IMG/VR virus record: IMGVR_UViG_3300025910_000001
Span: 1-63,206 of that record
Strand: one strand, 5' to 3'
From: a virus
Length of the DNA stretch: 63,206 nt
This document shows positions 1-63,206 of this stretch, piece by piece. Each line of letters begins with the position of its first letter. Position 1 is the first letter of the stretch. Position numbers and translations under genes: made by a program. The notes below the pieces were generated by a model that had not been told where the DNA came from, did no database searches, and was given only the letters and a program-made list of their open reading frames with translations.

Positions 1-90
1 GCGCATCACGATGTCGAGGTGCCCCGGGCGAACATCGCGCACATCACGCGGACGGCACCGATACCTAAGCAGGAAGGGAAGAAGCAATGA
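1..90 (+). CDS. 3' end of the junction-spanning small gene
   Basis: This is the second copy of the last codons of the gene at 62900-63169, ending in TGA at 88-90. It is only a fragment because the contig is cut here. The stop overlaps the ATG of the next gene by the ATGA arrangement seen throughout this genome. Confidence 0.85.
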   Translation, partial: AHHDVEVPRANIAHITRTAPIPKQEGKKQ

Positions 91-127
91 CCGACGATCC
101 CATCAACCGCAAGGTCGCAAAGCGCAA
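1..127. repeat. Terminal direct repeat, left copy
   Basis: Bases 1-127 are identical to 63080-63206, read by direct comparison. A perfect 127-base overlap at contig ends is what a de Bruijn assembler with k=127 leaves on a circular or circularly permuted molecule. I therefore read it as an assembly overlap and not as a physical terminal repeat. Joining the ends restores an uninterrupted gene chain across the junction. Confidence 0.95.
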
Positions 128-302
128 CGAAGTCAACCAGGCCATGATCGATGCCGCACACGTCATGCCCGGCAACGCTGACAAGGAGCAGTCGAGCGAT
201 CCGGTCGAGACGCCCGAGGCTGCAGCGGCCAACGTGCCTGCGGCCGGACGCAGTGGAGCACCCGGAAAGCTGCCCGGGACCACGTTCGGGAAGGGCCGAT
301 GA
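87..302 (+). CDS. Small hypothetical protein (71 aa)
   Basis: Unrecognised 71-residue protein with a charged N-terminus and a Pro/Ala/Gly-rich tail. It probably lacks a large folded domain. The ATG overlaps the upstream stop (ATGA), with a purine-rich AAGGGAAG ribosome site a few bases before it, and the stop is overlapped by the next gene. It belongs to the leader end of the virion operon before the terminase. No function can be assigned. Confidence 0.7.
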   Translation: MTDDPINRKVAKRNEVNQAMIDAAHVMPGNADKEQSSDPVETPEAAAANVPAAGRSGAPGKLPGTTFGKGR

Positions 303-838
303 CGGTCGTGACTGGCAGGCCCGGACTACTCGGATCCGATCCAATGGCCGCATCGCAGCCCGAGACTACGTTAGTAGGTCAGCTGCATCGCGCGCGGTTG
401 GAGCGCCGCACGGAGCTGGCCCAGCAGCAGATCCGTGACGCTCGAGTGGAGTCGACGGTCGCGGAGCTGGAAGCGCAGGCGGGGGATGCGCAGTTGCCCA
501 ATGGTTGCACCTGCACGTCTCAATGGAAGAGTCTCACCTGGACGCAGAACGGACCGACGCCGCACGCTCATGGCTGTCCGGATGCTCAGGGAGGCGGTTA
601 CTGGACGGCTGATGCCGCCAACGCGGCGACGCTGGCATTCGTTGATGGTCACTCCGGCATCGATCCGACCCCACCCGACACGCTCACCCTGTCCGGGGCC
701 AAGCTCGCCGCGTACCGCCAGCTCGAGGTTGCTGCTGCCGCCGCGCACGAGGCGCAGCAACAGGCGACGACTGCCGGTGTCGCGCTCCGCGAGGCGATTC
801 AGGCGATGTGCGCGGCACTCGCGCCGGGGGCGAAGTGA
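299..838 (+). CDS. Hypothetical protein upstream of terminase (179 aa)
   Basis: Unrecognised. The first half is helical and charged (residues 25-60), followed by a Cys-containing stretch (GCTCTSQW) and a later Ala-rich helical segment of coiled-coil character near residues 130-175. The position just before terL would suit a small terminase subunit, but I see no helix-turn-helix that would support that. The start ATG overlaps the previous stop (ATGA). Confidence 0.65.
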   Translation: MTVVTGRPGLLGSDPMAASQPETTLVGQLHRARLERRTELAQQQIRDARVESTVAELEAQAGDAQLPNGCTCTSQWKSLTWTQNGPTPHAHGCPDAQGGGYWTADAANAATLAFVDGHSGIDPTPPDTLTLSGAKLAAYRQLEVAAAAAHEAQQQATTAGVALREAIQAMCAALAPGAK

Positions 839-1107
839 AGGTCGACCGCGAGATACTTAATCGCGAGCCGTTCCGCTCGATTGTGGAGCACGCGATCGGG
901 ATGACGAATGCTGTCGCCGAGTACTCCGGCAAGCGAGGCATCACCCGGATCTGCCTGACGCCGGACTTCGGTTTGATGCTCGGCCTGCTGCCACGACAGT
1001 CGATCGACGTCAGCACACCGTCGGGACTCGTCGAGCTGTACGTGGAGGCAACAGCACGACTGTCTGGTCGGTTAACGATGGAGCCTTACGTCAGCGAGGA
1101 TCCGTGA
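835..1107 (+). CDS. Hypothetical protein (90 aa)
   Basis: I chose the GTG at 835 because it forms a GTGA overlap with the upstream stop. An ATG further upstream at 808 would overlap the previous gene more deeply. The protein is a small alpha/beta-looking polypeptide without recognised motifs. It sits in the pre-terminase cluster. Confidence 0.6.
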   Translation: MKVDREILNREPFRSIVEHAIGMTNAVAEYSGKRGITRICLTPDFGLMLGLLPRQSIDVSTPSGLVELYVEATARLSGRLTMEPYVSEDP

Positions 1108-1352
1108 CCGTCCACGCCGAGATGGGCCCGCGGATCACGTTCTGCGGCAAGTTCCCCTCGCAGGTCGCTGATGAGGACCAGACTGTCCAGTGCAATGACT
1201 GGTATCAGGCGCCCGAAGTCATCCAGCACGTGACCTGCGAGCAGTGCCTGATGCGGATCTTTATGCTGGGCGACTCGGCGAGCATCGCGCTGGCAAGGAT
1301 GGGGCGCAAGGTTGAGGTGCGGGACGATCCGGGTGATACCGCGGTCTCGTAG
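1104..1352 (+). CDS. Small Cys-containing protein (82 aa)
   Basis: Starts with a GTG in a GTGA overlap and ends with TAG. The cysteines in TFCGK, QCND and CEQC could bind a zinc ion, so this may be a small zinc-ribbon-like protein. Only the cysteine spacing supports that. The stop overlaps the terminase start by one base, so the two are probably translated together. Confidence 0.6.
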   Translation: MTVHAEMGPRITFCGKFPSQVADEDQTVQCNDWYQAPEVIQHVTCEQCLMRIFMLGDSASIALARMGRKVEVRDDPGDTAVS

Positions 1353-3052
1353 TGGGCCCTGCTCAAGCACAGCGACTGCTTGAGGCGCGCAAGGCGCGAC
1401 AGGCGCAAGTCGACGGAGCAGCTCTCATCGCGGCGCTCTGCGCGAAGCTGAGGACGTTCTACTACCCGAAGCAGTCGCTGTTCTTCCGATCGAAGCACAA
1501 GCGGCGCGCGACGAACAAGACGCGTCGGTCTGGCGCCACCGCGGGAGGCTGCCGCGAGCTGGTAGCGCGGGCGCTCGAGACGCCACGCTTCCGCGCCGTC
1601 TATGTCACGACCACGCGCATCGAAGCGAAGGCCCGCGCTTGGATCAACGACACCGAGAGTGGATTCGTCGACATCGTCCGCAAGTACGGCACGCAGCTCG
1701 AGCAGTCGGGCGTCGAGAAGTATGACATGGCCGGAGTCACCGTCAGCGTGCGTGACGGCGATCTGGCCCTGGTGTTCAGCAACGGGTCCCTGATCGAGCT
1801 GTTCGGTGCCGACGACGAGGGAGCCATTAACAAGCTGCGCGGTCGCACCAAGCACGTGTGGTGGATCGACGAGGCGCAGGACTTCACGTGGCTCGAGCGG
1901 CTCTACAAGGCGGTCATCAGCGCCGGATCGACGGACTTCGCCGGCGAGGTTTGGCTCACCGGGACACCGAGCAAAGACTGTGTCGGGATGTTCTACGAGA
2001 TCACGCGTGACGATAAAGAGGCCAGATTGCCCGGCTGGGAGGTCCATCGGATCGCAGTCGTCGACAACCCGTTCTTTGGTTGTGTCGTGTGGAAGGACGG
2101 CCAGTGGTTCGTCGTCGACAACCTGGCGAACGAGACCGGGCCGTATCCCGACGAAGCGGCAGCGGAGGCAGCTGCTGTTGAGATTCGATGGGAGCGCACA
2201 GCCGGTGCGGCCATCGAAGAGAACAAGTGGGATGAGAACGACCCGGACCTGCTCCGCGAGTGGTACGCGCGGTGGGTCAAGGAGGACGCGCGCTACGTCT
2301 ACGCGCTGCACGCGGTCAAGGAGCACGACATCGTCTACGCGCCCCAGCGGTTCGCTGACGATGGATTCCCTGATATGCGCGCCGCACTGGCGGACCTCCC
2401 CGGCGCTGCGGAGCTGCGCCAGTACTTCACGGCGCTCGGGGCCGACCTCGGGACGCGGGATGACTTCGCGTTCGTCGTGTGGGCGTGGAGCCTGAAGGAT
2501 CCCATCCTGTACGAGCTCGCCAGCTGGAAGCGCAAGGGGCTCGACTACGACGAGATGGCCCAGTACCTCCACGCGGTCAGGGCACAGCTCAATCTGAGCC
2601 TGATCGTCGCGGACGCAGGCGGTGGCGGCAAGCCCGCGGTCATGGGCTGGAGCAAGCGATGGGTCGACCGCTACCAGATCCCGATCACCGAGGCGAAGAA
2701 GTCTCCGGGCTACAAGCCGATAGCTATCAAGCAGATGAACAACGACATCCGCCGCGGTCTCATCCGGCTACGCCGCGACTCGCCGCTGATGTGCGAGTGG
2801 CGCGTGCACCGGTGGGCGCCGCTGCGGACGGCAGAGGGCAAGGAGGTCGAGGACCCGAAGACCCCGAACCATTGCGCCGACGGTGCTCTGTACTCGCACA
2901 TGGACAGCTACCACCACCGCTACCGCCCGGAACCGGCGAAAATCATACCAGGTACCCCCGAATGGGTTATAAGAGAGGAGCGCGAGCTTGAAGAGTCCAA
3001 CTGTGAGCAAGGCGACCCATACGACGGCTATGCCAGCAGCTCCTACCGGTGA
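1352..3052 (+). CDS. terL: Terminase large subunit
   Basis: ATP-driven DNA packaging motor with a headful or end-forming nuclease, acting at the portal of the procapsid. The 566 residues fit the family. An atypical Walker A region lies near residues 58-66 (RRSGATAGG). Walker B is WIDEAQ at 171-176 and the coupling motif is LTGTPS at 202-207. The RNase H-like nuclease has the expected acids: D365 in GADLGTRDD, D421 in VADAGGGG and D510 in NHCADGALYS. The start is GTG, overlapping the previous stop by one base. The weak Walker A is common in phage terminases. The next gene begins inside its 3' end. Confidence 0.95.
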   Translation: MGPAQAQRLLEARKARQAQVDGAALIAALCAKLRTFYYPKQSLFFRSKHKRRATNKTRRSGATAGGCRELVARALETPRFRAVYVTTTRIEAKARAWINDTESGFVDIVRKYGTQLEQSGVEKYDMAGVTVSVRDGDLALVFSNGSLIELFGADDEGAINKLRGRTKHVWWIDEAQDFTWLERLYKAVISAGSTDFAGEVWLTGTPSKDCVGMFYEITRDDKEARLPGWEVHRIAVVDNPFFGCVVWKDGQWFVVDNLANETGPYPDEAAAEAAAVEIRWERTAGAAIEENKWDENDPDLLREWYARWVKEDARYVYALHAVKEHDIVYAPQRFADDGFPDMRAALADLPGAAELRQYFTALGADLGTRDDFAFVVWAWSLKDPILYELASWKRKGLDYDEMAQYLHAVRAQLNLSLIVADAGGGGKPAVMGWSKRWVDRYQIPITEAKKSPGYKPIAIKQMNNDIRRGLIRLRRDSPLMCEWRVHRWAPLRTAEGKEVEDPKTPNHCADGALYSHMDSYHHRYRPEPAKIIPGTPEWVIREERELEESNCEQGDPYDGYASSSYR

Positions 3053-3299
3053 TGCCGAGCAGGTCATCGGGATCCTCGCCTGGGCGCAGTCGGTCGGGCT
3101 TGCCGTCGCGAACGTGACCGTCGGCTCGTGTCACGTCGAGCTGCACCGCGTGGCTGTGGCCGCGGAGCCCGAGGAGCGCAGCGACGCTGCGCACCGCGAG
3201 GCGATCTACGGTCAGTTCGGTGGGCCGGCTCTGAAGTACGCACTCGAGAGCGAGATCCCGGCGGGCGAGCTGCAGCCGGTGGTGGGGAGGCAGAGGTGA
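2988..3299 (+). CDS. Small hypothetical protein (103 aa)
   Basis: Unrecognised. I chose the TTG at 2988 because AGAGGAG lies 8 bases upstream; a GTG at 3003 is the alternative. The gene overlaps the end of terL by 65 bases in another frame. The middle of the protein (from about residue 25) has a regular alpha/beta look. Its stop is overlapped by the next gene (GTGA). Confidence 0.55.
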   Translation: MKSPTVSKATHTTAMPAAPTGDAEQVIGILAWAQSVGLAVANVTVGSCHVELHRVAVAAEPEERSDAAHREAIYGQFGGPALKYALESEIPAGELQPVVGRQR

Positions 3300-3793
3300 G
3301 TCGCATCTGCATCACCGGTGGGCCGAAGACTGGGAAGACGACGCTGACGGGGCGGCTGTTTGAGAGCCACGAGACATGCCGTGGCCTCCATTGTCCACGT
3401 ATCGACGGCTCTCTACGAGACGGCCACCGCTGCGGCGAGCCGTGCCACACCGACGATCTCATCGGCTCACACGATTGGTCCGAGGCATCGCAGGCTGTCA
3501 GCGAGTGGTTCGATGCGCCCGGGCCGTGGATCATCGAAGGCGTCGTCGTATCCCGTGCGCTGCGGAAATGGCGCGACCAGCATCCCGGTCAAGCACCGCC
3601 GGTGGATCGCGTGATCTTCCTGTACATGCCATACGAGCCGCTGTCCAAGGGGCAGAATGCGATGGCCAAGGGTGTCGCGACTGTTCATGAGGAGATCGAG
3701 TCGTGGCTCAGGCAACACGGAATTCGAACCGAATACGGTGACGGCAACATGACAGCGCCCCAGGATCAGCGCTCGTCCATGTCTGAGACGTAA
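3296..3793 (+). CDS. P-loop NTPase / nucleotide kinase-like protein
   Basis: A 165-residue protein opening with a classical Walker A motif, GGPKTGKTT, at about residues 8-16. A WIIEG segment and a VDRVIFLYMP strand follow, an arrangement typical of small nucleoside or nucleotide kinases and AAA-type P-loop proteins. The start is GTG in a GTGA overlap. It lies between terminase and portal, where such a gene is not needed for packaging, so it may be an accessory gene. The substrate cannot be read from sequence. Confidence 0.75.
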   Translation: MSRICITGGPKTGKTTLTGRLFESHETCRGLHCPRIDGSLRDGHRCGEPCHTDDLIGSHDWSEASQAVSEWFDAPGPWIIEGVVVSRALRKWRDQHPGQAPPVDRVIFLYMPYEPLSKGQNAMAKGVATVHEEIESWLRQHGIRTEYGDGNMTAPQDQRSSMSET

Positions 3794-3893
3794 GCCCAAA
3801 GACGTCGCGGACCAGCGCGTTGGTCGCGAGCCGCCAGAGGCTCCGTCGGACTACACGCGCGAGCGATGGTGGCGGCAGACCGGCGAGGATGCC

Positions 3894-5783
3894 GTGTCCT
3901 GCCTCTGGCAGTGGAGCGACGTCCGCCGTCAGTATCTGCGTGGCTACCACGCGATGGACCTCATCCACGAGGCGATCTACGAGGGTCGCCCCGTCGGACG
4001 TCGGCTCGGCAACGCGGCGATGGACTTCCTGCGCGCGCAGTCGAAGGCCTCGAGCTACCTGAACATCCTGCAGTCAATGATCGATACCGTCGTGTCGCGC
4101 GTCGGCAAGCGCCGGCCGATGCCGATCATCGGATGCGACGACGCCGAGTACTCGGAGAAGCTCTACGCGCGCCGCGCGTCCCGTGTGCTCCGCCGCAAGA
4201 TGGGTCAACCGTCGATCGAGCGCACGATGCCGATGGTGATGCGCGACGCGGTGGTCCGCGGCGACGGCTTCACCGAGCAGATCCGTGTCGGCAGCGACGT
4301 GCAGATCGAGCAGTTCCCGCGCTGCGAGCTCGTGTTCGATGACGGCGAACCGCGGATGAACGGCTGGCCGCGGACGCTCGCGCGCGTCCAGCTCGTGGAC
4401 CGCGATCAGCTGTGCTGCATGTACCCCGAGGCTGCCGAGCGCATCCGCGCCGTGGCACCTGCGAGCCGCGACGTGTGGTCGCCGTACGACTACGATGCGC
4501 CGATCGATCCCGACCAGGTTGAGGTCATCAAGGGTTGGCGGCTGCCGTCGTATCCGGGCGAGGAGGATGGCAGGCTCCTCATCGCGATCCGTGACGATGG
4601 TCCGCCGCTCAAGGAGCGCCCGTGGACGCGCCCGCGGTTCCCGCTCGCGCGCATCCAGTGGACACCGTCGTTGCGCGGCTTCCTCGGCATCGGTCTCGTG
4701 CAGCAGCTCGCCGGGTCACAGAACAAGGTCAACGAGCTCTGGGCCGATCACCAGGAGGCGCTGTACTGGGGCTCTGGCCTCAAGGTGTTCTCGCCGCGCG
4801 GCGCGAACGTCAACAAGTACCACCTGCGCGTCAGGCATCCGATCGTCGTCGAGCATGATGGCGCGGTCCCGCAGTACGTCGCGCCCAATCCTGCCTCAAC
4901 GCAGGCGATGGATTCGATCCGGTGGCTGATCCAGGAGATGTACGAGATCGGTGGCATCTCGCAGGCCAGCGCCGCGAGCAAGTCCACGCTGGGTCCCAAC
5001 GCTTCGGGCAAGGCGCTCGACACGATGGAGGACATCCAGAGCGACCGATTCAGCCAGTTCGAGACGCAATGTGCGATGGGCCGCGTCGACGTTGGCAAAA
5101 CCGTACTCGACGAGGCCAAAGACATGGTCACGGACTCCGAGGCGACGAACAAGAAGGATGAGCCGCTCTACCCCGACCTCGAGCTCGCGCCGTGGATCGA
5201 GGAGATCGACTGGCGAAAGTTCGATTTCGATGGTGGCAACTACCACCTGAACATCGAGCCGATCAACTTCCTCCCCGACTCGAGGGCCGGCAAGCTCGAC
5301 GCACTCGGCGACATGGCGAAGATCCCGGGGTTGCTCAACAACCCGCTGATCACGGCGTCGCTGTTCGAGGAGCCGGACATCGCGCGAGCCAACCGTCACC
5401 TGCTCGGCCCGCAACGGATGCTCGAGCGTGTGATGGAGATGCTCGGCGACGAGGACGTGTCGCTCATGGACTGCGTGCCGACGCCGCAGATGGACCCGGT
5501 GCTCGCGAAGACGATGGCGCTCGGCGAGTACGGCAACGCGTACTCCGAGGGCGCGAGCGACAGCCTGCTCGGACGCTACCGGTGGTTCTTGCGGTTGCTG
5601 GATGGTGAGCAACAGATGGCGGCGCCTGCCCCGGCGCCCGGGCCGATGCCTGATCCCAACGCCATGCCGCCGCCCGGTATGCCCGGCCCAATGGGGCCGC
5701 CCGGACCGCCTGGTTTCCCTGACCCGCTTGGTGGTGCGAGCGCTGCGCTGGCCGCCGGGATGTTGCCCCCTGGAGTGTCTTGA
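3894..5783 (+). CDS. Portal protein
   Basis: Dodecameric head-vertex channel for DNA packaging and exit. The 629-residue length, the position between terminase and scaffold/capsid genes, and the helical composition fit a podovirus-type portal. The C-terminus (about residues 580-629) is Pro/Gly-rich and collagen-like. The GTG at 3894 is preceded by GCGAGGA. However, the frame stays open upstream to a TGA at 3750-3752 and encodes plausible sequence (for example EPPEAPSDYTRERWWRQ). A CTG start at 3783 is therefore possible, and the true N-terminus is uncertain. Confidence 0.88.
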   Translation: MSCLWQWSDVRRQYLRGYHAMDLIHEAIYEGRPVGRRLGNAAMDFLRAQSKASSYLNILQSMIDTVVSRVGKRRPMPIIGCDDAEYSEKLYARRASRVLRRKMGQPSIERTMPMVMRDAVVRGDGFTEQIRVGSDVQIEQFPRCELVFDDGEPRMNGWPRTLARVQLVDRDQLCCMYPEAAERIRAVAPASRDVWSPYDYDAPIDPDQVEVIKGWRLPSYPGEEDGRLLIAIRDDGPPLKERPWTRPRFPLARIQWTPSLRGFLGIGLVQQLAGSQNKVNELWADHQEALYWGSGLKVFSPRGANVNKYHLRVRHPIVVEHDGAVPQYVAPNPASTQAMDSIRWLIQEMYEIGGISQASAASKSTLGPNASGKALDTMEDIQSDRFSQFETQCAMGRVDVGKTVLDEAKDMVTDSEATNKKDEPLYPDLELAPWIEEIDWRKFDFDGGNYHLNIEPINFLPDSRAGKLDALGDMAKIPGLLNNPLITASLFEEPDIARANRHLLGPQRMLERVMEMLGDEDVSLMDCVPTPQMDPVLAKTMALGEYGNAYSEGASDSLLGRYRWFLRLLDGEQQMAAPAPAPGPMPDPNAMPPPGMPGPMGPPGPPGFPDPLGGASAALAAGMLPPGVS

Positions 5784-7027
5784 TGCCTGCTGACGACGAC
5801 AACGGATACGAGCCAGCCCTCGACTCGACGACCACCGAAGAGGCCAGCGTCGAAGCTGAGCCTGTGGTGAAGCGCGAGGCGCAGGCTGCGGCCAAGATCG
5901 GCACGCCTCCGGGCGATGACGACGTCACCGGCCCCGAGGTCGGTCCGCGCGCTCCGCGTGTCTGGAACGCCAAGTCCAGGGCGATGTTCCGCGACGTCGT
6001 CAAGCAGGTCCAGGCCGGCGAGGTCTCCACCGAGGGCGATCTCGAGCCGATGGTTCACACTCCTCCGCCTGCTACTCCCCCGCCTGCTGCAGCTGCCGCG
6101 GCCCCCGCCGAGCCCGTCACTCCGCCACCGGGACTGCCGCCCTTGCCGGATCTACCCCTGCCGGCGTTGCCGCAGGCTCCAGCCCAGCCTGACCCGAAGC
6201 ACGACGAGCGCGAAGCAGCTATCGCAGCCCGCGAGGCGGCGGTGGCAGAGCGCGAGAAGATCTGGCCGGATCGGACGGCAGTCGCCGAGCGGCCAGGCGC
6301 CACGTTCGTGAACTGGCTCAAGGAAGCGCATGGCATCACCGACGATGCCGAGATGAAGACGGTGCTCGCCGACTTCGTGACCGAGCTGTCGGAGATCGGT
6401 CTGGGCGTCAAGCTCCCCGATGAGGTCAAGGCTGCGATGGAGGGGCGCAAGGCGCTCCGCACCGTCAAGGTCTACACGGCGAACCTCACCCGCGAGCAGC
6501 AGAAGCTTGCCGCGGATCGTGCAGCTGCAGAGAAGCAGGCCGCCGAGGCGCGTGCGGCCGAAGAAGCCAAGCAGCGTGACGCCGCGTACGTCAACCGTAT
6601 CGCCGAGCTGATCGCTCCGGCTGCGGCGCAGCACAAGTTCCTGCACGACCCCGAGGTCACCGGCGGACTCGCTCCGCAGGTCATCGTGTACGAGGTCCTG
6701 AAGGAGCAGCGGCGGCTCGGCCAGAAGCCCGATCTCGCGACGGCAACGGAGTACGCCAACAACTACTACAAAGCTCAAGCGGAAGCCGCGGCGAAGAAGG
6801 CCGCGCACTTCCAATCCCTGCTCGCACCGGCGGCGCCAGCACCCGCGGCAGCACCGGCGAAAGCAGCAACGTCACCAGGTGGGGCACCAGGTCCAGCCCC
6901 GACGACGCCAGCAGCGCCCGCTCCAGTGGAATGGGATCCAGCGGATCTACCGATGGATCGTCAACAGCGCCGAGCTCACAGCCTCGCTTTACTTCGAGCG
7001 CGGCAGAAGGCAGCCAACGGCGCATAG
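5783..7027 (+). CDS. Scaffolding-like protein
   Basis: A 414-residue protein between portal and capsid genes, the normal place for a scaffold. The N-terminal third is acidic and Pro/Ala-rich (a run of prolines and alanines near residues 93-130). Two coiled-coil stretches follow (about 140-160 and 235-275), then a Pro/Ala linker and a basic C-terminus (DRQQRRAHSLALLRARQK) of the kind that touches coat protein. I use the ATG at 5783, six bases after GGAG; a TTG lies one codon earlier. Assignment rests on position and composition. Confidence 0.75.
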   Translation: MPADDDNGYEPALDSTTTEEASVEAEPVVKREAQAAAKIGTPPGDDDVTGPEVGPRAPRVWNAKSRAMFRDVVKQVQAGEVSTEGDLEPMVHTPPPATPPPAAAAAAPAEPVTPPPGLPPLPDLPLPALPQAPAQPDPKHDEREAAIAAREAAVAEREKIWPDRTAVAERPGATFVNWLKEAHGITDDAEMKTVLADFVTELSEIGLGVKLPDEVKAAMEGRKALRTVKVYTANLTREQQKLAADRAAAEKQAAEARAAEEAKQRDAAYVNRIAELIAPAAAQHKFLHDPEVTGGLAPQVIVYEVLKEQRRLGQKPDLATATEYANNYYKAQAEAAAKKAAHFQSLLAPAAPAPAAAPAKAATSPGGAPGPAPTTPAAPAPVEWDPADLPMDRQQRRAHSLALLRARQKAANGA

Positions 7028-7047
7028 CGCAGTGGCTTCGATGCAAG

Positions 7048-7074
7048 CAGGTCCACCCACACCAACAGGACCTG
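7048..7074 (+). promoter_or_regulatory. Hairpin overlapping the capsid gene ribosome site
   Basis: CAGGTCC at 7048-7054 pairs perfectly with GGACCTG at 7068-7074, leaving a 13-base loop. The right arm covers the AGGA that would be the ribosome site for the capsid ATG at 7079. It could moderate capsid translation or protect an mRNA end. Confidence 0.45.
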
Positions 7075-7078
7075 TGTC

Positions 7079-8344
7079 ATGGCAGTTACGGACCTCTCAG
7101 TACTCGACCCGGTAGTCAAAGAACACTACAGCCCATTCGAGCTCGCTCGGATGGCGATGCAGAAGAACAAGGCGACTGGCATGCTCGCCAAGTCGCAGAA
7201 GAAGACCAACGCGGGTGGTCGTGAATGGGTGCAGCCCATCATGACCGCGCTGCCCGGTGGTGGCTCGTCGACGTTCTCGGTCGCGATCACCAACGCGCAG
7301 AACAACACGTCCAGCTACAAGAACTTCAACGTCACGCGCAAGTCGCACTACCGGATCGCCAAGGTCGACAACCAGGCGATCGAGGCGACCGCGACCGGCG
7401 ATGACGACGCGTTCGAGTCGGCATTCGACGAGTTCGACAACGCGATCGAGGCCGAGGGCAACTACATCAACTTCCGATTCTTCCGCACGGCCGCGGGCGA
7501 GGTCGGGCAGCTCGACGGCGTCGTCAACGTCGCGACTGTTAACCTCGCGTTTGCGGATCCGTCCTCGATGTGGGGCGTCCGCCAGGGCGAGCAGATCGTC
7601 GCTTCGGCAACGCTCGGCGGTGCGCTTCGAAACGCTGGCGCGCTGCTCACGATCGCGACCGTCACTCGCGTGACCGGTGCCTTCACCACAACCGTGGCCG
7701 GCACGACCGGCATCGCGGCGCTGGTCAACACGGACTTCATCTACCTCAACGGCGACATCCCGGCCGCGGGCGGATTCCTCGCAGCGTCCGGGCTCGCCGA
7801 CTGGGTGCCCGACGCCGCGCCGTCCGCGACGCTATTCTACGGCGTCGATCGCACGACGGAGATCGACTACCTCGGCGGCATCCGCATCAGCGGCACCGGC
7901 GGCGCGTCGGTGGCGAACCTGCTCGTCGACGCGGTCGCCGCGGCCGACAACATCGGTGGAGACCCCGACGTGGTCTGGATGAATCCGATCACGTTCGGGA
8001 CGCTGACCAAGCAGATGGAAGGCAAGTGGATCGTGACCTCGGCTGTTGGCTACGACGGCAAGAAGATGGCCACGATCGGCTTCAAGGGGTTCAGCGTGAA
8101 CCTCAACGGGAAGGATCTGACGATCTACACGGATCGCTGCTGCCCGGTGAAGCGGATCTACTGCCTCACGTGGAGCACGTGGTGCATGTTCAGCGCGGGC
8201 CCCGCGCCGAACTTTTTGCAGAAGCGCGCCGGATCGATCATCAAGGTCTCCGAGGGCAACGACGGCTACGAGGCGCGCATCGGCGAGTACTTCAACTTCA
8301 GCTGCAAGGCACCAGGCTTCAACTGCGTGATCGTGCTGCCGTGA
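7079..8344 (+). CDS. Major capsid protein
   Basis: Shell protein of the head. The 421 residues, the position directly after portal and scaffold, and the mixed alpha/beta composition fit an HK97-fold coat of the P22-like or podoviral kind. There is an N-terminal helical arm, then a long segment rich in small residues and beta strands (about residues 165-265) that could be an inserted domain. Several cysteines lie near the C-terminus (DRCCPVKRIYC, WCMF). The next gene is coupled by GTGA. Confidence 0.85.
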   Translation: MAVTDLSVLDPVVKEHYSPFELARMAMQKNKATGMLAKSQKKTNAGGREWVQPIMTALPGGGSSTFSVAITNAQNNTSSYKNFNVTRKSHYRIAKVDNQAIEATATGDDDAFESAFDEFDNAIEAEGNYINFRFFRTAAGEVGQLDGVVNVATVNLAFADPSSMWGVRQGEQIVASATLGGALRNAGALLTIATVTRVTGAFTTTVAGTTGIAALVNTDFIYLNGDIPAAGGFLAASGLADWVPDAAPSATLFYGVDRTTEIDYLGGIRISGTGGASVANLLVDAVAAADNIGGDPDVVWMNPITFGTLTKQMEGKWIVTSAVGYDGKKMATIGFKGFSVNLNGKDLTIYTDRCCPVKRIYCLTWSTWCMFSAGPAPNFLQKRAGSIIKVSEGNDGYEARIGEYFNFSCKAPGFNCVIVLP

Positions 8345-8769
8345 ATCGATCCGAGAACATGTCGTTCGCGATGGCGCTGGAGCAGATCACGCACTTCGCG
8401 AAGATCCAGGGCGCTGGCGCAGCTGCCGCTGTCCGGGCTCCGACGACGTACTCCGCGACGTCGAGCATCGGGTTCATGCACGCGTCGAACAACTTTGCGC
8501 CGATCGTGGCGACGGACATCGTGCGCACTGGCGCAGGCGCGTACACGATGAAGCTGCTCGACGGGCTCCCCGTGATCTTGAAGATCTTCGGAGAGTGCTG
8601 GGGGCCAGCGGCGACCGCAAAGAAGATCGTCGTGCAGGACTACAATCCGACGACCAGAGTGCTCTCGTTCACGAGCCTTCTGGAGACGACCGGCGCAGCT
8701 ACCGATCTTGCGGCGGCGGACTTCGTGACGTTTACGATAATCGGAACCAAGTCAATCCCGACGTACTAA
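8341..8769 (+). CDS. Putative capsid decoration protein
   Basis: A 142-residue, beta-rich protein directly after the coat gene, a usual slot for a head decoration or stabilising protein. I use the GTG at 8341 that overlaps the capsid stop (GTGA); the ATG at 8359 is the alternative. The sequence is Ala/Thr-rich with short strands (PVILKIFG, KKIVVQDYN). Function is inferred from position and size only. Confidence 0.6.
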   Translation: MNRSENMSFAMALEQITHFAKIQGAGAAAAVRAPTTYSATSSIGFMHASNNFAPIVATDIVRTGAGAYTMKLLDGLPVILKIFGECWGPAATAKKIVVQDYNPTTRVLSFTSLLETTGAATDLAAADFVTFTIIGTKSIPTY

Positions 8770-8770
8770 C

Positions 8771-9889
8771 ATGACCACCTTATTCACCGACCTGCCCTCG
8801 CCGAAGACTGGCAACCGGTTCCCCGTGACCGATCCGAATCGGCAGGTGAGCTACACCGAGTACAACCTGGTGCTCGAGGTGGTCGGTGAGGTTGTAGCTT
8901 ATCTGGAGACCGGCATCCTGGATGCGAGCGCGACGGCCACGATTAAGGATCTCGACCTCGTCAACAGTTCCGATCCTGCCGTGGGGCCCGAGATGGACTA
9001 CGCCGGGAACCGGGGCCGGTGGTTCATCGGCATCGACACCGCGAATGCGCCGACGAGCCGCGATTTCGTGCTCGCCGGTCAGCGCGGTCTCTACTCGTTC
9101 AATGACGGCGTGACCACGCTCGGCTCGCCAACACTGACGAGCGCGAGCGGCGGCGGATTCGTGACGACGATAGTAGGCGCGCCGATCAGTGGTGCCGGCA
9201 TTCCGGTCGGCACCACGATCGCCGCGGTTGCCGGCACGACATCGCTCACCATGTCGGCGAATGCGACCGCAACGGCGAGCGGCATCACCGTGACAATCGC
9301 GCGCACGTTTACCGCGGCCGACATCGTGTACCTGAAGCATCGCGGCGCACTGTCGCCAACCATCGGAATTGGCATCACGCCACCCGATGGTCAGGCGCGT
9401 TTGCAGGTCGGCGCACAGGACGACGAGCCAGCGCTGGGGACCGTGCGGCTCCGCCGCGGACCGGCGCAAACCGGCAACGTCCTGGCGATCCACGACTCCA
9501 CGCCGGTCGATCGCATTGTGGTCGACAAGGACTACTACCTCTCGGGCAACCACCCGACGAACAGCGGCGGGATCGCGATCGCGGCCGACGCGACGAACCA
9601 GCACGCGTTGTCGTTGACGGATAGCACCAAGACGAACGTCTATGCGTTCGACCTGCCGACCGGAAGCGGCGGTGTGCTGCGCGTTCGCTGTCAGTCTGGC
9701 GGCGCGAGCAGCTTCGATGTCGGGACGGACGGTAGCCTCAGACACCTGTCGACGAAGATCGGTTTCTTCGGAGCGACCACAGCCACCAAGCCGACCGTCA
9801 CCGGCTCGCGCGGCGGCAACGCGGCTCTTGCCTCGCTGCTGACCGCACTCGCGGGACTCGGCCTCATTACGGACAGCACAACCGCATGA
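8771..9889 (+). CDS. Head-fibre-like structural protein
   Basis: A 372-residue Thr/Ala/Gly-rich beta protein. Its C-terminus (KIGFFGATTATKPTVTGSRG followed by an Ala/Leu-rich helix) is a tail end I recognise from head-fibre and other minor structural proteins of phages. Residues 110-180 look like a repetitive beta solenoid or immunoglobulin-like stretch. It sits between the decoration and adaptor genes. A surface fibre is the likeliest role. Confidence 0.65.
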   Translation: MTTLFTDLPSPKTGNRFPVTDPNRQVSYTEYNLVLEVVGEVVAYLETGILDASATATIKDLDLVNSSDPAVGPEMDYAGNRGRWFIGIDTANAPTSRDFVLAGQRGLYSFNDGVTTLGSPTLTSASGGGFVTTIVGAPISGAGIPVGTTIAAVAGTTSLTMSANATATASGITVTIARTFTAADIVYLKHRGALSPTIGIGITPPDGQARLQVGAQDDEPALGTVRLRRGPAQTGNVLAIHDSTPVDRIVVDKDYYLSGNHPTNSGGIAIAADATNQHALSLTDSTKTNVYAFDLPTGSGGVLRVRCQSGGASSFDVGTDGSLRHLSTKIGFFGATTATKPTVTGSRGGNAALASLLTALAGLGLITDSTTA

Positions 9890-10656
9890 GCAGCCTGGCC
9901 TTCGGACTTGCGGCGTATCTGGGCGGTGATGCCGTACCGCTCAAGAGCACGTACGCCCAACTCGCGCTCGCCGTACAGCAGCTTGGCCAGTGGGAGAACT
10001 CGGGCGACGTCACAGGCGACGTATTGCTCCAAGCGATCAACTACGCGCTGATCGAGGGCTACGACATCGTGGTCCAGCGGTGGGCCGACTACTACACGAT
10101 CGAGAACGACTTCGCGCTGACGTCCGGTACGCGCGCCTACGCGCTCACCGATGTCGCCCCGGGCTTCTACAAGCTGCGCCACATCGACTTCACGGGCGAC
10201 GCGACCACGTCCGAGGCCACGCGCTGGTCACCGATGCTGCCACACGCGCTGGATGCGGCGCATGCCTACTCGGGCCAGAGCGCGACCGGCAGGCAGCCCC
10301 CGCGCTACCGGATCCAGGGCCAGACGCTCGTGCTGGCGCAGGTCCCGACGGGCGGCATCATCCGGACCTTCTACATCCCGGCGCCGTACCAGTTCAGCGG
10401 AACCGACGACACCAACGAGGTTGTGTTCGACGCGCCGATCGAGATTCGGCTCGTCGTCCAGATCGCTCAGCGCGACATCCTCGAGCGCAACGACCTCCCG
10501 ACGGCAGACTGCGATCGGAAGATCGAGAAGCTGACCGCGCTGCTGCGGACGGCATCGGACAACCGGGACGCGGGCGAGCCGTTCTACCTTGATCCCCGCG
10601 GTCCTCCGCAGGAGTTCATGACGGGCGGTCCTGACGACGGAGGATGGTGGACCTGA
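9886..10656 (+). CDS. Head-tail adaptor / connector protein
   Basis: A 256-residue protein with an N-terminal helical part (residues 20-65), a beta middle (TRAYALTDVAPGFYKLRHIDF) and a C-terminal helical pair (VVQIAQRDILERND and DCDRKIEKLTALLRTASDNR). This order resembles the adaptor rings that join portal and tail in SU10- and P22-type podoviruses. It is ATGA-coupled to the fibre-like gene. I recognise the style more than exact motifs. Confidence 0.6.
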   Translation: MSSLAFGLAAYLGGDAVPLKSTYAQLALAVQQLGQWENSGDVTGDVLLQAINYALIEGYDIVVQRWADYYTIENDFALTSGTRAYALTDVAPGFYKLRHIDFTGDATTSEATRWSPMLPHALDAAHAYSGQSATGRQPPRYRIQGQTLVLAQVPTGGIIRTFYIPAPYQFSGTDDTNEVVFDAPIEIRLVVQIAQRDILERNDLPTADCDRKIEKLTALLRTASDNRDAGEPFYLDPRGPPQEFMTGGPDDGGWWT

Positions 10657-10985
10657 TGCCGGCGCACAAGCCAGTGCGGCCAGCGCCAGGAACGGCGACC
10701 GTCCTGCCAAGCCCGGAGGACGAGATCGTTCAGCGTTGCCTTGACCGTCTCGAACTCGTCATCGGACAGCTGCAGGCGAGACTCAGCGGGCTGAGTACGA
10801 TCGACGGGGTCGTGCAGTTCGCGGCGAACATTCGCGGTACGGGGTCCGCGGCGATGCCGCCGACAACGAACGGAAGTCGCTTCGGCGAGATCGTGCTGAA
10901 CGCCGATCCGGTCGCGGGCGGATTCATTGGTTGGGTGTGGGTCTCACCCGGAACGTGGAAGTCCTTCGGAGCGATTACGCCATGA
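10656..10985 (+). CDS. Small tail-associated protein
   Basis: I chose the ATG at 10656 (TGATG overlap, 12 bases after GGAGG); an ATG at 10644 is too close to the ribosome site. The 109-residue protein has a short helix and then a C-terminal beta module (GEIVLNADPVAGGFIGWVWV..GTWKSFG). I associate this kind of module with the ends of phage tail proteins. It may be part of the tail tip or fibre attachment. Confidence 0.55.
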   Translation: MPAHKPVRPAPGTATVLPSPEDEIVQRCLDRLELVIGQLQARLSGLSTIDGVVQFAANIRGTGSAAMPPTTNGSRFGEIVLNADPVAGGFIGWVWVSPGTWKSFGAITP

Positions 10986-10995
10986 GCACGTACTA

Positions 10996-11031
10996 ATGGG
11001 AGTCCCATATGTCAACTCCTAATATGGGACT
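10996..11031 (+). promoter_or_regulatory. Alternative hairpins covering the tail-fibre start
   Basis: Two mutually exclusive stems overlap the ribosome site and ATG of the next gene. The first is ATGGGA at 10996-11001 pairing with TCCCAT at 11003-11008. The second is AGTCCCATAT at 11001-11010 pairing perfectly with ATATGGGACT at 11022-11031 around an 11-base loop. The GGGAG ribosome site lies in the first and the ATG at 11009 in the second. This could be a translational control element. Confidence 0.5.
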
Positions 11032-12238
11032 GACACTGCCGATCGATCACGCGTCGAATGACGTGTGGGCGACTATCCTCTCGAGTGTGTTCGACGCAGT
11101 CGACTCGCACAACCACACGACCGGCCGTGGCGTGAAGGTTCCGACCGGCGGCCTGGACATCGACGCTGACCTCTCGTTCTCGCCGAGCGGAACACCGCGC
11201 GCCATCCTTGACCTCAAGGCGATCGACTTCGTTCCCGTGGCGTCATCGACGGTCACGGCGCTGGTCGGTGCGTTCTTCATCAGCGACGGTACCGGCGGAC
11301 TGACCGCGAACGAGCTCTACTACCGCACCATCCTCGGCTCCAATGTGCAGGTCACGCTTGGCGCCGCGTTGAACGTTGCCGCGTTCTCTGGTGGCATTGG
11401 TGGCGACTACATCCCAGCGAGCGCGCTGCTCAGTTACGACGCCGCGAGCCTGAGCTATTGGCACCAGCAGCCCGGCGCGCCGCGCCCGTGGGCCCGTATG
11501 CGCAGCGGCGACATCGACATCTACGAGACCGCAGCGAGCATCGTCAACCGCGTGCGCCTCAAGAGCCCGGCCGCGCTCGGGGCGAGTTACGACGTGACGT
11601 GGCCAGCGGCGGTGCCTGGCTCGACTCAGCTCATGCAGATGAGCGCGGCGGGCGTACTGAGTGCGAGCAGCACGGTGGCGAACGCGGTCACGCTGAGCGG
11701 TGGGATCACGAACAACGTCACGCTTACGGGCGGCGCGACGGCGAGCGCGCTGATCACGGCGAATGCCGGTGTCACGGCCGGCGCGAATCAGTCCTTCACG
11801 GTCAGCGGAACCGGTCGCTACAAGCACCCATCTGAGGAACTCGGGATCCACATCGCCGCATTCCGTGCGGACGGCGCCTCTGCCTACGTGCCGTTCAACC
11901 AGATTGGCTACATCACCGGCTTCACCGGAGCCTGCACGGTCCAGGCGTGGATCCCGCTTCCCGTTGGAAAGCGCATCCTGACGTACCGCCAGTTCTACAA
12001 CGTGAACGGAACCGGCGCCTCCATTACCCCGAAGCTCAGGCGGATGACCATCGGGACCGGCGTGGTGAACGACGTCGCCGTAGGGGCCGCCGACAGCACT
12101 GGGGCGGTTGTGGAATCGCAGAACCTGACCGGGATCAATCACACCGTCCTCGCCAGCGAGGGGTACTTCATTCAGGTCGACGTCAGCCAACCGACTCACC
12201 AGGTGTTCGGCGCGAGCATCTCGTACGACGACCCATGA
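11009..12238 (+). CDS. Tail fibre-like protein
   Basis: A 409-residue beta-rich, Ala/Thr/Gly-rich protein. The N-terminus (DVWATILSSVFDAVDSHNHT) is of a kind seen at the start of phage tail fibres and appendages that trimerise on a His/Asn-containing segment. The middle (about residues 225-265) reads as short repeats of a beta solenoid, and the C-terminal 130 residues look like a separate beta domain for receptor binding. GGGAG precedes the ATG by 6 bases, inside a hairpin. Confidence 0.65.
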   Translation: MSTPNMGLTLPIDHASNDVWATILSSVFDAVDSHNHTTGRGVKVPTGGLDIDADLSFSPSGTPRAILDLKAIDFVPVASSTVTALVGAFFISDGTGGLTANELYYRTILGSNVQVTLGAALNVAAFSGGIGGDYIPASALLSYDAASLSYWHQQPGAPRPWARMRSGDIDIYETAASIVNRVRLKSPAALGASYDVTWPAAVPGSTQLMQMSAAGVLSASSTVANAVTLSGGITNNVTLTGGATASALITANAGVTAGANQSFTVSGTGRYKHPSEELGIHIAAFRADGASAYVPFNQIGYITGFTGACTVQAWIPLPVGKRILTYRQFYNVNGTGASITPKLRRMTIGTGVVNDVAVGAADSTGAVVESQNLTGINHTVLASEGYFIQVDVSQPTHQVFGASISYDDP

Positions 12239-12240
12239 TG

Positions 12241-12546
12241 CTACCGGGGCGCGCAATAGCCGCCACCGGCGGGCGAGCGAACGAAGACGACGCCTTCACA
12301 TCGTGGCGTGTCGTAGGCGCATTGCGGACGGCAGACGTCGTCAATGCACCACCCCTTGTCGTTGTGGCAGAGCGTGTTTGCCGGCGGGTCGGACTTGCAG
12401 GCCTCGCCGAACACGTCGCATACCGCGCTGGGCGGCGCGTCCGGCCGAGCGTCTATGCGAATGCCAGCATCGGGCTCGATGGTGCCCTCGTCGCTCGAAC
12501 AGCCGGCCAGGAAAACCATCGCCACAACCAGGAACGCCATCCTCAT
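12241..12546 (-). CDS. Small Cys-rich lipoprotein, antisense to the virion operon
   Basis: A 101-residue protein with a perfect lipoprotein signal: basic start, hydrophobic core and LAGC lipobox with C16 as the lipidated residue. The mature part starts with an Asp/Ala/Pro linker (DAGIRIDARPDAPP) of a type I associate with Polyangia lipoproteins, followed by a domain with seven further cysteines that could form disulfides. It is encoded opposite to the surrounding structural genes, next to a second lipoprotein. Candidate roles are lysogenic conversion, superinfection exclusion or, less likely here, an outer spanin. Confidence 0.75.
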   Translation of the reverse strand: MRMAFLVVAMVFLAGCSSDEGTIEPDAGIRIDARPDAPPSAVCDVFGEACKSDPPANTLCHNDKGWCIDDVCRPQCAYDTPRCEGVVFVRSPAGGGYCAPR

Positions 12547-12585
12547 GCGCCCATCCTGAGCACACCTCGCCCGCCGGTCAATGTC

Positions 12586-12744
12586 CTACCGAGGACTGCC
12601 AGCGTCTGGCGGAACGTACGTCTCGCACTTCGTGATGATCACGCTGCCGCTTGGGATGCCAACGCAGCGAGTCTCACCTGGCCGCAGTGGCCGCTTGCAT
12701 CCGACGCAGCCCAGCGCGACCACGAAGAGAACAACCACCCTCAT
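12586..12744 (-). CDS. Second small lipoprotein (52 aa)
   Basis: The ATG at 12744 gives a signal of the form MRVVVLFVVALGCVGC, with lipidation possible at C13 or C16. A short mature part with two further cysteines ends in PPDAGSPR. The open frame continues upstream, but only this start gives a signal peptide. The pair of antisense lipoprotein genes looks like an inserted accessory cassette. The ribosome site is weak. Confidence 0.6.
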   Translation of the reverse strand: MRVVVLFVVALGCVGCKRPLRPGETRCVGIPSGSVIITKCETYVPPDAGSPR

Positions 12745-12805
12745 GGCCGCACAGGCTATCACGCCGTCGGTGGCGCTCAACTGAACCCCTGCGCAGAGGT
12801 GCCGC

Positions 12806-15800
12806 ATGGCGCTGCGTAAGACACCGCTCGCAGTCGGGTTCAGCGGCGGCGTCGAGACCAGCGTCGACCACAAGCAGGTCCCGACGACCCAGCTGATCGA
12901 TTTGGTCAACGGCATTTTCTCGCAGACCAAGCGCGGCACGATCTCGAAGCGCAACGGCTACGAGGCGCTGTCGAGCCAGATCCAGCAGGCCGGCGGCGCC
13001 TACGCGACCGCGCGCGGGCTGTCTCAGCGCGACGGCGAGGTCCTGCTGTTCACCGACCAGCGCTGCTACAGCTACCGGCCGTCCGCTGACCGCTGGGCCG
13101 ACACCGGCGAGGTCGCGGCGAGCGCGGTCACGACGCTGCCGATCGCGCGCACCGGCAGCTACCAGACACAGCCCGACGTTGCGACCCGCAACGGGATCCG
13201 TGTCGTGGCATGGGAGGACAGCCGCGGGGGCGTCTGGTGCTCGGTCATCGAGGCCGCGACAGGGCGGATCCTGCTCAGTCAGACGCAGCTGGACTCGAAT
13301 GCGAACGCGAAGAATGTGCGCTGTGTCCCGGTCGGCGAGGTTCTGCACGTGCTCTGGACGCGCGAGGATCTCGGCCAAATCAAGCTGGCGCTGATCAACC
13401 CGGCATCCCCGGCGAACGCGCCGACGGTCTCGACTCCGGTGACCGATCTCGACGGCGTGAACCCGTTCTATGACGCCGAGAGCGCACCGGCGCTGACGAT
13501 CGGTGGAGTCGCCCGCGTGGTTGTTATCGCGTGGGCTGTTGCAGCGACAGGGTATCGGATCGGCTTCCTCGGGCCCGCCGGAACGTTCGTGCCTCCGGTC
13601 GTCAATGTCGCCACGGCCGTCGCGGGCCCCATCGCGGTGACATACAGCCCGGTTCAGCGCAGCATCGCTGTCGTCTACATCAATGCGGCGGCGCTCATCA
13701 AGGCACACATGCTCGATGAGACTCTGGCGATCGTCCAGACCTACGCTTCCGTGGCGACGACCGGCACGTACCGGCGGATCACATCAGCGTGGGGCGATGT
13801 CGGACCAAGCGGAGGCGTCCAGCTGTGGTGGGCCGCGGAGATCACGGCGGCACGCTCCGATCTGACCATCGTCGAGAGCGGCTGGCTGGACTCGATCTCG
13901 AACACGGCGAGCTCGACCACGACTCTGCGCGGCCATGGTCTAGTGTCGCGCGGCTGGCACGATGGCAGCGACGCGTACGTGATGATCGCCCACACGGCGA
14001 GGTTCTTCCCATACGTCGCCGCGCTGCGAATGTCCGATACGAGCGGCGTCAACTCGCCGGGCAACACGATCATCGCTCGGCTCATGCCCGGGGAAGGCTC
14101 CGGATCGCTCATGCGGACGACCGGCGCCGGGACGCGCGCATGGACGCAGCACCTGCCGACCGTCACGCAAGACGACATCGGCGAGACCGACACGTACAGC
14201 CGGACGCACGCGGTATGCGTGCCGTACCGGATTCAGCTGTCCTCGCAGAACGGCGACCAGTTCAGTGAGCAGGGCCTCAAGCTGGTCACGCTCAATCAAC
14301 TGCCGAAGTACCAGACCGTGGAGTTCGGGCGCGGGCTGTACCTCGCGAGCGCGGCGCCGATGCACTACGACGGCGACGGCTGGCACGAAGCGGACTTCCA
14401 CTGCGCGCCGGACTTCGGGTTCGATGCCACCGGCACCCCGGTCGACCTGGCGACGGCGGTCTCGATCGGCGCGGCTGGCGCGATCCCGAACGGGACGTAC
14501 CTCTACGCCTTCTGGTACGAGGCAGTCGACGCGCAGGGCGAGCTTCATCGTGGCGCGGTGAGCGTGAAGGTGCTGGTCACGATGGCCGGCGGCCCGAAGA
14601 AGTTCTCGATCGCGCTGCCCACGTGCCGACTCACCAAGTTCAGCAACGTCCGCATCTGCGCGGCTCGCAGCGCGCAGGGCGCGACCGGCACCGACTCGAC
14701 GCTGCCGCTCTACCGGGTCACGAGCAACGACGTCACGGTCACGACCGGCGACAACCGGTACGTGAACAACGGCGTCACCGTGGACACCGTGACGCTCGTC
14801 GACAACCTGACCGACGCACAGCTCGTGCTCCGCGAGCCGCTCTACACGAACGGCGGGATCCTCAGCAACGATCCGGCGCCGTGGGGTGGCGGCATCATCG
14901 CGGCCGGAAAGAACCGCATCTTCTTCGACGACTCCACCGATCCGCACCTCGTGCGGTTCACTCAGCTGCGAGCCGATGACACGGCGATGGAGTCATCGAT
15001 CGCGCTCGGCGTCTCGACCGACCCGTTCGGTGGTGCGCTGGCTGCGATCGGGATCCTCGACGACCTCGTGATCCCGTTCAAGGAGACGGCGATCTGCGTG
15101 TTCGGCGGTCCTGGTCCGCTCGCAGATCCGTCGGTCGACCCGTCGAGCAACATCTTCTCGAGCGCTGAGCTGGTGACGAGTGATGTTGGCTGCTCGTCCG
15201 CCTCGAGCGTGGGTCAGACACCGCTGGGTATCACGTTCCAGTCGAGCAAGGGCATCAAGCTGCTCGCGCACGGGCGCAACATCCTGGACATCGGCAACCC
15301 GGTGCAGCCGCTGTCGACGCAGAACTTCACGCGCACGACGCTCCTGCCCGATCGCAAGAGCATCCTGTACCTGACCGACACCGCGGACGGCTTCTCGCTG
15401 CTGTGGGACTACGACCGCAACCAGTGGAGCAAGTTCTCCAACCATCTCGGCCTTGACGCGGTAGTGGTCGACGGCACGTATCACTACCTCCGCACCGACT
15501 CGCGCGTGTTCCGGGAGACGCCCGGGGTGTATCGCGACGACAACTCTCGCATCCCGCTACGGATTGAGACGGCGTGGATCCGGTTCGCCCAGTACCTGCA
15601 GGGCTGGCAGAAGGCGCTCTGGGCCTACTGGCTCGGCGAGTACATCAGCGCGCACACGCTGTCGATCCGCTATCGCCTCGACTACAACGCGGCGTACTCG
15701 GCGCCGATCCTGTCCGATGTAAACGCGAACTTCGATCCGTCGCTCTACGGTGCGGGCGCCTATGGCGCAGGCGCGTACGGTGGCGATGGCGGCGGGACGC

Positions 15801-15970
15801 GGTACCAGCGGAGGGTCCACCTCAACAAGCGGTGCCAGGCCATCTCGTTTCTCGTCGAGGATATCGAGGCCGAGGGTGATTTCGGCGCGAGCTTCGAACT
15901 GTCCGAACTGCTACTCATCGGGGGCGCCCTGGGCCCGGATTACAAGGTCGGGGCTGCCCGATCGGCATAG
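12806..15970 (+). CDS. Large tail nozzle / tail tube protein
   Basis: At 1054 residues this is the second largest protein of the virion operon. It is almost entirely beta and Ala/Thr/Val-rich. Its place after adaptor and fibre genes and before the internal proteins matches the tail nozzle of short-tailed phages (the T7 gp12 or P22 gp10 role). It contains repeated blade-like segments (for example GVRVVAWEDSRGGVW-like strands at 130-150) and a Gly/Ala/Tyr stretch near residue 990 (YGAGAYGAGAYGG). Assignment is by size, composition and synteny. Confidence 0.7.
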   Translation: MALRKTPLAVGFSGGVETSVDHKQVPTTQLIDLVNGIFSQTKRGTISKRNGYEALSSQIQQAGGAYATARGLSQRDGEVLLFTDQRCYSYRPSADRWADTGEVAASAVTTLPIARTGSYQTQPDVATRNGIRVVAWEDSRGGVWCSVIEAATGRILLSQTQLDSNANAKNVRCVPVGEVLHVLWTREDLGQIKLALINPASPANAPTVSTPVTDLDGVNPFYDAESAPALTIGGVARVVVIAWAVAATGYRIGFLGPAGTFVPPVVNVATAVAGPIAVTYSPVQRSIAVVYINAAALIKAHMLDETLAIVQTYASVATTGTYRRITSAWGDVGPSGGVQLWWAAEITAARSDLTIVESGWLDSISNTASSTTTLRGHGLVSRGWHDGSDAYVMIAHTARFFPYVAALRMSDTSGVNSPGNTIIARLMPGEGSGSLMRTTGAGTRAWTQHLPTVTQDDIGETDTYSRTHAVCVPYRIQLSSQNGDQFSEQGLKLVTLNQLPKYQTVEFGRGLYLASAAPMHYDGDGWHEADFHCAPDFGFDATGTPVDLATAVSIGAAGAIPNGTYLYAFWYEAVDAQGELHRGAVSVKVLVTMAGGPKKFSIALPTCRLTKFSNVRICAARSAQGATGTDSTLPLYRVTSNDVTVTTGDNRYVNNGVTVDTVTLVDNLTDAQLVLREPLYTNGGILSNDPAPWGGGIIAAGKNRIFFDDSTDPHLVRFTQLRADDTAMESSIALGVSTDPFGGALAAIGILDDLVIPFKETAICVFGGPGPLADPSVDPSSNIFSSAELVTSDVGCSSASSVGQTPLGITFQSSKGIKLLAHGRNILDIGNPVQPLSTQNFTRTTLLPDRKSILYLTDTADGFSLLWDYDRNQWSKFSNHLGLDAVVVDGTYHYLRTDSRVFRETPGVYRDDNSRIPLRIETAWIRFAQYLQGWQKALWAYWLGEYISAHTLSIRYRLDYNAAYSAPILSDVNANFDPSLYGAGAYGAGAYGGDGGGTRYQRRVHLNKRCQAISFLVEDIEAEGDFGASFELSELLLIGGALGPDYKVGAARSA

Positions 15971-15978
15971 GAGCAACC

Positions 15979-17118
15979 ATGTCAGACCCAGGCGATCTCA
16001 ATTGGTGGTTCGGCGGATCCAGTCCGCAGAGCACGCAGTACCAGGACCGCGACCAGATCCTCGGCCTCATCAACCAGGGCTACAACCCGGGTGGCATCAC
16101 GCAGATGCAGGCGCCACAGATGCAGGCTGCGCAGGCGGACCCCGCCGCGCAGATGCAGGCGGCGCAGCTCCAGATGGGCGACGATCCGTTTCGCCGGGCG
16201 CAGCTCCAGCAGCTCGGTCAGCTCCAGGGCATCGCGTCCGGTCAACAGCAGGGCGCCGGCGAACTCGCGGTTCAGCGCCAGATGGGCAACGCGCTTGCGG
16301 CGCAGCAGGCGCAGGCGCGGATGGCCCGCGGCGGGAACGCGGCGCTGGCATACCGCAACGCGGCGAATCAGTCCGCGGCGCTCGGCTCGACCGCGGCGGG
16401 CATGGGGCAGCAAGCTGCGATGACGGACCAGATGAACGCGCACGGGGCACTGGCCGGGATCGGCGCCCAGGGCCGCGCCGGTGACTTCTCGACGGCGAAC
16501 GCGAACGCTGGCTACCAGCAACAGGCGGGGCTGCAGAACGCCGGGTTTCAGCAGCAGACGGGGCTCGCCAACGCGGGGTTCCGCCAGGGCGCGAACCAGT
16601 ACAACGCTGGGCTCCAGCAGCAGGGACAGCAGCTGAACAGTGGGAACTATCTCCAGCTCCTTGGCCAGCTCGGCAACATGAACGCGAACCAGCTCTCAGC
16701 ACAGGGGGCCGCCGGGCAAAACAAGGGCATGCTCGGGCCGCTGCTGTCCGCTGGCGGACAGATCGGCGCGGCAGCGATGATGGCCTCCGACGAGCGGCTC
16801 AAGGCGGATGTCACCGACGAGCGCTCAAAGATCGATGCGATGCTCGACGGGCTACGACCGGTCGGCTGGCGCTACAAGGATCCGAAGTTCGGCGAAGGCC
16901 GCCACAGTGGGATCATGGCGCAGGACATGGAGCGCAGCGAAGCGGGGCGGCAGATCGTCAGCGACACGCCCGATGGCAAGATGCTCGACGTCAAGAAAGC
17001 CGTCGGTGCGGCGCTCGCGTCGTCGGCTCGGCTCAACGAGCGGCTGCGGAAGCTCGAGGATGAGCAGCGGGCGAAAGGCGCAGCCGACCTGCCGCGCGCT
17101 CGGGTGGTGCGTCGCTGA
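15979..17118 (+). CDS. Gln/Ala-rich internal protein with S74 chaperone domain
   Basis: Residues 1-260 are Gln/Ala/Gly/Asn-rich, with short tandem repeats of the type NAGYQQQAGLQ near 176-218. This is typical of internal or ejection proteins. From residue 270 there is an intramolecular chaperone of the peptidase S74 family: SDERLKADV (predicted self-cleavage before or at S270, with K275 nearby), DGLRPVGWRYKD, RHSGIMAQDME, and a terminal helical coil. S74 domains normally fold trimeric fibres and then cut themselves off. Here one is joined to a low-complexity protein in the internal-protein position. Confidence 0.75.
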   Translation: MSDPGDLNWWFGGSSPQSTQYQDRDQILGLINQGYNPGGITQMQAPQMQAAQADPAAQMQAAQLQMGDDPFRRAQLQQLGQLQGIASGQQQGAGELAVQRQMGNALAAQQAQARMARGGNAALAYRNAANQSAALGSTAAGMGQQAAMTDQMNAHGALAGIGAQGRAGDFSTANANAGYQQQAGLQNAGFQQQTGLANAGFRQGANQYNAGLQQQGQQLNSGNYLQLLGQLGNMNANQLSAQGAAGQNKGMLGPLLSAGGQIGAAAMMASDERLKADVTDERSKIDAMLDGLRPVGWRYKDPKFGEGRHSGIMAQDMERSEAGRQIVSDTPDGKMLDVKKAVGAALASSARLNERLRKLEDEQRAKGAADLPRARVVRR

Positions 17119-19214
17119 TGATCCCTGACTACCTACAGCAGGGTCTCGGGCTGCCGCCGCCGGTGGATGACTCGCTCGCGGGCGCGCCGGATCCGTACGG
17201 CGGGCTGCATCCGGCCGTGGCGCAGGCGCTGGGGTTCACACCGCAGCAGCCCGTTCCGCTGCCCCAGGCTCCGCCGACGCAGCCGCTACAGCTGCCGAGC
17301 GCGGCAGAACCACAACCGCAGCAGTCACCGGCTCCGTCGAGGGACTTCCATGTCCCGGCTGCCGCGATCGACGGTCCCGGTACGCCCAAGCCGCCCAAGC
17401 CAGCGGCGCCCCCGAAGCCCATGACGCCAGAGCAGGGGTTCGCCGCGGCTGGCGCCGCCCGGCAGGCCGCGGAGCAGGGCGCCGAGGCTGCGGTACAGCA
17501 GCAGGCGCAGGCGATGGCACCGAAGAACGCCGAGGACCTCGCTGCAGCGCAGGCCCACAAGGAGCAGGCTGACGCGATCGCTGCGGATCAGAAGCGCTAC
17601 CAGGATGAGCACGACAAGGCGTACGCGACCTCGCAAGCGCAGATTGCTGCCGACAATAAGGCGCTCGACAGCTACAAAGTCGATCAGGGCAAGTACTGGA
17701 AGGATGCTGGTATCGGGACGCACATCGGCTGGTACATCGCGATGGCCATGTCGGGACTCGGTGACGCGATGCAGGGCAAGAGCGGACCGAACCCTGTGAT
17801 CCAGATGCTTCAGGACAAGATGCATCAGAGCGTCGTGGCGCAGGTCGATGCTCGCGATCAGCTCAAAGAGAAACGCGGTCGCAATCTCGAGGCCAAGGGC
17901 GAGGTCGAGCAGGGCTTCGCGTCGCGGAACGCCGAGATCCTGCGGCGTGATGGCGCCAACGATCGAGCGTTTGCCAACGCACTGGCGCTTGCCGCGGCGA
18001 AGTCTGCCGACCCGATCCAGCAGGCGCAAGCCGCGAAGCTCATCGCCGATCTGCGCCTGCAGTCCGCCGACAAGCAAGAGGCCGCGGCCAAGGATCAGGC
18101 GTCGTACGCGGTGCAGAAGCAACAAAACGCGATCGCCGGTGGGCACCTAGCTGAAACGCGGCGCCACAACCTCGTCGAGGAGGGCTGGCAGAAGACGAAG
18201 TTCGAGGAGGAGCAGAACCTCAAGGCCGCGGCGCTCCTGGCCAAGCAGCAGGGCAAGCTGTCCGACGAGGAGACCAAGCGGGCGGTGTTCGTTCCGGGGC
18301 CTGACGGCAGGATGACCGCGCTGCGCAAGACGGGCGGTGAGTTGGTACTCGCCGGTGACCCGGCGATCGCGCAGAAGCAGCGTGACATGGTCGCGGCGGC
18401 CACGAGCTACAACCGACTCGTCGGTCAGATGTCCCGGGCGATCGCCGATCACGGTGGCGAGTCGACGTGGATCAAGGGGAAGGAGTGGCAGAAAATGGAG
18501 TCCGATCTCCAGTCGGCCACGGCCGAGCTCCACGATGCGTACGGCATCACGGCGTTCCGAGAGCCGACCGTGAAGTTCTTCGAGAAGATGGCGTCGGCGG
18601 GCGTCGACCCGACATCGTTTGTCCGCGACGCGACCGGAGCTCTGCAGGAGTCAAACATGAACCTGCAGGCGAAGGTGAATGAGAAGCTCGGGGCGCTGGG
18701 GTACGATGGGCCGGCGATCAAGTGGCAGGACACGACGGCACCCCCCGCTCCGCTTCAGACACCCGAGGACACCGCGATCAGGGTCGCCATGGGGTCGCGC
18801 GGCGACGATCCGGGCGCTGTGTACGATCCGCAGGCTGGCAAGTACCAGCCGAAGCTTCCGGGCGCGTACCGCGTCGATCCAGACGTGTCGACCGTCCCGC
18901 CGCCATCGGCGCAGGATGCCGCGGTCGCCAAGAACTTCCCGAAGATGGGACCCGCGCAGCGCTCGCTTCTCGAGATGTGGGGAGCGGCGCTTCAGGGTGG
19001 AGATCCTGCGCTGCGCGACCGTGCCGCGTCCGTCCTCGAGAAACTGTCCAAGGATGCCGACGAACAGGGTGTTCGCGATTATGCGGCTCAACTGCTACAA
19101 AACAACGTGACGGCCGGCGTGCAGCCGAATCCAACCGAGCAGACTACTACCAGCTCTCGCGGCATCACCGGTGGGCGATCCTTCGCTCTGCCAGCCCTGC
19201 GGCTCACCCCATGA
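17118..19214 (+). CDS. Internal virion / ejection protein (698 aa)
   Basis: The N-terminal 110 residues are Pro/Gln-rich and disordered. Residues 110-430 are long, highly charged helices of coiled-coil character, with a short hydrophobic patch (GTHIGWYIAMAMSGLGDAM) near residue 205. A Pro/Asp linker and a helical C-terminus follow. The ATG overlaps the previous stop. In podoviruses the genes after the nozzle encode proteins stored in the head or core and injected with DNA, and this fits that pattern. Confidence 0.65.
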   Translation: MIPDYLQQGLGLPPPVDDSLAGAPDPYGGLHPAVAQALGFTPQQPVPLPQAPPTQPLQLPSAAEPQPQQSPAPSRDFHVPAAAIDGPGTPKPPKPAAPPKPMTPEQGFAAAGAARQAAEQGAEAAVQQQAQAMAPKNAEDLAAAQAHKEQADAIAADQKRYQDEHDKAYATSQAQIAADNKALDSYKVDQGKYWKDAGIGTHIGWYIAMAMSGLGDAMQGKSGPNPVIQMLQDKMHQSVVAQVDARDQLKEKRGRNLEAKGEVEQGFASRNAEILRRDGANDRAFANALALAAAKSADPIQQAQAAKLIADLRLQSADKQEAAAKDQASYAVQKQQNAIAGGHLAETRRHNLVEEGWQKTKFEEEQNLKAAALLAKQQGKLSDEETKRAVFVPGPDGRMTALRKTGGELVLAGDPAIAQKQRDMVAAATSYNRLVGQMSRAIADHGGESTWIKGKEWQKMESDLQSATAELHDAYGITAFREPTVKFFEKMASAGVDPTSFVRDATGALQESNMNLQAKVNEKLGALGYDGPAIKWQDTTAPPAPLQTPEDTAIRVAMGSRGDDPGAVYDPQAGKYQPKLPGAYRVDPDVSTVPPPSAQDAAVAKNFPKMGPAQRSLLEMWGAALQGGDPALRDRAASVLEKLSKDADEQGVRDYAAQLLQNNVTAGVQPNPTEQTTTSSRGITGGRSFALPALRLTP

Positions 19215-19268
19215 CGACGCACCAGGTTCCAGCGTTCGACGTTCGCGGCCCGTAGCCGCGGCGCCGAC

Positions 19269-22200
19269 GTGCCAGATACCGTCACGGTCCGCGATCGTGA
19301 AGGTCGCGCCTTTGGCGTTCCCGCCGATCAGGTCGCGGGCTATGTGGCGCAGGGCTTCGCGCCGGAGACCGAGGATCAGCAGCTCGGTCGGCTGGGGTCC
19401 GAGGTCCAGAGCGACATCTACGGCGGCATCGGCGGGAAGATCGCTTCGTTCGGCGCCGGGGCACTGTCCACTGCAACGCTGGGGCTCTCCGACGTCGCGG
19501 GCGAGGCACTGGGCGCTGGCCACACGCTGCGCGCGCTGCGCGAGGAGAACCCGTACGCGACGCTCGGTGGCGAGCTGCTCGGAGCGTTTGCTCCTGTCGG
19601 CCCAGCCCACGCGCTAACGGGCATCGGCAGGAAGATCATCAGCGCCGGCGAGGGTGCAGGTGTGCTCGCGAAGGCGGGTATCGCGACGGCCGGCGCTGCC
19701 GTCGAGGGTGCTGGGTTCGGTGGTGGGCAGTACCTGTCTCAGGTTGCCCTCGACGACAAGCCGCTCGCTGCCGAGGGATTCATCGGCGCGATGGGGCACG
19801 GGGCGCTTTTCGCCGCTCCGGTGGGCGGACTGTTCTCGCTCGGAGAGTCGACGCTCCTACGCGCGCGGTCGCTGTTTCCGCAGCAGCAGGTGACGCGCGA
19901 GGCGGCTCGGGGCATCCAGCGAGAGGCCACGGCGACGCTCGGCCAGTCGTTGGCGGACGGCGATCAGATGGCGCAGGCCATCCAGCGCAAGATCGAGCTG
20001 ACCGACGCCAAGATCGGCATGGCCGAGAGCGGTGAGCGGGTCACACGGCGGATGTTCGGAACGGCAGATCCGGCAGCGCTCGGCGACCAAGTAGTCAGCG
20101 GCGTAGATAAGACGCAGCTCGTCGATGCGCTGCAGAAGTACCAGGTCTCGAGGGCGCAGCTCCACGACTGGATCCGTCACGAAGCGGATCCGGAGCTCGA
20201 AGCGGCGCTGATCGGGCTCACCGGTCCGGCGGAAGTCGGCGAGATCGGCGGACGGATCGAGAAGCGAGCCGGGACGATGTTCGAGCCTGAGCTGGCCGTT
20301 GGCACGCCGGTCAGCCCGGAGTTTCGCGAGCTGAATGATGCGCTCGACATGCGAGCGCGGCAGCTCGACGTGACGAAGGCCGGCAAGCGACCGGTCCCTG
20401 AGGATCTGATCGCGGGAGTCGGGCTCGAGGGGCAGCAGTTCAGGCCGCCGACTCGCGTCATGAAATCGCTGGAGCGCACGCCCGAGGAGCGCGCGCTGAT
20501 TGATGAGGCGATACGCGCGGAGGAGCAAGCAGCGGGCGTCACCGGCGAGCGTTCGCTCGAGCAGCAGCACGACGACATCATGGCGCGGCTCAAGACGCTG
20601 ACGCGCCCTGAGGACGTCCCGCTCCGTCGGCAGCTGTCGAAGCAGGCGGACGAGCTGCTGGACCGGATGTCGGTTGCTGGCGAAGAAGCGGCGCTCCCCG
20701 CTGCTGCAGCTCCGCCAGCATCTTCGGACCCGCATCCGATCGCGAAAGGCAAGACGGTTGCCGAGTTGAAGCACCCGGACGAAACGCCCGAGAACTTCGT
20801 GCTGCGGCGGATGCGCGAGCAGGGGGTGGCGTTCGGGCCTGACAAGCGTTTCCTCGGATCGCTTGGCATCGACTGGACGGTCCCCGAGAACAAGGCGCTG
20901 ATGCTCAAGATGATGCGTAACGGGGACGCCGCGTTCGCGCGCGCCGATCTCGTAGGCGCCATGGATCCCGAGATGGTCAAGGCCTCGGAGATTGTCGACG
21001 GAGGTCCGGGCGGGTTCGGTAATTCGAGCTGGCACTTCATCCGCGATACGGGACAGCCGGTCAAGACGCTGGACGAGCTGTCGGCGGCGTCGCGGCCGAG
21101 CGGGCTCGAGGATCTGCACCGCGTCACGCACAAGGCGGAGATGGAGGCGGCATCCGCCGTGGCGCCGGCCACCGACACCCTCACCGGCCAGCTACGCGGC
21201 ATGCAATCACAGCTCGGCGCTGGCGCCGACCTCAAGGCGATGGGCGCTCCGGCACGAGCCGAGTACGCCGCGACGAAGGCCGAGCGAACTGCGGCGGCCG
21301 CCGAGCACTTCAAGGCGAAGGCGACTGGCAGTGACCTCGATCCGTTCTTTACCGACCTCACACGCCCGAAGACTCGCGACGCCTACGTCGCGGCCAACAT
21401 CGGCCGGGCGATGCGCGAGGAAGGCTCGCACGCCAAAGCACTGGCGAAGGTCGAGCGCGAGTGGGCGGAGCAGTCTGGCACGAAGGTCCCTGCCGCGGAG
21501 ATCATGGAGCACGCCTCCGTCGATCCGATCGCCGCGTGGCGCGAGCAGGTCCCTGTCGGTGTCAATGCGGCCGAATACGGGAATCGTCGTGCCGCGCTGG
21601 GGCTGTTCGAGGGCAAGATCAACAAGCGGATCGGCAAGAACGTCGACATGAGCCCCGATCTCGGTCGGGCCGCGAAGGCGATCGGCGACTACGAGGAGTC
21701 GATGGCGTCGATGGCCGAGGTGCTCGGTGCCGATGCACCCCCGACGGCAGTGGCGCACGCCAAAGCGCTCCGTGCGGCGATGGCCGATCAGGCTGACGCG
21801 TCAGCGACCAGCGCGGCGAAGGCAGCGCAGGACATCAAGACGAAGATCACGCCTGGTTTGCCGATCGGTGACACGCGAACGCTTACCGGTGGCCAGACGG
21901 TCGTCGACGACGAGATGACCAAGGCGTTGCGGATACACGATATGCGCACTCCCGCTCCCGTTCCAGCACCGGTCTCTGCTCCTGCGCCCGCTGGCTCCAG
22001 TGTCATCGGAAAGCTCGCCGACGTCGGCACCGCGCTCGAGGTGCTCAAAGCGATGGGGGTCCATGCACCAGCGCTGAGTGCGATCCCGGTGATCGGACCC
22101 ATCCTGGGGCTGTTCCTCAAGGCGCGCGCCGTGATGAGCATCCTGGGCCGCAAGGGCGGATCGATTCCGCGCTCGACCGAGGGTCTCGTTGCGTCGAGGT

Positions 22201-22988
22201 CTGCAGAGACGCGCAATCGGTTGAACGTCGCGACCACTGCGCTGCTCGAGGGTGGGGCCAAGGCGTCACGGAAGGCTGCATCGTTCTCGGCGGGACCCGC
22301 GGTGCTGCTCGGGACGCAGCTGTTTCCGGGCGATGGCGATACGACGTCAAAGGATCCACGCAAGCTCTACGAGGCAAGAGTCGACGAGCTCGCCCGCGCA
22401 CAGGCTCCAGGCGCCGTGGCGGCTGCGATCGGTGACCGGATCCAGACATCGGATCCGCACCTGCACGACGCGATCATCGCGCAGGTTGAGCGCGGCTTGA
22501 AGTTTCTCGACGGCAAAGCCCCGAAGCAAACGCTAATGCCCGGGATGCTGCCCGGCGATGGCGTATGGCATCCATCGAAGGCGGCGCTCGAGGAGTTCGG
22601 CAAGTACGTCCACGCCGTCAACGATCCGGCATCTGTGCTCGAGGATCTCGCGAGGGGCCACCTCTCGATCGAGGGCGCGGAGACGCTCCGAGTCGTCTAT
22701 CCGGCGCTGTTTGCCGAAGCGCAGCGGATGTTACTCGAGGCCGCACCGAAGATGCAGAAGACGATGCCGTACCCCAAGCGCGTCGCGATCTCGATCATGT
22801 ACCAGATCCCGATCGACGGCTCGATGACGCCGCAGCACATGCAGTTCCTGCAGCCGCCCCCGACGGCAGCAGTTGCGCCGATGCCGGGTGCGCCGCCCGG
22901 CACACCACAAGCCACACCAGCACTCACCGCGCCGCTACAGGCCGGTCAGCAAACGATGTCACCGCTCGACCGTCGAGCAGGAGCGTAG
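19269..22988 (+). CDS. Giant internal virion / ejection protein (1239 aa)
   Basis: The largest gene in the window, starting with GTG 54 bases after the previous gene. Gly/Ala-rich hydrophobic helices occur near residues 45-145 and 920-970 (for example SAIPVIGPILGLFLKARAVM), separated by long charged helices. Such a protein could cross the cell envelope as a DNA conduit, the usual job of the largest podoviral ejection protein. I see no lytic transglycosylase or peptidase motif, which many of these carry. Confidence 0.7.
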   Translation: MPDTVTVRDREGRAFGVPADQVAGYVAQGFAPETEDQQLGRLGSEVQSDIYGGIGGKIASFGAGALSTATLGLSDVAGEALGAGHTLRALREENPYATLGGELLGAFAPVGPAHALTGIGRKIISAGEGAGVLAKAGIATAGAAVEGAGFGGGQYLSQVALDDKPLAAEGFIGAMGHGALFAAPVGGLFSLGESTLLRARSLFPQQQVTREAARGIQREATATLGQSLADGDQMAQAIQRKIELTDAKIGMAESGERVTRRMFGTADPAALGDQVVSGVDKTQLVDALQKYQVSRAQLHDWIRHEADPELEAALIGLTGPAEVGEIGGRIEKRAGTMFEPELAVGTPVSPEFRELNDALDMRARQLDVTKAGKRPVPEDLIAGVGLEGQQFRPPTRVMKSLERTPEERALIDEAIRAEEQAAGVTGERSLEQQHDDIMARLKTLTRPEDVPLRRQLSKQADELLDRMSVAGEEAALPAAAAPPASSDPHPIAKGKTVAELKHPDETPENFVLRRMREQGVAFGPDKRFLGSLGIDWTVPENKALMLKMMRNGDAAFARADLVGAMDPEMVKASEIVDGGPGGFGNSSWHFIRDTGQPVKTLDELSAASRPSGLEDLHRVTHKAEMEAASAVAPATDTLTGQLRGMQSQLGAGADLKAMGAPARAEYAATKAERTAAAAEHFKAKATGSDLDPFFTDLTRPKTRDAYVAANIGRAMREEGSHAKALAKVEREWAEQSGTKVPAAEIMEHASVDPIAAWREQVPVGVNAAEYGNRRAALGLFEGKINKRIGKNVDMSPDLGRAAKAIGDYEESMASMAEVLGADAPPTAVAHAKALRAAMADQADASATSAAKAAQDIKTKITPGLPIGDTRTLTGGQTVVDDEMTKALRIHDMRTPAPVPAPVSAPAPAGSSVIGKLADVGTALEVLKAMGVHAPALSAIPVIGPILGLFLKARAVMSILGRKGGSIPRSTEGLVASRSAETRNRLNVATTALLEGGAKASRKAASFSAGPAVLLGTQLFPGDGDTTSKDPRKLYEARVDELARAQAPGAVAAAIGDRIQTSDPHLHDAIIAQVERGLKFLDGKAPKQTLMPGMLPGDGVWHPSKAALEEFGKYVHAVNDPASVLEDLARGHLSIEGAETLRVVYPALFAEAQRMLLEAAPKMQKTMPYPKRVAISIMYQIPIDGSMTPQHMQFLQPPPTAAVAPMPGAPPGTPQATPALTAPLQAGQQTMSPLDRRAGA

Positions 22989-22992
22989 AACC

Positions 22993-23421
22993 ATGGCCGA
23001 AATCGAATCAACCACCGACGCGAAACGCGGGCAGCAGGCAGTCACTGGAGGTAACCCCTCCTACTACGGACTTGGAGGCGATGCGGCGCTAATCCATCAC
23101 GTCCACCTGCAATGGGACCCCGTACTGGTTGCCACGATCACGTTCTGGTCGTGCGACTTCCCGGAGCAAGGAGTTGGCTCGGTCGCGATCGACTCAACCG
23201 TGGCCGGTGACTGGATCCAGGAGGACCCGCCGACTGGCTACACCGCGATCTCGCCGGCTGGTGCCGCGACTGTCGCGACCCCGCTAGTGATATCCATCCC
23301 GGGCGGCACAGCCGGTGGCGCAAGCGTCCAGATCAGCGGACTCGGCAGCAAGCGGTTGCGCGCGCGAGTCGTCTGCACGACGGCCGGATTCCTCCGGATC
23401 CACACGCACGGCAAGGGCTGA
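22993..23421 (+). CDS. Small beta-rich structural protein (142 aa)
   Basis: A 142-residue protein of beta strands, with Gly/Ala/Val-rich stretches and a Trp-rich middle. The ATG at 22993 follows the previous stop by four bases. It lies between the ejection proteins and the tail appendage genes. It resembles small tail-associated or capsid-surface proteins, but no specific family is recognised. Confidence 0.5.
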   Translation: MAEIESTTDAKRGQQAVTGGNPSYYGLGGDAALIHHVHLQWDPVLVATITFWSCDFPEQGVGSVAIDSTVAGDWIQEDPPTGYTAISPAGAATVATPLVISIPGGTAGGASVQISGLGSKRLRARVVCTTAGFLRIHTHGKG

Positions 23422-23424
23422 TCA

Positions 23425-24213
23425 ATGCTGCAGGTTGGCCTAGAGATCGGCTGGATTGCCAGCATCGGAGGATACTCTCCGGGTGGCGCCGGTGGAGGTG
23501 GAATCCCGGGTGTAACGCGCGACGCTACGAACCTGAAGTACTACCCGGCGAACGACACCGAGTGGACGGCGCTGATGGCCGCAGCCGGGCTTGCGACCGG
23601 CAATCCCGGCAACGTGTGGACGCTGCAGGGCGCGGGCAACGCGGCCGACACCGGGACACCGGGCGGTTGCACGCTGACCAACACGTTCGACAATCCCCAG
23701 TCCGCGGTGACCGGCGCGACCCGACTCGGGTACAAGTCGCCAGATAACGGCGTCGCCAAAAAGCTCGTCGGTACCACCGGTGCGCCTAACCCGCGCACAA
23801 CGTCGACGCTCCTGCTGGCGTACATCGACTTCAACGCGACTCCATCGGGCGCTCGCGACCTGATGGGCGTGCAGACCGGCGCGATCATCAACTACACCAA
23901 CGGTGGGAAGCTACGCATCGTCGCGGGCGCGAGCACCGACAGCGTGTCCACGTACAACACGACGCAGCATTTCATCGCGATGCGCTGCAATATCACAGCG
24001 AGCACGATCACGCTGTTTACCGGGCTCGAGGTCCTCGTCGGGACATTTGTGCTGCCGAGCAACGGATCTGCGATCTGGTTCGGTGGACACACCGGCAACT
24101 GCAGCAACGCGTGCCACGCGTACGGTGCGGAGTTCAATGGTACCGCCGCCGAGCTGACCAACGCGCAGGTCAAGACGCTCCTGCAGACGCTTGGGGAAAC
24201 GGTCGTTTGGTAG
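23425..24213 (+). CDS. Lectin-like (jelly-roll) tail appendage protein
   Basis: A 262-residue protein with an N-terminal Gly-rich hinge (GGYSPGGAGGGG) and a domain resembling LamG/concanavalin-type lectin folds seen in phage appendages. Strands such as TSTLLLAYIDF, GKLRIVAG and STITLFTGLEVLVGTF end in a conserved-looking helix (AAELTNAQVKTLLQTLG). A carbohydrate-binding role would fit its neighbours, an esterase and a polysaccharide lyase. Confidence 0.55.
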   Translation: MLQVGLEIGWIASIGGYSPGGAGGGGIPGVTRDATNLKYYPANDTEWTALMAAAGLATGNPGNVWTLQGAGNAADTGTPGGCTLTNTFDNPQSAVTGATRLGYKSPDNGVAKKLVGTTGAPNPRTTSTLLLAYIDFNATPSGARDLMGVQTGAIINYTNGGKLRIVAGASTDSVSTYNTTQHFIAMRCNITASTITLFTGLEVLVGTFVLPSNGSAIWFGGHTGNCSNACHAYGAEFNGTAAELTNAQVKTLLQTLGETVVW

Positions 24214-25040
24214 CTCGACAGCTCATCGTGGGGCTCGGGCAGTCGAACGAGGGCGGCATCGGTGTTGCGGCCAACGTAACGGTGTTCCAGGGCATCACGA
24301 ATCCGTATGCAGCTGTCCCGACGATGAGCCGCGGCAGCAAGCTGACCGATCCGCCAAACGTGGTATTTGACCCGGCCAGCGGATCGCGCGCGTTGTCGCC
24401 GCGGACAGTCAGCCTCGGTGCGCCATATAGTGTCGGGACAATCGGAATCCTGCCTACGATGGGGCGCATTCTCGATGCTGCGCGTCCGGGGGTGTGGGCG
24501 ATGGGCGAGGTATGGCTCGACGGAAGCAGCCTTCAGACTCGCTGGATGCCTGGCAGTGCATACCCGATAGGCGGACCGCCGTGGTTCACGCAGGTGGTTG
24601 GATACATCCAAAACATGGAGTCCACCATGGGTGCCGCGCTGGCTGGCATCGTATGGATCCAGGGAACCAGTGATGCGCTCGCGATTCCAGATCAAGATAA
24701 CTACCTGTCAAACCTAGTAACTTTCTTCTCTACGTTACGTGCAGTGCCAGGGTGGTCGAACGTTGCGATCACCGTCGATCAGATCAGTTCGCAGTTCATT
24801 GCGAACTTCGACGGAGGATCAGCGGTGGTCGGCGGAGCCAAGGTACGGGCAGCCCAGCAAACATTTGTTTCATCAACGGCGAGAACTGCGCTCGTGAATA
24901 CGGACGATCTAGCACTTCGAGACAATGCTCACTACGCTGACGATAGCTATGCAATTCTAGGCATTCGACACGCAAACGCGATGCTCGCATTACTCGGAAT
25001 TCAGACCGGTTTTGTGGGTCTCGGGATAGGACTCAGATGA
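24207..25040 (+). CDS. SGNH-type carbohydrate esterase
   Basis: The start is most likely the TTG at 24207, overlapping the previous stop. It immediately gives LIVGLGQSNEGG, the GQSN block of SGNH esterases of the sialate O-acetylesterase / CE6-like group, with the Ser as nucleophile. IVWIQGTSDAL matches the usual WxQGExD block, with Thr replacing Glu. LALRDNAHYADDSY supplies the catalytic Asp-x-x-His. It would remove acetyl groups from surface polysaccharide, clearing the way for the lyase next door. Its 3' half is visibly more AT-rich than its neighbours, which suggests acquisition. Confidence 0.8.
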   Translation: MVARQLIVGLGQSNEGGIGVAANVTVFQGITNPYAAVPTMSRGSKLTDPPNVVFDPASGSRALSPRTVSLGAPYSVGTIGILPTMGRILDAARPGVWAMGEVWLDGSSLQTRWMPGSAYPIGGPPWFTQVVGYIQNMESTMGAALAGIVWIQGTSDALAIPDQDNYLSNLVTFFSTLRAVPGWSNVAITVDQISSQFIANFDGGSAVVGGAKVRAAQQTFVSSTARTALVNTDDLALRDNAHYADDSYAILGIRHANAMLALLGIQTGFVGLGIGLR

Positions 25041-27067
25041 ACAAAACGATTGCCGTACTGTGTCTTACCTGCAGCCTCGCCGTGGTCATGGCCTGCTCGT
25101 CGCAGCGGCAGCCCGTGCAGCCTCCGGTGCCACTGCCGGCTGCTCGAGACGCGACCGTGGCGGACAGCTGTTGCTGCTGCCCGCGAGATGCCGGGGTTCC
25201 TCCGGTCCCGGTGGACGGTGCCGTGGTCGTAGTGCCACCGTCGATCGACGCCGCACCTCCACCTCCGCTACCCACCGGTCACCCGCGGATTATGCTCGGT
25301 TCGCAGGCGCAGCGGCTCAAGGCTGGACTCTCGGCGCCGGCCGGCGTTCGCTGGCGCGCGACGGTCGACCGCTGGCTGAGCGGCGCCGACGTCTACAACT
25401 TTGCGGCGTGGAACGGTGCGCTCCTGTCGGCGCTCACCGGTGACCAGAGGTACTGCGTCAAGGCCGTTGCTGTCGTCGACGCGCAGGTTTCAGCGGCCGA
25501 GGTTAAGATCGCGGCGGGCGCGAACCCCGAGGTCGCCGGTGACAGCTACCTGCAGATCGGCGAGATGATCGGCGACCTCGCGCTGGTCTACGACTGGTGC
25601 TCCTCGACGACAACCGCGGCGCAGCGCGCCCGATGGGCGAACTACGCCAACCAAGCGGTCAGCAATGTCTGGGGCTGGAAGACGGCATCCTGGGGCGGGC
25701 GTAGCGCGCCCTGGACCGGCTGGGGCGTCGACGATCCGAGCAACAACTACTACTACTCGTTCCTGCGCGCCACGATGCTGCTCGGGCTGGCGACCACCGG
25801 CGAGAGTGCCGCGGCAGCGACGCACATCGCGAAGTTCCGCGAGCGCATCGATCGGCTCGTGGCGGAGTTCAACGCACAGTTCGCCGGTGGCGGATCCCGA
25901 GAGGGCACCGGCTACGGGGTGGCGCTCCGCAACCTGTTCGAGCTCTACGCGCTCTGGCAATGGTCGACCGGTGAGTCGATCGCGGACCGGACGCCGCACA
26001 CGCGCGCGTCTCTCGCGACGATGCTCGCCACTTGGGTCCCGACGCTTGATCGCAAGGCGCCGATCGGTGACCAGAGCAGGGACTCGACAGCGATGCTGGC
26101 CGACTACGAGCGGGCCTACGTGCTCGAGCTGATCGCGCTGTACCCCACTGCACCGGAGGCCGCGCGCGCTGTCACGGTGCTTGGCGCATCGAGCGTGCCG
26201 TCCATGCAGTGGGGGTTCATGTTGGGTTACGACTTCGTGTACGCGCCGACGGTTACGGGCGTGCCGGTCGACCTGCCGCTGGTGCGCTACGCCTCGGGCA
26301 CGGGGCAGATCTACGCGCGCTCGAGCTGGGCCACAGCGATGCAGGCGCGTGGCAAGCGCCGCGGGATCGCCTCGTCGGCCACGTGGTTGAACCTGATCGC
26401 CGGTCCGTTCACACAGTCGCACGCGCACCAGGATCAGGGCTCGCTGATGATCTACAAGGGCGAGTGGCTGGCCTACGACGCGGTCATCACGTCGCACAGC
26501 GGCGTGCGCATGAACGGGACGTTGGTCGGCCTGCCCGAGGCGCACTCGCTGGTCCGGATCGAGGGGCAACAGCAACGCGAGGGCACTTCGAGCAAGCTGC
26601 TCGCGCTGCACGCTGGCCCGGGGTATCTGTTCGCCTCGGTTGACGTCACACCGGTGTACGGCGGCGCAGTTCAGCTGGTCCGGCGTCAGGTCCTGTGGCT
26701 GATGCCGGACGTCGTCGTCGTCCAGGATCACGTCGTGAGCTCGCAGGCGCAGACCTGGCAGCTCGTAGTGCCCGTCGCCCCGGTCATCTCCGGTGAGTCC
26801 GCGACGGTCGGCCGGCTCAAGGTGGTCCGGCTGCAGCCCACTACCGGGACATGGACTGCGTTCGACTTCCGCAGCAACAGCGACTTCAGCGGTGCATGGC
26901 GGCTCGATGAGGCTCAGCCTGCAGGGGACCGCATCTCCGTACATGCTCTGTCGATCGACGGCGCGACAAGTACGGCGACGACCAGCGTGCGGTTCTCTGA
27001 CGTCGGGGTGACGTTCACACTCGACGGGCGAGCGGTAACGCTCGGGGCGGGGGTCGATCCGCTGTGA
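25037..27067 (+). CDS. Lipoprotein polysaccharide lyase (heparinase II/III-like)
   Basis: A 676-residue protein, ATGA-coupled to the esterase. Residues 1-20 form a lipoprotein signal with the likely lipidated C20 in VVMACSS. A Pro-rich linker follows, including four consecutive cysteines (DSCCCCPRDAG) and Asp/Ala/Pro runs. The rest matches the alpha-toroid plus beta-sheet plan of alginate lyases and heparinase II/III proteins. The helical half contains NNYYYSFLRATML, and the sheet half contains SHAHQDQGSLMIYKGEWL near residue 460, the family's His/Asp metal and catalytic region. A lyase fits depolymerisation, but the export signal is odd for a virion protein. It may act from the lysogen's or infected cell's envelope. 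Confidence 0.8.
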   Translation: MNKTIAVLCLTCSLAVVMACSSQRQPVQPPVPLPAARDATVADSCCCCPRDAGVPPVPVDGAVVVVPPSIDAAPPPPLPTGHPRIMLGSQAQRLKAGLSAPAGVRWRATVDRWLSGADVYNFAAWNGALLSALTGDQRYCVKAVAVVDAQVSAAEVKIAAGANPEVAGDSYLQIGEMIGDLALVYDWCSSTTTAAQRARWANYANQAVSNVWGWKTASWGGRSAPWTGWGVDDPSNNYYYSFLRATMLLGLATTGESAAAATHIAKFRERIDRLVAEFNAQFAGGGSREGTGYGVALRNLFELYALWQWSTGESIADRTPHTRASLATMLATWVPTLDRKAPIGDQSRDSTAMLADYERAYVLELIALYPTAPEAARAVTVLGASSVPSMQWGFMLGYDFVYAPTVTGVPVDLPLVRYASGTGQIYARSSWATAMQARGKRRGIASSATWLNLIAGPFTQSHAHQDQGSLMIYKGEWLAYDAVITSHSGVRMNGTLVGLPEAHSLVRIEGQQQREGTSSKLLALHAGPGYLFASVDVTPVYGGAVQLVRRQVLWLMPDVVVVQDHVVSSQAQTWQLVVPVAPVISGESATVGRLKVVRLQPTTGTWTAFDFRSNSDFSGAWRLDEAQPAGDRISVHALSIDGATSTATTSVRFSDVGVTFTLDGRAVTLGAGVDPL

Positions 27068-27483
27068 CCGTCGGCGACTGGACGCTCGGGGCGGTCAAGG
27101 AGCACTTCGAGACGCTACGTGCAGCCGATGAGCTGCGGTACCAGCAGCTTCGCGAAAAGGAGCAGATCGCGCTGAATGCGGCACTACTGTCGGCGGAGAA
27201 AGCCGTCCAGACCGCGCTTCTCGCCGCGAAGGAAGCGGTAGTCAAGGCGGAGATCGCCACAGAGCGCAGGCTCGAGGGGCTCAACGAGCTGCGCCAAGGT
27301 GTTGCCACCAAAGATCAACTCGATGCCATGGACCGGCGGCTCAACGAGCTCAAGGAGACAGTGTCGCTGTTCCTTGGAACGCAGAGCGGACGCGCAGGCG
27401 GACTAAAGGACTACATCGGGTGGATCGTTGCGCTTGCCGGAGTTGTGGCCGTAATTCTGTCGTACGTGGCATTGCGCCGATGA
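27064..27483 (+). CDS. Coiled-coil protein with C-terminal membrane anchor
   Basis: 139 residues, GTGA-coupled to the lyase. Residues 10-100 are an almost unbroken charged helix. A hydrophobic segment (IGWIVALAGVVAVILSY) near 117-133 and a terminal RR follow. A cytoplasmic coiled coil with a C-terminal anchor is common among phage proteins near lysis genes. It could be a holin partner or structural anchor. It opens the run of small membrane proteins before the peptidase. Confidence 0.6.
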   Translation: MTVGDWTLGAVKEHFETLRAADELRYQQLREKEQIALNAALLSAEKAVQTALLAAKEAVVKAEIATERRLEGLNELRQGVATKDQLDAMDRRLNELKETVSLFLGTQSGRAGGLKDYIGWIVALAGVVAVILSYVALRR

Positions 27484-27484
27484 C

Positions 27485-28108
27485 ATGCCCACCTGCGTCC
27501 AGTGCCCAGCTGAGGCCGCGCCCGGCTCGATCCGTTGCGCGCCGCACCGGGACGCCCAGCGCGCACGGGATCGCGAGTGGCGGGCGAAGCGGCGCAAGGC
27601 GAACCGCGACGCCGGGCTGTGCGCTGGGTGCGCTACGCCGTCCGCCTCGTACTACTGCCCATCGTGCTTGGGTAAGACTGTCGATACTGTCGATACCGTA
27701 TGTGACAGGGATATGTGTAGCCCCGCAGACCCCAATGGGTTATTGAGCACTATGTCCTGCGCACACACCTGCACTGCCTGTCGGCTCGACCGCATCGAAG
27801 AACTTCTCGTTGCGCTCCTGGCGAAGGCAGACAACGAGCGTGCGCGCGAGAATGCTCACTATCTCAAGATCCTGGAAAGGCTCAACCATATGGCGAACGC
27901 AATCGACACCCTCCGCGACCAGTTCCGCGACAACACCAACCTCGTCGCCGAACGCATCGACCGGCTCATCGCGCAGATCCAGACCAGCGCGGACAACACC
28001 GCATCGCCCGAGACGCTGGCCGACCTGCAGGCGATCGGCGATCACCTCCGCGCGCTCGGAACCGATCCTGCCAATCCGGTTCCGGCGCTCGCACCGCGCA
28101 GGGCATAA
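27485..28108 (+). CDS. Zinc-finger-like and coiled-coil protein (207 aa)
   Basis: The N-terminal 65 residues carry paired cysteines (TCVQCP, LCAGCA, YYCPSC) that look like zinc ribbons, with a basic helix between them. A second Cys cluster (SCAHTCTAC) and a long helix of coiled-coil character follow. Around 27670-27720 the DNA holds a tandem copy of ACTGTCGAT and is less GC-rich than its surroundings. Function unknown. Confidence 0.55.
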   Translation: MPTCVQCPAEAAPGSIRCAPHRDAQRARDREWRAKRRKANRDAGLCAGCATPSASYYCPSCLGKTVDTVDTVCDRDMCSPADPNGLLSTMSCAHTCTACRLDRIEELLVALLAKADNERARENAHYLKILERLNHMANAIDTLRDQFRDNTNLVAERIDRLIAQIQTSADNTASPETLADLQAIGDHLRALGTDPANPVPALAPRRA

Positions 28109-28187
28109 GCAATCTCGACCTCGTCGTGCGCTGCTGATACACTGAGACCGGGGATTGGCGACACACCTTGGCGACGACGAGGGATCG

Positions 28188-28631
28188 ATGACAGACGCAC
28201 AGTTTGCGACGTTGCTGTCTGCGGTGATTGCCGGTCTCGGCACGATCGCCGGAATGATCCGGTGGGCTGTCACCCGAATCACCAAGGCCATGGACGATCA
28301 GTCATCGAGCAACCTGCGTCTGGCGGACGCGCAGATCGACCTTGCCGGAGCGCTCGCGGCGCAGCGGGCCGACATCGACCACATCACGCGGTGGATCTAC
28401 CACCACACCCCGGGCGCCGCACCCATCGAAGTCGCACGCGAGCGCACCCCGGTGCAGCCCATGCCGCCGATGACACCTACGACGCTCCGGGCGTTCCAGC
28501 GCGTCGACGAAGAAACCGAGCCGGAGCGGCCGGGCCCGCAGCGCCGGCAGCAAGCCGGGCCGCGCCGGACAACTGCAGTCAAAGGCGTCCCGATCCGGAC
28601 CGACCGCAACGTCGGCGACGATGAAAGGTAG
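28188..28631 (+). CDS. Membrane-anchored protein, lysis region (147 aa)
   Basis: The ATG at 28188 follows a purine-rich CGAGGGATCG. Residues 5-28 are hydrophobic (ATLLSAVIAGLGTIAGMI), then come a coiled-coil stretch and a Pro/Arg-rich tail. One N-terminal segment followed by a periplasmic or cytoplasmic coil resembles an inner-membrane spanin or holin accessory. This is inferred from topology. Confidence 0.55.
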   Translation: MTDAQFATLLSAVIAGLGTIAGMIRWAVTRITKAMDDQSSSNLRLADAQIDLAGALAAQRADIDHITRWIYHHTPGAAPIEVARERTPVQPMPPMTPTTLRAFQRVDEETEPERPGPQRRQQAGPRRTTAVKGVPIRTDRNVGDDER

Positions 28632-28635
28632 AGCG

Positions 28636-29337
28636 ATGACTGACATCACCACGACCAGCACAACGACGACGAGCCCCACCCCGAGCACGGTGATCGGAAC
28701 CGGCGAGGTCATTTCGCCGGCGCTACCAGCGCCCGGCTGGCGCACTTCGGAGTTCTGGCTCAAGCTCGCCGCGCTCGCGCTGACCGTGCTGTACGCCAGC
28801 GGCGTGCTCACCAACAGCGCTGCGCTGGCGATCGCCGGCATGGCTGCCGCGATCCTCGGCGCCCTCGGCTACACCGTGAGCCGCACCATGGTGAAGACGG
28901 CAGCGTCCGCGGCGCCGGTGACGATCATGTCGACCCCGAAGTTCACGACCCGCGGATCGCTCGTCGCCTTACTGGTCGTCTCGCTGGGCCTATCCATGCA
29001 GCCTGCCTGCGGTACGCCTGCCGTGGTTACCGGAGGCGCCGTCGTGATCGACTGCCTTGCGCAGGATCAGGCGCAGCTCGTGACGCTGGTTGGCACGCTG
29101 TGGGCCGTGTTTACCTCGAGCGGCAGCTGGAAGGATGTCGAGAGCCAGGCGATCGTCGCTGGCAAGGACCTCGGCGGGTGCGCGCTAGCTGAGGTCGTCC
29201 AACACTACCTGGCTCCGCCGAAGGGCCGTGCCGCACCGGCTGGTGATCAGGGTCGCGCGGCGCGAGCTGCACTCGAGGACTTCCGGGCCACGCAGGCCAA
29301 CGGCGCGACCTTCCATACGGCTGCCGGCAACCTCTGA
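28636..29337 (+). CDS. Holin-like membrane protein with internal lipobox-like segment
   Basis: I use the ATG at 28636, eight bases after AAAGG. Residues 1-35 are a Thr/Ser/Pro-rich tail. Two hydrophobic helices (FWLKLAALALTVLYASGVL and SAALAIAGMAAAILGALGY) then form a holin-like pair. A third hydrophobic stretch (GSLVALLVVSLGLSMQPACG) looks like a second, internal lipoprotein signal, leading into a soluble domain with conserved-looking GGCALAEVVQHYL. It could be a fusion of a holin and a lipoprotein-type partner. Confidence 0.6.
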   Translation: MTDITTTSTTTTSPTPSTVIGTGEVISPALPAPGWRTSEFWLKLAALALTVLYASGVLTNSAALAIAGMAAAILGALGYTVSRTMVKTAASAAPVTIMSTPKFTTRGSLVALLVVSLGLSMQPACGTPAVVTGGAVVIDCLAQDQAQLVTLVGTLWAVFTSSGSWKDVESQAIVAGKDLGGCALAEVVQHYLAPPKGRAAPAGDQGRAARAALEDFRATQANGATFHTAAGNL

Positions 29338-29339
29338 CG

Positions 29340-29456
29340 ATGCGGGCATGGTTGAGGCGTGCTGACCTGGTAGCCCTGTGGGCGATGCCGGTCGTGATCG
29401 TGGTGCTGGGCTTGCTTGTGGTGCTGGTCGTCGGGGCGGTGCTACGGCAGTGTTGA
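29340..29456 (+). CDS. Tiny single-span membrane peptide (38 aa)
   Basis: A 38-residue peptide beginning MRAWLRRADLVALW, with one hydrophobic segment (PVVIVVLGLLVVLVVGAVL). The start comes two bases after the previous stop, and its own stop overlaps the start of the peptidase gene. Small membrane peptides next to a lysin candidate are often holins or antiholins. The spacing argues it is a genuine gene. Confidence 0.55.
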   Translation: MRAWLRRADLVALWAMPVVIVVLGLLVVLVVGAVLRQC

Positions 29457-30199
29457 AGCTCGGCCGGATACCGTCGCGGCCAGACCCGAGGACGCTGCAG
29501 TTCGCGCGCTACGTCTCGCTGCAGGATGTTCCGGCCAGCCCGCCAGCTCGCGACTGGGCGCACCCACAGGACGCGCCTGCGTTCGGGATGTTCGCGAACG
29601 ACTCCCTCGGCGACTGCACGTGCGCCGCGATCGGCCACTACTTGCAGGCGCAGTCGGCGATCACCGGGCTGCCGCTGACGATCGCCGGTGCTGACGTGAT
29701 CCGACTGTATCGAGACGTCGCCGGCTACGATCCGAAGCGACCGGAGACCGACCAGGGCGCCGAGATGCTGGACGTGCTCACCGAGATGCGCGCGGTGGGG
29801 CTCTGCGGCCACCGGTTCGGCGCGTTCGTCGCCGTCGATCCGGCAAACCGCGAGCACATGGAAGCGGCACTGAACCTCACCGGATGGGTCTACTGCGGCG
29901 TCGACCTGCCGCTGGCCACGTTCGATCAGACCGTGTGGGACGTTGGCGTCGGGCAACGCTACGAGCCGAACAGCCGCGGGCCGCATTCGATGGCAAAGCT
30001 CAGCTACGATCGTTCGTTCGACATCTACGTGACCTGGGGTGGGCTCAAGGTCACGACCCGCAAGTGGTCGGAGCGCTACACCTCCGAGGCGTGGGCCGCT
30101 CTGGACGAGCAGTGGATCGACGATACCACGATGCTCTCGCCGTCAGGCTTCAACTTGCGGCAGCTGATGCGCGACCTCGTGGAGATCGACCGCACATGA
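29450..30199 (+). CDS. Papain-like (C1 family) cysteine peptidase
   Basis: 249 residues from the GTG at 29450 (TTG at 29453 is an alternative). NDSLGDCTCAAIGHYLQ near residues 50-66 has the form of the oxyanion and nucleophile block of papain-like peptidases (C56 or C58). GPHSM at 177-181 supplies the His, and a Trp-Gly strand follows. Such proteins occur in phages and prophages. Because the region has membrane proteins on both sides and no conventional muramidase or amidase, this may be the lysin or an entry peptidase. No signal peptide is visible. Confidence 0.75.
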   Translation: MLKLGRIPSRPDPRTLQFARYVSLQDVPASPPARDWAHPQDAPAFGMFANDSLGDCTCAAIGHYLQAQSAITGLPLTIAGADVIRLYRDVAGYDPKRPETDQGAEMLDVLTEMRAVGLCGHRFGAFVAVDPANREHMEAALNLTGWVYCGVDLPLATFDQTVWDVGVGQRYEPNSRGPHSMAKLSYDRSFDIYVTWGGLKVTTRKWSERYTSEAWAALDEQWIDDTTMLSPSGFNLRQLMRDLVEIDRT

Positions 30200-30477
30200 C
30201 GCATTTCCCGATCTCGCACGACTACACGACCGTTCCGGCTGCGGTCAGACGCTCGTGGCCGAGCCGTGTGCCGTGGGCGTTCGTCGAGAGGTGGCGCACG
30301 CAGATCGAGGATAACCATGACCGGACTCTCGAGCAGCTCGCTCGAAGCAACGGTCTCACGCCGCGTGAGCTGTGGCTCGCGGCGCACAACCGCGGACCAG
30401 ACGAGCTCGCGGTGACCGATCACGTCGCGGGGCGTTGGCTGATCGCCGAGCTTCACGGCTTCGACAGTGGAGGGTGA
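30196..30477 (+). CDS. Small hypothetical protein (93 aa)
   Basis: ATGA-coupled to the peptidase. Residues 45-62 (RTLEQLARSNGLTPRELWLA) look like a helix-turn-helix-type helical pair, but no family is recognised. It could be a small regulator or virion-assembly helper at the end of the lysis region. Confidence 0.55.
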   Translation: MTHFPISHDYTTVPAAVRRSWPSRVPWAFVERWRTQIEDNHDRTLEQLARSNGLTPRELWLAAHNRGPDELAVTDHVAGRWLIAELHGFDSGG

Positions 30478-30479
30478 GT

Positions 30480-30785
30480 ATGCAGACCGTCGAGTCCAGA
30501 CCGGAGATCGTCGTCCCGTTGGCCATGGTGTTGTTCGCGTCCGAGGCCCATGCGCTGACCGTCGAACACCAGCTCGAGGCCGAGCTAGACCGGATTTTCA
30601 GCGATGAGTGGGGCCCCGGGTGGAACTTCGACCCGTACGAGCAGTCGATCGATGTGTTCGGCGCGGCGGACCTACCGGAGCACGTGGCCGCGCTTGTCGA
30701 GCTGGGATTCATGCTGGTCAGGATCCATGCGCACGCTGCGGTCGAGCAGGGATGCAGCTGCGGGGTTCACTGGGGGAGGCAGTAG
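30480..30785 (+). CDS. Small acidic hypothetical protein (101 aa)
   Basis: The ATG at 30480 comes two bases after the previous stop, with GGAGGG upstream. An alpha/beta-looking protein ending in CSCGVHWGRQ. It is the last gene of the rightward transcript before a convergent - strand gene, leaving almost no room for a terminator between them. Confidence 0.55.
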   Translation: MQTVESRPEIVVPLAMVLFASEAHALTVEHQLEAELDRIFSDEWGPGWNFDPYEQSIDVFGAADLPEHVAALVELGFMLVRIHAHAAVEQGCSCGVHWGRQ

Positions 30786-30786
30786 G

Positions 30787-31119
30787 TCAGCCGTCATCGA
30801 ATCGCGATCCGGTTACACGCAGCTCGCCGCCCTCGCCGCGGAACGCATCGTCCTCGAGATCATGCTCGTCTAGCAGATGCACCTCGCGACCGTCTGCGAA
30901 CCGGTGAATCCGACGGATGACCTCACACAGGTAGGACGTCTCAGCCTCGAACCCCATGCCGGTTCGCAGCACCTTGGCAAGCGCTCCGGTTGAGGTGTCC
31001 ACGACGACGGTGGCGAACCGGTCGGACTCCCCGCGCCACGCGCGCGCCGCCTCGTAGGACTTCCCGAGGTCGAACAGCGTGCCGTTGTCCGGGCGCGCGA
31101 TGTAGTAGGTGGTCCCCAT
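30787..31119 (-). CDS. Hypothetical protein (110 aa)
   Basis: The start was set at the ATG giving MGTTYYIARPDNG, the first methionine with protein-like sequence after it. It has short strands (GTLFDLGKSY, FATVVVDTSTG) and an acidic helical C-terminal part. Function unknown. It is the last gene of the leftward operon, downstream of the tRNA-like element. Confidence 0.55.
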   Translation of the reverse strand: MGTTYYIARPDNGTLFDLGKSYEAARAWRGESDRFATVVVDTSTGALAKVLRTGMGFEAETSYLCEVIRRIHRFADGREVHLLDEHDLEDDAFRGEGGELRVTGSRFDDG

Positions 31120-31210
31120 TCGTAGCAGGGGCCGGAGTCGCACCGGCAGAACCGGGGTTATGAGCCGCGGTTGAGTCTGCCTCTCCCTGCATGTTGCACG
31201 TCCGAGTGCG

Positions 31211-31297
31211 GCGAGCACTTAGTGCTGGAATTGAACCAGCCCCTACGGTTTACAAGACCGTCGCCCCACCATGGGGCAACATTGCGTGTGGGCTCGC
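31211..31297 (-). tRNA. tRNA-Thr(UGU)-like element with irregular acceptor stem
   Basis: Read on the - strand there is a T arm (GCTGG TTCAATT CCAGC, 31224-31240). There is also an anticodon arm (ACGGT CTTGTAA ACCGT, 31245-31261, anticodon TGT) and a D arm (GCCCC ATGGT GGGGC, 31263-31277). Spacing between arms is normal (one base before the anticodon stem, four in the variable loop). The seven bases that should form the acceptor do not pair: CGCAATG against ACTAAGT. Instead GCGAGC and GCTCGC further out pair over six bases. It could be a degenerate phage tRNA, a tRNA-like RNA, or a relic of an attachment site. Bases 31298-31405 beyond it hold no gene I can see. Confidence 0.5.
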
Positions 31298-31405
31298 TGC
31301 GATTGGACGTGCCAGGAAGTTATAGCACGACTGCTTCTATGTCGACTGGTTGGCGGAAACACGCGGTACGTTAGCTAACAGCGTCTGACAGGGTACGCTG
31401 TTCCC

Positions 31406-31564
31406 ATGATCGCCATCATCCCGCTCCTGGCCGCAATCGTCGGTCTGCTCATCTACGTGCTCGGCGCCAACGCCAAGGTCATCGAGGTCGGCCGCGCGCT
31501 GTTTTGGTGCGGACTGCTCGTGACGCTGTTCACGGTCGCGAGCAAGGTGATCAAGGTGTTCTAG
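31406..31564 (+). CDS. Two-span holin-like protein (52 aa)
   Basis: The product starts MIAIIPLLAAIVGLLIYVLG, has a short polar loop (ANAKVIEVGR), then a second span (LFWCGLLVTLFTVASKVI). Two-span proteins of 50-60 residues of this style are frequent in phages of Gram-negative hosts and are usually called holins. It is an isolated rightward gene in a leftward region, overlapping the convergent neighbour by 14 bases. Its promoter would have to lie within 31300-31405. Confidence 0.65.
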   Translation: MIAIIPLLAAIVGLLIYVLGANAKVIEVGRALFWCGLLVTLFTVASKVIKVF

Positions 31565-31766
31565 TTCGCGGGACGTGATCGTCGTTGGCCGACCAGACGT
31601 AGCCCTTGACTCGCACAGTGCCGCTGAGATCTGGAGCATCCACCCTAGTGGAGTTCGTCTGCCACTCGAACAGTAGGGCTGCCCCGCAGCTGCATTTCGT
31701 CTCGCTGTGAGCGGTCACTCCGTGAACCATGCTGAGACAGTACGGACACTCGACGCTCAACGCCAC
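31551..31766 (-). CDS. Zinc-ribbon-like protein (71 aa)
   Basis: The N-terminal half has CPYC (residues 7-10) and CSCG (about 25-28), a four-cysteine zinc ribbon pattern. A short beta-looking C-terminus follows. GTG start, overlapping the end of the upstream gene by ten bases. Function unknown. Many genes of this operon encode such tiny zinc-binding proteins. Confidence 0.55.
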   Translation of the reverse strand: MALSVECPYCLSMVHGVTAHSETKCSCGAALLFEWQTNSTRVDAPDLSGTVRVKGYVWSANDDHVPRTRTP

Positions 31767-32590
31767 GGATTCTCCTCATCGTCCTGCAGGTCGACCCTGA
31801 CCGCGCATCGTTCGGCTTCACGCGACGCGACGATCCGCTTGCGCAGCTCCGCGCTCCGGTACGCGCTCACCGCGGCCCGCTGCGTCCGCGTCAAGCCGTC
31901 CTGGATGCGGAACCACAGGGGCATGTCGGAGATCAGCGTCTCGCGGCTCATGGCGAGGTCAGCGGCGAGGAGGTCGACCAGCGAAACCCCGTCGTACTTG
32001 CTCGAGCACGTGCACGGTGCGTCAACCGAGTCGAAGTAGGTGCACTGCGTGGCGTGCTCGATCGATGGCGGTTTCTCCTCGGCGATCACCCCGACTTCGA
32101 CCAGCTGGTCCACGACGTGCCGGAGCTTATCGAGTGCGTCCTTCTGCTCCGGGCGCGGGATGCGACGGATGCTGGCGGTTGCGCAACCACCCGGGACGCC
32201 GATCCGCCAGCCGCAGAACTCCGCGTTGTTGCCCATGCGCTCGGGCTTGAGCCCTGCGCCGATGTCCATGACGTGGACGATGGAACCCTCGACCCACACG
32301 CCGCCGGCATGCGGCTCCCACCGAACGTGATCCCCCACACGGAAACACCGCTCCTGGTGCGCGGCGAGCGCGGCGTCCAGGTAGGTGCTCGGTATCAGAG
32401 AGGACTCGGGGACATCGAGCACCATGTCGCACCGGGCGCACTTGTGGTGGATGGTGGCTGGGGTGCCAGGGTTGTCCTTGACACGCTGGTGTAGCTCGTT
32501 GAGCGCTCGCTGGCGCCGGTGCAGATCGTTGAGTTCGCGCTGGTACTTCGCGACCAACTCTTGCGTCACTTCGTCGTCGTGTCCGTGCAT
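31757..32590 (-). CDS. Hypothetical protein with Cys/His cluster (277 aa)
   Basis: The N-terminal 45 residues are a charged helix. HHKCARCDMVL introduces a zinc-finger-like segment with a later C..H..C (AAHQERC). The middle (about 80-150) is beta-rich (VGDHVRWEPHAGGVWVEGSIV), and a second cysteine group, CTYF..CTCS, lies near residue 185-200. No family recognised. It overlaps the upstream gene by 25 bases. Confidence 0.55.
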   Translation of the reverse strand: MHGHDDEVTQELVAKYQRELNDLHRRQRALNELHQRVKDNPGTPATIHHKCARCDMVLDVPESSLIPSTYLDAALAAHQERCFRVGDHVRWEPHAGGVWVEGSIVHVMDIGAGLKPERMGNNAEFCGWRIGVPGGCATASIRRIPRPEQKDALDKLRHVVDQLVEVGVIAEEKPPSIEHATQCTYFDSVDAPCTCSSKYDGVSLVDLLAADLAMSRETLISDMPLWFRIQDGLTRTQRAAVSAYRSAELRKRIVASREAERCAVRVDLQDDEENPWR

Positions 32591-33147
32591 GTCTCCTCCG
32601 ATTGTAACAGAGCGTTGACCTTTTTCATGATGCGCTCGCAGGTGGCGGGCGACGCGCCGTCGTTCTGCGCCTTCAGGCTCAACAGATCAGCGCCGATCGT
32701 TGCCAGCCCGGTACGAAGCTTCTCGAGATCCTGGCGCAACTGCGCCCGGTCATTCTCGATGTCGCATACTCGCTGAGACAGCACGCCGTCGCCGAGTGCC
32801 TCGTCCCGCTCGCGCTTGATCCGCTCGAGATCCCGGTCCTGCTGCTCGATGACCAGCTTCGCCTCGCCGAGCTCGGTGCGGAGATTGACGATCTGCGCCC
32901 TGGCACCCTCGATAGAGGCCAGCGTGGCGTCGATGTTCTCCGGTGCGTCGGTAGCTGAGATGCGGGCCACCAGGCGCTCCTGGGTCTTGCGTAGGGCGTC
33001 AACCTCGTCCAGCGCCGCGGAGTAGCCGGTGAGCAGGGCGAGCAGTTCGTCCGATCCGACCACGCACGAGTAGCGCGGATCTCCGAACTTGAGGCTCGCG
33101 TTGCGCTGACGGACTCGTTCAATGAGAGCGCGGGCGTCGGTGGTCAT
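32566..33147 (-). CDS. Coiled-coil protein (193 aa)
   Basis: The ATG at 33147 overlaps the upstream gene (ATGA). After about 45 residues (MTTDARALIERV...), the sequence is a near-continuous heptad-like helix (DEVDALRKTQERL to LEKLRTGLATIGADLLSLKA), ending in a Cys/Thr-rich tail. This suggests an elongated dimer. Role unknown. Confidence 0.6.
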   Translation of the reverse strand: MTTDARALIERVRQRNASLKFGDPRYSCVVGSDELLALLTGYSAALDEVDALRKTQERLVARISATDAPENIDATLASIEGARAQIVNLRTELGEAKLVIEQQDRDLERIKRERDEALGDGVLSQRVCDIENDRAQLRQDLEKLRTGLATIGADLLSLKAQNDGASPATCERIMKKVNALLQSEETCTDTTTK

Positions 33148-33404
33148 GGGGCGCCTCGGAGGGCGATGCGCAGCGCGTGGCAGGCGCGGTCGAATGCGCC
33201 GTATGCTCCGGGGTTGTGATCGGTCCATGTTTTGTCCAGGGCCAACGCCGCGCGCACGACAGCTGTGAGCTGGAGAACGACATCTGGTGTCATTGCCGAA
33301 TCCAGATCGTCGGCTGCGTCGTCGACATCGGAGACGCAGCGTGCGTCGCGGACAGTCCGCGCCTTGCGCTCGAGATCGTCGAGCTGAGAGGTTGTGATGG
33401 TCAT
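33144..33404 (-). CDS. Small helical protein (86 aa)
   Basis: 86 residues, mostly helical and acidic (DDLERKARTVRDAR, DVDDAADDLDSAM, VVLQLTAVVRAALAL). ATG start; it overlaps the downstream gene by four bases. Unrecognised small early phage protein. Confidence 0.55.
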   Translation of the reverse strand: MTITTSQLDDLERKARTVRDARCVSDVDDAADDLDSAMTPDVVLQLTAVVRAALALDKTWTDHNPGAYGAFDRACHALRIALRGAP

Positions 33405-33407
33405 GGG

Positions 33408-33689
33408 TCACCACTCCGTGCTGCACAGGAATCCGCGCCCGTGCTCGCTCGCCCATTCGGCGGCCGTTTTGGTGGCAACGTCATCCCATCCGTTGCCGTT
33501 CACGTTCCTGATGGTGATTGACTTGTTCTCGTCGACCTCGTCCCATTCGTCGAGCGTCCAGCCTTCCTCCTCGAAGGTCGACCCGTACTGCTGAGCGACG
33601 ATCGCCGGCACGTCGGAAAGACGGTGCGCGACGACGGTGTCGGTGTGGTTCGTGAACAGGCGGAGTTTCTCATCGCTCATCTCATCCAT
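33408..33689 (-). CDS. Small acidic protein (93 aa)
   Basis: 93 residues from the ATG at 33689, with a second ATG three codons in. Very acidic in the middle (FEEEGWTLDEWDEVDENK). Acidic small proteins of this sort are sometimes DNA mimics that block host nucleases, but that is speculation here. The start lies inside a 19-base repeat shared with the next gene boundary. Confidence 0.5.
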   Translation of the reverse strand: MDEMSDEKLRLFTNHTDTVVAHRLSDVPAIVAQQYGSTFEEEGWTLDEWDEVDENKSITIRNVNGNGWDDVATKTAAEWASEHGRGFLCSTEW

Positions 33690-33870
33690 CCTTCTGCGTG
33701 GGTTCTGTCGCCTTCAGCGTCCTGCTGGCGTACTCGAGGGCGTCCAGACAGGCGTCAGATTTAACTCCCTCCAGCCAATCACGTGCAGCCTCCCGGTGAA
33801 GGAGGCTGAGTGCGCTTCTCAGGTGCGCCACCTGGCCGCGTAGTTCGTCGTTGGTCATGAGGTTATCCAT
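33682..33870 (-). CDS. Small helical protein (62 aa)
   Basis: 62 residues, ending TEPTQKDG. The same C-terminal codons occur at the end of the upstream NADAR gene because the two gene boundaries share a 19-base repeat. Helical and charged. Unrecognised. Confidence 0.5.
   Translation of the reverse strand: MDNLMTNDELRGQVAHLRSALSLLHREAARDWLEGVKSDACLDALEYASRTLKATEPTQKDG
33684..33702. repeat. 19-base gene-boundary repeat, copy 1
   Basis: ATCCATCCTTCTGCGTGGG on the + strand, identical at 33865-33883. Read leftward it encodes the final codons PTQKDG of one gene, its stop, and the AGAAGGATGG ribosome site and start of the next. It looks like a duplicated gene junction, perhaps a point for modular gene exchange. 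Confidence 0.8.
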
Positions 33871-34450
33871 CCTTCTGCGTGGGGCGGGTGGCGGTCATCA
33901 GCTCGGCTCGGATCTCCATCCACAGTTTGCCGAGCTGGTTCTGTCCGTCGCGGTTCGGCCCCCAGCCCCAGAACGAGTCACGCCAGCTGTTCTCTACGAG
34001 CTCGCGGTCACCGGTGGCGAGCAGCTTCCGACGCACGTACTCGTGCTGTTCGACCTTAGCCCATAGGATTTGCCGCATGACGTCGACCTTGACGTCGTCC
34101 CAATCTGACCGACGATGCGCTCGGTACAGTTCGGCGATCTTGAATGCCTCGTGTGCGGATGGCGCGTCGATGATCAGTTTCTGCGTTGACGGGATGCCGC
34201 GGAACTTCTCGAAGTGGTAGGCAGCCTCACTGGTATCAAACCGACGCCCCCTCCATCGTAGCGTGAACGCCGAGAAGTTGCTGAGCGGATAGAAGTCCTG
34301 TTCGTAGAAGCAGACGCGCTCGTCGGTGTCTAGGCCGTGGCACTCGGTGGTGACAGCCGGTACACGACCATCCTCGCCACCCGCAACCGCCCGTCCGCCT
34401 TCGGGTTCTACAGCAGCGTCGAGAACAGCGAGGTCTCGTTCCTTGGTCAT
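33863..34450 (-). CDS. NADAR (YbiA-like) domain protein
   Basis: 195 residues from the ATG at 34450 (ATGA overlap). After a 40-residue variable N-terminus the NADAR hallmarks follow in order: FYEQDFYPLSNFSAF, WRGRRFDTSEAAYHFEKF, VMRQILWAKVEQHEYVRRKL, and ENSWRDSFWGWGPNRDGQN. The family binds or hydrolyses ADP-ribose/NAD-derived groups, including reversal of guanosine ADP-ribosylation and a role in riboflavin metabolism. In a phage early operon it may counter ADP-ribosylating or NAD-based defence. The specific substrate is inference. Confidence 0.85.
   Translation of the reverse strand: MTKERDLAVLDAAVEPEGGRAVAGGEDGRVPAVTTECHGLDTDERVCFYEQDFYPLSNFSAFTLRWRGRRFDTSEAAYHFEKFRGIPSTQKLIIDAPSAHEAFKIAELYRAHRRSDWDDVKVDVMRQILWAKVEQHEYVRRKLLATGDRELVENSWRDSFWGWGPNRDGQNQLGKLWMEIRAELMTATRPTQKDG
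33865..33883. repeat. 19-base gene-boundary repeat, copy 2
   Basis: Second exact copy of ATCCATCCTTCTGCGTGGG, 181 bases from the first (33684-33702). It lies at the end of the NADAR gene and at the start region of the 62-residue gene. The intervening sequence is not duplicated. Confidence 0.8.
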
Positions 34451-34884
34451 GGCTTGGCGTCTCCGGAACGCAACGCATAGCTGAGTCGGCCCCGAACCGT
34501 CTCTACCTCGGAGCCAACCTCGGCCACCATCGGAAAGCGATCGATGACGCGCTGAGCTTCGAGCGCACTGTCGAACCGCGGCGTTTCTGCGAGTGAGGCG
34601 CCGAATGCCGGACCAATGCCGGTCATCTGGCGGAAGTAGCTCTTGGGCTCGAGGTTCCAACGGATGACGAACTTGTCTTCGTCGGTCTGCAGGTGCGGCG
34701 GAGGAGAATTCGTGAACCACCCAGGGCAGCCGACGAGCGGGTACATGTTTGGTCCGCCATAGATCGTAGACGTACCCCTGATCCGGCGTGGCTTGCCTTT
34801 GGAACGGTTGCCGCCTCCGGTTCCGCTGACCATTGAGCGTTCTTTGCTGGCCTCCTTGAGGCCGCGCGTATTATGCGTTTTCAT
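34447..34884 (-). CDS. Hypothetical protein upstream of NADAR (145 aa)
   Basis: The ATG at 34884 is chosen because AAAGGA lies eight bases before it; the frame is open further upstream. The N-terminal 45 residues are basic and Gly/Ser-rich. The rest is a compact-looking domain (FVIRWNLEPKSYFRQMTGIGP). No family recognised. ATGA-coupled to the NADAR gene, so it could work with it. Confidence 0.55.
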   Translation of the reverse strand: MKTHNTRGLKEASKERSMVSGTGGGNRSKGKPRRIRGTSTIYGGPNMYPLVGCPGWFTNSPPPHLQTDEDKFVIRWNLEPKSYFRQMTGIGPAFGASLAETPRFDSALEAQRVIDRFPMVAEVGSEVETVRGRLSYALRSGDAKP

Positions 34885-34967
34885 CCTCGGTGTCCTTTCG
34901 AGTTCTGCTGTCTGTTCGTTGGTGAGCGAACCTGAACGCTGTGCTCGTCGTCGATACCCACCGGGTT

Positions 34968-35318
34968 TCACCCACCAGCGTAACCGAGCGCTGCCGCTAC
35001 TCTGGACGATGCACTCTTCACGCTGCCGATCTGAGCGATCGCATCCAAGAGCTCTAGCTCAGGCCGGAACCACTCGCAGCGCACGCGTAGGTGCTTGAAG
35101 CGCTCCAGAAGCGTGGCCTCGACGTTCTTGGCGTCGTCGCTGGTGAACCACGCGATCAGCACGATCGGATACGGGCAGCCGCACTGGAAGCTGGCGATCC
35201 GCGCGTTCACGTCCTTCGTGTAGCCGATCTTGATGTAGCCGTTCTCGTCCTGGCACTGCGCGAAGTAGATGGCTGCCGTGTACTTGTCCGGGTGTCGCTG
35301 ACGTCGTCCGTGATTCAT
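34968..35318 (-). CDS. GIY-YIG-like (T5orf172/Mug113 type) protein
   Basis: 116 residues from the ATG at 35318, preceded by GGAAAA; an in-frame ATG at 35429 could extend it. The sequence AIYFAQCQDENGYIKIGYTK, then a conserved-looking Arg (VNARIASFQ), a Glu in the next helix (NVEATLLERFK) and EWFRPE match this branch of the GIY-YIG nuclease superfamily. Such proteins are common accessory genes of phages. The exact cutting activity is unknown. Confidence 0.75.
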   Translation of the reverse strand: MNHGRRQRHPDKYTAAIYFAQCQDENGYIKIGYTKDVNARIASFQCGCPYPIVLIAWFTSDDAKNVEATLLERFKHLRVRCEWFRPELELLDAIAQIGSVKSASSRVAAALGYAGG

Positions 35319-35478
35319 GCGTTTTCCAACTTTCGTCGTCGGCCGTGGGATCACGGCATCGTTGATCTCGTCGGTCGTACCAGTAGAACGGGTGCTGGAA
35401 TGAAGAGCAGTTTCCGACGAGGATTTCATTGCGATCGGTCGTTTGCTCCCAATGTGCTTCCAGTGGTGTACCCAGTCA

Positions 35479-36522
35479 TCAGTTCAGTCCCTGAATCGAT
35501 CGCCTCGCCCGCCCTGCCTTCGCCTCGTGCGCCGCGTCCCGTCCAATGTACGACCTCGTAGTAACAGCAGGCGCCGCTTTGACGGCCTGGCCGAGGTGGT
35601 ACGCCACCGCGAGAGCCGTCTCGCCCGCTTCGGTCGCGAGCGTGGCCTGCGTCCTGCGCAGCGCCTGGGGCGGCAGCACCGGAACGCCAGCGGCCTTGCA
35701 GCACGACATCACCTTGCGGCGCGCGAGCTGTCGTGTCCAGCGGGACCCATTAGGGTGCGCGAAGATCGGTGCGTCCGGCCTGCGATCGCCGCACAGGCCG
35801 AGTAGCAGTGGCACCAGCTCGGGTGGCACGATCAGGCGACGGCGACCCGCGGCAGTCTTGGTTGCGCGAATCCACAGCATCCGGCCGCTGTCGTCCAGGT
35901 CACGGACGTCGCGTTTCGTCAGCTCCGATGCGCGCGAGCCGAGCAGGAGGTAGCCCAGCGTCAGGATCGCATCGGCGCTGTCGGGCTGCTCGAGGCACCA
36001 GCCGTACAGGATGCGCGACTCGTCCACAGTGAGCCGCGACTTGTCGGCGCCGAGCGTCTTGCGTCCGATCGGGTCGACGTCGGCGAACGGATTCTCCTTG
36101 AGCAGCTTGCGCTTCACGCACCAGCGGCCCCACATGCCGCCGATCACGAGCGCGTGCTGATGTGTGTCGGGGCGTCGACCGTTGAGCACGCCGATGTAGA
36201 GCTCTGCGCCGCGGGTCCGCACGTAGCGCAGCGGTCGGCTCAGCGCTGGTCCGAGCAGCGCCGTCAGTCGTGCCCGGTAGCCCGCGATCGTAACGTCGGC
36301 CAGGCCCGCGGCACGCTTCTCGGTCAGCCACTGGTCAACGGCCATCTTCACCGTGACGCCTTGCGCTTCGTCCCGAGCGCCGTCGACGCAAGCCTCCGCC
36401 GCTGCGCGCGTATCAAAGACCTTGTATGTCGTCGACCGATCTCGGCCGCTTCCTGTAGTGAACTGGACGCGCCACTTTCGACCGTGCTTGTAGGGACCGT
36501 TGATACGTGGGGTGGTTCGCAT
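35479..36522 (-). CDS. int: Tyrosine integrase
   Basis: Site-specific recombinase for integration into and excision from the host chromosome. 347 residues: an N-terminal arm-type DNA-binding part (GPYKHGRKWRVQF), a core-binding helical domain (about 55-150) and a catalytic domain. Visible active-site residues are R197 (GSRASELTKRDV), K222 (RATKTAAGRR), R289 (PQALRRTQAT), H309 (AYHLGQ) and Y325 (TRSYIG). The usual first His of the HxxR motif is replaced by Q286. The gene is transcribed leftward near the end of the early operon. I could not fix attP. Confidence 0.92.
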   Translation of the reverse strand: MRTTPRINGPYKHGRKWRVQFTTGSGRDRSTTYKVFDTRAAAEACVDGARDEAQGVTVKMAVDQWLTEKRAAGLADVTIAGYRARLTALLGPALSRPLRYVRTRGAELYIGVLNGRRPDTHQHALVIGGMWGRWCVKRKLLKENPFADVDPIGRKTLGADKSRLTVDESRILYGWCLEQPDSADAILTLGYLLLGSRASELTKRDVRDLDDSGRMLWIRATKTAAGRRRLIVPPELVPLLLGLCGDRRPDAPIFAHPNGSRWTRQLARRKVMSCCKAAGVPVLPPQALRRTQATLATEAGETALAVAYHLGQAVKAAPAVTTRSYIGRDAAHEAKAGRARRSIQGLN

Positions 36523-36614
36523 GGTTCCTCGGATACCCGGGAGTGCCGATCGCGTTCAAGCTCCTCGCGCACAACAGCGCGGATTGCTTCGAGTAGCGCG
36601 GCGGTGGGAGTCAC
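36348..36614 (-). CDS. Small protein overlapping the integrase N-terminus (88 aa)
   Basis: The N-terminal 25 residues (LLEAIRAVVREELERDRHS) form a strong helix as in many phage proteins that sit beside integrases. The gene is GTGA-coupled to its upstream neighbour. Its 3' two thirds (175 bases) overlap the integrase in another frame, so the C-terminal part may be under little selection. Possibly a truncated excisionase or an integrase accessory. Confidence 0.5.
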   Translation of the reverse strand: MTPTAALLEAIRAVVREELERDRHSRVSEEPCEPPHVSTVPTSTVESGASSSLQEAAEIGRRHTRSLIRAQRRRLASTALGTKRKASR

Positions 36615-36796
36615 CTACGGATCTCCTGGCACAGCCCGCACCGATAGATCGCCCTGAACTGCTCGTCCCATCCGCTCCAGCAGCTCCACTCGACTTCACG
36701 TTCCCAGATGTGCGGACACGTGTAGACCAGTCGGCGACGCGGCGGCCGTGCTCCGCCTAGGTCGCGGACGCCTTGCTTCGTCAGCTTCACACCCAT
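36611..36796 (-). CDS. Small zinc-ribbon-like protein (61 aa)
   Basis: The ATG at 36796 follows GGAGAGGAG. The protein has YTCPH, SCWSG and YRCGLCQE, giving two Cys clusters that could hold zinc. Trp-rich centre (WEREVEWSCWSGW). Unrecognised. Tightly coupled on both sides. Confidence 0.6.
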   Translation of the reverse strand: MGVKLTKQGVRDLGGARPPRRRLVYTCPHIWEREVEWSCWSGWDEQFRAIYRCGLCQEIRR

Positions 36797-36978
36797 GGCC
36801 CGCTCCTCTCCTCCAACCGCGCCACCTTGTACTCCGCGGCCCGTAGGTCCCGCCCGCGCTGGTCCAGCATCGGCACGAGACGTCGACGAGCTGCACGATC
36901 TCCTCGTCGCCAACCGACGCGGTACGACAGCAGGCAGGCGAGGAGCGAGGCGGCGATGGGGAGCAGGTACCAGGTCAT
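36787..36978 (-). CDS. Small single-span membrane protein (63 aa)
   Basis: N-terminal hydrophobic segment (WYLLPIAASLLACLLSYRVGW), then a basic, helical tail (RRGDRAARRRLVPML...). It overlaps both neighbours by a few bases. Rz-like in topology, but it sits in the early operon, so an envelope-directed early function is more likely. Confidence 0.55.
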   Translation of the reverse strand: MTWYLLPIAASLLACLLSYRVGWRRGDRAARRRLVPMLDQRGRDLRAAEYKVARLEERSGPWV

Positions 36979-37226
36979 GTCATCTCCCTGGTGAGCAGTG
37001 CGTTCAGCGCCGGGTGCAGCTTCATCAGTCTGCGCGGTATACGTCCGTCGTCGTCGCCGAACACCAGCAGGTCAACCTCTTCGGTTGTCGGGTCCCGGAA
37101 CCCGGCTGAGCGGTCAGCGTCGAGCGCCGCGTCGATGTCGTCATACGTGATCATCGCTCCGTTGTCGCAGAACGCGGCTGAACCGATCTTCGACACGATC
37201 GGACGGAACTTCCGGCGGCGGCTCAC
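36975..37226 (-). CDS. Hypothetical protein (83 aa)
   Basis: The GTG at 37226 is chosen over an ATG at 37154 because GGAGG lies six to nine bases before it. Basic start (SRRRKFRPIVSKIG), then an acidic middle (DDIDAALDADRSAG, EEVDLLVFGDDDG). Unrecognised. Confidence 0.5.
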   Translation of the reverse strand: MSRRRKFRPIVSKIGSAAFCDNGAMITYDDIDAALDADRSAGFRDPTTEEVDLLVFGDDDGRIPRRLMKLHPALNALLTREMT

Positions 37227-37396
37227 GGTCTCCTCCTCCACACCGGACCGCGCTCCCTGCGCTCCGGCCGCACCACCGGACAGTCGAATCGATGCGCCGC
37301 AGTTCGCGCGCAGCACGCGTGGTACAGCGACTGCCTCGCGGTGAGCCACGACGGGTAGTAGTGCGACGTCGGTGACGGGGTGTCGGTGGGTCTCAT
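37223..37396 (-). CDS. Small basic protein (57 aa)
   Basis: The ATG at 37396 overlaps the stop of the deaminase-like gene (ATGA), and its own stop overlaps the next start (GTGA). Rich in Arg/Pro with four cysteines. Gene status rests mainly on the coupling. Confidence 0.4.
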   Translation of the reverse strand: MRPTDTPSPTSHYYPSWLTARQSLYHACCARTAAHRFDCPVVRPERRERGPVWRRRP

Positions 37397-37719
37397 GTGA
37401 CTCCGCAGTTGACGAGCGTGACGCGGTAGAACTCTTCGGCGGTGTAGCGGCGCCAGCCGCCGGATCCGCGCGGACATTGCTTGTCCTGGGCTACTTCACC
37501 GGCCTCGCAGTGTGGACATCCGGCTCGCTCGTACAGCCACACACCATCGATGAAGCCGACGTCAAGAATCTCCCCGGCGCACTGCCAGCAGCTCGGACCG
37601 CTGCAGGCAACGACACCGCCATCTGGCGCGAGTTCGACGTGAAGTAGCTCGTATGGTCCGGTTTCGTGATATCGGCGATAGCCTTCGGCATCGCGCAGCG
37701 CCCGCATCTCTGCGTGCAC
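37393..37719 (-). CDS. Cytidine-deaminase-like protein, N-terminus uncertain
   Basis: Zinc-dependent deaminase signature: HAEMRAL at the extreme N-terminus and GPSCWQCAGEIL about 45 residues on (the HAE and PxCxxC metal and catalytic motifs). A Trp/Tyr strand (DGVWLYE) and WRRYTAEEFYRVTL follow. The GTG at 37719 puts HAE right at the start, which would remove the first strand and helix of the fold. The same frame upstream reads RERCAGTCGQRSV, which looks like part of the domain and stays open to a TAG at 37843-37845. No ATG, GTG or TTG exists there. A frameshift from the upstream gene or an unusual start is likely. Confidence 0.65.
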   Translation of the reverse strand: MHAEMRALRDAEGYRRYHETGPYELLHVELAPDGGVVACSGPSCWQCAGEILDVGFIDGVWLYERAGCPHCEAGEVAQDKQCPRGSGGWRRYTAEEFYRVTLVNCGVT

Positions 37720-38032
37720 AGACCGCTGACCGCACGTACCGGCGCAGCGCTCTCGACGGACCGAGGTCGTTGACCTGAACCTGCCTGGTCGGGATCGTCG
37801 CCGGAACGCCCAACGTCGGTACCTCCCTCGAGAGCCGCTCGGCTAGGTCGCGAGCTCGCTTGCTGGTCAGTTGACGCGGGATGCGAAGGCCGGTCGGGAC
37901 GTGGGTGACCGTCCAGCGCTCGTGCGGACCGGCGATGCCGGTGTCGAACGGATCGCAGTGGACGGCCCACTCGCCGGTGACAGTGGCGTCGACGCTGATG
38001 GGACCGCGGATGGTGGCGAGGGTGATGATCAT
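37562..38032 (-). CDS. Hypothetical protein running into the deaminase gene
   Basis: Starts with the ATG at 38032 (ATGA overlap). The first 90 residues look like a real protein (VTGEWAVHCDPFDTG, ERWTVTHVPTGLRIP, KRARDLAERLSREV). After about residue 95 the sequence turns Arg/Cys-rich and low in quality, exactly where the deaminase frame begins to make sense. The two may once have been, or still be, one product joined by a frameshift near 37800. Confidence 0.5.
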   Translation of the reverse strand: MIITLATIRGPISVDATVTGEWAVHCDPFDTGIAGPHERWTVTHVPTGLRIPRQLTSKRARDLAERLSREVPTLGVPATIPTRQVQVNDLGPSRALRRYVRSAVCARRDAGAARCRRLSPISRNRTIRATSRRTRARWRCRCLQRSELLAVRRGDS

Positions 38033-38547
38033 GGGGTGCTCCGGGTGGCGAGGAGACGCTCGATGATGCTGCACGAGTAGCCACAGGTCACCTTGTGGTC
38101 CTCAATGTGGTGGCGCAGCTGCTTGACCTCGTCGTCACTCAGCCTCACCGCCGCCGTGGCCAGCTGCTTCGCGGCGCGAGTGGCGATGGCGGTGAGCAGT
38201 GACTGTAGGTCGTCGCCTTGGAGCGCAACGGCATCGCACGCCTGTTGGTGACCGTAGGCGTGGAGAACGATCTCGTTCATCGTCTGCTGGTGCGGCTTGA
38301 CGACATACAGCTTGCGTTCGGTCAGTTCGGCGTCAATCGCCTCGCGCACCACGCTCCTTACCCGCTCCTCGTCAGCGGCACGGGCAGTCGAATGAAGCTC
38401 GACCCACCCGCTCTCCACTGCGAGGCGCTCCTGAGCGTGAACTCGTTCGACGGCGCGACGGCGCCGAATCTCGTCGACTCCGCGTCGCCACATGTCGTTC
38501 CCCAACCACTGAAGATCCTCGAGTTCCTTGTCGCTCAAATCTGACAT
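38029..38547 (-). CDS. Hypothetical helical protein (172 aa)
   Basis: Mostly helical and charged: DKELEDLQWLGNDMW, IRRRRAVERVHAQERL, and a C-terminal segment with Cys pairs and a His (RHHIEDHKVTCGYSCSIIERLL). Unrecognised. ATG start at 38547, overlapping downstream by four bases. Confidence 0.55.
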   Translation of the reverse strand: MSDLSDKELEDLQWLGNDMWRRGVDEIRRRRAVERVHAQERLAVESGWVELHSTARAADEERVRSVVREAIDAELTERKLYVVKPHQQTMNEIVLHAYGHQQACDAVALQGDDLQSLLTAIATRAAKQLATAAVRLSDDEVKQLRHHIEDHKVTCGYSCSIIERLLATRSTP

Positions 38548-38550
38548 ACG

Positions 38551-38835
38551 TCATTCTCCCTTCAAGTGCCTCGCCCACCACTCGAGCCGCTCCAGTACAC
38601 TCGGCGATGCCGCGCAGAAGTCGCCGTGGAACGGAACCTGTTGACCGCCTTGACCGCGCCGAGCCGCTGCCCGCCATGCCGCATCGACAGCCTCGCAGAA
38701 CGCCTTGACCGCAGCACGGCGCCGGTACAGCTCGGCGAGCACGCGGCACCACTCGGCGTTGGATGCGTTGACGACATCGATCCCGCCGAGCTCGACGATC
38801 GAGTGCTCCAGGTCGTAGTCGGTCAGGTCGGCCAT
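38551..38835 (-). CDS. Small helical protein (94 aa)
   Basis: Compact helical protein (WCRVLAELYRRRAAVKAFCEAVDAAW) ending in LERLEWWARHLKGE. It shares with its neighbours a short ELYRRRAA-type helix, suggesting a family of small paralogous early proteins. Function unknown. Confidence 0.5.
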   Translation of the reverse strand: MADLTDYDLEHSIVELGGIDVVNASNAEWCRVLAELYRRRAAVKAFCEAVDAAWRAAARRGQGGQQVPFHGDFCAASPSVLERLEWWARHLKGE

Positions 38836-39068
38836 GGCGCGCTCCTCGCCAGCATCTGCAGTGCGAACGCGCGAACCGATGCTCGCGACAGGGGCCCCAG
38901 GCCGCTCTCACCGAGCACGTAGTCGATGACGGCGATGACGGCATCCGGGGTACTGGCGTCGCGGCGTCTCCTGATCTCCGCAGCCATCCTTGCCGTGATT
39001 AGATGCTCGCAGCTTCCGTCGCCTGGGTCGGTACACTCTGCCAGTTCGTCCTCGTCGAGGTCCTTCAT
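38823..39068 (-). CDS. Small helical protein (81 aa)
   Basis: The ATG at 39068 forms a TGATG overlap with the upstream stop. Acidic start (KDLDEDELAECTDPGDGSC), then helices (ITARMAAEIRRRRD, AVIAVIDYVLGES). Resembles the style of its downstream neighbour. Unrecognised. Confidence 0.5.
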   Translation of the reverse strand: MKDLDEDELAECTDPGDGSCEHLITARMAAEIRRRRDASTPDAVIAVIDYVLGESGLGPLSRASVRAFALQMLARSAPWPT

Positions 39069-39364
39069 CACTCGCCACCTCCGATGTCCGTTGTGTGCGC
39101 GTCGATCCATTGAGCCATGGAGATTCCCTGTGCGTCGCAGTGCTGTTTGAGACGGTCGTACACCGGCGTCGGAACCGCGATCGACCGGACGGTGTCGCGG
39201 CGCTGGCGTGCCTCGGCATCGTGTCTCCGGTCGCCCAGCCGGAAGCACTCCGGTACGGGGCACTCTTGCTGCTTCGGCGCCGGTCCATAACCGTAGCCAC
39301 AGCGCACCTTGACCGTGAAGTCGCCGTGCTTGCGGCAGGTGTAGGAGACGAGACGACCGCTCAC
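39068..39364 (-). CDS. Zinc-finger plus ribbon-helix-helix-like protein (98 aa)
   Basis: N-terminal Cys pairs (YTCRKHGDF, RCGYG, ECPVPECF) could bind zinc. The C-terminal part SIAVPTPVYDRLKQHCDAQG has the strand-helix pattern of ribbon-helix-helix DNA-binding proteins. GTG start in a GTGA overlap. A small early transcription regulator is plausible. Confidence 0.55.
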   Translation of the reverse strand: MSGRLVSYTCRKHGDFTVKVRCGYGYGPAPKQQECPVPECFRLGDRRHDAEARQRRDTVRSIAVPTPVYDRLKQHCDAQGISMAQWIDAHTTDIGGGE

Positions 39365-39534
39365 GGCGTCACCTGCGCAGCGATCAACGCCAATGGCTTC
39401 CAGCTGCGGAGGTGTGCCGCCATCATCGCCACGATCGCATCGACGGCAGCCGGCTCGGTTTTCTCGAGCTCTCGCAGAAGCTCGAAGTTACGGCGTACGG
39501 CACCGGCGAGAGTGGCAGCGTGTCCGGTCAGCAT
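39361..39534 (-). CDS. Small helical protein (57 aa)
   Basis: Product starts MLTGHAATLAGAVRRNFELL and ends in LIAAQVTP. It is bounded by a TGATG overlap with the nuclease stop upstream and a GTGA overlap downstream, which argues strongly for a real gene between the two. Function unknown. Confidence 0.6.
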   Translation of the reverse strand: MLTGHAATLAGAVRRNFELLRELEKTEPAAVDAIVAMMAAHLRSWKPLALIAAQVTP

Positions 39535-40676
39535 CAGAAAGGTGCTTCCGCCGACGGTAGTGCCGGCTGCTCTGGTTCATTTCCGTCGGTCACCAGCCTG
39601 GGGCCGACGTCGTACTCGTCCCACTCCCACCCTGCCTTGTGTGTACTGCCGCCGCGCTCGCGAACTGCCTTGAGCACCGCGACCATCGCGCCGCGCTTGC
39701 CCTTGAGCGTCGACTCGAGCTGCTTCTTCGTCGCCTTACGAACGACGGCCTTGTCCTCGAGCCCCGGGTATAGATCCTTGACGGCTTGCCAGACGATGTT
39801 GCCGTCCAGATTTTCGTTGCCGGTGGTCGGCTGACGTCCCCAGACACGCCCCGGACCCACCGGGATCGGCCTGACCGCGGCGTGCCGATAGAGCCGCTCG
39901 CCGATCCGCTTGTGCAGGATGCCGATCCGCTTCCACAGCTGGAGGACCTCGGCTGCAGACTCGTCGTCTACGAACGTGGACAGCGCCAGCTCGGGATCTT
40001 CTTCGTCGCGGACCACGAGAGCCTTCAGCTCCTTCTGCTTCGGGCAGTCATCAAACGCCGGGCACCACCGGCAGTGACGCCCGGTGACGAACACCGGCGC
40101 CTTACCGTGCTTCGCCTCGGTCCGCACGCGGGCTGAATCCAGCACCAGCTGCTTGACTTCGTGAGCTACCACGTCGAGGTCGAACACCGGATCGAGCTCG
40201 TCGATGTCCATCGGACCGAGCTCGGGACGGATGGCGACCGTGATACGGTCCGCCGGCTGGTGGCGCGCGGCAGCGAGGGCGAGGAAGCGGACCTGACGGT
40301 GGCGCGCAGCCGGCTCCTGGCGCTCGAAGCCTTTCCGGTCGACCACGACCAGCACACCGGGGCCACGACCTTCGGCGTCGATGGTTCCTGGCACCTCGAA
40401 CGGACCTCGTTCGCCGTAGTCGCGGCCGATTCCGCAGCCGACGAACCGCGAGGTGTCGGTCGAGATGTCGTAGACGTAGGCGACCTCGGCGCGCCAGGTC
40501 AGCCCCGGCCACCTCGACTCGTACTCCTCGGGAATGTCGCCTGCGTTGATGGCCTCTTCGTCGCCAGCGTGGCGCTCATTGCCGGCCTCTGAGTAGGCAT
40601 TGGGGCTGTCACGCCAGGGGAGTGTGATTGAGCCTGGACAAACGGCTACGAGCTCGAGTTTCGAGGAGGAGATCAC
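39534..40676 (-). CDS. PD-(D/E)XK exonuclease with Cas4/AddB-type Fe-S cysteines
   Basis: A recombination nuclease of the RecB/Cas4 superfamily that degrades DNA ends. 380 residues. E64, D100 (VPGTIDAEG), D113-x-K115 (VVDRKG) and QVRF at 128-131 form the nuclease core. C13 plus C202, C205 and C211 (HCRWCPAFDDC) match the four-cysteine 4Fe-4S pattern of Cas4 and AddB. The C-terminal 170 residues are an extra helical and beta domain (LQLWKRIGILHKRIGERL). It lies in the same operon as the Sak4-like ATPase and SSB, together a recombination set. Confidence 0.85.
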   Translation of the reverse strand: MISSSKLELVAVCPGSITLPWRDSPNAYSEAGNERHAGDEEAINAGDIPEEYESRWPGLTWRAEVAYVYDISTDTSRFVGCGIGRDYGERGPFEVPGTIDAEGRGPGVLVVVDRKGFERQEPAARHRQVRFLALAAARHQPADRITVAIRPELGPMDIDELDPVFDLDVVAHEVKQLVLDSARVRTEAKHGKAPVFVTGRHCRWCPAFDDCPKQKELKALVVRDEEDPELALSTFVDDESAAEVLQLWKRIGILHKRIGERLYRHAAVRPIPVGPGRVWGRQPTTGNENLDGNIVWQAVKDLYPGLEDKAVVRKATKKQLESTLKGKRGAMVAVLKAVRERGGSTHKAGWEWDEYDVGPRLVTDGNEPEQPALPSAEAPF

Positions 40677-40855
40677 CGGAGACGCTCCATGGCCTCAGCG
40701 AAAGACCAGTTGATGTTCTGGGTTCCGAAGTGGGTGCGCTTGTACTCCTGCCATGACTCATCCCGATCGAGCCGCTCTGGACACCTGAGACCCTGAACGT
40801 ATCCCGCACTGAACCCAGCACGGAACGCCAGTTCGATTTGTTCCTCGATGCTCAT
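40673..40855 (-). CDS. Small acidic helical protein (60 aa)
   Basis: Begins MSIEEQIELAFRAGFSAGYV and ends in SFAEAMERLR; ATGA overlap with the nuclease gene. Short helical protein with no recognised motif, possibly an accessory to the nuclease. Confidence 0.5.
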   Translation of the reverse strand: MSIEEQIELAFRAGFSAGYVQGLRCPERLDRDESWQEYKRTHFGTQNINWSFAEAMERLR

Positions 40856-41049
40856 GACAGCTTGCCTCTCAAGTCGACGACCCGAGCTGCCTCGATATCC
40901 TTCTGGAACACGAGGATGTTGTATCCGCCGACCCGATAGGCATCGTTGCCGGTCACGTTGTGGACGACAACGCACATGAAACCGTGCTGAGTCTGCTCGT
41001 ACGGAACAACGAACATCCCAGGCCGGATCTCGAGAAGTTTGCCTTTCAT
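40852..41049 (-). CDS. Small beta protein (65 aa)
   Basis: Strand-rich sequence (LLEIRPGMFVVPYEQ, GFMCVVVHNVTG, YNILVFQKDIE). Both ends are coupled (ATGA). Unrecognised. The upstream overlap is with the amber-interrupted gene. Confidence 0.55.
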   Translation of the reverse strand: MKGKLLEIRPGMFVVPYEQTQHGFMCVVVHNVTGNDAYRVGGYNILVFQKDIEAARVVDLRGKLS

Positions 41050-41246
41050 GCTGCCTCCGTAGGAGGTGTTAGCAGACGAATCTCGGCTGCCGACTGCAAT
41101 GCGCGGAACTCGGTTCGGCAGCCCGTTTCATGCGGATAGCCCGGATATCCGGTGTAGAAGATCGAAGCGCATGATCCGCACTTCAGATCGATCCCGAAGT
41201 TCTATGCGGCCTGCTCGCACTCTTCGTATGTCAGCCCGGCACTCAT
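41046..41246 (-). pseudogene. Zinc-ribbon gene interrupted by an in-frame amber codon
   Basis: The ATG at 41246 overlaps the stop of the Sak4-like gene, with GGAGG upstream. It reads MSAGLTYEECEQAA, then TAG at 41202-41204, then continues in the same frame as NFGIDLKCGSCASIFYTGYP through HETGC to a TGA at 41046-41048. That TGA forms an ATGA overlap with the next gene. The two parts together make a 66-codon gene with a CxxC..C zinc-ribbon pattern. The perfect fit at both ends shows the amber codon lies inside an otherwise intact gene. Other phage genes end in TAG, so the codon is not generally reassigned. Confidence 0.8.
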
Positions 41247-42289
41247 GCTGCCTCCGGTGCCGGTGGAGCAGCCCGCCTGGCCATCTCCTCTGGCTGCTTG
41301 CTGTCGATGTACTCGCGCTCCTCGGCGGCAGTCGCCGTTGGCTCGGGCTGCCGAGACTGCTCTAGCAGCTGCCGCTCGAGCCACGCCTTCCTCTCGTTGT
41401 ACGACTTGCGGACATCCTTGAGCAGCGCCGTCCCGTTGAACTCCTTTAGCTCCGGCATCAGGTTCGAGAGGGCCTCGAGAGACTCGGCGTTCCGGATCCT
41501 GGATAGGGTACCGGTGATCCTGGAGTCGACGGTCGGCTGCGATTCGACCGGCATGACCACCGGTCGCGCAACCGGAGCAACACCATCCATCAGCCACCCG
41601 TAGATCTTCCGCGCGACGTTCTGTCCGGGCTTCTCGAACAGATCGCCGATGTCGATCACGCCATCGAACCTCGTCTTGGTGATCCTGAGCGAGTGCGTCT
41701 GGTCCAGGTCTCCGACCAGATCGAACTCGTACTCCATCCCCTCGCGCTGGATCGCGGCGAGGCCGACCTTTTCGATCGTCGTCTTGCCGTTGACCGTGTT
41801 CTGCACGTACTCCATCTTGACGCGCAGCGTGGCGATGAGATGCCCGTGGCACCCCAGCATCGTCTCGACGAGCTCGTTGTGCTTCGGGGTAATCTCGCGC
41901 CAGGCCGTCCAGCTGTTACCGCCGCGAGCCGCCGCGTTGTCCTTCTGCTCGAGGGCGCCGCCCTTGCCGTACCACGCCTGGCTCAGGCTGTCGACGATGA
42001 TGATGTCGTAGCCAGCGCGCTCGGCCTCGTGGATCTTGTCGACGTACGCCAGCGGCGAATAGGACTCGAGCACGTCGGTATCGAAGTCGAACCTGCGGCC
42101 GTACTTCGATGCCGAGCCGTGTTCGGTGTCGATGAGACAGACGCGGCCATCACCCTGCTGAAGCTCGCGCATCATCGCCGCGATCGCTGTGGCGATGGAG
42201 AGTGCCGTGAACGTCTTGCCGTAACCGGCAAGGGAGCACAGCGCGAGCCGTAGCTTGCTCTGTTCCTTGACTGCTTTTTGGAAAGCCAT
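41243..42289 (-). CDS. RecA-fold ATPase (Sak4-like recombination protein)
   Basis: 348 residues. Walker A is SLAGYGKTFT (about 19-28) and Walker B is YDIIIVDSLSQAW (D100), with a RecA-like core of about 230 residues. The proline- and glutamine-containing C-terminal tail (from about 245) is variable. Proteins of this style replace Erf/Red-beta annealases in many phages and work with SSB on single strands. The SSB-like gene just upstream and the nuclease downstream support this role. Confidence 0.82.
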   Translation of the reverse strand: MAFQKAVKEQSKLRLALCSLAGYGKTFTALSIATAIAAMMRELQQGDGRVCLIDTEHGSASKYGRRFDFDTDVLESYSPLAYVDKIHEAERAGYDIIIVDSLSQAWYGKGGALEQKDNAAARGGNSWTAWREITPKHNELVETMLGCHGHLIATLRVKMEYVQNTVNGKTTIEKVGLAAIQREGMEYEFDLVGDLDQTHSLRITKTRFDGVIDIGDLFEKPGQNVARKIYGWLMDGVAPVARPVVMPVESQPTVDSRITGTLSRIRNAESLEALSNLMPELKEFNGTALLKDVRKSYNERKAWLERQLLEQSRQPEPTATAAEEREYIDSKQPEEMARRAAPPAPEAA

Positions 42290-42301
42290 CGAGAGCTCCG
42301 A

Positions 42302-42784
42302 TCAAAAAGGAATATTGTCGTCGGCGCCAGGAGCATTCGGATGTCTGCCGTTGCCCGACGGGGTTTCCTCTGCCTCGTTGAACCACGAGTCCACGTTTGC
42401 GGTGAGCTGGTTCGTGGCTGCGGCCAACGGCGGAGCCTCGTAGCCGATCGAGCCGACCGAGATCCACTCGCTGACCTTGCCAGTCTCCGGGTTGTCGTAG
42501 CGCGCGATGCGGACCTTGAACGGGACGACCTTAGCTGCCTTCATGACGTCGTCGACGAACGTTCCGATCGTCTTGCCCTGCCAGCCGAGCGCCATCAGGT
42601 CGCGCTTCGTGTAGCGGATCGACTCGGCCTTGAAGTTGCCGTTGTACGGCACCTGGATGCCAGTCTTCGGCCCCTCGCCGATTTCCATCGTCACACGGAC
42701 GGCAGGCTTGCCGCTCTTGGTGTCGGTGCCGTACTCCGCCTTGACTGCCTTGCCTCTGAAATCGCCTTCGAAGAGATTGCTCAT
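42302..42784 (-). CDS. ssb: Single-stranded DNA-binding protein
   Basis: 160 residues from the ATG at 42784. The N-terminal 110 residues have the strand pattern of an OB fold (FRGKAVKAEYG, AVRVTMEIGEG, VVPFKVRIARYDN). The tail is flexible and ends in ADDNIPF, closely matching the acidic tip by which SSBs recruit partners. The neighbouring RecA-fold ATPase fits. It binds exposed single strands in replication and recombination. Confidence 0.82.
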   Translation of the reverse strand: MSNLFEGDFRGKAVKAEYGTDTKSGKPAVRVTMEIGEGPKTGIQVPYNGNFKAESIRYTKRDLMALGWQGKTIGTFVDDVMKAAKVVPFKVRIARYDNPETGKVSEWISVGSIGYEAPPLAAATNQLTANVDSWFNEAEETPSGNGRHPNAPGADDNIPF

Positions 42785-42874
42785 GTTGGTGTTCCTTGTT
42801 TGCGTTGTTGTTTCCGTCGGTGCACATCTGGGTCGCCAGCCCACAGCGAGGCGGTGCAGATCGCGGATGTGCGG

Positions 42875-43075
42875 TCAGCCCGTGCAGGTATTCAGGCAAG
42901 TGAATCGCGGGCAGGTCGTGCCTTGACCCTGGGTTCTGCAGCCCTGCGTGCAGGCGCCGGCCTCGGAGCAGATCTGATTGTCGCTATCCCCAAGACCGCC
43001 ATGCACGACTGTCAGGTCGGTCAAGGCTCTGATCGTCTCACTTGAGATCGTGAGTCGCCTGTTGGTTCGCTTCAC
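42875..43075 (-). CDS. RiPP-precursor-like peptide 1, Cys/Thr-rich core
   Basis: 66 residues. The leader ISSETIRALTDLTVVHGG has the [L/I]-x-x-[E/Q]-x-IR-x-[L/I] pattern and ends in a double glycine (26-27). This is the form of class I lanthipeptide-like precursors that I associate with Bacteroidota and Myxococcota. The 39-residue segment after GG has six cysteines (36, 42, 46, 55, 60, 64) and nine Ser/Thr. Cys plus Ser/Thr is the raw material for lanthionine rings. No modification enzyme or exporter is visible in the phage, so maturation would need the host. It shares MKRTN and 16 identical bases at its start with precursor 2. Confidence 0.72.
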   Translation of the reverse strand: MKRTNRRLTISSETIRALTDLTVVHGGLGDSDNQICSEAGACTQGCRTQGQGTTCPRFTCLNTCTG

Positions 43076-43233
43076 TGGACTTCACCACCCTTCACGGGTG
43101 GCGGCCAGCACGTCGACTTCTCTGGCTTGGTGTCGACATCGGTCTGCCCCCCGCCGACGACGAGATCGAGTCCCGTGATGACCCGGATCGTCTCGCGCGC
43201 GAGATTGATTCGTTTGTTGTTGGTTCGCTTCAT
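43072..43233 (-). CDS. RiPP-precursor-like peptide 2
   Basis: 53 residues with the leader NLARETIRVITGLDLVVGG ending at residue 28, plus a short core (25 residues) with one cysteine (C42), several Thr and Ser, and a Pro-rich part (STCWPPPVKGG). The leader aligns with those of its neighbours at the ETIR and VxGG positions. ATGA overlap with precursor 1. It is a likely duplicate that has diverged in its core, as expected for RiPP families. Confidence 0.68.
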   Translation of the reverse strand: MKRTNNKRINLARETIRVITGLDLVVGGGQTDVDTKPEKSTCWPPPVKGGEVQ

Positions 43234-43240
43234 GATGAGC

Positions 43241-43393
43241 TCAGCGCGGTGGCGTATCCGGCCAACACGGCTTGAACGAGTCCGGGATCGGGTTCGTCCA
43301 GGTGTCGATGACGACTCCGCCGACGACATCGCGGAGCTCCAGAGTCCGAAGATGACGAATCATCTGGCTATCCAGTTTCAGTTTTCTCCTCAC
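43241..43393 (-). CDS. RiPP-precursor-like peptide 3
   Basis: 50 residues from a GTG at 43393 with a perfect AGGAGG five bases before it. The leader LDSQMIRHLRTLELRDVVGG ends at residue 26. The core contains TWTNPIPDSFKPCW, with one cysteine and Pro/Trp. The core resembles the C-terminal part of precursor 2 in having Cys-Trp-Pro. GTGA overlap with the upstream membrane protein gene. Confidence 0.65.
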   Translation of the reverse strand: MRRKLKLDSQMIRHLRTLELRDVVGGVVIDTWTNPIPDSFKPCWPDTPPR

Positions 43394-43587
43394 ACTGTCC
43401 TCCTGGTTGATAGCCCCGCATCGACCGCAGAACAGGGGGACGGCGGAACACTGCCGGCGGACCACGGCCGATGCGGGAAATCGAGTAATCGCGCTCGGTG
43501 CTCGTGGAGCGGACCGATTGCGTAGCGGATGACGGCGATCGTCAGGGCGCCGCAGAGCCAGCCGGAGAGGAAGATGATGGTGGTCAT
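43390..43587 (-). CDS. Small membrane protein (65 aa), upstream of the RiPP-like trio
   Basis: The ATG at 43587 (ATGA overlap; another ATG lies nine bases upstream) gives an N-terminal hydrophobic segment (IIFLSGWLCGALTIAVIRYAIG), then a polar, Pro/Ser-rich tail with one more cysteine. Directly upstream of the peptide genes, it might be an immunity or export helper, but only position suggests it. Confidence 0.5.
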   Translation of the reverse strand: MTTIIFLSGWLCGALTIAVIRYAIGPLHEHRARLLDFPHRPWSAGSVPPSPCSAVDAGLSTRRTV

Positions 43588-43832
43588 GGCGACCATCCGG
43601 TGCGGATGAGGGCTTCGGCTTCGGCGTCACGTTCTCGGTCAGTCTGTCCGTACGAATCGCTAAGCGTCATCCACGCGTTCCATGCGAGTGAGATAGCGGT
43701 CTCGCTTCGTATGCCGAGGGCGCTGGCGGCCGATCCGTAGGACCACTCCATCGACTTCCAGCCACCGCTCGCCGCGATCGCGCAGATCAGCGCTGCCTCT
43801 TCGCGCACCTTCTTGCTGTATCGCTTCTTCAT
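43584..43832 (-). CDS. Hypothetical protein (82 aa)
   Basis: Basic start (KKRYSKKVREEAALICAIAAS), then an alanine/serine-rich helical domain (GSAASALGIRSETAISLAWNAW). Unrecognised. Coupled on both sides. A small nucleic-acid-binding role is possible from its basic start. Confidence 0.5.
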   Translation of the reverse strand: MKKRYSKKVREEAALICAIAASGGWKSMEWSYGSAASALGIRSETAISLAWNAWMTLSDSYGQTDRERDAEAEALIRTGWSP

Positions 43833-44023
43833 CTCACCAGCTCCTCGAGTCTCTGCTTGTAGTCACCGAGCTTCATCGTCCTGTCAGCCAGCATCTCCTG
43901 CACCACGCCGCGCAGCTGGCGCAACACAACCAGCTCTCGGCAGGCGCGGACGAGCGACCAGGTCTCCGGGAACTGGGCGAACGCGATGGCGATCTCGTGG
44001 TCGGAGAGGGGGAGGGTGGTCAC
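43829..44023 (-). CDS. Small helical protein (64 aa)
   Basis: The GTG at 44023 overlaps the upstream stop (GTGA), which sets the start. Helical throughout (SDHEIAIAFAQFPETWSLVRACREL, GVVQEMLADRTMKLGDYKQRL). Unrecognised early phage protein. Confidence 0.5.
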   Translation of the reverse strand: MTTLPLSDHEIAIAFAQFPETWSLVRACRELVVLRQLRGVVQEMLADRTMKLGDYKQRLEELVR

Positions 44024-44343
44024 GACGGCCTCGCGAACAACTTGCCGAGGTGGATCTCGGTTCCGATGCACGCCCACGCGTAACAGAACTCGGACCAATC
44101 ATCGCGCGCGTCCTCTTGCTGGTCGTACTTGCAGACGTCGCAGACGCTATCGTCCGCAGCGACATGGCCTCCGCACTTCGAGCACGGGTAGCAAAGCGGA
44201 AGCCCCATGAGCGCAAACTCGGGGTCACGGCAGATGTAGCAGCTCTTGCTGTGGACCGTGGTCGTACTGCGTTTGCTCGGGTCGGCAAGGCCCTGTTCGA
44301 GCATCCAGTACGCGGGGTCATCCTTGCGCATCGGGACGCTCAC
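44020..44343 (-). CDS. Zinc-finger protein (107 aa)
   Basis: The GTG at 44343 forms the GTGA overlap with the upstream gene. Cys pairs CYICRD, CYPCSKCGG and VCDVCKYD give at least two four-cysteine zinc ribbons in the middle third. N- and C-terminal parts are helical (DPAYWMLEQGLADP). Possibly a DNA- or RNA-binding regulator. Confidence 0.6.
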   Translation of the reverse strand: MSVPMRKDDPAYWMLEQGLADPSKRSTTTVHSKSCYICRDPEFALMGLPLCYPCSKCGGHVAADDSVCDVCKYDQQEDARDDWSEFCYAWACIGTEIHLGKLFARPS

Positions 44344-44714
44344 GGCTTGATTCCGTTCCGTGCGTTCCACGTCGCTGCGACGTGGTCGCGAACGAGCCTC
44401 CGGTCGTCACGTGAGACGTACTTGCCAGTCAGTGGCTCTGTGCCGAGCGCTCTGACGCAGTCGTTGTATAGGTGCATGTGCTCACCACCAGCAGGAGCCG
44501 AGTCTCGTAGCGCTCGGATTTGGTCGTCAGTGATCGTTTCGCCGGTGACCTTCGAGGTCAGGGGCCCGCCCCGGGCGTTGATGGCTTCGGCGATGCGCTC
44601 GCGGGATTCACGATCTCCGGTAAGCGCAAGTCGCTCGATGCGCATGCCGAGCCATGACGGTCTGCTTCTCTCTTCGCGGATTTGCTCATCAGTTAATGAA
44701 TCAGCGGTAATCAC
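44340..44714 (-). CDS. Protein with repeated TDEQIR motif (124 aa)
   Basis: Contains two copies of a helical unit beginning SLTDEQIRE and TITDDQIRALRDSA, the first ending RIAEAINARGG. The same unit (ITDEQIRR .. AVAINARHT) makes up most of the 50-residue gene at 45732-45884. I recognise the motif as common in phage small proteins, but its role is unknown to me. Confidence 0.6.
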   Translation of the reverse strand: MITADSLTDEQIREERSRPSWLGMRIERLALTGDRESRERIAEAINARGGPLTSKVTGETITDDQIRALRDSAPAGGEHMHLYNDCVRALGTEPLTGKYVSRDDRRLVRDHVAATWNARNGIKP

Positions 44715-45412
44715 CCTTCACCTCCCTCTTCCTCCTCGGGCTCCATGTCCAACGTCTCGTCAGGATCAACCACCGGACCGCTCTGAACCGGCTCGCTGTG
44801 AACGTCCGGCATCTCGACCAGCGGCTTGCCGTCCACCTGTGGAACGTCGATGGCCTCGCTCTGATCGAACTTCTCGTCCACCGCGTACACGGCCGCGGTC
44901 AGACGCTGCGCTACTACCGCGTAGCTCTCGCCGGAGACCGTCACGGTGACCCGCTCGATCGAGGCGGTCATCCGCGGGGCCAAGGCGGCAGTGAGTTCGC
45001 GGCGGAGCGATGCGTTTTCTGCCCTCTGAGAGCCGGCGTCAAGTGCCATCCGGTCGCGCTGCGCCACGAGCACGCGTGCGGCGTTGCGGTTCGTCTCGAG
45101 CTTCGTCTGCAGCGCGACACACACGCCTTGCGCTGCAGCCAGCTGCCTCTGCAGCGCAAGGACCTCACGTGCGTGGCGATACTCGCTCTCCGAGTAGTCG
45201 CGGCAGATCGCCTTGACGTGCTCGCTCGAGCCGAGCAGAGCCCAGAGCTGCTCGTGGTGCTGGGCCGCGCCAGCCGCTACATCCTGCAGATCCTCGCGTT
45301 CGCAGAGATGAGCCGGAGGAACGGTGGTCGGGCGAGCCGGAGGGAAGTAGTAGCCCGCTGTGACGGTGCGCGGCTCGTCGTCGGGGTGGAGCTTGACGAT
45401 GGAGGTCGTCAT
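44711..45412 (-). CDS. Coiled-coil protein with acidic tail (233 aa)
   Basis: Residues 45-145 are helical with coiled-coil character (REVLALQRQLAAAQGV, AENASLRRELTAALA). A compact segment around 150-180 includes TVTVSGESYAVV. The C-terminal 25 residues are extremely acidic (DPDETLDMEPEEEEGGEG). The acidic tail could mimic DNA or bind a basic partner. Unrecognised. Confidence 0.55.
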   Translation of the reverse strand: MTTSIVKLHPDDEPRTVTAGYYFPPARPTTVPPAHLCEREDLQDVAAGAAQHHEQLWALLGSSEHVKAICRDYSESEYRHAREVLALQRQLAAAQGVCVALQTKLETNRNAARVLVAQRDRMALDAGSQRAENASLRRELTAALAPRMTASIERVTVTVSGESYAVVAQRLTAAVYAVDEKFDQSEAIDVPQVDGKPLVEMPDVHSEPVQSGPVVDPDETLDMEPEEEEGGEG

Positions 45413-45657
45413 GCCGCCCCCTGCATCCGGTGCTCCGGTCCGAGCACGAGGACCGTCACCCCATGAAACCGTGCGTGAGCGGTCAGCCAGTGGACTCCGC
45501 CGCGTGCCCCGGACTGCGGCGTGACCACGAGCTGGCGAGCGATCAGCTTGAGCTGGTCGTCGGTGGTCGTCTCGATGTGGATGAGGTTCTCGGACAGCGA
45601 GGCGCTGCGAACGCCGAGATCCCTGAACGCAGTGAGCAGTGCTTGAAGTTTTTCCAT
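45409..45657 (-). CDS. Hypothetical protein (82 aa)
   Basis: The ATG at 45657 follows AGGGGAGG by nine bases. Alpha/beta-looking (QALLTAFRDLGVRSASL, IHIETTTDDQLKLIARQLV, FHGVTVLVLGPEH). Unrecognised. The 74 bases upstream of it (45658-45731) hold no gene. Confidence 0.55.
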   Translation of the reverse strand: MEKLQALLTAFRDLGVRSASLSENLIHIETTTDDQLKLIARQLVVTPQSGARGGVHWLTAHARFHGVTVLVLGPEHRMQGAA

Positions 45658-45731
45658 TATCTTTGACCTCCCCTTAGGTCGTTGTCCTGAACCGTTGTCG
45701 CAACGCTCTGCGAGAGCGCTCCGGGAACAGC

Positions 45732-45884
45732 TCAGGTGTGGCGGGCGTTGATGGCGACGGCGCAGCGCGCGCGAGCTGAGTGGTCTCCGGCTAGCGCCGA
45801 GCGAACATCGAGCGCCATTGAGCCCCACAGGACGAGCAGCCTGCGGATCTGCTCGTCCGTGATCGTGTCGGCGGTGACCTTCAC
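45732..45884 (-). CDS. TDEQIR-motif peptide (50 aa)
   Basis: Product reads VTADTITDEQIRRLLVLWG and ends CAVAINARHT. It is a single copy of the unit that is repeated in the gene at 44340-44714. The GTG overlaps the upstream stop (GTGA). The start and end match the motif boundaries, which supports a real gene. Confidence 0.6.
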   Translation of the reverse strand: MKVTADTITDEQIRRLLVLWGSMALDVRSALAGDHSARARCAVAINARHT

Positions 45885-46171
45885 GGGCGCGCCCCCTTCG
45901 ATGAGAGCCAGCGCACCGCCGCGATCTTGTCGTCCGCGGAATGCGAGTTCAGGTTGTTAACGATCGATCGTGCGAACGCCTTGAGCGATAGCCCGTCGCC
46001 GCGTGACCGATGCAGCGCCTTGATGCGCTTGCTCGGCACGAAGCGATTCGGCTTGCAGCTACGACCGGTGCCGGGCGTTCCAGCAGGAGATACCGGAGCG
46101 CGATCGTCCTGCTTCATCTTCAGCACGTCGCGGTACAGGTCGACGAGCACGTCAACGCTCGTCACAGTCAC
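45881..46171 (-). CDS. Small basic hypothetical protein (96 aa)
   Basis: N-terminal helix (VDVLVDLYRDVLKMK), a Gly/Pro linker, then a basic part (PNRFVPSKRIKALHRSRGDG) and a helix (KAFARSIVNNLNS). Nucleic acid binding is possible. GTG start coupled to the upstream gene. Confidence 0.5.
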   Translation of the reverse strand: MTVTSVDVLVDLYRDVLKMKQDDRAPVSPAGTPGTGRSCKPNRFVPSKRIKALHRSRGDGLSLKAFARSIVNNLNSHSADDKIAAVRWLSSKGARP

Positions 46172-46509
46172 GATGCACGCTCCTCATCGCGGCTCACGTA
46201 CTGGCCGTCAGGGCCAAGCACGGACGCGCGGCGCGCTGCAAGCTCTTGCTCTAGATCGAGACGGCCGCGCTCGCGCGCAACCTCGCGAGCGAGCTCCTCG
46301 ATGGCTGGGCGAATGCGGCATGCGAAGTCGACGAGGATATCGGGCGCGTGGTCGGGCCCGACCATAACCGTCGAGGCGTCGATCTCGAGCACCTCGCGCT
46401 TTGTTGCGATCACAACACAGATCAGCGCTCGATCGTCTGCTGCATCGGACTGCATAGCCTCGATCACGTGCGCGCACGAGCGCGTGAATGTCCGCTCGGG
46501 GTCCTTCAC
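46168..46509 (-). CDS. Hypothetical protein (113 aa)
   Basis: Alternating strands and helices (RALICVVIATKREVLEI, STVMVGPDHAPDILVDFAC), then a charged helix (IEELAREVARERGRLDLEQEL) and a GQYVSRDEER tail similar to the tail of the TDEQIR protein. Unrecognised. Confidence 0.5.
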   Translation of the reverse strand: MKDPERTFTRSCAHVIEAMQSDAADDRALICVVIATKREVLEIDASTVMVGPDHAPDILVDFACRIRPAIEELAREVARERGRLDLEQELAARRASVLGPDGQYVSRDEERAS

Positions 46510-46736
46510 AAGGACACCTCCACCACAACCAGTCGCCTCGCCCTGGCCCGGCAGTCATCGGCGCGAGCGCGCAGCTTTCGCGCCTGGCTTACGTGCTTCG
46601 CCTCAACTGCCGCGATGTCGAGGCGGATCGCACAGTCGGTCCAGGCACCGATGGTGCCGAGGCCAAGCGCGACGAGAGAATCGTAAATGGCGAGCGCTGC
46701 TACGGGCGGCGCGGCGAGGAGCGTTGTGTCGAGCAT
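46506..46736 (-). CDS. First gene of the leftward early operon (76 aa)
   Basis: The ATG at 46736 is chosen because the leftward -10 element ends seven bases before it, so the mRNA should begin at or next to this ATG. In-frame starts further upstream lie inside the operator. The product is helical (TTLLAAPPVAALAIYDSLVAL, AVEAKHVSQARKLRARADD). Unrecognised; it could be an early regulator. Confidence 0.5.
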   Translation of the reverse strand: MLDTTLLAAPPVAALAIYDSLVALGLGTIGAWTDCAIRLDIAAVEAKHVSQARKLRARADDCRARARRLVVVEVSL

Positions 46737-46739
46737 GTG

Positions 46740-46754
46740 ATGCACTCTATGCAT
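46740..46754. promoter_or_regulatory. Operator site OL-proximal (ATGCA-N5-TGCAT)
   Basis: Palindrome ATGCACTCTATGCAT, with flanking bases extending the symmetry (TGATGCA..TGCATCA). It overlaps the -10 element of the leftward promoter, so a bound repressor would block transcription. The same 15-base pattern recurs at 46781, 47539 and 47569. Confidence 0.75.
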
Positions 46755-46772
46755 CACCGCCGATCACGTCAA
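46744..46772 (-). promoter_or_regulatory. Leftward early promoter
   Basis: On the - strand TTGACG (46767-46772) is followed by a 17-base spacer and TAGAGT (46744-46749). The start codon of the first gene lies seven bases beyond the -10, suggesting a leaderless transcript. It is flanked by two operator palindromes, one overlapping the -10. It would drive the whole leftward operon. Confidence 0.65.
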
Positions 46773-46780
46773 GCTAAATT

Positions 46781-46795
46781 ATGCACGACGTGCAT
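46781..46795. promoter_or_regulatory. Operator site OL-distal (ATGCA-N5-TGCAT)
   Basis: ATGCACGACGTGCAT, a near-perfect palindrome over the full 15 bases and extended by one base on each side (TATGCAC..GTGCATA). It lies eight bases upstream of the leftward -35. Together with 46740-46754 it forms a two-site operator. Confidence 0.75.
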
Positions 46796-46808
46796 ACGCG
46801 CGAACCGC

Positions 46809-46991
46809 CTAGGCTTTGCCGGCGATCTGCGCGGTCTGGACAAAGGTCTCGAATGTCCAGGCCACCGGAGCGAGAATTTCCTGCGCGCCAACTGTTTCCC
46901 TGAGGCAATCGACGATCTCGTCGAACTTCTCCGGGCACAGCTGCTGTAATCGACGACCTAAGGCGCCCCATTCTGTCAGCGCGGGATCCAT
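46809..46991 (-). CDS. Small protein between repressor and leftward promoter (60 aa)
   Basis: Product reads MDPALTEWGALGRRLQQLCP and ends TFVQTAQIAGKA. Mostly helical. The ATG at 46991 is chosen; a GTG 15 bases earlier is possible. Transcribed in the same direction as the repressor and located just before the leftward promoter. It could be a small immunity-region regulator. Confidence 0.45.
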   Translation of the reverse strand: MDPALTEWGALGRRLQQLCPEKFDEIVDCLRETVGAQEILAPVAWTFETFVQTAQIAGKA

Positions 46992-47072
46992 CGAGTCACG
47001 GTGCACCTATCGTGCGTCGACGGAAAGATGGTTGTGACAGATTCTTTCAGGCTGTACGGTGAGCGATGGCGC

Positions 47073-47513
47073 TCACTTATGCGTAATTCTACGTACGCCG
47101 CGAGATGGCGTTGGAGATGCAATCACCGCCTTCAGTCGCGCGAGCTGCGCGTCGCTCGGCCGGTCTGGCGGTGGGTGTCCATCCGACAGAGCACGCTCAG
47201 CGAACCCAAGCAGGACCGAGAACTCTCCGGGCTTCTTTTCGGCCAGCTGCGATCCGATTCTGCACCAGCGCTCATGCGATGCGTCACGGATCGAGACCAC
47301 CGGGTCCGGAATTCCGGGTAGTTTGTCCGCGAGTTTCCGGAGCGTTGTGTAGCTGACGTTGTGCCCTCGCTGTAGCACTCGGCCGATGGTCGTTTGGTGC
47401 ACACCGACGAGCTTTGCTGCTCGGTGCTGTCCGCCCACGGCCTTGACGGCCGCGCGGATGAGCTCTCGATAGCTCTCTTCAACAACAAGAGGCGTCTCGG
47501 CTGTGCCGGGCAT
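47073..47513 (-). CDS. HTH (XRE-like) repressor candidate
   Basis: 146 residues. Residues 24-55 (VKAVGGQHRAAKLVGVHQTT to IGRVLQRGHN) form a clear helix-turn-helix of the lambda-repressor/XRE type. The C-terminal half is helical and could mediate dimerisation; I see no LexA-like autocleavage site. It is transcribed leftward, divergently from the Cro-like gene, in the CI position of a lambda-like switch. It probably binds the ATGCA-N5-TGCAT operators and maintains lysogeny. Confidence 0.72.
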   Translation of the reverse strand: MPGTAETPLVVEESYRELIRAAVKAVGGQHRAAKLVGVHQTTIGRVLQRGHNVSYTTLRKLADKLPGIPDPVVSIRDASHERWCRIGSQLAEKKPGEFSVLLGFAERALSDGHPPPDRPSDAQLARLKAVIASPTPSRGVRRITHK

Positions 47514-47538
47514 ATCTCAACTATCTCATGGGATTGGG

Positions 47539-47553
47539 ATGCACCGCGTGCAT
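47539..47553. promoter_or_regulatory. Operator site OR-distal (ATGCA-N5-TGCAT)
   Basis: ATGCACCGCGTGCAT, extended to GATGCA..TGCATC. It lies five bases upstream of the rightward -35 and between the two divergent HTH genes. It may also control the repressor's own promoter, which must lie in the same interval. Confidence 0.75.
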
Positions 47554-47558
47554 CACGC

Positions 47559-47587
47559 TTGACTAGCGATGCACCACATGCATAAGT
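47559..47587 (+). promoter_or_regulatory. Rightward early promoter
   Basis: TTGACT at 47559-47564, then a 16-base spacer and CATAAG at 47581-47586 (or 17 bases and ATAAGT). The Cro-like ATG follows at 47596, so the mRNA would have almost no leader. One operator covers the spacer and -10; the other lies just upstream of the -35. Confidence 0.6.
47569..47583. promoter_or_regulatory. Operator site OR-proximal (ATGCA-N5-TGCAT)
   Basis: ATGCACCACATGCAT. It overlaps the spacer and -10 of the rightward promoter. An in-frame ATG of the Cro-like gene lies inside it, which is why I prefer the ATG at 47596 as start. Confidence 0.75.
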
Positions 47588-47595
47588 TGTTGCGC

Positions 47596-47826
47596 ATGAC
47601 CACTGCCCGCGAACTCGTCAAAGTGCTGCGCGAAAGGCAGGGGCTCAAACAGGGCCAGCTCGCCCGGAAGTGCGACGCGATCGATCGCGTAGGGGTTTGG
47701 CCGCAAAGCAAAATCTCTCGCATCGAGACCGGAAAGATGGAGCTAACCGTCGAGGATCTCGAGGTGATCGTCCGTGCACTGGGGACCACGATGCCTCAGT
47801 TCTTCCGCGCTCGGAGGGCCGCGTGA
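47596..47826 (+). CDS. Cro-like HTH (XRE) regulator
   Basis: 76 residues. RELVKVLRERQGLKQGQLAR and KISRIETGKMELTVEDLEVI make the standard XRE helix-turn-helix. First gene of the rightward transcript, in the Cro position. It has no Shine-Dalgarno site, in keeping with a leaderless mRNA. It likely competes with the repressor for the ATGCA-N5-TGCAT sites. Confidence 0.75.
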   Translation: MTTARELVKVLRERQGLKQGQLARKCDAIDRVGVWPQSKISRIETGKMELTVEDLEVIVRALGTTMPQFFRARRAA

Positions 47827-47828
47827 AT

Positions 47829-48116
47829 CTACGTATCCTTCCTCGCTCCACCCCCGTTGTCGCTGCTAACGACCTTCGGCCTCGTCCTGTCGATCGCCTC
47901 GATAACACCAGCGCTCCCGGTGCAGACCGAGGCCGTCAGGATCGCCAGCCCGGCGCCGAGCTCAGCGTCGCCACCCTGCCAGATGACGCGTGCAATCGCG
48001 TAGAGGACAGCAGAGCCGGCAGCGACGAGGAGCACGAGTTTCACGGAGCCAGCGATAACTACCAAATACCCCACGCACAATCCGAACACTCGAACAGTGT
48101 CCTCGTCGGTGGACAC
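47829..48116 (-). CDS. Membrane protein in the immunity region (95 aa)
   Basis: Runs against the rightward operon, converging with the Cro-like gene and diverging from the methyltransferase gene 20 bases away. Hydrophobic segments VFGLCVGYLVVIAGSV, VLLVAAGSAVLYAIARVI and LGAGLAILTASVCTGSAG suggest two or three spans. Position and topology suit a prophage-expressed superinfection exclusion protein, but this is inference. GTG start. Confidence 0.55.
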   Translation of the reverse strand: MSTDEDTVRVFGLCVGYLVVIAGSVKLVLLVAAGSAVLYAIARVIWQGGDAELGAGLAILTASVCTGSAGVIEAIDRTRPKVVSSDNGGGARKDT

Positions 48117-48136
48117 TCCGGAGCGGGAGTGGCGAG

Positions 48137-49363
48137 GTGAGCGCCATCTACAACGAGATCGACCCGTTCGCAGCGCGCTGGCTGCGCAACCTGATCGCAG
48201 CTGGTCACATCGCACCCGGAGTCGTTGATGAGCGAAGCGTCTCGGACCTGGTCCCAGCTGACGTTGCTGGACTGGGCCAGCGGCACTTCTTCGCAGGCAT
48301 CGCAGGATGGAGCCTCGCATTGCGACTCGCCGGCGTTCCCGACGACGCCGACGTTTGGACCGGCTCGTGTCCGTGTCAGTCGCTCAGCGACGCTGGCAAG
48401 CGACTCGGATTCGCCGATCCTCGCCACCTCTGGCCCGAGTGGTTCCGGCTCATCCGCGAGTGCCGCCCTGCAGTCGTCTTTGGAGAGCAGGTTGCGAGTG
48501 GTCTTGGATGGTCGTGGCTCGATCTTGTATTCGCTGACATGGAAGGAGCGGGTTACGCCTGCGCAGCGGCGAATCTGCCAGCTTGCAGCGTCGGCGCTCC
48601 GCACCGGAGACAGCGCATCCTCTTCGTGGCCTACGCCGACGAAGTCAGACAGCAACGGGCCGGGCTCGCACGGTTCGGGTTCGCCGGACCTACGCACCGT
48701 TGCGACTGCGGTCATGTCGCCGATTCCCACGAGTGGCACAGCGAAGGCCCGCAAGAATGCGGAGAATGCAGCTGCACCTACTTCGCGTTCGACCGCGGGA
48801 TGGCCAACACCGACGGTCAGCCGAGGCGACTACTCGCGGCGCGACGGGAACCCAGACGAGCCGACGCTCAAGCTAGCCGGAGTCGCGAAGCTGGCGAGTT
48901 GGCCGACGCCAAGGGCACTGGACGGCAAGAGCGGAGGAATCCGCGAGGTAGCCACCGGGCAGGATCTATCGACGACAGCGCACTACGCAGCGTGGCCAAC
49001 GCCACTAGCGAGCGACGGAACGGTGTCAAGGGAAACACTCGGACACGGCGAGAACAATCCGAGTTTGCTCGGGGCGGCACGGCGGGTTGCGTGGGTGACC
49101 CCGAAGGCGCAGGACGGGCAGCGAGGTGGACAAGCCAAACGATCGGGGACCCGAGGGAACCTTGTCGATCAGTGTCAACTGACCACTGGTCCCCCTGCGA
49201 ATGGATCTCCTGTTCCGACGGAGTCTCGCGGCCAGTTGAACCCGGAACACACCCGCTGGCTCATGGGGTACCCGGTCGAGTGGGGCTCCTGCGCGGATAC
49301 GGCAACGCGATCGTACCGGAAAAAGTAGCGGCGTTCATCGTCGCTGCGTTGGAGGCCGCATGA
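48137..49363 (+). CDS. C5 cytosine-specific DNA methyltransferase
   Basis: 408 residues from GTG. Motif I is [12 protein letters not shown] (51-62). Motif IV is GSCPCQSL with C80 as nucleophile. GEQV (116-119) takes the place of the usual ENV of motif VI. Motif VIII is [10 protein letters not shown] (155-164) and motif X is [15 protein letters not shown] at the C-terminus. The long target-recognition region has repeats such as MANTDG, LADAKG and VANATS. It methylates cytosine in phage DNA, protecting it from host restriction. A second open frame (48228-49328) overlaps almost all of it. Confidence 0.9.
48228..49328 (+). other. Second long reading frame inside the methyltransferase gene
   Basis: From the ATG at 48228 a 366-codon frame runs through the methyltransferase gene. 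It has repeated WPTP motifs ([38 protein letters not shown]) and a C-terminal [17 protein letters not shown] recognise this as a protein type often annotated beside phage cytosine methyltransferases. Each WPTP lies over an ADA/ANT-G repeat of the first frame. It is either a genuine overlapping gene or a conserved shadow of the methyltransferase codons. Confidence 0.45.
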
Positions 49364-49584
49364 GACGCTCCATCTCCGTCGCCTTCCAGGACGCCTCGCT
49401 CCAGATCGCCACCGTCACCGATCGCTCCTGGTGGCGCGGCACTCGCGTCTACACCGTGGCGCTCTACGGCGATTACCTGTGGGTCCGAGATAACGGCAAT
49501 CGGCCGGTGACCGACTCCGAAGTGATCGAGGTGCTCGACGCGGGACGAGCCACGGCTCTCGATATCCGACGTCGACGACTCTGA
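49360..49584 (+). CDS. Small hypothetical protein (74 aa)
   Basis: ATGA-coupled to the methyltransferase. Beta-rich (RGTRVYTVALYGDYLWVRDN), ending in a basic stretch. Possibly an accessory to the methyltransferase. Unrecognised. Confidence 0.55.
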   Translation: MRRSISVAFQDASLQIATVTDRSWWRGTRVYTVALYGDYLWVRDNGNRPVTDSEVIEVLDAGRATALDIRRRRL

Positions 49585-49632
49585 CCTGCAACCGAGGGCG
49601 GCGGGTAACGATTTTGATGAGGAGATTTCCCT

Positions 49633-50211
49633 GTGACTCTTGCCTACAACCCCGAGACGTGGGCGATCCGCGACGCACTCCGTGACGCTCTGTCCTCGCG
49701 CACACCACGGACCGCACCGCAGCTGTTTCAATCAGTTCTCGACGACATCGGTTCGATCGACGAGCGTCGGCTGTGGCGTCAGCTCGCGTGGCTGACACAG
49801 CGAGGTATCGCAGTCGGTCTCGCCGTCATACACGGCAACCAGTCCTCGCTCGAAGACACCGGCTATGTCCGCGGCACCGGACTCGAGTACCCAGATGACG
49901 CAGCGATTCGTGAACGGGTCGAGCTAAGCCGCGATGGGCTGTGCTGGGATTGCAGGGAACCGAATGCCGATCCCGCTCGACGGCAGGAGCAGTATTGCGT
50001 GTGGTGCGAGCTCGAGCAAAGCCAGGCGTTCAACGCGGCACTGCGCGCCGATCGCTACGCCGCGGGTGTCTGCACGGAGTGCGCAGTGGTGCGGCCACGT
50101 GATGGACACCGCCTGTGTGACGGGTGCAACACGGCGAAGAATCACCGAGCGAAACACTACGCAGTCCCGCGCGATGCGGATGCGTGGAGTTTGAGAAGGA
50201 GGGCAGCGTGA
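49633..50211 (+). CDS. Winged-helix plus zinc-finger protein (192 aa)
   Basis: GTG start preceded by GAGGAGA. The N-terminal 75 residues look like a winged helix (TAPQLFQSVLDDIGSIDERR, LAWLTQRGIAVGL). The rest has three Cys pairs (LCWDCREP, YCVWCELE, VCTECAVV, then LCDGCNTAK) that could bind two zinc ions. This could be an early DNA-binding regulator or replication factor. Confidence 0.6.
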   Translation: MTLAYNPETWAIRDALRDALSSRTPRTAPQLFQSVLDDIGSIDERRLWRQLAWLTQRGIAVGLAVIHGNQSSLEDTGYVRGTGLEYPDDAAIRERVELSRDGLCWDCREPNADPARRQEQYCVWCELEQSQAFNAALRADRYAAGVCTECAVVRPRDGHRLCDGCNTAKNHRAKHYAVPRDADAWSLRRRAA

Positions 50212-50669
50212 GTCTTGACGTGTACCTGTACGGAGAATCGCGAAACGAGGAATGTGACTGTCCGACGTGCGGCAACGGCCACATGCGCACTGTGACCGTA
50301 TGCCTCTACTCAGCTAACATCACGCACAACCTCGGACGCATGGCCAGCGAGGCCGGTATCTACGAAGCGCTGTGGCGACCCGGTGAAATGCTTGACCCGG
50401 AGCTCTCCGCTCGCATGAGAGTCGAGGCAGACGCGAACCGATGGGGCGCCGTGCGGGAACTCGAAAAACTGCTGCCAGTCGTGCGCGCCGCTCACCTGAT
50501 TGATCCGCTGCGTTCCGGTCTCGAGCTACTCCGTTCGGACCGACAACGGTTCGAAAAGTTCAACGCACCGAACGGATGGGGTCTCTACCAGCACTTTGTT
50601 CCATTCGTCGAGAAGTACCTAGCCGCATGTCAGGAGCATCAAGAAGCGTTCGTCGAGGTGTCGCGATGA
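50208..50669 (+). CDS. Conserved-looking phage protein (153 aa)
   Basis: GTG in a GTGA overlap with AGAAGGAGGG upstream. NITHNLGRMASEAGIYEALW and NAPNGWGLYQHFVPFVEKYL are blocks I recognise from small uncharacterised phage proteins. It carries a CDCPTC pair near the N-terminus. Function unknown. Confidence 0.65.
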   Translation: MSLDVYLYGESRNEECDCPTCGNGHMRTVTVCLYSANITHNLGRMASEAGIYEALWRPGEMLDPELSARMRVEADANRWGAVRELEKLLPVVRAAHLIDPLRSGLELLRSDRQRFEKFNAPNGWGLYQHFVPFVEKYLAACQEHQEAFVEVSR

Positions 50670-50875
50670 CCACCATCAAGGTACCCCGTCCCACGGATCC
50701 CAAGCTCGCCGCGGCATGGGATGAAGCGAAGCGGATCGTCGAGGCGCGAGACGATGACTGCTGCGTCGGCGACCGCTCGCAGTGCCGGTGTGCTGCGAAG
50801 CAGCTGGCGGTAACCGACGAGGATGTTGATCGCGAGAAGTGGATGGCGGTGTGGGGCGATGAGGTGGAGCCGTGA
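50666..50875 (+). CDS. Small Cys-rich protein (69 aa)
   Basis: ATGA overlap. DDDCCVGDRSQCRCAAK provides a cysteine cluster in the middle of an otherwise helical acidic protein. Unrecognised. Confidence 0.5.
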   Translation: MTTIKVPRPTDPKLAAAWDEAKRIVEARDDDCCVGDRSQCRCAAKQLAVTDEDVDREKWMAVWGDEVEP

Positions 50876-51090
50876 ACGCTCTCGAATATGCCGAGGACGC
50901 CCTGTCACGAGCAGCACAGGCGTTCGGCAACAGCGACAACCCCGCCAGGTTTGGTGCGCTCCGAGTCGCAGCGCTGCTGTACGCGGCTGAGCGTCTCGAC
51001 GGCATCGGGGCAAATTCAGGAGCAGTCGCGCTGACCAAGCTCATCACTTCCGAGATACCGCGTCCCTACGCGCTGAGGGGCCGGCCGTGA
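50872..51090 (+). CDS. Small helical protein (72 aa)
   Basis: GTGA overlap on both sides. Ala-rich helices (EDALSRAAQAFGNSD, LRVAALLYAAERLDG). Unrecognised. Confidence 0.5.
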   Translation: MNALEYAEDALSRAAQAFGNSDNPARFGALRVAALLYAAERLDGIGANSGAVALTKLITSEIPRPYALRGRP

Positions 51091-51968
51091 GCGAGATGGC
51101 ACCAGAGCAGCAGGACGTAGCGCAGCGAGCTCGCCTGGCGATGATCGCAGCACGGAGCCCGTTGGTCACGCTTGGCAGGGGCCGAGGCAGACCGCCGGGT
51201 CGCAGCAAGTGCAAGCGGTGCGGTGAACTCGGGCACTACGCGAAGACCTGTGGTCGCCAGGCGCCACCTGCTCCACCCGTGGCCGTCAAGCCACCGAGTC
51301 GGATCAGGCGACACCGCGTCGACGGCCACAACCACTGCGCCGTGTGCGGTGAACTCGGGCACACGCGGAAGCGCCACGAATCCTCCGCCCCGTCAGTTCT
51401 GGCAGCGCGAGCCGTTGCCGACGATGGGCTCACGCTTGCTGTCGCAGCGGCGCGATTCAGCGTCTCGAGACAGGCCGTCGATCAGGCGCTTCGCCGTCAC
51501 ATCGGAGACCAGCCGACGCCTGCCCAGCAACGATGGCGGCTCAACAAGCTGCGCGCCGCGACACTCGCACTGATTGGTCGATCGGTCTCCGAGATCTGCG
51601 CCGAAACTGGAGCGCACGATCACACGGTGCGCCGTTACCTCGACTCCATGGGTGTCGAAGCCCGACACGCGCTGAAGATCCCGGACGACGACGTCGCCGC
51701 AGCCGCAAGCGCCGTGACCGCAGGATCAAGCTACGCCGACGTAGCCGCCGACCTCGGGTATTCACCGGCCCGGCTGGCTGACCGACTGCGCGGCATCGGC
51801 GTGCATTCCAGCGCCTCGGCTCGCGGCCGGACTGACGGCAGGACCAAGCGCGCCATCGATCGGGTCATTGCCGGTGAGTCGGTTCAGGACGCATGCAAGG
51901 CGGAGCGCTGCGCCACGCCCATGGTCTACAGGACCACGATCGAGATCAGGAAGGCACGGTCAGCATGA
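51087..51968 (+). CDS. Zinc-knuckle protein with several HTH modules (293 aa)
   Basis: CKRCGELGHYAKTC (about residues 42-55) is an exact CX2CX4HX4C zinc knuckle. CAVCGELGHTRKRH (about 84-97) is a CCHH variant of the same. Four helix-turn-helix-like units follow, at about 112-137 (LAVAAARFSVSRQAVDQALR), 160-185 (SVSEICAETGAHDHTVRRYL), 205-230 (SYADVAADLGYSPARLADRL) and 260-280. A nucleic-acid-binding protein is clear; the target is not. Zinc knuckles are typical of retroviral and eukaryotic proteins and uncommon in phages. Confidence 0.75.
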   Translation: MSEMAPEQQDVAQRARLAMIAARSPLVTLGRGRGRPPGRSKCKRCGELGHYAKTCGRQAPPAPPVAVKPPSRIRRHRVDGHNHCAVCGELGHTRKRHESSAPSVLAARAVADDGLTLAVAAARFSVSRQAVDQALRRHIGDQPTPAQQRWRLNKLRAATLALIGRSVSEICAETGAHDHTVRRYLDSMGVEARHALKIPDDDVAAAASAVTAGSSYADVAADLGYSPARLADRLRGIGVHSSASARGRTDGRTKRAIDRVIAGESVQDACKAERCATPMVYRTTIEIRKARSA

Positions 51969-52150
51969 ACCCCGCACACCTCCGCTCCTTCGAACGCCTC
52001 ATGCTCACGCTCTTTGCCGCCCTGTTCGTCGCGATCGTCACCGCGCTGTGGCTCGTCGGCAGCTGGACCGTGGTGATCGGTCTCGCTGGGTTCGGGGTGC
52101 TGCTGACGGCGGCGGCTATTGGTGGACTTAGGTACGAGGGAAAGCCGTGA
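51965..52150 (+). CDS. Small two-span membrane protein (61 aa)
   Basis: ATGA overlap. Two hydrophobic helices (LMLTLFAALFVAIVTALWLV and WTVVIGLAGFGVLLTAAAIG). It may act as an early membrane or exclusion protein. No family recognised. Confidence 0.6.
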   Translation: MNPAHLRSFERLMLTLFAALFVAIVTALWLVGSWTVVIGLAGFGVLLTAAAIGGLRYEGKP

Positions 52151-52167
52151 CTACAACAGGAGATCCA

Positions 52168-52374
52168 ATGCTTGAGATACCCATGCTGACGGAACCCGAG
52201 GTAACTCGTATTTACACGTTTCCCGGCGGCGAGACCGTGAAGCTCGCGAACGTCACGCACTTCCTGGCTCGTTCGAGTGGCACGCACCGACTCAAGACAG
52301 CCGACGGACGACTCCACATCATACCGGTCGGATGGATCCACATCGAGATCGAGGCGAAGGACTTCTCGCTCTGA
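52168..52374 (+). CDS. Small beta protein (68 aa)
   Basis: The ATG at 52168 is chosen because AGGAG lies seven bases upstream; a GTG at 52147 in a GTGA overlap is the alternative. Strands such as VTRIYTFPGGETVKLANV and LHIIPVGWIHIEIEA suggest a small barrel. Unrecognised. Confidence 0.55.
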   Translation: MLEIPMLTEPEVTRIYTFPGGETVKLANVTHFLARSSGTHRLKTADGRLHIIPVGWIHIEIEAKDFSL

Positions 52375-52907
52375 TGTGGCAACTGTCTTCCAGCTCCGAC
52401 CGTCGAGCCCTCAACATCGTCGACGGCACTGGACCGCACGCCGGTTGCGGTCCCCACTACTCACGTCGGACCCCGGGATCTAAGACGTTCACCGGTTGCG
52501 GTCAGGAGATTGTCCTCGTGACCGAATGCGGTAGAGCAGTGTGGGCGTGTGTTCGCCAGCGAACTCCGGTGGCGCGGGGCGCTGGGTCCGCGCGGGGCAG
52601 GGGCGGCTCCGGCCAGGTCACCAAGTTCGTGTTCCGCAACAGCATGTTCAGGAACCTCGGCGCCGGGCTGTCGAGCGATCTAATTATATCCGCCACCGAA
52701 GAGACCTATCGTCGATGGGTTGAGCGTTACGGATCACTGCCCCCGGAGCGACTGCGCACTGAGATTGGCATCAAAGAGATCCGCTCAACGAACCCAGGGT
52801 ACTGCTACCTGATGGCCGGCTGGACAGTCGACCGAGTCGTGCGCGGCAAGCGCTACCTGTGGGCGCCGGAGCGCTCGGCTGGGTTCGCGCTCTCGGAGGC
52901 CGCATGA
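52374..52907 (+). CDS. Conserved-looking phage protein (177 aa)
   Basis: The ATG overlaps the previous stop (TGATG). The C-terminal half (KFVFRNSMFRN, SDLIISATEETYRRWVERYG, NPGYCYLMAGWTVDRVVRG) is a block I recognise from uncharacterised phage proteins. The N-terminal half is Gly/Cys-rich with zinc-ribbon-like cysteines. Function unknown. Confidence 0.6.
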   Translation: MWQLSSSSDRRALNIVDGTGPHAGCGPHYSRRTPGSKTFTGCGQEIVLVTECGRAVWACVRQRTPVARGAGSARGRGGSGQVTKFVFRNSMFRNLGAGLSSDLIISATEETYRRWVERYGSLPPERLRTEIGIKEIRSTNPGYCYLMAGWTVDRVVRGKRYLWAPERSAGFALSEAA

Positions 52908-53182
52908 CCATCACCCTCATCCACTTCACCCTCCCCAACGCATGGCACGTCCTCCGCCAAGCGTATCCCGGCGGCCGCATCACCACCCTGTGCTGCGATG
53001 CCATCGACTACGTCGCCGTGTGCATCGCGACGGTCGACCTATCTGCCCACGACAGGCTGCCGCACAATACCTGCCCAGCATGCCGGACGGAGCTCGCGGC
53101 AGGGACGTCGGGTGCGGCGGAGGCAGTGGAGCCGAGTCGAGCGGTGACTGTGGACATCAGGAATGGAAGCGAGGCTGCATGA
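52904..53182 (+). CDS. Small Cys-containing protein (92 aa)
   Basis: ATGA overlap. LCCDAIDYVAVC and TCPACRTE give two cysteine pairs of a likely zinc finger; N-terminal strands (ITLIHFTLP). Unrecognised. Confidence 0.5.
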   Translation: MTITLIHFTLPNAWHVLRQAYPGGRITTLCCDAIDYVAVCIATVDLSAHDRLPHNTCPACRTELAAGTSGAAEAVEPSRAVTVDIRNGSEAA

Positions 53183-53592
53183 CCGTAACAATCCATCCCC
53201 GAGAGACCGGAGCGACGATCCGGTGTGACTACCACGGCTGCCCTCGAATCCTGACCACCGGACAGATTCTCATCCGTCCGATCCGCGAGTACGCGAGTAC
53301 GCTCGGCTGGATCCGAGGACTCGATCCAGGCAGCGGCGGACCAAACGACGAGAACGGCCGGCCGTCGAATCTCAAACACGACATCTGCCCGGTGCATGCC
53401 GTCGACGAGCGTCGCAATCGCGACAAGCGCAACGCGGCCAGCAATGCACGTCGGGCCCGTCGCGATGAGCTGCACAAGATGTCGCTCGAGGAGCGTCTGC
53501 AGGAGACGCGACGTGTGCGGAACGCTGCCGCGAAGGCAAGGCGCAAGCGGAAGCGGCAGCTCGCGGAGATGTTGCCGACGGTGGCCGCGTGA
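53179..53592 (+). CDS. Basic protein with zinc-binding N-terminus (137 aa)
   Basis: ATGA overlap. RCDYHGCPRILTTG and DICPVHAVD look like a split zinc-binding site. The C-terminal 60 residues are strongly basic and helical (NARRARRDELHKMSLEERL, AAKARRKRKRQLAE). Probably binds nucleic acid. Confidence 0.6.
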   Translation: MTVTIHPRETGATIRCDYHGCPRILTTGQILIRPIREYASTLGWIRGLDPGSGGPNDENGRPSNLKHDICPVHAVDERRNRDKRNAASNARRARRDELHKMSLEERLQETRRVRNAAAKARRKRKRQLAEMLPTVAA

Positions 53593-53759
53593 CCGTCTCG
53601 TTCCAGATTCACCGCTCCGTAGCGGTCGCCTGTCAGCGCTGCAGCCGCGAGACGAACGTTGTGCTCGAAGGTCAGTGCGTAGCGTGCCACCTCCGGCGCG
53701 CTGAAGCCAAGCCGACGCGACGCCCAACGTCGAAGCCGAGACAGGGGCAGCACGGGTGA
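53589..53759 (+). CDS. Small zinc-ribbon protein (56 aa)
   Basis: Reads MTVSFQIHRSVAVACQRCSR, then GQCVACHLRRAEAKPTRR. CxxC pairs 14 residues apart form a standard zinc ribbon, and the basic C-terminus could bind DNA or RNA. Starts and ends in GTGA overlaps. Confidence 0.6.
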   Translation: MTVSFQIHRSVAVACQRCSRETNVVLEGQCVACHLRRAEAKPTRRPTSKPRQGQHG

Positions 53760-54013
53760 GCGACAGGAAGTCCAGATTCTGGCGTCGACAGCTGCTCGGC
53801 AGCAGGTCAGGTCATCGGCTACCGAGCCCACCGCCAGTTGCGCCACCCCGATCACCCGTCCTGTCGCTGACGTGGACCGAGGTGCAGCAGCGCTCTCCGC
53901 GCGCATGCCCTCACTGCGCGTTCCACTTCTCGTCGCATGGCGTCCCGTGCCTAGCTCACACGCTTCCCGGTGAGCGAGCGGCACGATCCAGGTCGATCGG
54001 GGTGACCCGATGA
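53756..54013 (+). CDS. Small Pro/Arg-rich protein (85 aa)
   Basis: GTGA overlap. Basic and Pro-rich first half, then CPHCAFHFSSHGVPC, a Cys/His cluster that could hold zinc. Coding quality is modest, so gene status rests on the operon spacing. Confidence 0.45.
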   Translation: MSDRKSRFWRRQLLGSRSGHRLPSPPPVAPPRSPVLSLTWTEVQQRSPRACPHCAFHFSSHGVPCLAHTLPGERAARSRSIGVTR

Positions 54014-54363
54014 TCGGCGACATCTTCCATTTCCGACGGTGGTGGACCGCGGATGTATCGCGCGGCGTCGATGGCGTGTGGCTGCATGTTCGCCGCGGCG
54101 CTCGACATGTCACGATCTGGCGCAGCTCGCTCGAAACATTCGACGAGCGAATCGAGCCAGCTGAGCGCCTCGAAGCGGAGGTCGGCGACGCGTTCGTGTG
54201 CGTCGGGCCAACAATCGACGAGACGATGTTGGCTACGGTGGAGCGCGTCAACGGGGAGAGGTTGCTAGTGGGGCTCGGTAGCAAGCTGGCGCAGGGCACG
54301 CGTGTCGTGCAGCTGCTCGGGATGCACGGACTCAAGCAAGCGAAGAAACGGAAGGCAGCATGA
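54010..54363 (+). CDS. Hypothetical protein (117 aa)
   Basis: Alpha/beta composition (FHFRRWWTADVSRGVDGVWL, GDAFVCVGPTIDETMLATVE, GERLLVGLG). Basic C-terminus (KQAKKRKAA). ATGA-coupled to the resolvase gene that follows. Unrecognised. Confidence 0.55.
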   Translation: MIGDIFHFRRWWTADVSRGVDGVWLHVRRGARHVTIWRSSLETFDERIEPAERLEAEVGDAFVCVGPTIDETMLATVERVNGERLLVGLGSKLAQGTRVVQLLGMHGLKQAKKRKAA

Positions 54364-54860
54364 CGAAGCTCGTCGCAATCGACCCTGGCCCCACCGAGAG
54401 CGCCTACGTACGGCTCGGCTACGACGGTAGCGTGCTGGCATTCGGCAAGCGTCCCAACGAAGAGGTCGCCGGCATCATCGAGCGTGCGCGGAACCGGAGC
54501 GGCCACCTAGCGATCGAGATGATCGCGTCGTACGGGATGCCGGTCGGCCGCGAAGTGTTCGAGACCTGCGTGTGGATCGGCCGATACATCGAGCGCTGGT
54601 CGCTTGCCCACACGCTGGTCTACCGGCGCGAAGTCAAGCTCCACCTGTGCGGGTCGCCCAAGGCGAAGGACGGCAATGTCCGCCAGGCTTTAATCGATCG
54701 ATGGGGCGGAAGGGAGCGCGCGATCGGAAAGAAGCGAACCCCAGGCCAGCTCTACGGATTCAACAGCGACGTGTGGCAGGCGCTTGGAGTCGCTGTCACG
54801 TGGTGGGATGCGAACGTCAGCGACGGAGAAACCCTCGGCGCTTCGGTGGAAGCAGCATGA
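54360..54860 (+). CDS. RuvC-like Holliday junction resolvase
   Basis: 166 residues, typical size. RNase H-fold signature: LVAIDPGPTESAYV with D8, HLAIEMIASYG with E53, and FNSDVWQALGVAVTWWD near the end with D137 as a catalytic acid. It would cut branched DNA before packaging and resolve recombination intermediates. ATGA-coupled to the next gene, a second nuclease-like protein. Confidence 0.78.
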   Translation: MTKLVAIDPGPTESAYVRLGYDGSVLAFGKRPNEEVAGIIERARNRSGHLAIEMIASYGMPVGREVFETCVWIGRYIERWSLAHTLVYRREVKLHLCGSPKAKDGNVRQALIDRWGGRERAIGKKRTPGQLYGFNSDVWQALGVAVTWWDANVSDGETLGASVEAA

Positions 54861-55429
54861 ATGCAATACCAACTCGCTACAACGGAGTGCAGTTTCGCAG
54901 TCGACTCGAGGCGAGATGGGCCGCGATGTTCGATCTGCTGCAATGGAAGTGGGAGTACGAGCCGATTGACCTGGACGGGTACATACCTGATTTCCTTGTC
55001 ACTTTCCACGATCAACTATCATCGTTTCTCGTCGAAGTTAAGCCATTGATCTGGACTCGTCCGTTGTCTCGTGCTGCCGCGGTAGAGCCGTTCTCTGGGG
55101 CGCGACGAAAGATTGTCGATTCAGGTTGGAATGGAGAGTCGTGGATCGCCGGTGCCAGCCTGATTCCTCCGATAGATCCTCTCAACAAGTCACGCGCAAT
55201 CGGACTCGGATGGAACGGTAGCGGCCCACGCACCGCGTCTCCATGGAGTTGTTGGAGGTGTGCAAAATGCATCCTACTGTGGCCTCATTCTGAGTACAGC
55301 TGTTGCCACTGCGGCTTCCTGGCCAAAGGAGGAGAGAAAAGGCCACCCGGAACCAGCCAGTTAGACACCCAGCAGATCTGGCGCGAGGCGGGTAACCGAG
55401 TGCAGTGGCGTGCCCAAGGAGTCAGCTGA
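54857..55429 (+). CDS. PD-(D/E)XK endonuclease-like protein with zinc ribbon
   Basis: 190 residues. YNGVQFRSRLEARWAAMFD (with the Glu), YIPDFLVTF (with the Asp) and FLVEVKP form the PD-(D/E)XK active site, in the order seen in small phage endonucleases and TnsA-like proteins. CWRCAKC and SCCHCGF form a C-terminal zinc ribbon. Its role may be DNA processing at replication or packaging. The DNA here is less GC-rich around 55000-55060. Confidence 0.72.
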   Translation: MNAIPTRYNGVQFRSRLEARWAAMFDLLQWKWEYEPIDLDGYIPDFLVTFHDQLSSFLVEVKPLIWTRPLSRAAAVEPFSGARRKIVDSGWNGESWIAGASLIPPIDPLNKSRAIGLGWNGSGPRTASPWSCWRCAKCILLWPHSEYSCCHCGFLAKGGEKRPPGTSQLDTQQIWREAGNRVQWRAQGVS

Positions 55430-56259
55430 TGGCCCGCATGTCGATCGATGACAAGCTCACCCGCGACCCGCGGGCCGTACGACTTGGACGCATATACGGG
55501 TGGCGCCGGCAGGAGGCGATCGGCCGGCTGCTGGACGTCTTCGCTCTGACCTACGACCGCGAGCGCGACGTCATTCCTGGTGAAGACATCGACATCGCGG
55601 CCGAGCAAGACGGCTTCGCGGTGAGCATGGAGCTGGTCGGACTGGCCGAAAAAACGCCGAAGGGGTACCGCGTGAAGGGTGCCGCTGAGCGCATTCGGTA
55701 CCTTCAGGAGTGCCGTGACTCTGGCAGGGTAGGTGGTATCAAGAGTGGAGAATCACGAAGAGAAAGGTCGAAGGGTAACGCGAAGCGACCCTTCAAGGGT
55801 AATCGAAGCGACCCTTCCGAAGGGTCCGAAGGGTTAGGGAAGCCTCCTCCTCCTCCTCCTCCTCCTCCTCCTGTTCAAGAGAGAGAGAGCGCCTCCGGCG
55901 CTTCAGGCTCTGCTGTCCCGGATCCACCCAAGAGGAAGCGGACAGACCGCGGAGTCCAGATCCCAGAAGGATGGAGGCCTTCAACCTCATCCGCCAACCA
56001 GTCCACAGAGGCCGATGCCCGCAAGCGTGGAGTGAACCTGGTAACCGAGCTCGAGAGCCTGCACGACTGGGCCCGTAGTCACGGGATCACACGCAAAGAC
56101 TGGGATGCCCAGTGGCGCAACTGGATGCGGCGAGCCCGACCCTCGTTAGCTAGCGAAACCCGGAATGGAACGTCTAAGCAGACTCCGCTCCGCATCGTTG
56201 CCGAGTCCGACGAGCCAGACCTCAGCGTGTACGACGCGATTCCTAGGAGTGCGAAGTGA
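55429..56259 (+). CDS. Replication organiser / initiator-like protein
   Basis: 276 residues from the ATG at 55429. The N-terminal 90 residues resemble a winged-helix domain (RLGRIYGWRRQEAIGRLLD). A low-complexity linker follows with ten consecutive prolines encoded by ten CCT codons. The C-terminal domain has GVNLVTELESLHDWARSHG and DWDAQWRNWMRRA, the pattern seen in phage replication and helicase-loading proteins. It lies immediately before the DnaB genes. It contains a cluster of iteron-like repeats, as lambda O does. Confidence 0.7.
   Translation: MARMSIDDKLTRDPRAVRLGRIYGWRRQEAIGRLLDVFALTYDRERDVIPGEDIDIAAEQDGFAVSMELVGLAEKTPKGYRVKGAAERIRYLQECRDSGRVGGIKSGESRRERSKGNAKRPFKGNRSDPSEGSEGLGKPPPPPPPPPPVQERESASGASGSAVPDPPKRKRTDRGVQIPEGWRPSTSSANQSTEADARKRGVNLVTELESLHDWARSHGITRKDWDAQWRNWMRRARPSLASETRNGTSKQTPLRIVAESDEPDLSVYDAIPRSAK
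55770..55834. other. Iteron-like repeats, candidate replication origin
   Basis: AAGGGTAACGCGAAGCGACCCTTC at 55771-55794 is followed by a 23-base near-copy at 55795-55817 that lacks one base. The heptamer GAAGGGT (or its close form or complement ACCCTTC) occurs six times: 55770, 55788, 55794, 55811, 55819 and 55828. The array lies inside the replication-organiser gene, in the region encoding its linker, where lambdoid phages keep their origin. Confidence 0.6.
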
Positions 56260-56624
56260 TCATCCAGGACGAGCGCACCGAGCGGAGGATGATCGTCGCC
56301 CTGCTCACCGAGCCGGCCGTACTTGCTGCCGCAGATCATCTCGAGACGCAAGACTTCACCGACTATCGGCACTGGGTGATCTTCGCGGCAATTCGACTGC
56401 TCCAGTCAGAGGGCGCCGACGTTAGCGTGCTCGACGTCGACGAGGTGCTCGAGATCCGAAGCCGCACCTACGGAACGTTTCTGCAAGACAAAGCAGGAGC
56501 GGCCTACATGGCTGAACTTCTCCTCGAATGCTCTCCGTACCATCACGCCGTGTTGTGGGAGCACGACATGCAGTGGCTCAAGGCATGCTCACGCCGACGC
56601 CAGGCGCTGGAGGCAGCTGCGTGA
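56256..56624 (+). CDS. DnaB-like N-terminal domain protein (split helicase)
   Basis: 122 residues. IQDERTERRMIVALLTEPAV, DFTDYRHWVIFAAIRLL and SEGADVSVLDVDEVLE match the helical N-terminal domain of DnaB helicases, which binds primase and stabilises the hexamer. In most phages it is joined to the motor domain. Here it ends in a stop that overlaps the GTG of the motor gene, so the two are made as separate chains. Confidence 0.72.
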   Translation: MIIQDERTERRMIVALLTEPAVLAAADHLETQDFTDYRHWVIFAAIRLLQSEGADVSVLDVDEVLEIRSRTYGTFLQDKAGAAYMAELLLECSPYHHAVLWEHDMQWLKACSRRRQALEAAA

Positions 56625-57628
56625 CCATCGGTGAGTCACTCGATGGCTTCGAGTCCATGCCTGCGCGCCTCGTCGGCGAACGGATGGATCGCATCACCAA
56701 GGCGCAGGGCCGGCTGCAGTTCTACGTTGGATTCTTCGACGACTGCTTGCGCGGCATCCTGGATCACGATCTCGTGCTCATCGGTGCGCCGACTGGTATG
56801 GGCAAGACGGATCTGGCGCTGAACATCGGAGCGTCGAATGCGATGCACGGCAAGCGGGTGCACTACTTCGCGCTCGAGGCTGAACCGCGTGAGCTAGAGC
56901 GCCGTACCAAGTACGCGATCATCTCGCGCGAGCTGTTCAGGACCCAGCACGTCGACCGCGATCGCATGAACTACACGGACTGGTACCTCGGCGAGCTAGA
57001 GGTGATGTGCGCCCCGTTTAACACAATGGCCGACGAGCGCGTGCTCGAGATGCTGTCTGGGATGCAGACCTACTATCGAGGCGCTCGGTTCACCGCAGAG
57101 GATCTTCAGAAATCGATCATGGCAATCTACTCGCGGTCCCAGCTGATCATCGTCGATCACCTGCACTACGTCGACAGCGACGACGACAACGAAGCCCGTG
57201 CGCTCGGAGACACGGTCAAGACGATCCGCGACGTTTCGTTGCGCATCGGCGTGCCCATCTTGCTCGTGGCCCACCTGCGCAAACGCGATCCACGGGCGAA
57301 GCAGCTCATCGCGACACTGGACGACTTCCATGGCTCGAGCAACGTCACGAAGATCGCAACCCAGGTCGTCGCGATTGAGCGCGCCAACTGCATCGAGAGC
57401 GACAAGTGGTACCTGTGTCCGACGTTCTTGAGCGTGCTCAAGGATCGTCGAGCCGGCGCGCCGCGACTTTCTGCGGTCTGCATGTTCGACCAGCGGACTC
57501 GCAGCTACGAGCACCGTTACCGACTTGGAAAAATCAGCGGTGCCGACTGGGAAGAGATCAGCCCGCACGAAGTACCCCGATGGGCGAAGCACTACGCACC
57601 CGGCCCCGCATTGACAAAGGCAGGTTAA
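56621..57628 (+). CDS. dnaB: DnaB-like replicative helicase motor domain
   Basis: 335 residues from the GTG at 56621 (GTGA overlap). RecA-fold motor with Walker A GAPTGMGKT (55-63), Walker B LIIVDHLHYVD, and a later motif (VAHLRKRDPRA, then DDFHGSSNVTKIATQVVAIE) characteristic of DnaB. Unwinds the replication fork. The N-terminal domain is encoded by the preceding gene. Confidence 0.85.
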   Translation: MTIGESLDGFESMPARLVGERMDRITKAQGRLQFYVGFFDDCLRGILDHDLVLIGAPTGMGKTDLALNIGASNAMHGKRVHYFALEAEPRELERRTKYAIISRELFRTQHVDRDRMNYTDWYLGELEVMCAPFNTMADERVLEMLSGMQTYYRGARFTAEDLQKSIMAIYSRSQLIIVDHLHYVDSDDDNEARALGDTVKTIRDVSLRIGVPILLVAHLRKRDPRAKQLIATLDDFHGSSNVTKIATQVVAIERANCIESDKWYLCPTFLSVLKDRRAGAPRLSAVCMFDQRTRSYEHRYRLGKISGADWEEISPHEVPRWAKHYAPGPALTKAG

Positions 57629-57630
57629 GA

Positions 57631-57684
57631 GTGAACCAGAAGCAGATAGCTCAGAGCAGCCTCTCTCAGGGTGGCGCCCGATGA
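57631..57684 (+). CDS. Possible tiny peptide gene (17 aa)
   Basis: A GTG three bases after the helicase stop gives MNQKQIAQSSLSQGGAR and a stop that overlaps the ATG of the next gene (ATGA). It could be a leader that couples translation. At this size it may be chance. Confidence 0.25.
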   Translation: MNQKQIAQSSLSQGGAR

Positions 57685-57908
57685 GCCGCGCGATCACTGC
57701 TGGAGCCGCAGCGCGGACCACCGAGTTCGCCATCGTGACCGTGTGCGTCTCAACGAACCCTGACGCCCTGCGAGCTCTCGATGCCGCAGTCACGAAGCTC
57801 AAGCGAGCCGGCATCCGCGCAATGAACCGTAGCTGGCTGCTGCGGATCGCAGCCGAGCGCCTCGACGTCGACGCGGTGCTCGAGGATCTGAAGCGGGTGA
57901 CGAGGTGA
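57681..57908 (+). CDS. Small helical protein (75 aa)
   Basis: Contains EFAIVTVCVSTNPDALRALD, then AGIRAMNRSWLLRIAAERLD. The strand followed by helices could be ribbon-helix-helix-like. Unrecognised. Coupled downstream by GTGA. Confidence 0.5.
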   Translation: MSRAITAGAAARTTEFAIVTVCVSTNPDALRALDAAVTKLKRAGIRAMNRSWLLRIAAERLDVDAVLEDLKRVTR

Positions 57909-58165
57909 AGGCGGTAGCCATCGAGGTGACCGGCACACGGGCCACGGTTGTGCTCACGCCGTGCTGGCTCGCCCGAGTGTTCGGCGCGCGGCCGGTTGTC
58001 GTCGAGCTGGAGCGCGGGAAACGCCACAACGGCGAGTCCGGTCATTGGGTAGCAGTGGCGTCGCAGCGTCGGCTCGGCTGGATCCCGTACAGCTGCGAGA
58101 TCGAACACGCGCTCGACTTCCGGTCGGTTGAGCGCTTGCCGACGGCGAGGAGCGTTTCCAGGTGA
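57905..58165 (+). CDS. Small beta protein (86 aa)
   Basis: GTGA overlap on both sides. Strand-rich ([43 protein letters not shown]). Small barrel-like protein, unrecognised. Confidence 0.5.
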
Positions 58166-58668
58166 CCTGTTCCATCTGCTCGCAGCCCTTCCGGGGCATG
58201 CACGCCGTTGCGCCCGACGGCAGCCGAGCTCACGCCAGGTGCCTCGCTCGACCGGGACGAACGTCACGCTCCAAGCTCGGTCGGCGCGGCATGACGACCG
58301 CGACGAAGCACCTGACCCGCGAGTACCTGCGGTCGCAGGCGACGCTGCTCACCGACTCCGACTTCGAGGCCCTCGACGATCGCCCACGAACCTGGGGTGA
58401 GTGCTCCGAGCGCACCGGACCGTGTGCATGGGTCATGTGTAAGCATCACCTGTACCTCGACGTCAACCCGGACACCGGTTCGATCAAGCTGAACTTCCCC
58501 GAGCTGGAGCCCGAGGAGCTGGAGCATCCGTGTGTGCTGCGCCTCGCGGCCACCGGAGGGCTGACGCTCGAGGAGGTCGGCGAGCGGATCAACCTGACCA
58601 GGGAGCGCGTGCGCCAGGTTGGGACCAGAGCGCTTTGGAAGCTGCGCGGAGAGGCGGAGGAGCTGTGA
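58162..58668 (+). CDS. Sigma-region-4-like protein with N-terminal zinc ribbon
   Basis: 168 residues. The N-terminus has CSICSQPF and a later Cys/His. The middle [20 protein letters not shown] and [19 protein letters not shown] are blocks I associate with uncharacterised proteins of Myxococcota. The C-terminus, [20 protein letters not shown] followed by ALWKLR, is the sigma-70 region 4 helix-turn-helix that binds -35 elements. It lacks regions 2 and 3, so it is not a full sigma factor. It may redirect host RNA polymerase to late promoters. Confidence 0.72.
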
Positions 58669-58910
58669 CCCTACGCCGAGAGGTCCTTGCCGTTCGGCAG
58701 CTCCTGAGCGCACGCCAATGCGTCCTGGCGGTCATCGGCTGCGTTGCCGTCCTGATCGCTTCGCAGCAGATGAACTGCTCCAAAATGGAGCGTGTCAACT
58801 TTGACACATGGCAAGATTACCGCATCTGGCATGGTAAAATTACCTCACCCGTAGGCGGGGAGGGGGTATTCTCGCGGCATGAAGCCGTCCGAGCCGTCCA
58901 GGGAGCATGA
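58665..58910 (+). CDS. Small membrane protein (81 aa)
   Basis: GTGA-coupled. One hydrophobic span ([17 protein letters not shown]) after a short basic start ([18 protein letters not shown]). Its 3' part lies over a regulatory-looking region and overlaps the next gene by 32 bases, so the C-terminus may be unimportant. Confidence 0.45.
58793..58844 (+). promoter_or_regulatory. Palindromes and extended -10 promoter, start of a second rightward unit
   Basis: TGTCAA-CT-TTGACA (58793-58806) and GGTAA-AA-TTACC (58833-58844) are perfect inverted repeats. The second contains TGGTAAAAT (58832-58840), an extended -10 sequence with a TG one base before TAAAAT. The gene at 58879 begins about 35 bases beyond. 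This is a locally AT-rich patch in a GC-rich genome. It could be the regulated start of the late transcript. Confidence 0.5.
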
Positions 58911-59412
58911 TCCGAAGTCACAGGTGGTGGCTCAGCCACTTCCGCATCTCAGCTCGAAAGAGATCGCGGCACTCGAGGGCACTCAGCTCTCCGACGAGGA
59001 GCTGAGGTCCAAGGCGCAGCTCGATGTGACCGCTAAGCGTGCCGAGGAGCAGCGGTCCAAGGCAGATGCCGACGCTCTCGCGGCTCGCGACCGAGTCCGC
59101 TCGGCGGTGACGATCCTCGACGATGGCCGCGTCGTAAACCTGATCCATCAGGTCGATGGGCGGACCACGGTCATCGCCCGCGAACTCGAGGGAGATGCCG
59201 CTGTGCTCGAGCAGCTCGCCGCTCAGCTGCGGCTCGACGCACGAGACCTGCGCGTGGTGACTCCGGCGCAGACGCAGGTCATCGACGCCGCGGTCGCTCG
59301 CCTGCGGGCATTCGCGGCGCAGCTCGTCGCGCTCTGCGCGTCGCGCGACATCCCGCTGCCGCAGGTTCCGACGCTGCCGGCGCCGCTGCACGTTCCGCCG
59401 CCTAGGGCATGA
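58879..59412 (+). CDS. Hypothetical protein (177 aa)
   Basis: First gene after the palindromic region. Residues 35-80 are a charged helix, the middle (AVTILDDGRVVNLIHQVDGR) is beta, and the rest is Ala/Leu-rich helices. No family recognised. ATG start with GCGGC upstream; translation may be weak or coupled. Confidence 0.5.
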   Translation: MKPSEPSREHDPKSQVVAQPLPHLSSKEIAALEGTQLSDEELRSKAQLDVTAKRAEEQRSKADADALAARDRVRSAVTILDDGRVVNLIHQVDGRTTVIARELEGDAAVLEQLAAQLRLDARDLRVVTPAQTQVIDAAVARLRAFAAQLVALCASRDIPLPQVPTLPAPLHVPPPRA

Positions 59413-59458
59413 TGCGAGACGCGCAGACGAGCGGTATCGATTTACGAGGAGCTTCTAG

Positions 59459-59878
59459 GTGCTCAGTCACTCCGTCAACGAATGGCTTCGTCTTGAGACG
59501 CCGAAGCATACGCGGCTCCTGACAAAGATCCGCGAGAAACTCGAAGAGACGCTTGAGAATCGCGAGGACGAGGACGGTCACGTGACGCTTGCTGATGTCA
59601 ACGATAGTGGCACGCCTTCGCGGGACTGGTGTCGGCTCTACCAGCGTTACCAGAATGGCTACGTGACGCTCCTCGCCGAGCAACGCGAGCAGCTCAAGCT
59701 GCAGCTGATGGCTCGTCGTGGAGGCCAGGAACCGCTGTCCGACGAGGAGTACGAGCGCGGGATGCGCGAGCTGGCGCTCGACGCGCTCCGCGAGCTACCT
59801 GCCGACGAGCTTGCCAAGGAATTCCTACGCCGCGGGCACTCGCTGCCTGTTGGCGAGTACACGGGCGACGACAGCTAG
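59459..59878 (+). CDS. Helical protein (139 aa), possible small terminase
   Basis: The GTG at 59459 follows GAGGAG. Strongly helical, charged protein (TRLLTKIREKLEETLENRED, REQLKLQLMARRGGQEPL, RELALDALRELPADELAKE). Size and place in the chain of genes leading to the terminase make it one candidate for the small terminase subunit, but no DNA-binding motif proves it. Confidence 0.45.
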   Translation: MLSHSVNEWLRLETPKHTRLLTKIREKLEETLENREDEDGHVTLADVNDSGTPSRDWCRLYQRYQNGYVTLLAEQREQLKLQLMARRGGQEPLSDEEYERGMRELALDALRELPADELAKEFLRRGHSLPVGEYTGDDS

Positions 59879-59892
59879 AACCAGGGAGATAC

Positions 59893-60066
59893 ATGCGCGA
59901 TCAGGGTACGCGAGATGACGGGACGTTCGTGGTGAGCCGTCGTGAGTTCTACCGACAGGCAGCAGAGTGGCCAGAGATGCGCGCGCTTGCTGCCTGGGGT
60001 GACCGCATATACGCGGCGCAGCGGGAGAATCACGATCCAGGCGGCGAGGATAGGAGCCAGCGATGA
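59893..60066 (+). CDS. Small hypothetical protein (57 aa)
   Basis: The ATG follows AGGGAGAT. Charged, helical (SRREFYRQAAEWPEMRALAA). ATGA overlap downstream. Unrecognised. Confidence 0.5.
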   Translation: MRDQGTRDDGTFVVSRREFYRQAAEWPEMRALAAWGDRIYAAQRENHDPGGEDRSQR

Positions 60067-60341
60067 GTTGCGGCTGCTCGCCATATCCGCACCGTGTGGG
60101 CTGCCCGGAAGGAGCCCCTGCAGGCGGCGGACTGGGCAGCGACCTCGCCGGCCTAGAGATCCATGCCGTCTGGTGGGCGACTGCCGGCGAGAAGAACTTC
60201 GGCGATGGGCCAACGCATTGGGTTGGGGCCTGGTCATCGATTGATGATGCACGCGAGGTCCAACGTCGAGTCGGTGGCAACTGGATCAACACCGGCATCC
60301 TCACGCTGCAGGTCGACAACGATTTGCCGGAGGGCCGATGA
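60063..60341 (+). CDS. Hypothetical protein (92 aa)
   Basis: N-terminal CGCSPYPH, then an alpha/beta stretch (GLEIHAVWWATAGEKNFG, TGILTLQVDND). ATGA overlaps at both ends. Unrecognised. Confidence 0.5.
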   Translation: MSCGCSPYPHRVGCPEGAPAGGGLGSDLAGLEIHAVWWATAGEKNFGDGPTHWVGAWSSIDDAREVQRRVGGNWINTGILTLQVDNDLPEGR

Positions 60342-60961
60342 GCGACGATCTCGAATCTCGCCGACGCGCCCGCAAACTTACCGACGAGGAGATGAACGCC
60401 AACCTGCGTGCGGCAGTCAAGGGTCACACGCCGTACGCGGATCGCAAGCAGGCCGAGCTTCGCCAGCCGCTGACCGAGGCCGAGCTCAAGGCTGGTGGCG
60501 GCTACATGCCGGCGATCACCGACGTCGACATGACGCCGCGGCCCCGTTACCGCGAGTCACAGGCTGCGTTCGAGGCACGGATGGCAGCGATGGGCGCTGA
60601 CATGGTCGCGCTGCGAACTGACGTCAAGCAGCGCAACCGGAACGCGGCCTTGCGGAGCATCGAGCCGGCCACCGGAGCAATCGCCTACTGGACGCAGTGC
60701 GCGTGCTCGTGGTGCGGACTCCGCGTCGAGGATCCCGAGCTGGCGCGCCGCGAGTACGATGCTCACGTCTGCGCAGCCGCTGGTGTCGGTCAGGCTGCTG
60801 TCGATCGGGCGATCGCCGAGACTGACCGCAACGTGCTGGTCAAGCGCGAGCGGCACGTGCTCAAGCCGAGCGTGGTGGGTCCGGTCGAGAGCGAGGCGCC
60901 GCGGACTGTGGTAGTCGAGGACGACTTCGAGCAGCGCGTGAAGCTGTTGGAGACGAAGTGA
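60338..60961 (+). CDS. Zinc-finger-containing hypothetical protein (207 aa)
   Basis: Charged helical N-terminal half (TDEEMNANLRAAVK, EAELKAGGG). At about 130-150 a CACSWCGLRVED then YDAHVC resembles a C2HC zinc finger. Acidic C-terminus (VVVEDDFEQRVKLLETK). Function unknown. Confidence 0.55.
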   Translation: MSDDLESRRRARKLTDEEMNANLRAAVKGHTPYADRKQAELRQPLTEAELKAGGGYMPAITDVDMTPRPRYRESQAAFEARMAAMGADMVALRTDVKQRNRNAALRSIEPATGAIAYWTQCACSWCGLRVEDPELARREYDAHVCAAAGVGQAAVDRAIAETDRNVLVKRERHVLKPSVVGPVESEAPRTVVVEDDFEQRVKLLETK

Positions 60962-61209
60962 AACCCATCGGCCGCATCGTCGACTACCAGACCGGATGGA
61001 CATGGTTCCAGATGGATGATGCTGGCGAGATCGCGGCTGGCGACTGGATTCGCGTGACACCGTATGCCGACGGTGAGCGGATGCGCATTGGCGCCGCGAA
61101 GGTCGGCGGCCGCGTAGGCCATGCGCTGTTTTTCGCCGCGCCGCTGTACGAGCTGATTGCTGCGCTCTGCGATATGGACTACGTCCACCTCTACCGCGAG
61201 GACGGATGA
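60958..61209 (+). CDS. Small beta protein (83 aa)
   Basis: GTGA overlaps on both sides. Strands WTWFQMDDAGEIAAGDWIRV, then helices near the C-terminus (LYELIAALCDMDYVHLY). Unrecognised. Confidence 0.5.
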   Translation: MKPIGRIVDYQTGWTWFQMDDAGEIAAGDWIRVTPYADGERMRIGAAKVGGRVGHALFFAAPLYELIAALCDMDYVHLYREDG

Positions 61210-61484
61210 CCCTCCTCCTCCCATCCCTACCCCCCATGCCCGGCTCGCAGTGGCTCGAGCTGGTCATCCACACCTCGCTCGCGCGGCCCGAGCGCTGGGG
61301 CAATCAGCGTCACGGCAGCGAGGGCCACTGGGATTGGGGGCGCACGCTCGCGACCCTGCTCGATGCCTGGCGCCGCAGGACGCACCTCGAGCGTGTTGCC
61401 CGGAGCCTGACACCGGAGCAACGCGATGCGCTGTGGAGCGATCCGAGTGACGAGGCGAGGGAGCTGAGGAGGGTGGTCAGGTGA
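61206..61484 (+). CDS. Helical hypothetical protein (92 aa)
   Basis: Helical protein (PGSQWLELVIHTSLARPERW, LATLLDAWRRRTHLERVARS) with an EQRDALWSDPSDEARELRR tail. ATG start; ATGA-style coupling. Unrecognised. Confidence 0.5.
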   Translation: MTLLLPSLPPMPGSQWLELVIHTSLARPERWGNQRHGSEGHWDWGRTLATLLDAWRRRTHLERVARSLTPEQRDALWSDPSDEARELRRVVR

Positions 61485-61759
61485 CGCCCGAGCAGCAAGC
61501 GGCCTGCCAGGCTGATGTGGATGCCGAAATCGTACGCTCGCGCGCCCCGGCGGTTGGCAAGGTATACGAGCAGTCGGCATGGAGCGATCCCGAGACCGGT
61601 GAGTGCTTTGGGCCATCTTGGGTTGCGGAGGTGCGCATCCGACGCCCGGAAGGGATGCGCGTGGTGTTCGTGGATGCCGATGTTCATCCGGCCAACCGCG
61701 CAGCGTTCTGTCAGGTGCTGAGTTTCGAGATCCTGACTGCGATGGGGCGTCGCCGATGA
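61481..61759 (+). CDS. Hypothetical protein (92 aa)
   Basis: Alpha/beta composition (QADVDAEIVRSRAPAVGKV, VRIRRPEGMRVVFVDADV). GTG start in a GTGA overlap. Unrecognised. Confidence 0.5.
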   Translation: MTPEQQAACQADVDAEIVRSRAPAVGKVYEQSAWSDPETGECFGPSWVAEVRIRRPEGMRVVFVDADVHPANRAAFCQVLSFEILTAMGRRR

Positions 61760-62202
61760 TTCGCCCCCCGCTCCCATCCGATCAGGGCTACATCGCCGCG
61801 ACGTGGTTCAAATCGGTGATGTCGATGTCCCACTTCCGGCAGCGTCACCTGAGCACCGGCGAAGGCCGAGCGCTCAACGCGCAGATCGATGCGGTGCTCG
61901 ATCGTCCCGACACGCGTGGCGTGCTACTCGTGAAGGACTCGAATCACGACTACATCATCGGCTGGCTCGTGTATGTCGACGGCCCGACCGTCCCCGTCGT
62001 GCACTATCTTTACTGCCGAGAGTACGATGATAAGGGACATCGGCTGCGTGGCAATCGAGTGTCCGAGGTCCTGCTTGCGAAGATCGGCGTGGATCACAGC
62101 AAGTCAGTCGTCTGTACTAGCTATGGGCCGGCATCGAGGTCGATGCGGTCGCGCTACAAACAGAGCGTACATCTGCCGCTCGAGGAGTTTCTTAAACCGT
62201 GA
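61756..62202 (+). CDS. GNAT-like acetyltransferase-fold protein (148 aa)
   Basis: IRPPLPSDQGYIAATWFKSV, then LLVKDSNHDYIIGWLVYVDG, a strand (VVHYLYCREYDDKGHRLRG) and RVSEVLLAKIG. This resembles the GNAT plan seen in uncharacterised phage proteins near the terminase. The acetyl-CoA loop is not convincing, so an inactive or different fold is possible. Confidence 0.5.
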   Translation: MIRPPLPSDQGYIAATWFKSVMSMSHFRQRHLSTGEGRALNAQIDAVLDRPDTRGVLLVKDSNHDYIIGWLVYVDGPTVPVVHYLYCREYDDKGHRLRGNRVSEVLLAKIGVDHSKSVVCTSYGPASRSMRSRYKQSVHLPLEEFLKP

Positions 62203-62384
62203 AGGCTGAGATTGGAATCGCTGAAACTGGACGGCCGTTTCTGTGTGTGACACCGGAGAGCGAGACGGAGAAAACGCTGATGCTGTACATCAGGCCGTGG
62301 ATGCCGCTCGACATCGATCCAGGCAGCGGCAAAGCGTATCTCGTCGCGAAGGACTCGCTCCCCGGCAGCGGAAAGGCTGGCTGA
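62199..62384 (+). CDS. Small hypothetical protein (61 aa)
   Basis: GTGA overlap. Short strands (IGIAETGRPFLCVTPESETE, LMLYIRPWMPL) and a Gly-rich tail. Unrecognised. Confidence 0.5.
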   Translation: MKAEIGIAETGRPFLCVTPESETEKTLMLYIRPWMPLDIDPGSGKAYLVAKDSLPGSGKAG

Positions 62385-62385
62385 C

Positions 62386-62760
62386 GTGCCCCGCTACGAG
62401 CCGCTCTACGACCGACTCCTGGTGCGAGTCCTCGCGCCCAACACGCGCACGCGCGGTGGGCTGTTCATCCCGGACAGCGCGACCGACGGCACGCCGTATC
62501 TTCGAGCCGAGGTGATCGCCGTCGGACAGGGACGCATCACGACAAGCGGTCAGGTTGTTCCGCTGCGTGTCGCCGTCGATGACGTCGTGATATTCTTCCG
62601 CTCGCAGTCGAGTGGAGAGCAACTCGTTTTTCCGTCGGATGACGGCACCGAGCTGATGATCATCCGCGAGCCGAACGTCGCTGCAATCATCCGAGACCTC
62701 GACAAGGTCACCTCTATCGTCAGTCCGCACGACGGACAGAATCTGGTGCTGAGCTCATGA
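62386..62760 (+). CDS. groES: GroES-like co-chaperonin
   Basis: 124 residues from a GTG. YEPLYDRLLVRVLAPNTRT, then GGLFIPDSA, AEVIAVGQGRI and VPLRVAVDDVVIFFR follow the Cpn10 plan: N-terminal strand, mobile loop, GxVxAVGxG turn and the barrel strands. Cpn10 caps GroEL and may help fold the capsid, as T4 gp31 does. The C-terminal 25 residues extend beyond the usual length. No GroEL is encoded here, so it would work with the host's. Confidence 0.82.
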   Translation: MPRYEPLYDRLLVRVLAPNTRTRGGLFIPDSATDGTPYLRAEVIAVGQGRITTSGQVVPLRVAVDDVVIFFRSQSSGEQLVFPSDDGTELMIIREPNVAAIIRDLDKVTSIVSPHDGQNLVLSS

Positions 62761-62903
62761 ACTGGACGTGGACGACTGTTGTCGTGTTCTCGCTGTGGGG
62801 ATCGTTCTGCTCCCTGTCCGGATATTTTCTTGGACGCCGAGAGCGCAAACCAAAGACGCGCGGCTTCTATGACCGCGACGGCAACTTCTCGAGGTACCGA
62901 TGA
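62757..62903 (+). CDS. Single-span membrane protein (48 aa)
   Basis: Reads MNWTWTTVVVFSLWGSFCSL, then a basic tail (GRRERKPKTRGFYDRDGNF). One hydrophobic segment. ATGA overlaps at both ends. Function unknown. Confidence 0.55.
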   Translation: MNWTWTTVVVFSLWGSFCSLSGYFLGRRERKPKTRGFYDRDGNFSRYR

Positions 62904-63169
62904 TCACCTACGTCCGCTTCAAATCCCCTGTCACCCTCGGCAGCGAGACCAACGAGTGGGCGCACGATCGTCCGCACGTCACCGCGCACGTCGGCAGGAT
63001 CACCCCGCGACTCGGCAACCCTGACAACGGGGAGCTCCGCGACTCGATCGTGTTCGAGGTGCGCATCGGCAAGCCCGAAGCGCATCACGATGTCGAGGTG
63101 CCCCGGGCGAACATCGCGCACATCACGCGGACGGCACCGATACCTAAGCAGGAAGGGAAGAAGCAATGA
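62900..63169 (+). CDS. Hypothetical protein spanning the contig junction (89 aa)
   Basis: ATGA start, stop TGA at 63167-63169. Beta-rich (SPVTLGSETNEWAHDRPHV, RDSIVFEVRIGK), with a basic tail. On the circle it is followed directly by the 71-residue gene that starts at 87. Unrecognised. Confidence 0.55.
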   Translation: MITYVRFKSPVTLGSETNEWAHDRPHVTAHVGRITPRLGNPDNGELRDSIVFEVRIGKPEAHHDVEVPRANIAHITRTAPIPKQEGKKQ

Positions 63170-63206
63170 CCGACGATCCCATCAACCGCAAGGTCGCAAA
63201 GCGCAA
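63080..63206. repeat. Terminal direct repeat, right copy
   Basis: Identical to bases 1-127; see the left copy. Removing one copy gives a 63,079 bp unit. Confidence 0.95.
63166..63206 (+). CDS. 5' fragment of the gene at 87-302
   Basis: The first 13 codons of the 71-residue gene, cut off by the end of the contig. The ATG at 63166 overlaps the stop at 63167-63169. Confidence 0.8.
   Translation, partial: MTDDPINRKVAKR

Follow-up and report, generated by a model that had tools for sequence, protein, structure and literature searches.

Putative class I lanthipeptide-type precursors without enzymes of their own in a temperate-type phage and its relatives

The DNA analysed here, referred to as the window, is from a soil phage, comprises positions 1 to 63,206 of the IMG/VR virus record IMGVR_UViG_3300025910_000001 and carries three short consecutive open reading frames (ORFs) on the minus strand at 42875-43393. 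Each encodes a small peptide with a leader ending in double glycine, as do precursors of modified peptides in bacteria. These genes raise the question of whether a phage could specify the precursors of such peptides and leave out the enzymes, and if so where the enzymes would come from and what the products would be for.

The three genes and their surroundings

The first 100 or more bases of the window are seen again at its end, and it is therefore probably a complete genome. The phage is of the temperate type, and an integrase-like gene is present (PF00589, slightly below the cut-off). The three genes and their neighbours are as follows.

41243..42289, minus strand: AAA_24 ATPase, homologue of Mx8 p81 (PF13479, E 2e-21)
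42302..42784, minus strand: DUF669-like gene, next downstream of the trio (PF05037, E 0.0069, below the cut-off)
42875..43075, minus strand: precursor P1, 66 aa, GTG start, 4-nt GTGA overlap with the P2 stop; leader 42995-43075, MKRTNRRLTISSETIRALTDLTVVHGG; core 42878-42994
43072..43233, minus strand: precursor P2, 53 aa, ATG start, beginning 7 nt after P3; leader 43150-43233, MKRTNNKRINLARETIRVITGLDLVVGG; core 43075-43149, GQTDVDTKPEKSTCWPPPVKGGEVQ
43241..43393, minus strand: precursor P3, 50 aa, GTG start with AGGAGG upstream; leader 43316-43393, MRRKLKLDSQMIRHLRTLELRDVVGG; core 43244-43315, VVIDTWTNPIPDSFKPCWPDTPPR
43584..43832, minus strand: small gene upstream of the trio, from ORF calling, no family match

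A preliminary description of this DNA had proposed three consecutive genes with double-glycine leaders and differing cores, and both the frames and the core compositions are as it gave them. The P1 core holds six Cys and nine Ser/Thr, and the P2 and P3 cores contain one Cys apiece inside a CWP segment; as there is a single Cys in each, P2 and P3 can form one ring at most. The layout of a class I LanA peptide, with a predicted GG cleavage site followed by a core containing Ser/Thr and Cys, is found in the window peptides, and the P1 and P2 leaders are 56% identical. A crude codon-model gene caller calls P2 and P3 and misses P1. The start context of P1 is weak, and its translation may be coupled to that of P2.

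The trio adjoins recombination genes and lies on the same strand. By Pfam, one of its two flanking genes is unmatched and the other gives the weak DUF669 match; the latter probably encodes an ssDNA-binding protein that partners the AAA gene product, and both the DUF669-like and the AAA gene are context, outside the peptide system. A 190-base gap (43394-43583) separates the trio from the upstream gene and could contain its promoter, and no match to a sigma-70-type promoter is found upstream of the trio. The AAA_24 gene shows 69% DNA identity over 333 bases to Myxococcus phage Mx8 and 52% identity to a Myxococcales MAG, and may serve as a weak pointer to a host in the Myxococcota.

Several other genes of the window are of interest in their own right. 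A NADAR-domain protein (33863-34450, minus strand; PF08719, E 2e-30, plus a weak PADLOC candidate match) belongs to a family that removes ADP-ribose from DNA, i.e., reverses DNA ADP-ribosylation, and is a possible counter-defence gene. A T5orf172/MUG113 protein (34968-35318, minus strand) has an Mx8 homologue with 39% identity over 80 aa, and a GroES-like co-chaperonin (62386-62760, plus strand; PF00166) has homologues in seven of the seven relatives available as whole contigs. A small lipoprotein-like gene (MRMAFLVVAMVFLAGCSS..., 12241-12546, minus strand) lies on the opposite strand within the structural region. The ORF at 55793-55927 (minus strand) is low-scoring and contains a Glu run, QEEEEEEEEEAS; it is of low complexity and doubtfully coding.

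Recurrence of the leader in other phages

Scans of the window peptides against NCBIfam, Pfam and PHROGs matched no family; a FeoC listing for P1 scored 13 bits against a cut-off of 21 and was set aside as noise. Searches of 50,697 phage records by tblastn with P1, P3 and a consensus leader gave nothing credible, and in IMG/VR neither a scan with a single protein nor two strict patterns had a match. Relatives were reached with a structural gene (3894-5783, by its position portal-like) as the query, which retrieved 16 related IMG/VR contigs. A profile of the three window leaders matches two of these, G293 at three places (best E 1.3e-6) and G297 at one, and reading of the relatives' sequence gave seven precursors, three in G293, three in G297 and one in G292. 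Among all IMG/VR contigs, 11 stretches match a degenerate DNA pattern written for the leader, with the spacing that most relatives have and with no demand on the core. Nine of them are short GG-leader ORFs with Cys-containing cores, one already known from G293 and eight in further contigs, several of which carry portal, RecT-like or exonuclease genes; the other two are one unrelated sequence seen twice.

The total is thus 18 precursors in 12 phage records, three in the window and 15 in 11 others, so that at least eleven other phages have such genes. Three of the 12 carry three copies each, recognisable ribosome sites precede many of the genes, and the Arg and double-Gly leader positions, for which the preliminary description had expected conservation, are kept in the related phages. 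A cross-validated profile built from 14 leaders, none of them from the window, places the trio at ranks 1 to 3 of the 1318 window ORFs (E 9.3e-6 for P2, 6.9e-5 for P3 and 1.2e-4 for P1), with E 0.11 for the best other ORF and at most 8.3 bits in a reversed-sequence control.

The location of the precursors varies: in the window they adjoin the recombination genes, in G292 the precursor lies among the packaging genes, in G297 they are 2 kb upstream of an AAA gene, and in G293 they are on both strands. The relative G298 has recombination genes in common with the window and lacks a precursor at that place. Because of this variation and of G298, the precursors resemble mobile cargo more than a central function of the phage, and since their positions differ between phages there is no conserved timing.

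Cys is present in all 18 phage cores with Ser/Thr before it. Together these cores contain 64 Cys in 575 residues (11.1%) and 19.8% Ser/Thr; for comparison, small window proteins have 2.1% Cys. Between phages, leader identity averages 43%, and the cores are roughly no more alike than shuffled ones. One close pair (L260 and L265; 93% DNA identity over 2.3 kb) gives a pN of 0.03 and a pS of 0.22 in the leader, and 0.13 and 0.12, respectively, in the core. Although the numbers are small, this pattern is what would be expected of a fixed recognition part joined to a free product part. A WP motif occurs in four phage cores (P2, P3, G293c and L254) and in none of 14 host cores; near Cys it takes the forms CWPPP, CWPDTPP, CGDWPTSP and CGPWPDPP in the P2, P3, L154 and L254 cores.

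The same leader beside LanB and LanC in bacterial genomes

A ten-row profile of phage leaders was searched against bacterial genomes of two phyla. The leader is present in 25 of the 195 genomes of the phylum that includes G002, a MAG titled Myxococcales; these leader-positive genomes are 9-14 Mb in size, and the phylum is most likely Myxococcota proper. The matches are mostly short ORFs, e.g., MKKPTKKLTLSKDTLRALNETQLKQVAGG followed by a Cys-rich core. The control phylum, that of G001 (also a MAG titled Myxococcales), has the leader in none of its 269 genomes and LanC in 17 of them; a search of it with NF038153 gave no match, and the controls of that search were likewise silent.

The leader is linked to LanB in the phylum where it occurs. 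Of the 33 leader places tabulated, 26 have a full-length LanB (Lant_dehydr_N) at a distance of no more than 10 kb, in 23 of the 25 genomes, and two of the remaining places adjoin LanC. Lant_dehydr_N is matched in 25/25 leader genomes as against 72/195 overall, for a hypergeometric probability of 7e-13 that is not corrected for kinship. At L236, L237 and L249, the neighbours of the precursors include, by Pfam, a LanC and a LanB with both the Lant_dehydr_N and the Lant_dehydr_C domain, and three of four loci chosen by LanB alone (L250, L252 and L253) contain a precursor with this leader. Alignment of phage and host leaders with hhalign gives a probability of 98% (E 1.5e-13), which argues for homology of the window-type leader to the leaders of LanB/LanC-adjacent precursors and bears out the earlier suggestion of a class I lanthipeptide-type leader as found in Myxococcota. 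A profile from LanB-linked bacterial leaders alone again ranks the trio 1 to 3 in the window, with E values of 0.0018 for P2, 0.093 and 0.57, and is weak for P1 and P3. The make-up of 14 LanB-linked host cores (11.3% Cys, 18.5% Ser/Thr) is the same as that of the phage cores.

A second form of host precursor has the same leader start and no GG (KKLSLKRETVRLLS ... TSPFCTEGGPKCEP); it is often found in tandem near LanB, at L238, L242, L246, L190, L193 and other host loci. A further arrangement is seen in the host genome G396, of Myxococcota type, where six precursors of one kind are spread over three places, with the nearest LanB 0.9-2.4 Mb away. These near-identical precursors (NGDSAGVIC...) are scattered along the chromosome (L266, L267 and L268), an arrangement that parallels, within class I, that of the prochlorosins. 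As G396 keeps precursors with no LanB as a neighbour, supply of the enzymes in trans is plausible for the phage precursors as well.

The preliminary description had proposed a comparison with models of lanthipeptide and TIGR04149-type precursors, and the outcome differs by model. NF038153, the NCBIfam model for the class I lanthipeptide leader L1a, has a cut-off of 22 bits, which is exceeded by four of six host precursors tested and, at 22.1 bits and thus by 0.1, by a peptide of the sister phage G297; seven other phage peptides match below the cut-off, and the window peptides do not match. The suggested link to TIGR04149, a family of GG precursors modified by radical-SAM enzymes with a cut-off of 25 bits, is not supported, as the window peptides are unmatched, host relatives score at most 22.9 bits and a G293 peptide scores 14.6.

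The statement that no modification enzyme is visible in the phage holds, as regards LanB and LanC, for all phage DNA searched. LanC has no match in the window, and tblastn with host proteins, two LanB and two LanC, has no match in the window or elsewhere in the phage sequence read, with both controls positive. The search covered seven relatives as whole contigs of 34-59 kb (G288, G291, G292, G293, G297, G298 and G300) and further contigs of 2-13 kb each, for which enzymes elsewhere are possible. Neither a LanB and LanC pair in one cluster with the window precursors nor a complete phage-borne cluster with modification enzymes was found in this DNA. Because a cut-off score against NF038153 and cluster enzymes are both lacking in the window, its peptides are, judged by their sequence, built like class I lanthipeptide precursors and are not filed members of the family.

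The leader, the GC content and the one Mx8-like gene together suggest that the host phylum is probably Myxococcota. The portal-like protein, or a prophage of this phage group, is absent from 189 Myxococcota genomes (the phylum of G002), and no named phage has a relative of the capsid, terminase, integrase, DUF2800 or portal-like genes. Bacterial loci around related AAA genes are without such peptides.

Possible function and comparison with known systems

The trio is quite probably accessory cargo of the phage, coding for class I lanthipeptide-type precursors that lack enzymes of their own and are modified by the LanB and LanC of the host. The leader, K/R-[LI]-x-[LI]-x-x-[ED]-T-[IV]-R-x-L ... 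GG, would mimic, or be inherited from, the Myxococcota L1a leader and so be recognised by the LanB dehydratase of the host. Host LanB and LanC would then act on the phage core, removing water from its Ser/Thr and joining these to Cys in thioether rings, and a GG-cleaving protease or exporter of the host would cut off the leader. We infer host identity, expression, recognition by LanB, modification and cleavage alike from the DNA and its comparisons. As all 18 cores keep dehydratable residues and Cys and otherwise change freely, a released product that acts on other cells or phages, by inhibiting competitors or as a population signal, can be suggested tentatively, at slightly less than an even chance. 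A broader view has about an even chance of being correct, namely that phages of probable Myxococcota hosts systematically carry enzyme-free precursors with fast-changing cores and use host LanB/LanC as shared infrastructure, so that phage-specified peptides for phage-phage or phage-host conflict would constitute a virus-borne library of peptides that are modified in trans.

An alternative role would be that of a counter-defence decoy, in which the phage peptides compete with an antiviral lanthipeptide of the host for LanB/LanC, the leader being what matters and the core a mere sink. Intracellular lanthipeptides that block phages have been reported in Streptomyces (PMC12360287), and the position of the trio on the strand of adjoining recombination genes, the NADAR-domain gene in the same phage and the conservation of leaders but not cores would all suit a decoy. 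A pure decoy would have no need of Cys and Ser/Thr, however, and these are held at the level of host cores in 18 of 18 cases; no report of anti-phage lanthipeptides in Myxococcota was found. The decoy is thus unlikely, although worth consideration, and an active product, whether weapon or signal, is preferred because the cores retain the residues on which the enzymes act. Unmodified peptides, too, can have GG leaders, and this fact together with the low Cys content of P2 and P3 would fit secreted or regulatory peptides that stay unmodified, similar to class II bacteriocins or arbitrium, with the leader used for C39 export alone. Such an explanation is improbable, as the leader matches the class I type adjacent to LanB/LanC rather than a generic GG leader, and no receptor gene is recognised by Pfam in the two genes flanking the trio.

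Two further explanations deny the genes any function in the phage. If host precursor genes had entered the phages through recombination or an imprecise excision and stayed there without serving any purpose, their location would be expected to vary, as it does, and phages such as G298 could lack a precursor next to the recombination genes. Passive remnants of this kind are still more improbable than unmodified peptides, given the constrained leader and changing core in the one close pair, the recurrence in 12 phages, the triple copies in three of them and the ribosome sites before many. Chance resemblance among short ORFs in GC-rich DNA would account for the lack of a library family for the window peptides, but is hardly credible in the face of the cross-validated profile matches, the low ceiling of the reversed control, the 18 cases in 12 phages and the Cys cores behind nine of 11 matches to a pattern that ignored the core.

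Standalone precursors encoded by phages and modified by host enzymes would, if true, be a cheap route to chemically complex molecules. Cluster-based mining would overlook them, as they have no enzyme nearby and score too low for the curated families, and they would place lanthipeptides directly in the contest between phages and bacteria in Myxococcota, where LanB clusters are common. Previously known links between modified peptides and phages consist of whole clusters on phages or host peptides directed against phage. A literature search, with most subscription papers outside it, turned up no account of phages with lanthipeptide precursors that stand alone, which suggests that standalone, multi-copy and diversifying precursors in several phages are new; priority is not thereby proven.

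Among known systems, the sublancin genes of SPbeta form a phage-carried cluster for a modified peptide. Complete biosynthetic clusters on phages are also known, as related in articles citing the original work (Dragos et al. 2021, cited in PMC10023795 and PMC12360287). In both cases phage genes specify a modified peptide, as here, but such clusters carry their own enzymes, whereas the present phages, several in number, have precursors alone. The anti-phage lanthipeptides of Actinomycetota, as summarised in a review (Shomar et al., reviewed in PMC12360287), likewise belong to the contest of phage and host, but are made by the host against the phage and not encoded by the phage. Arbitrium AimP of SPbeta-group phages (PMC12360287) is a small phage peptide processed by host factors; in contrast to the precursors proposed here it is not of lanthionine type and needs an AimR receptor gene, none of which is recognised by Pfam in the two genes beside the trio. 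The class I leader motif LxLxKx5L with GG was derived from genome mining in Bacteroidetes (PMC7268733) and agrees with the leaders described here, and class I L1a precursors (NF038153) resemble the window peptides in leader layout, GG end, Ser/Thr/Cys core and tandem paralogues. The window peptides differ from them in being phage-encoded with no LanB/LanC found in the phage, and in leaders that have diverged beyond the NF038153 listing, with the motif Lys often replaced by Arg or Ser. Prochlorosin precursor genes are scattered, with many served by one tolerant enzyme. The substrate tolerance of that enzyme, ProcM, is documented (PMC11667668). Prochlorosin systems are like the present one, and like host G396, in having precursors far from the enzyme with a conserved leader and diverse cores, and differ in relying on a class II enzyme in cyanobacteria and in having precursors that are chromosomal rather than viral.
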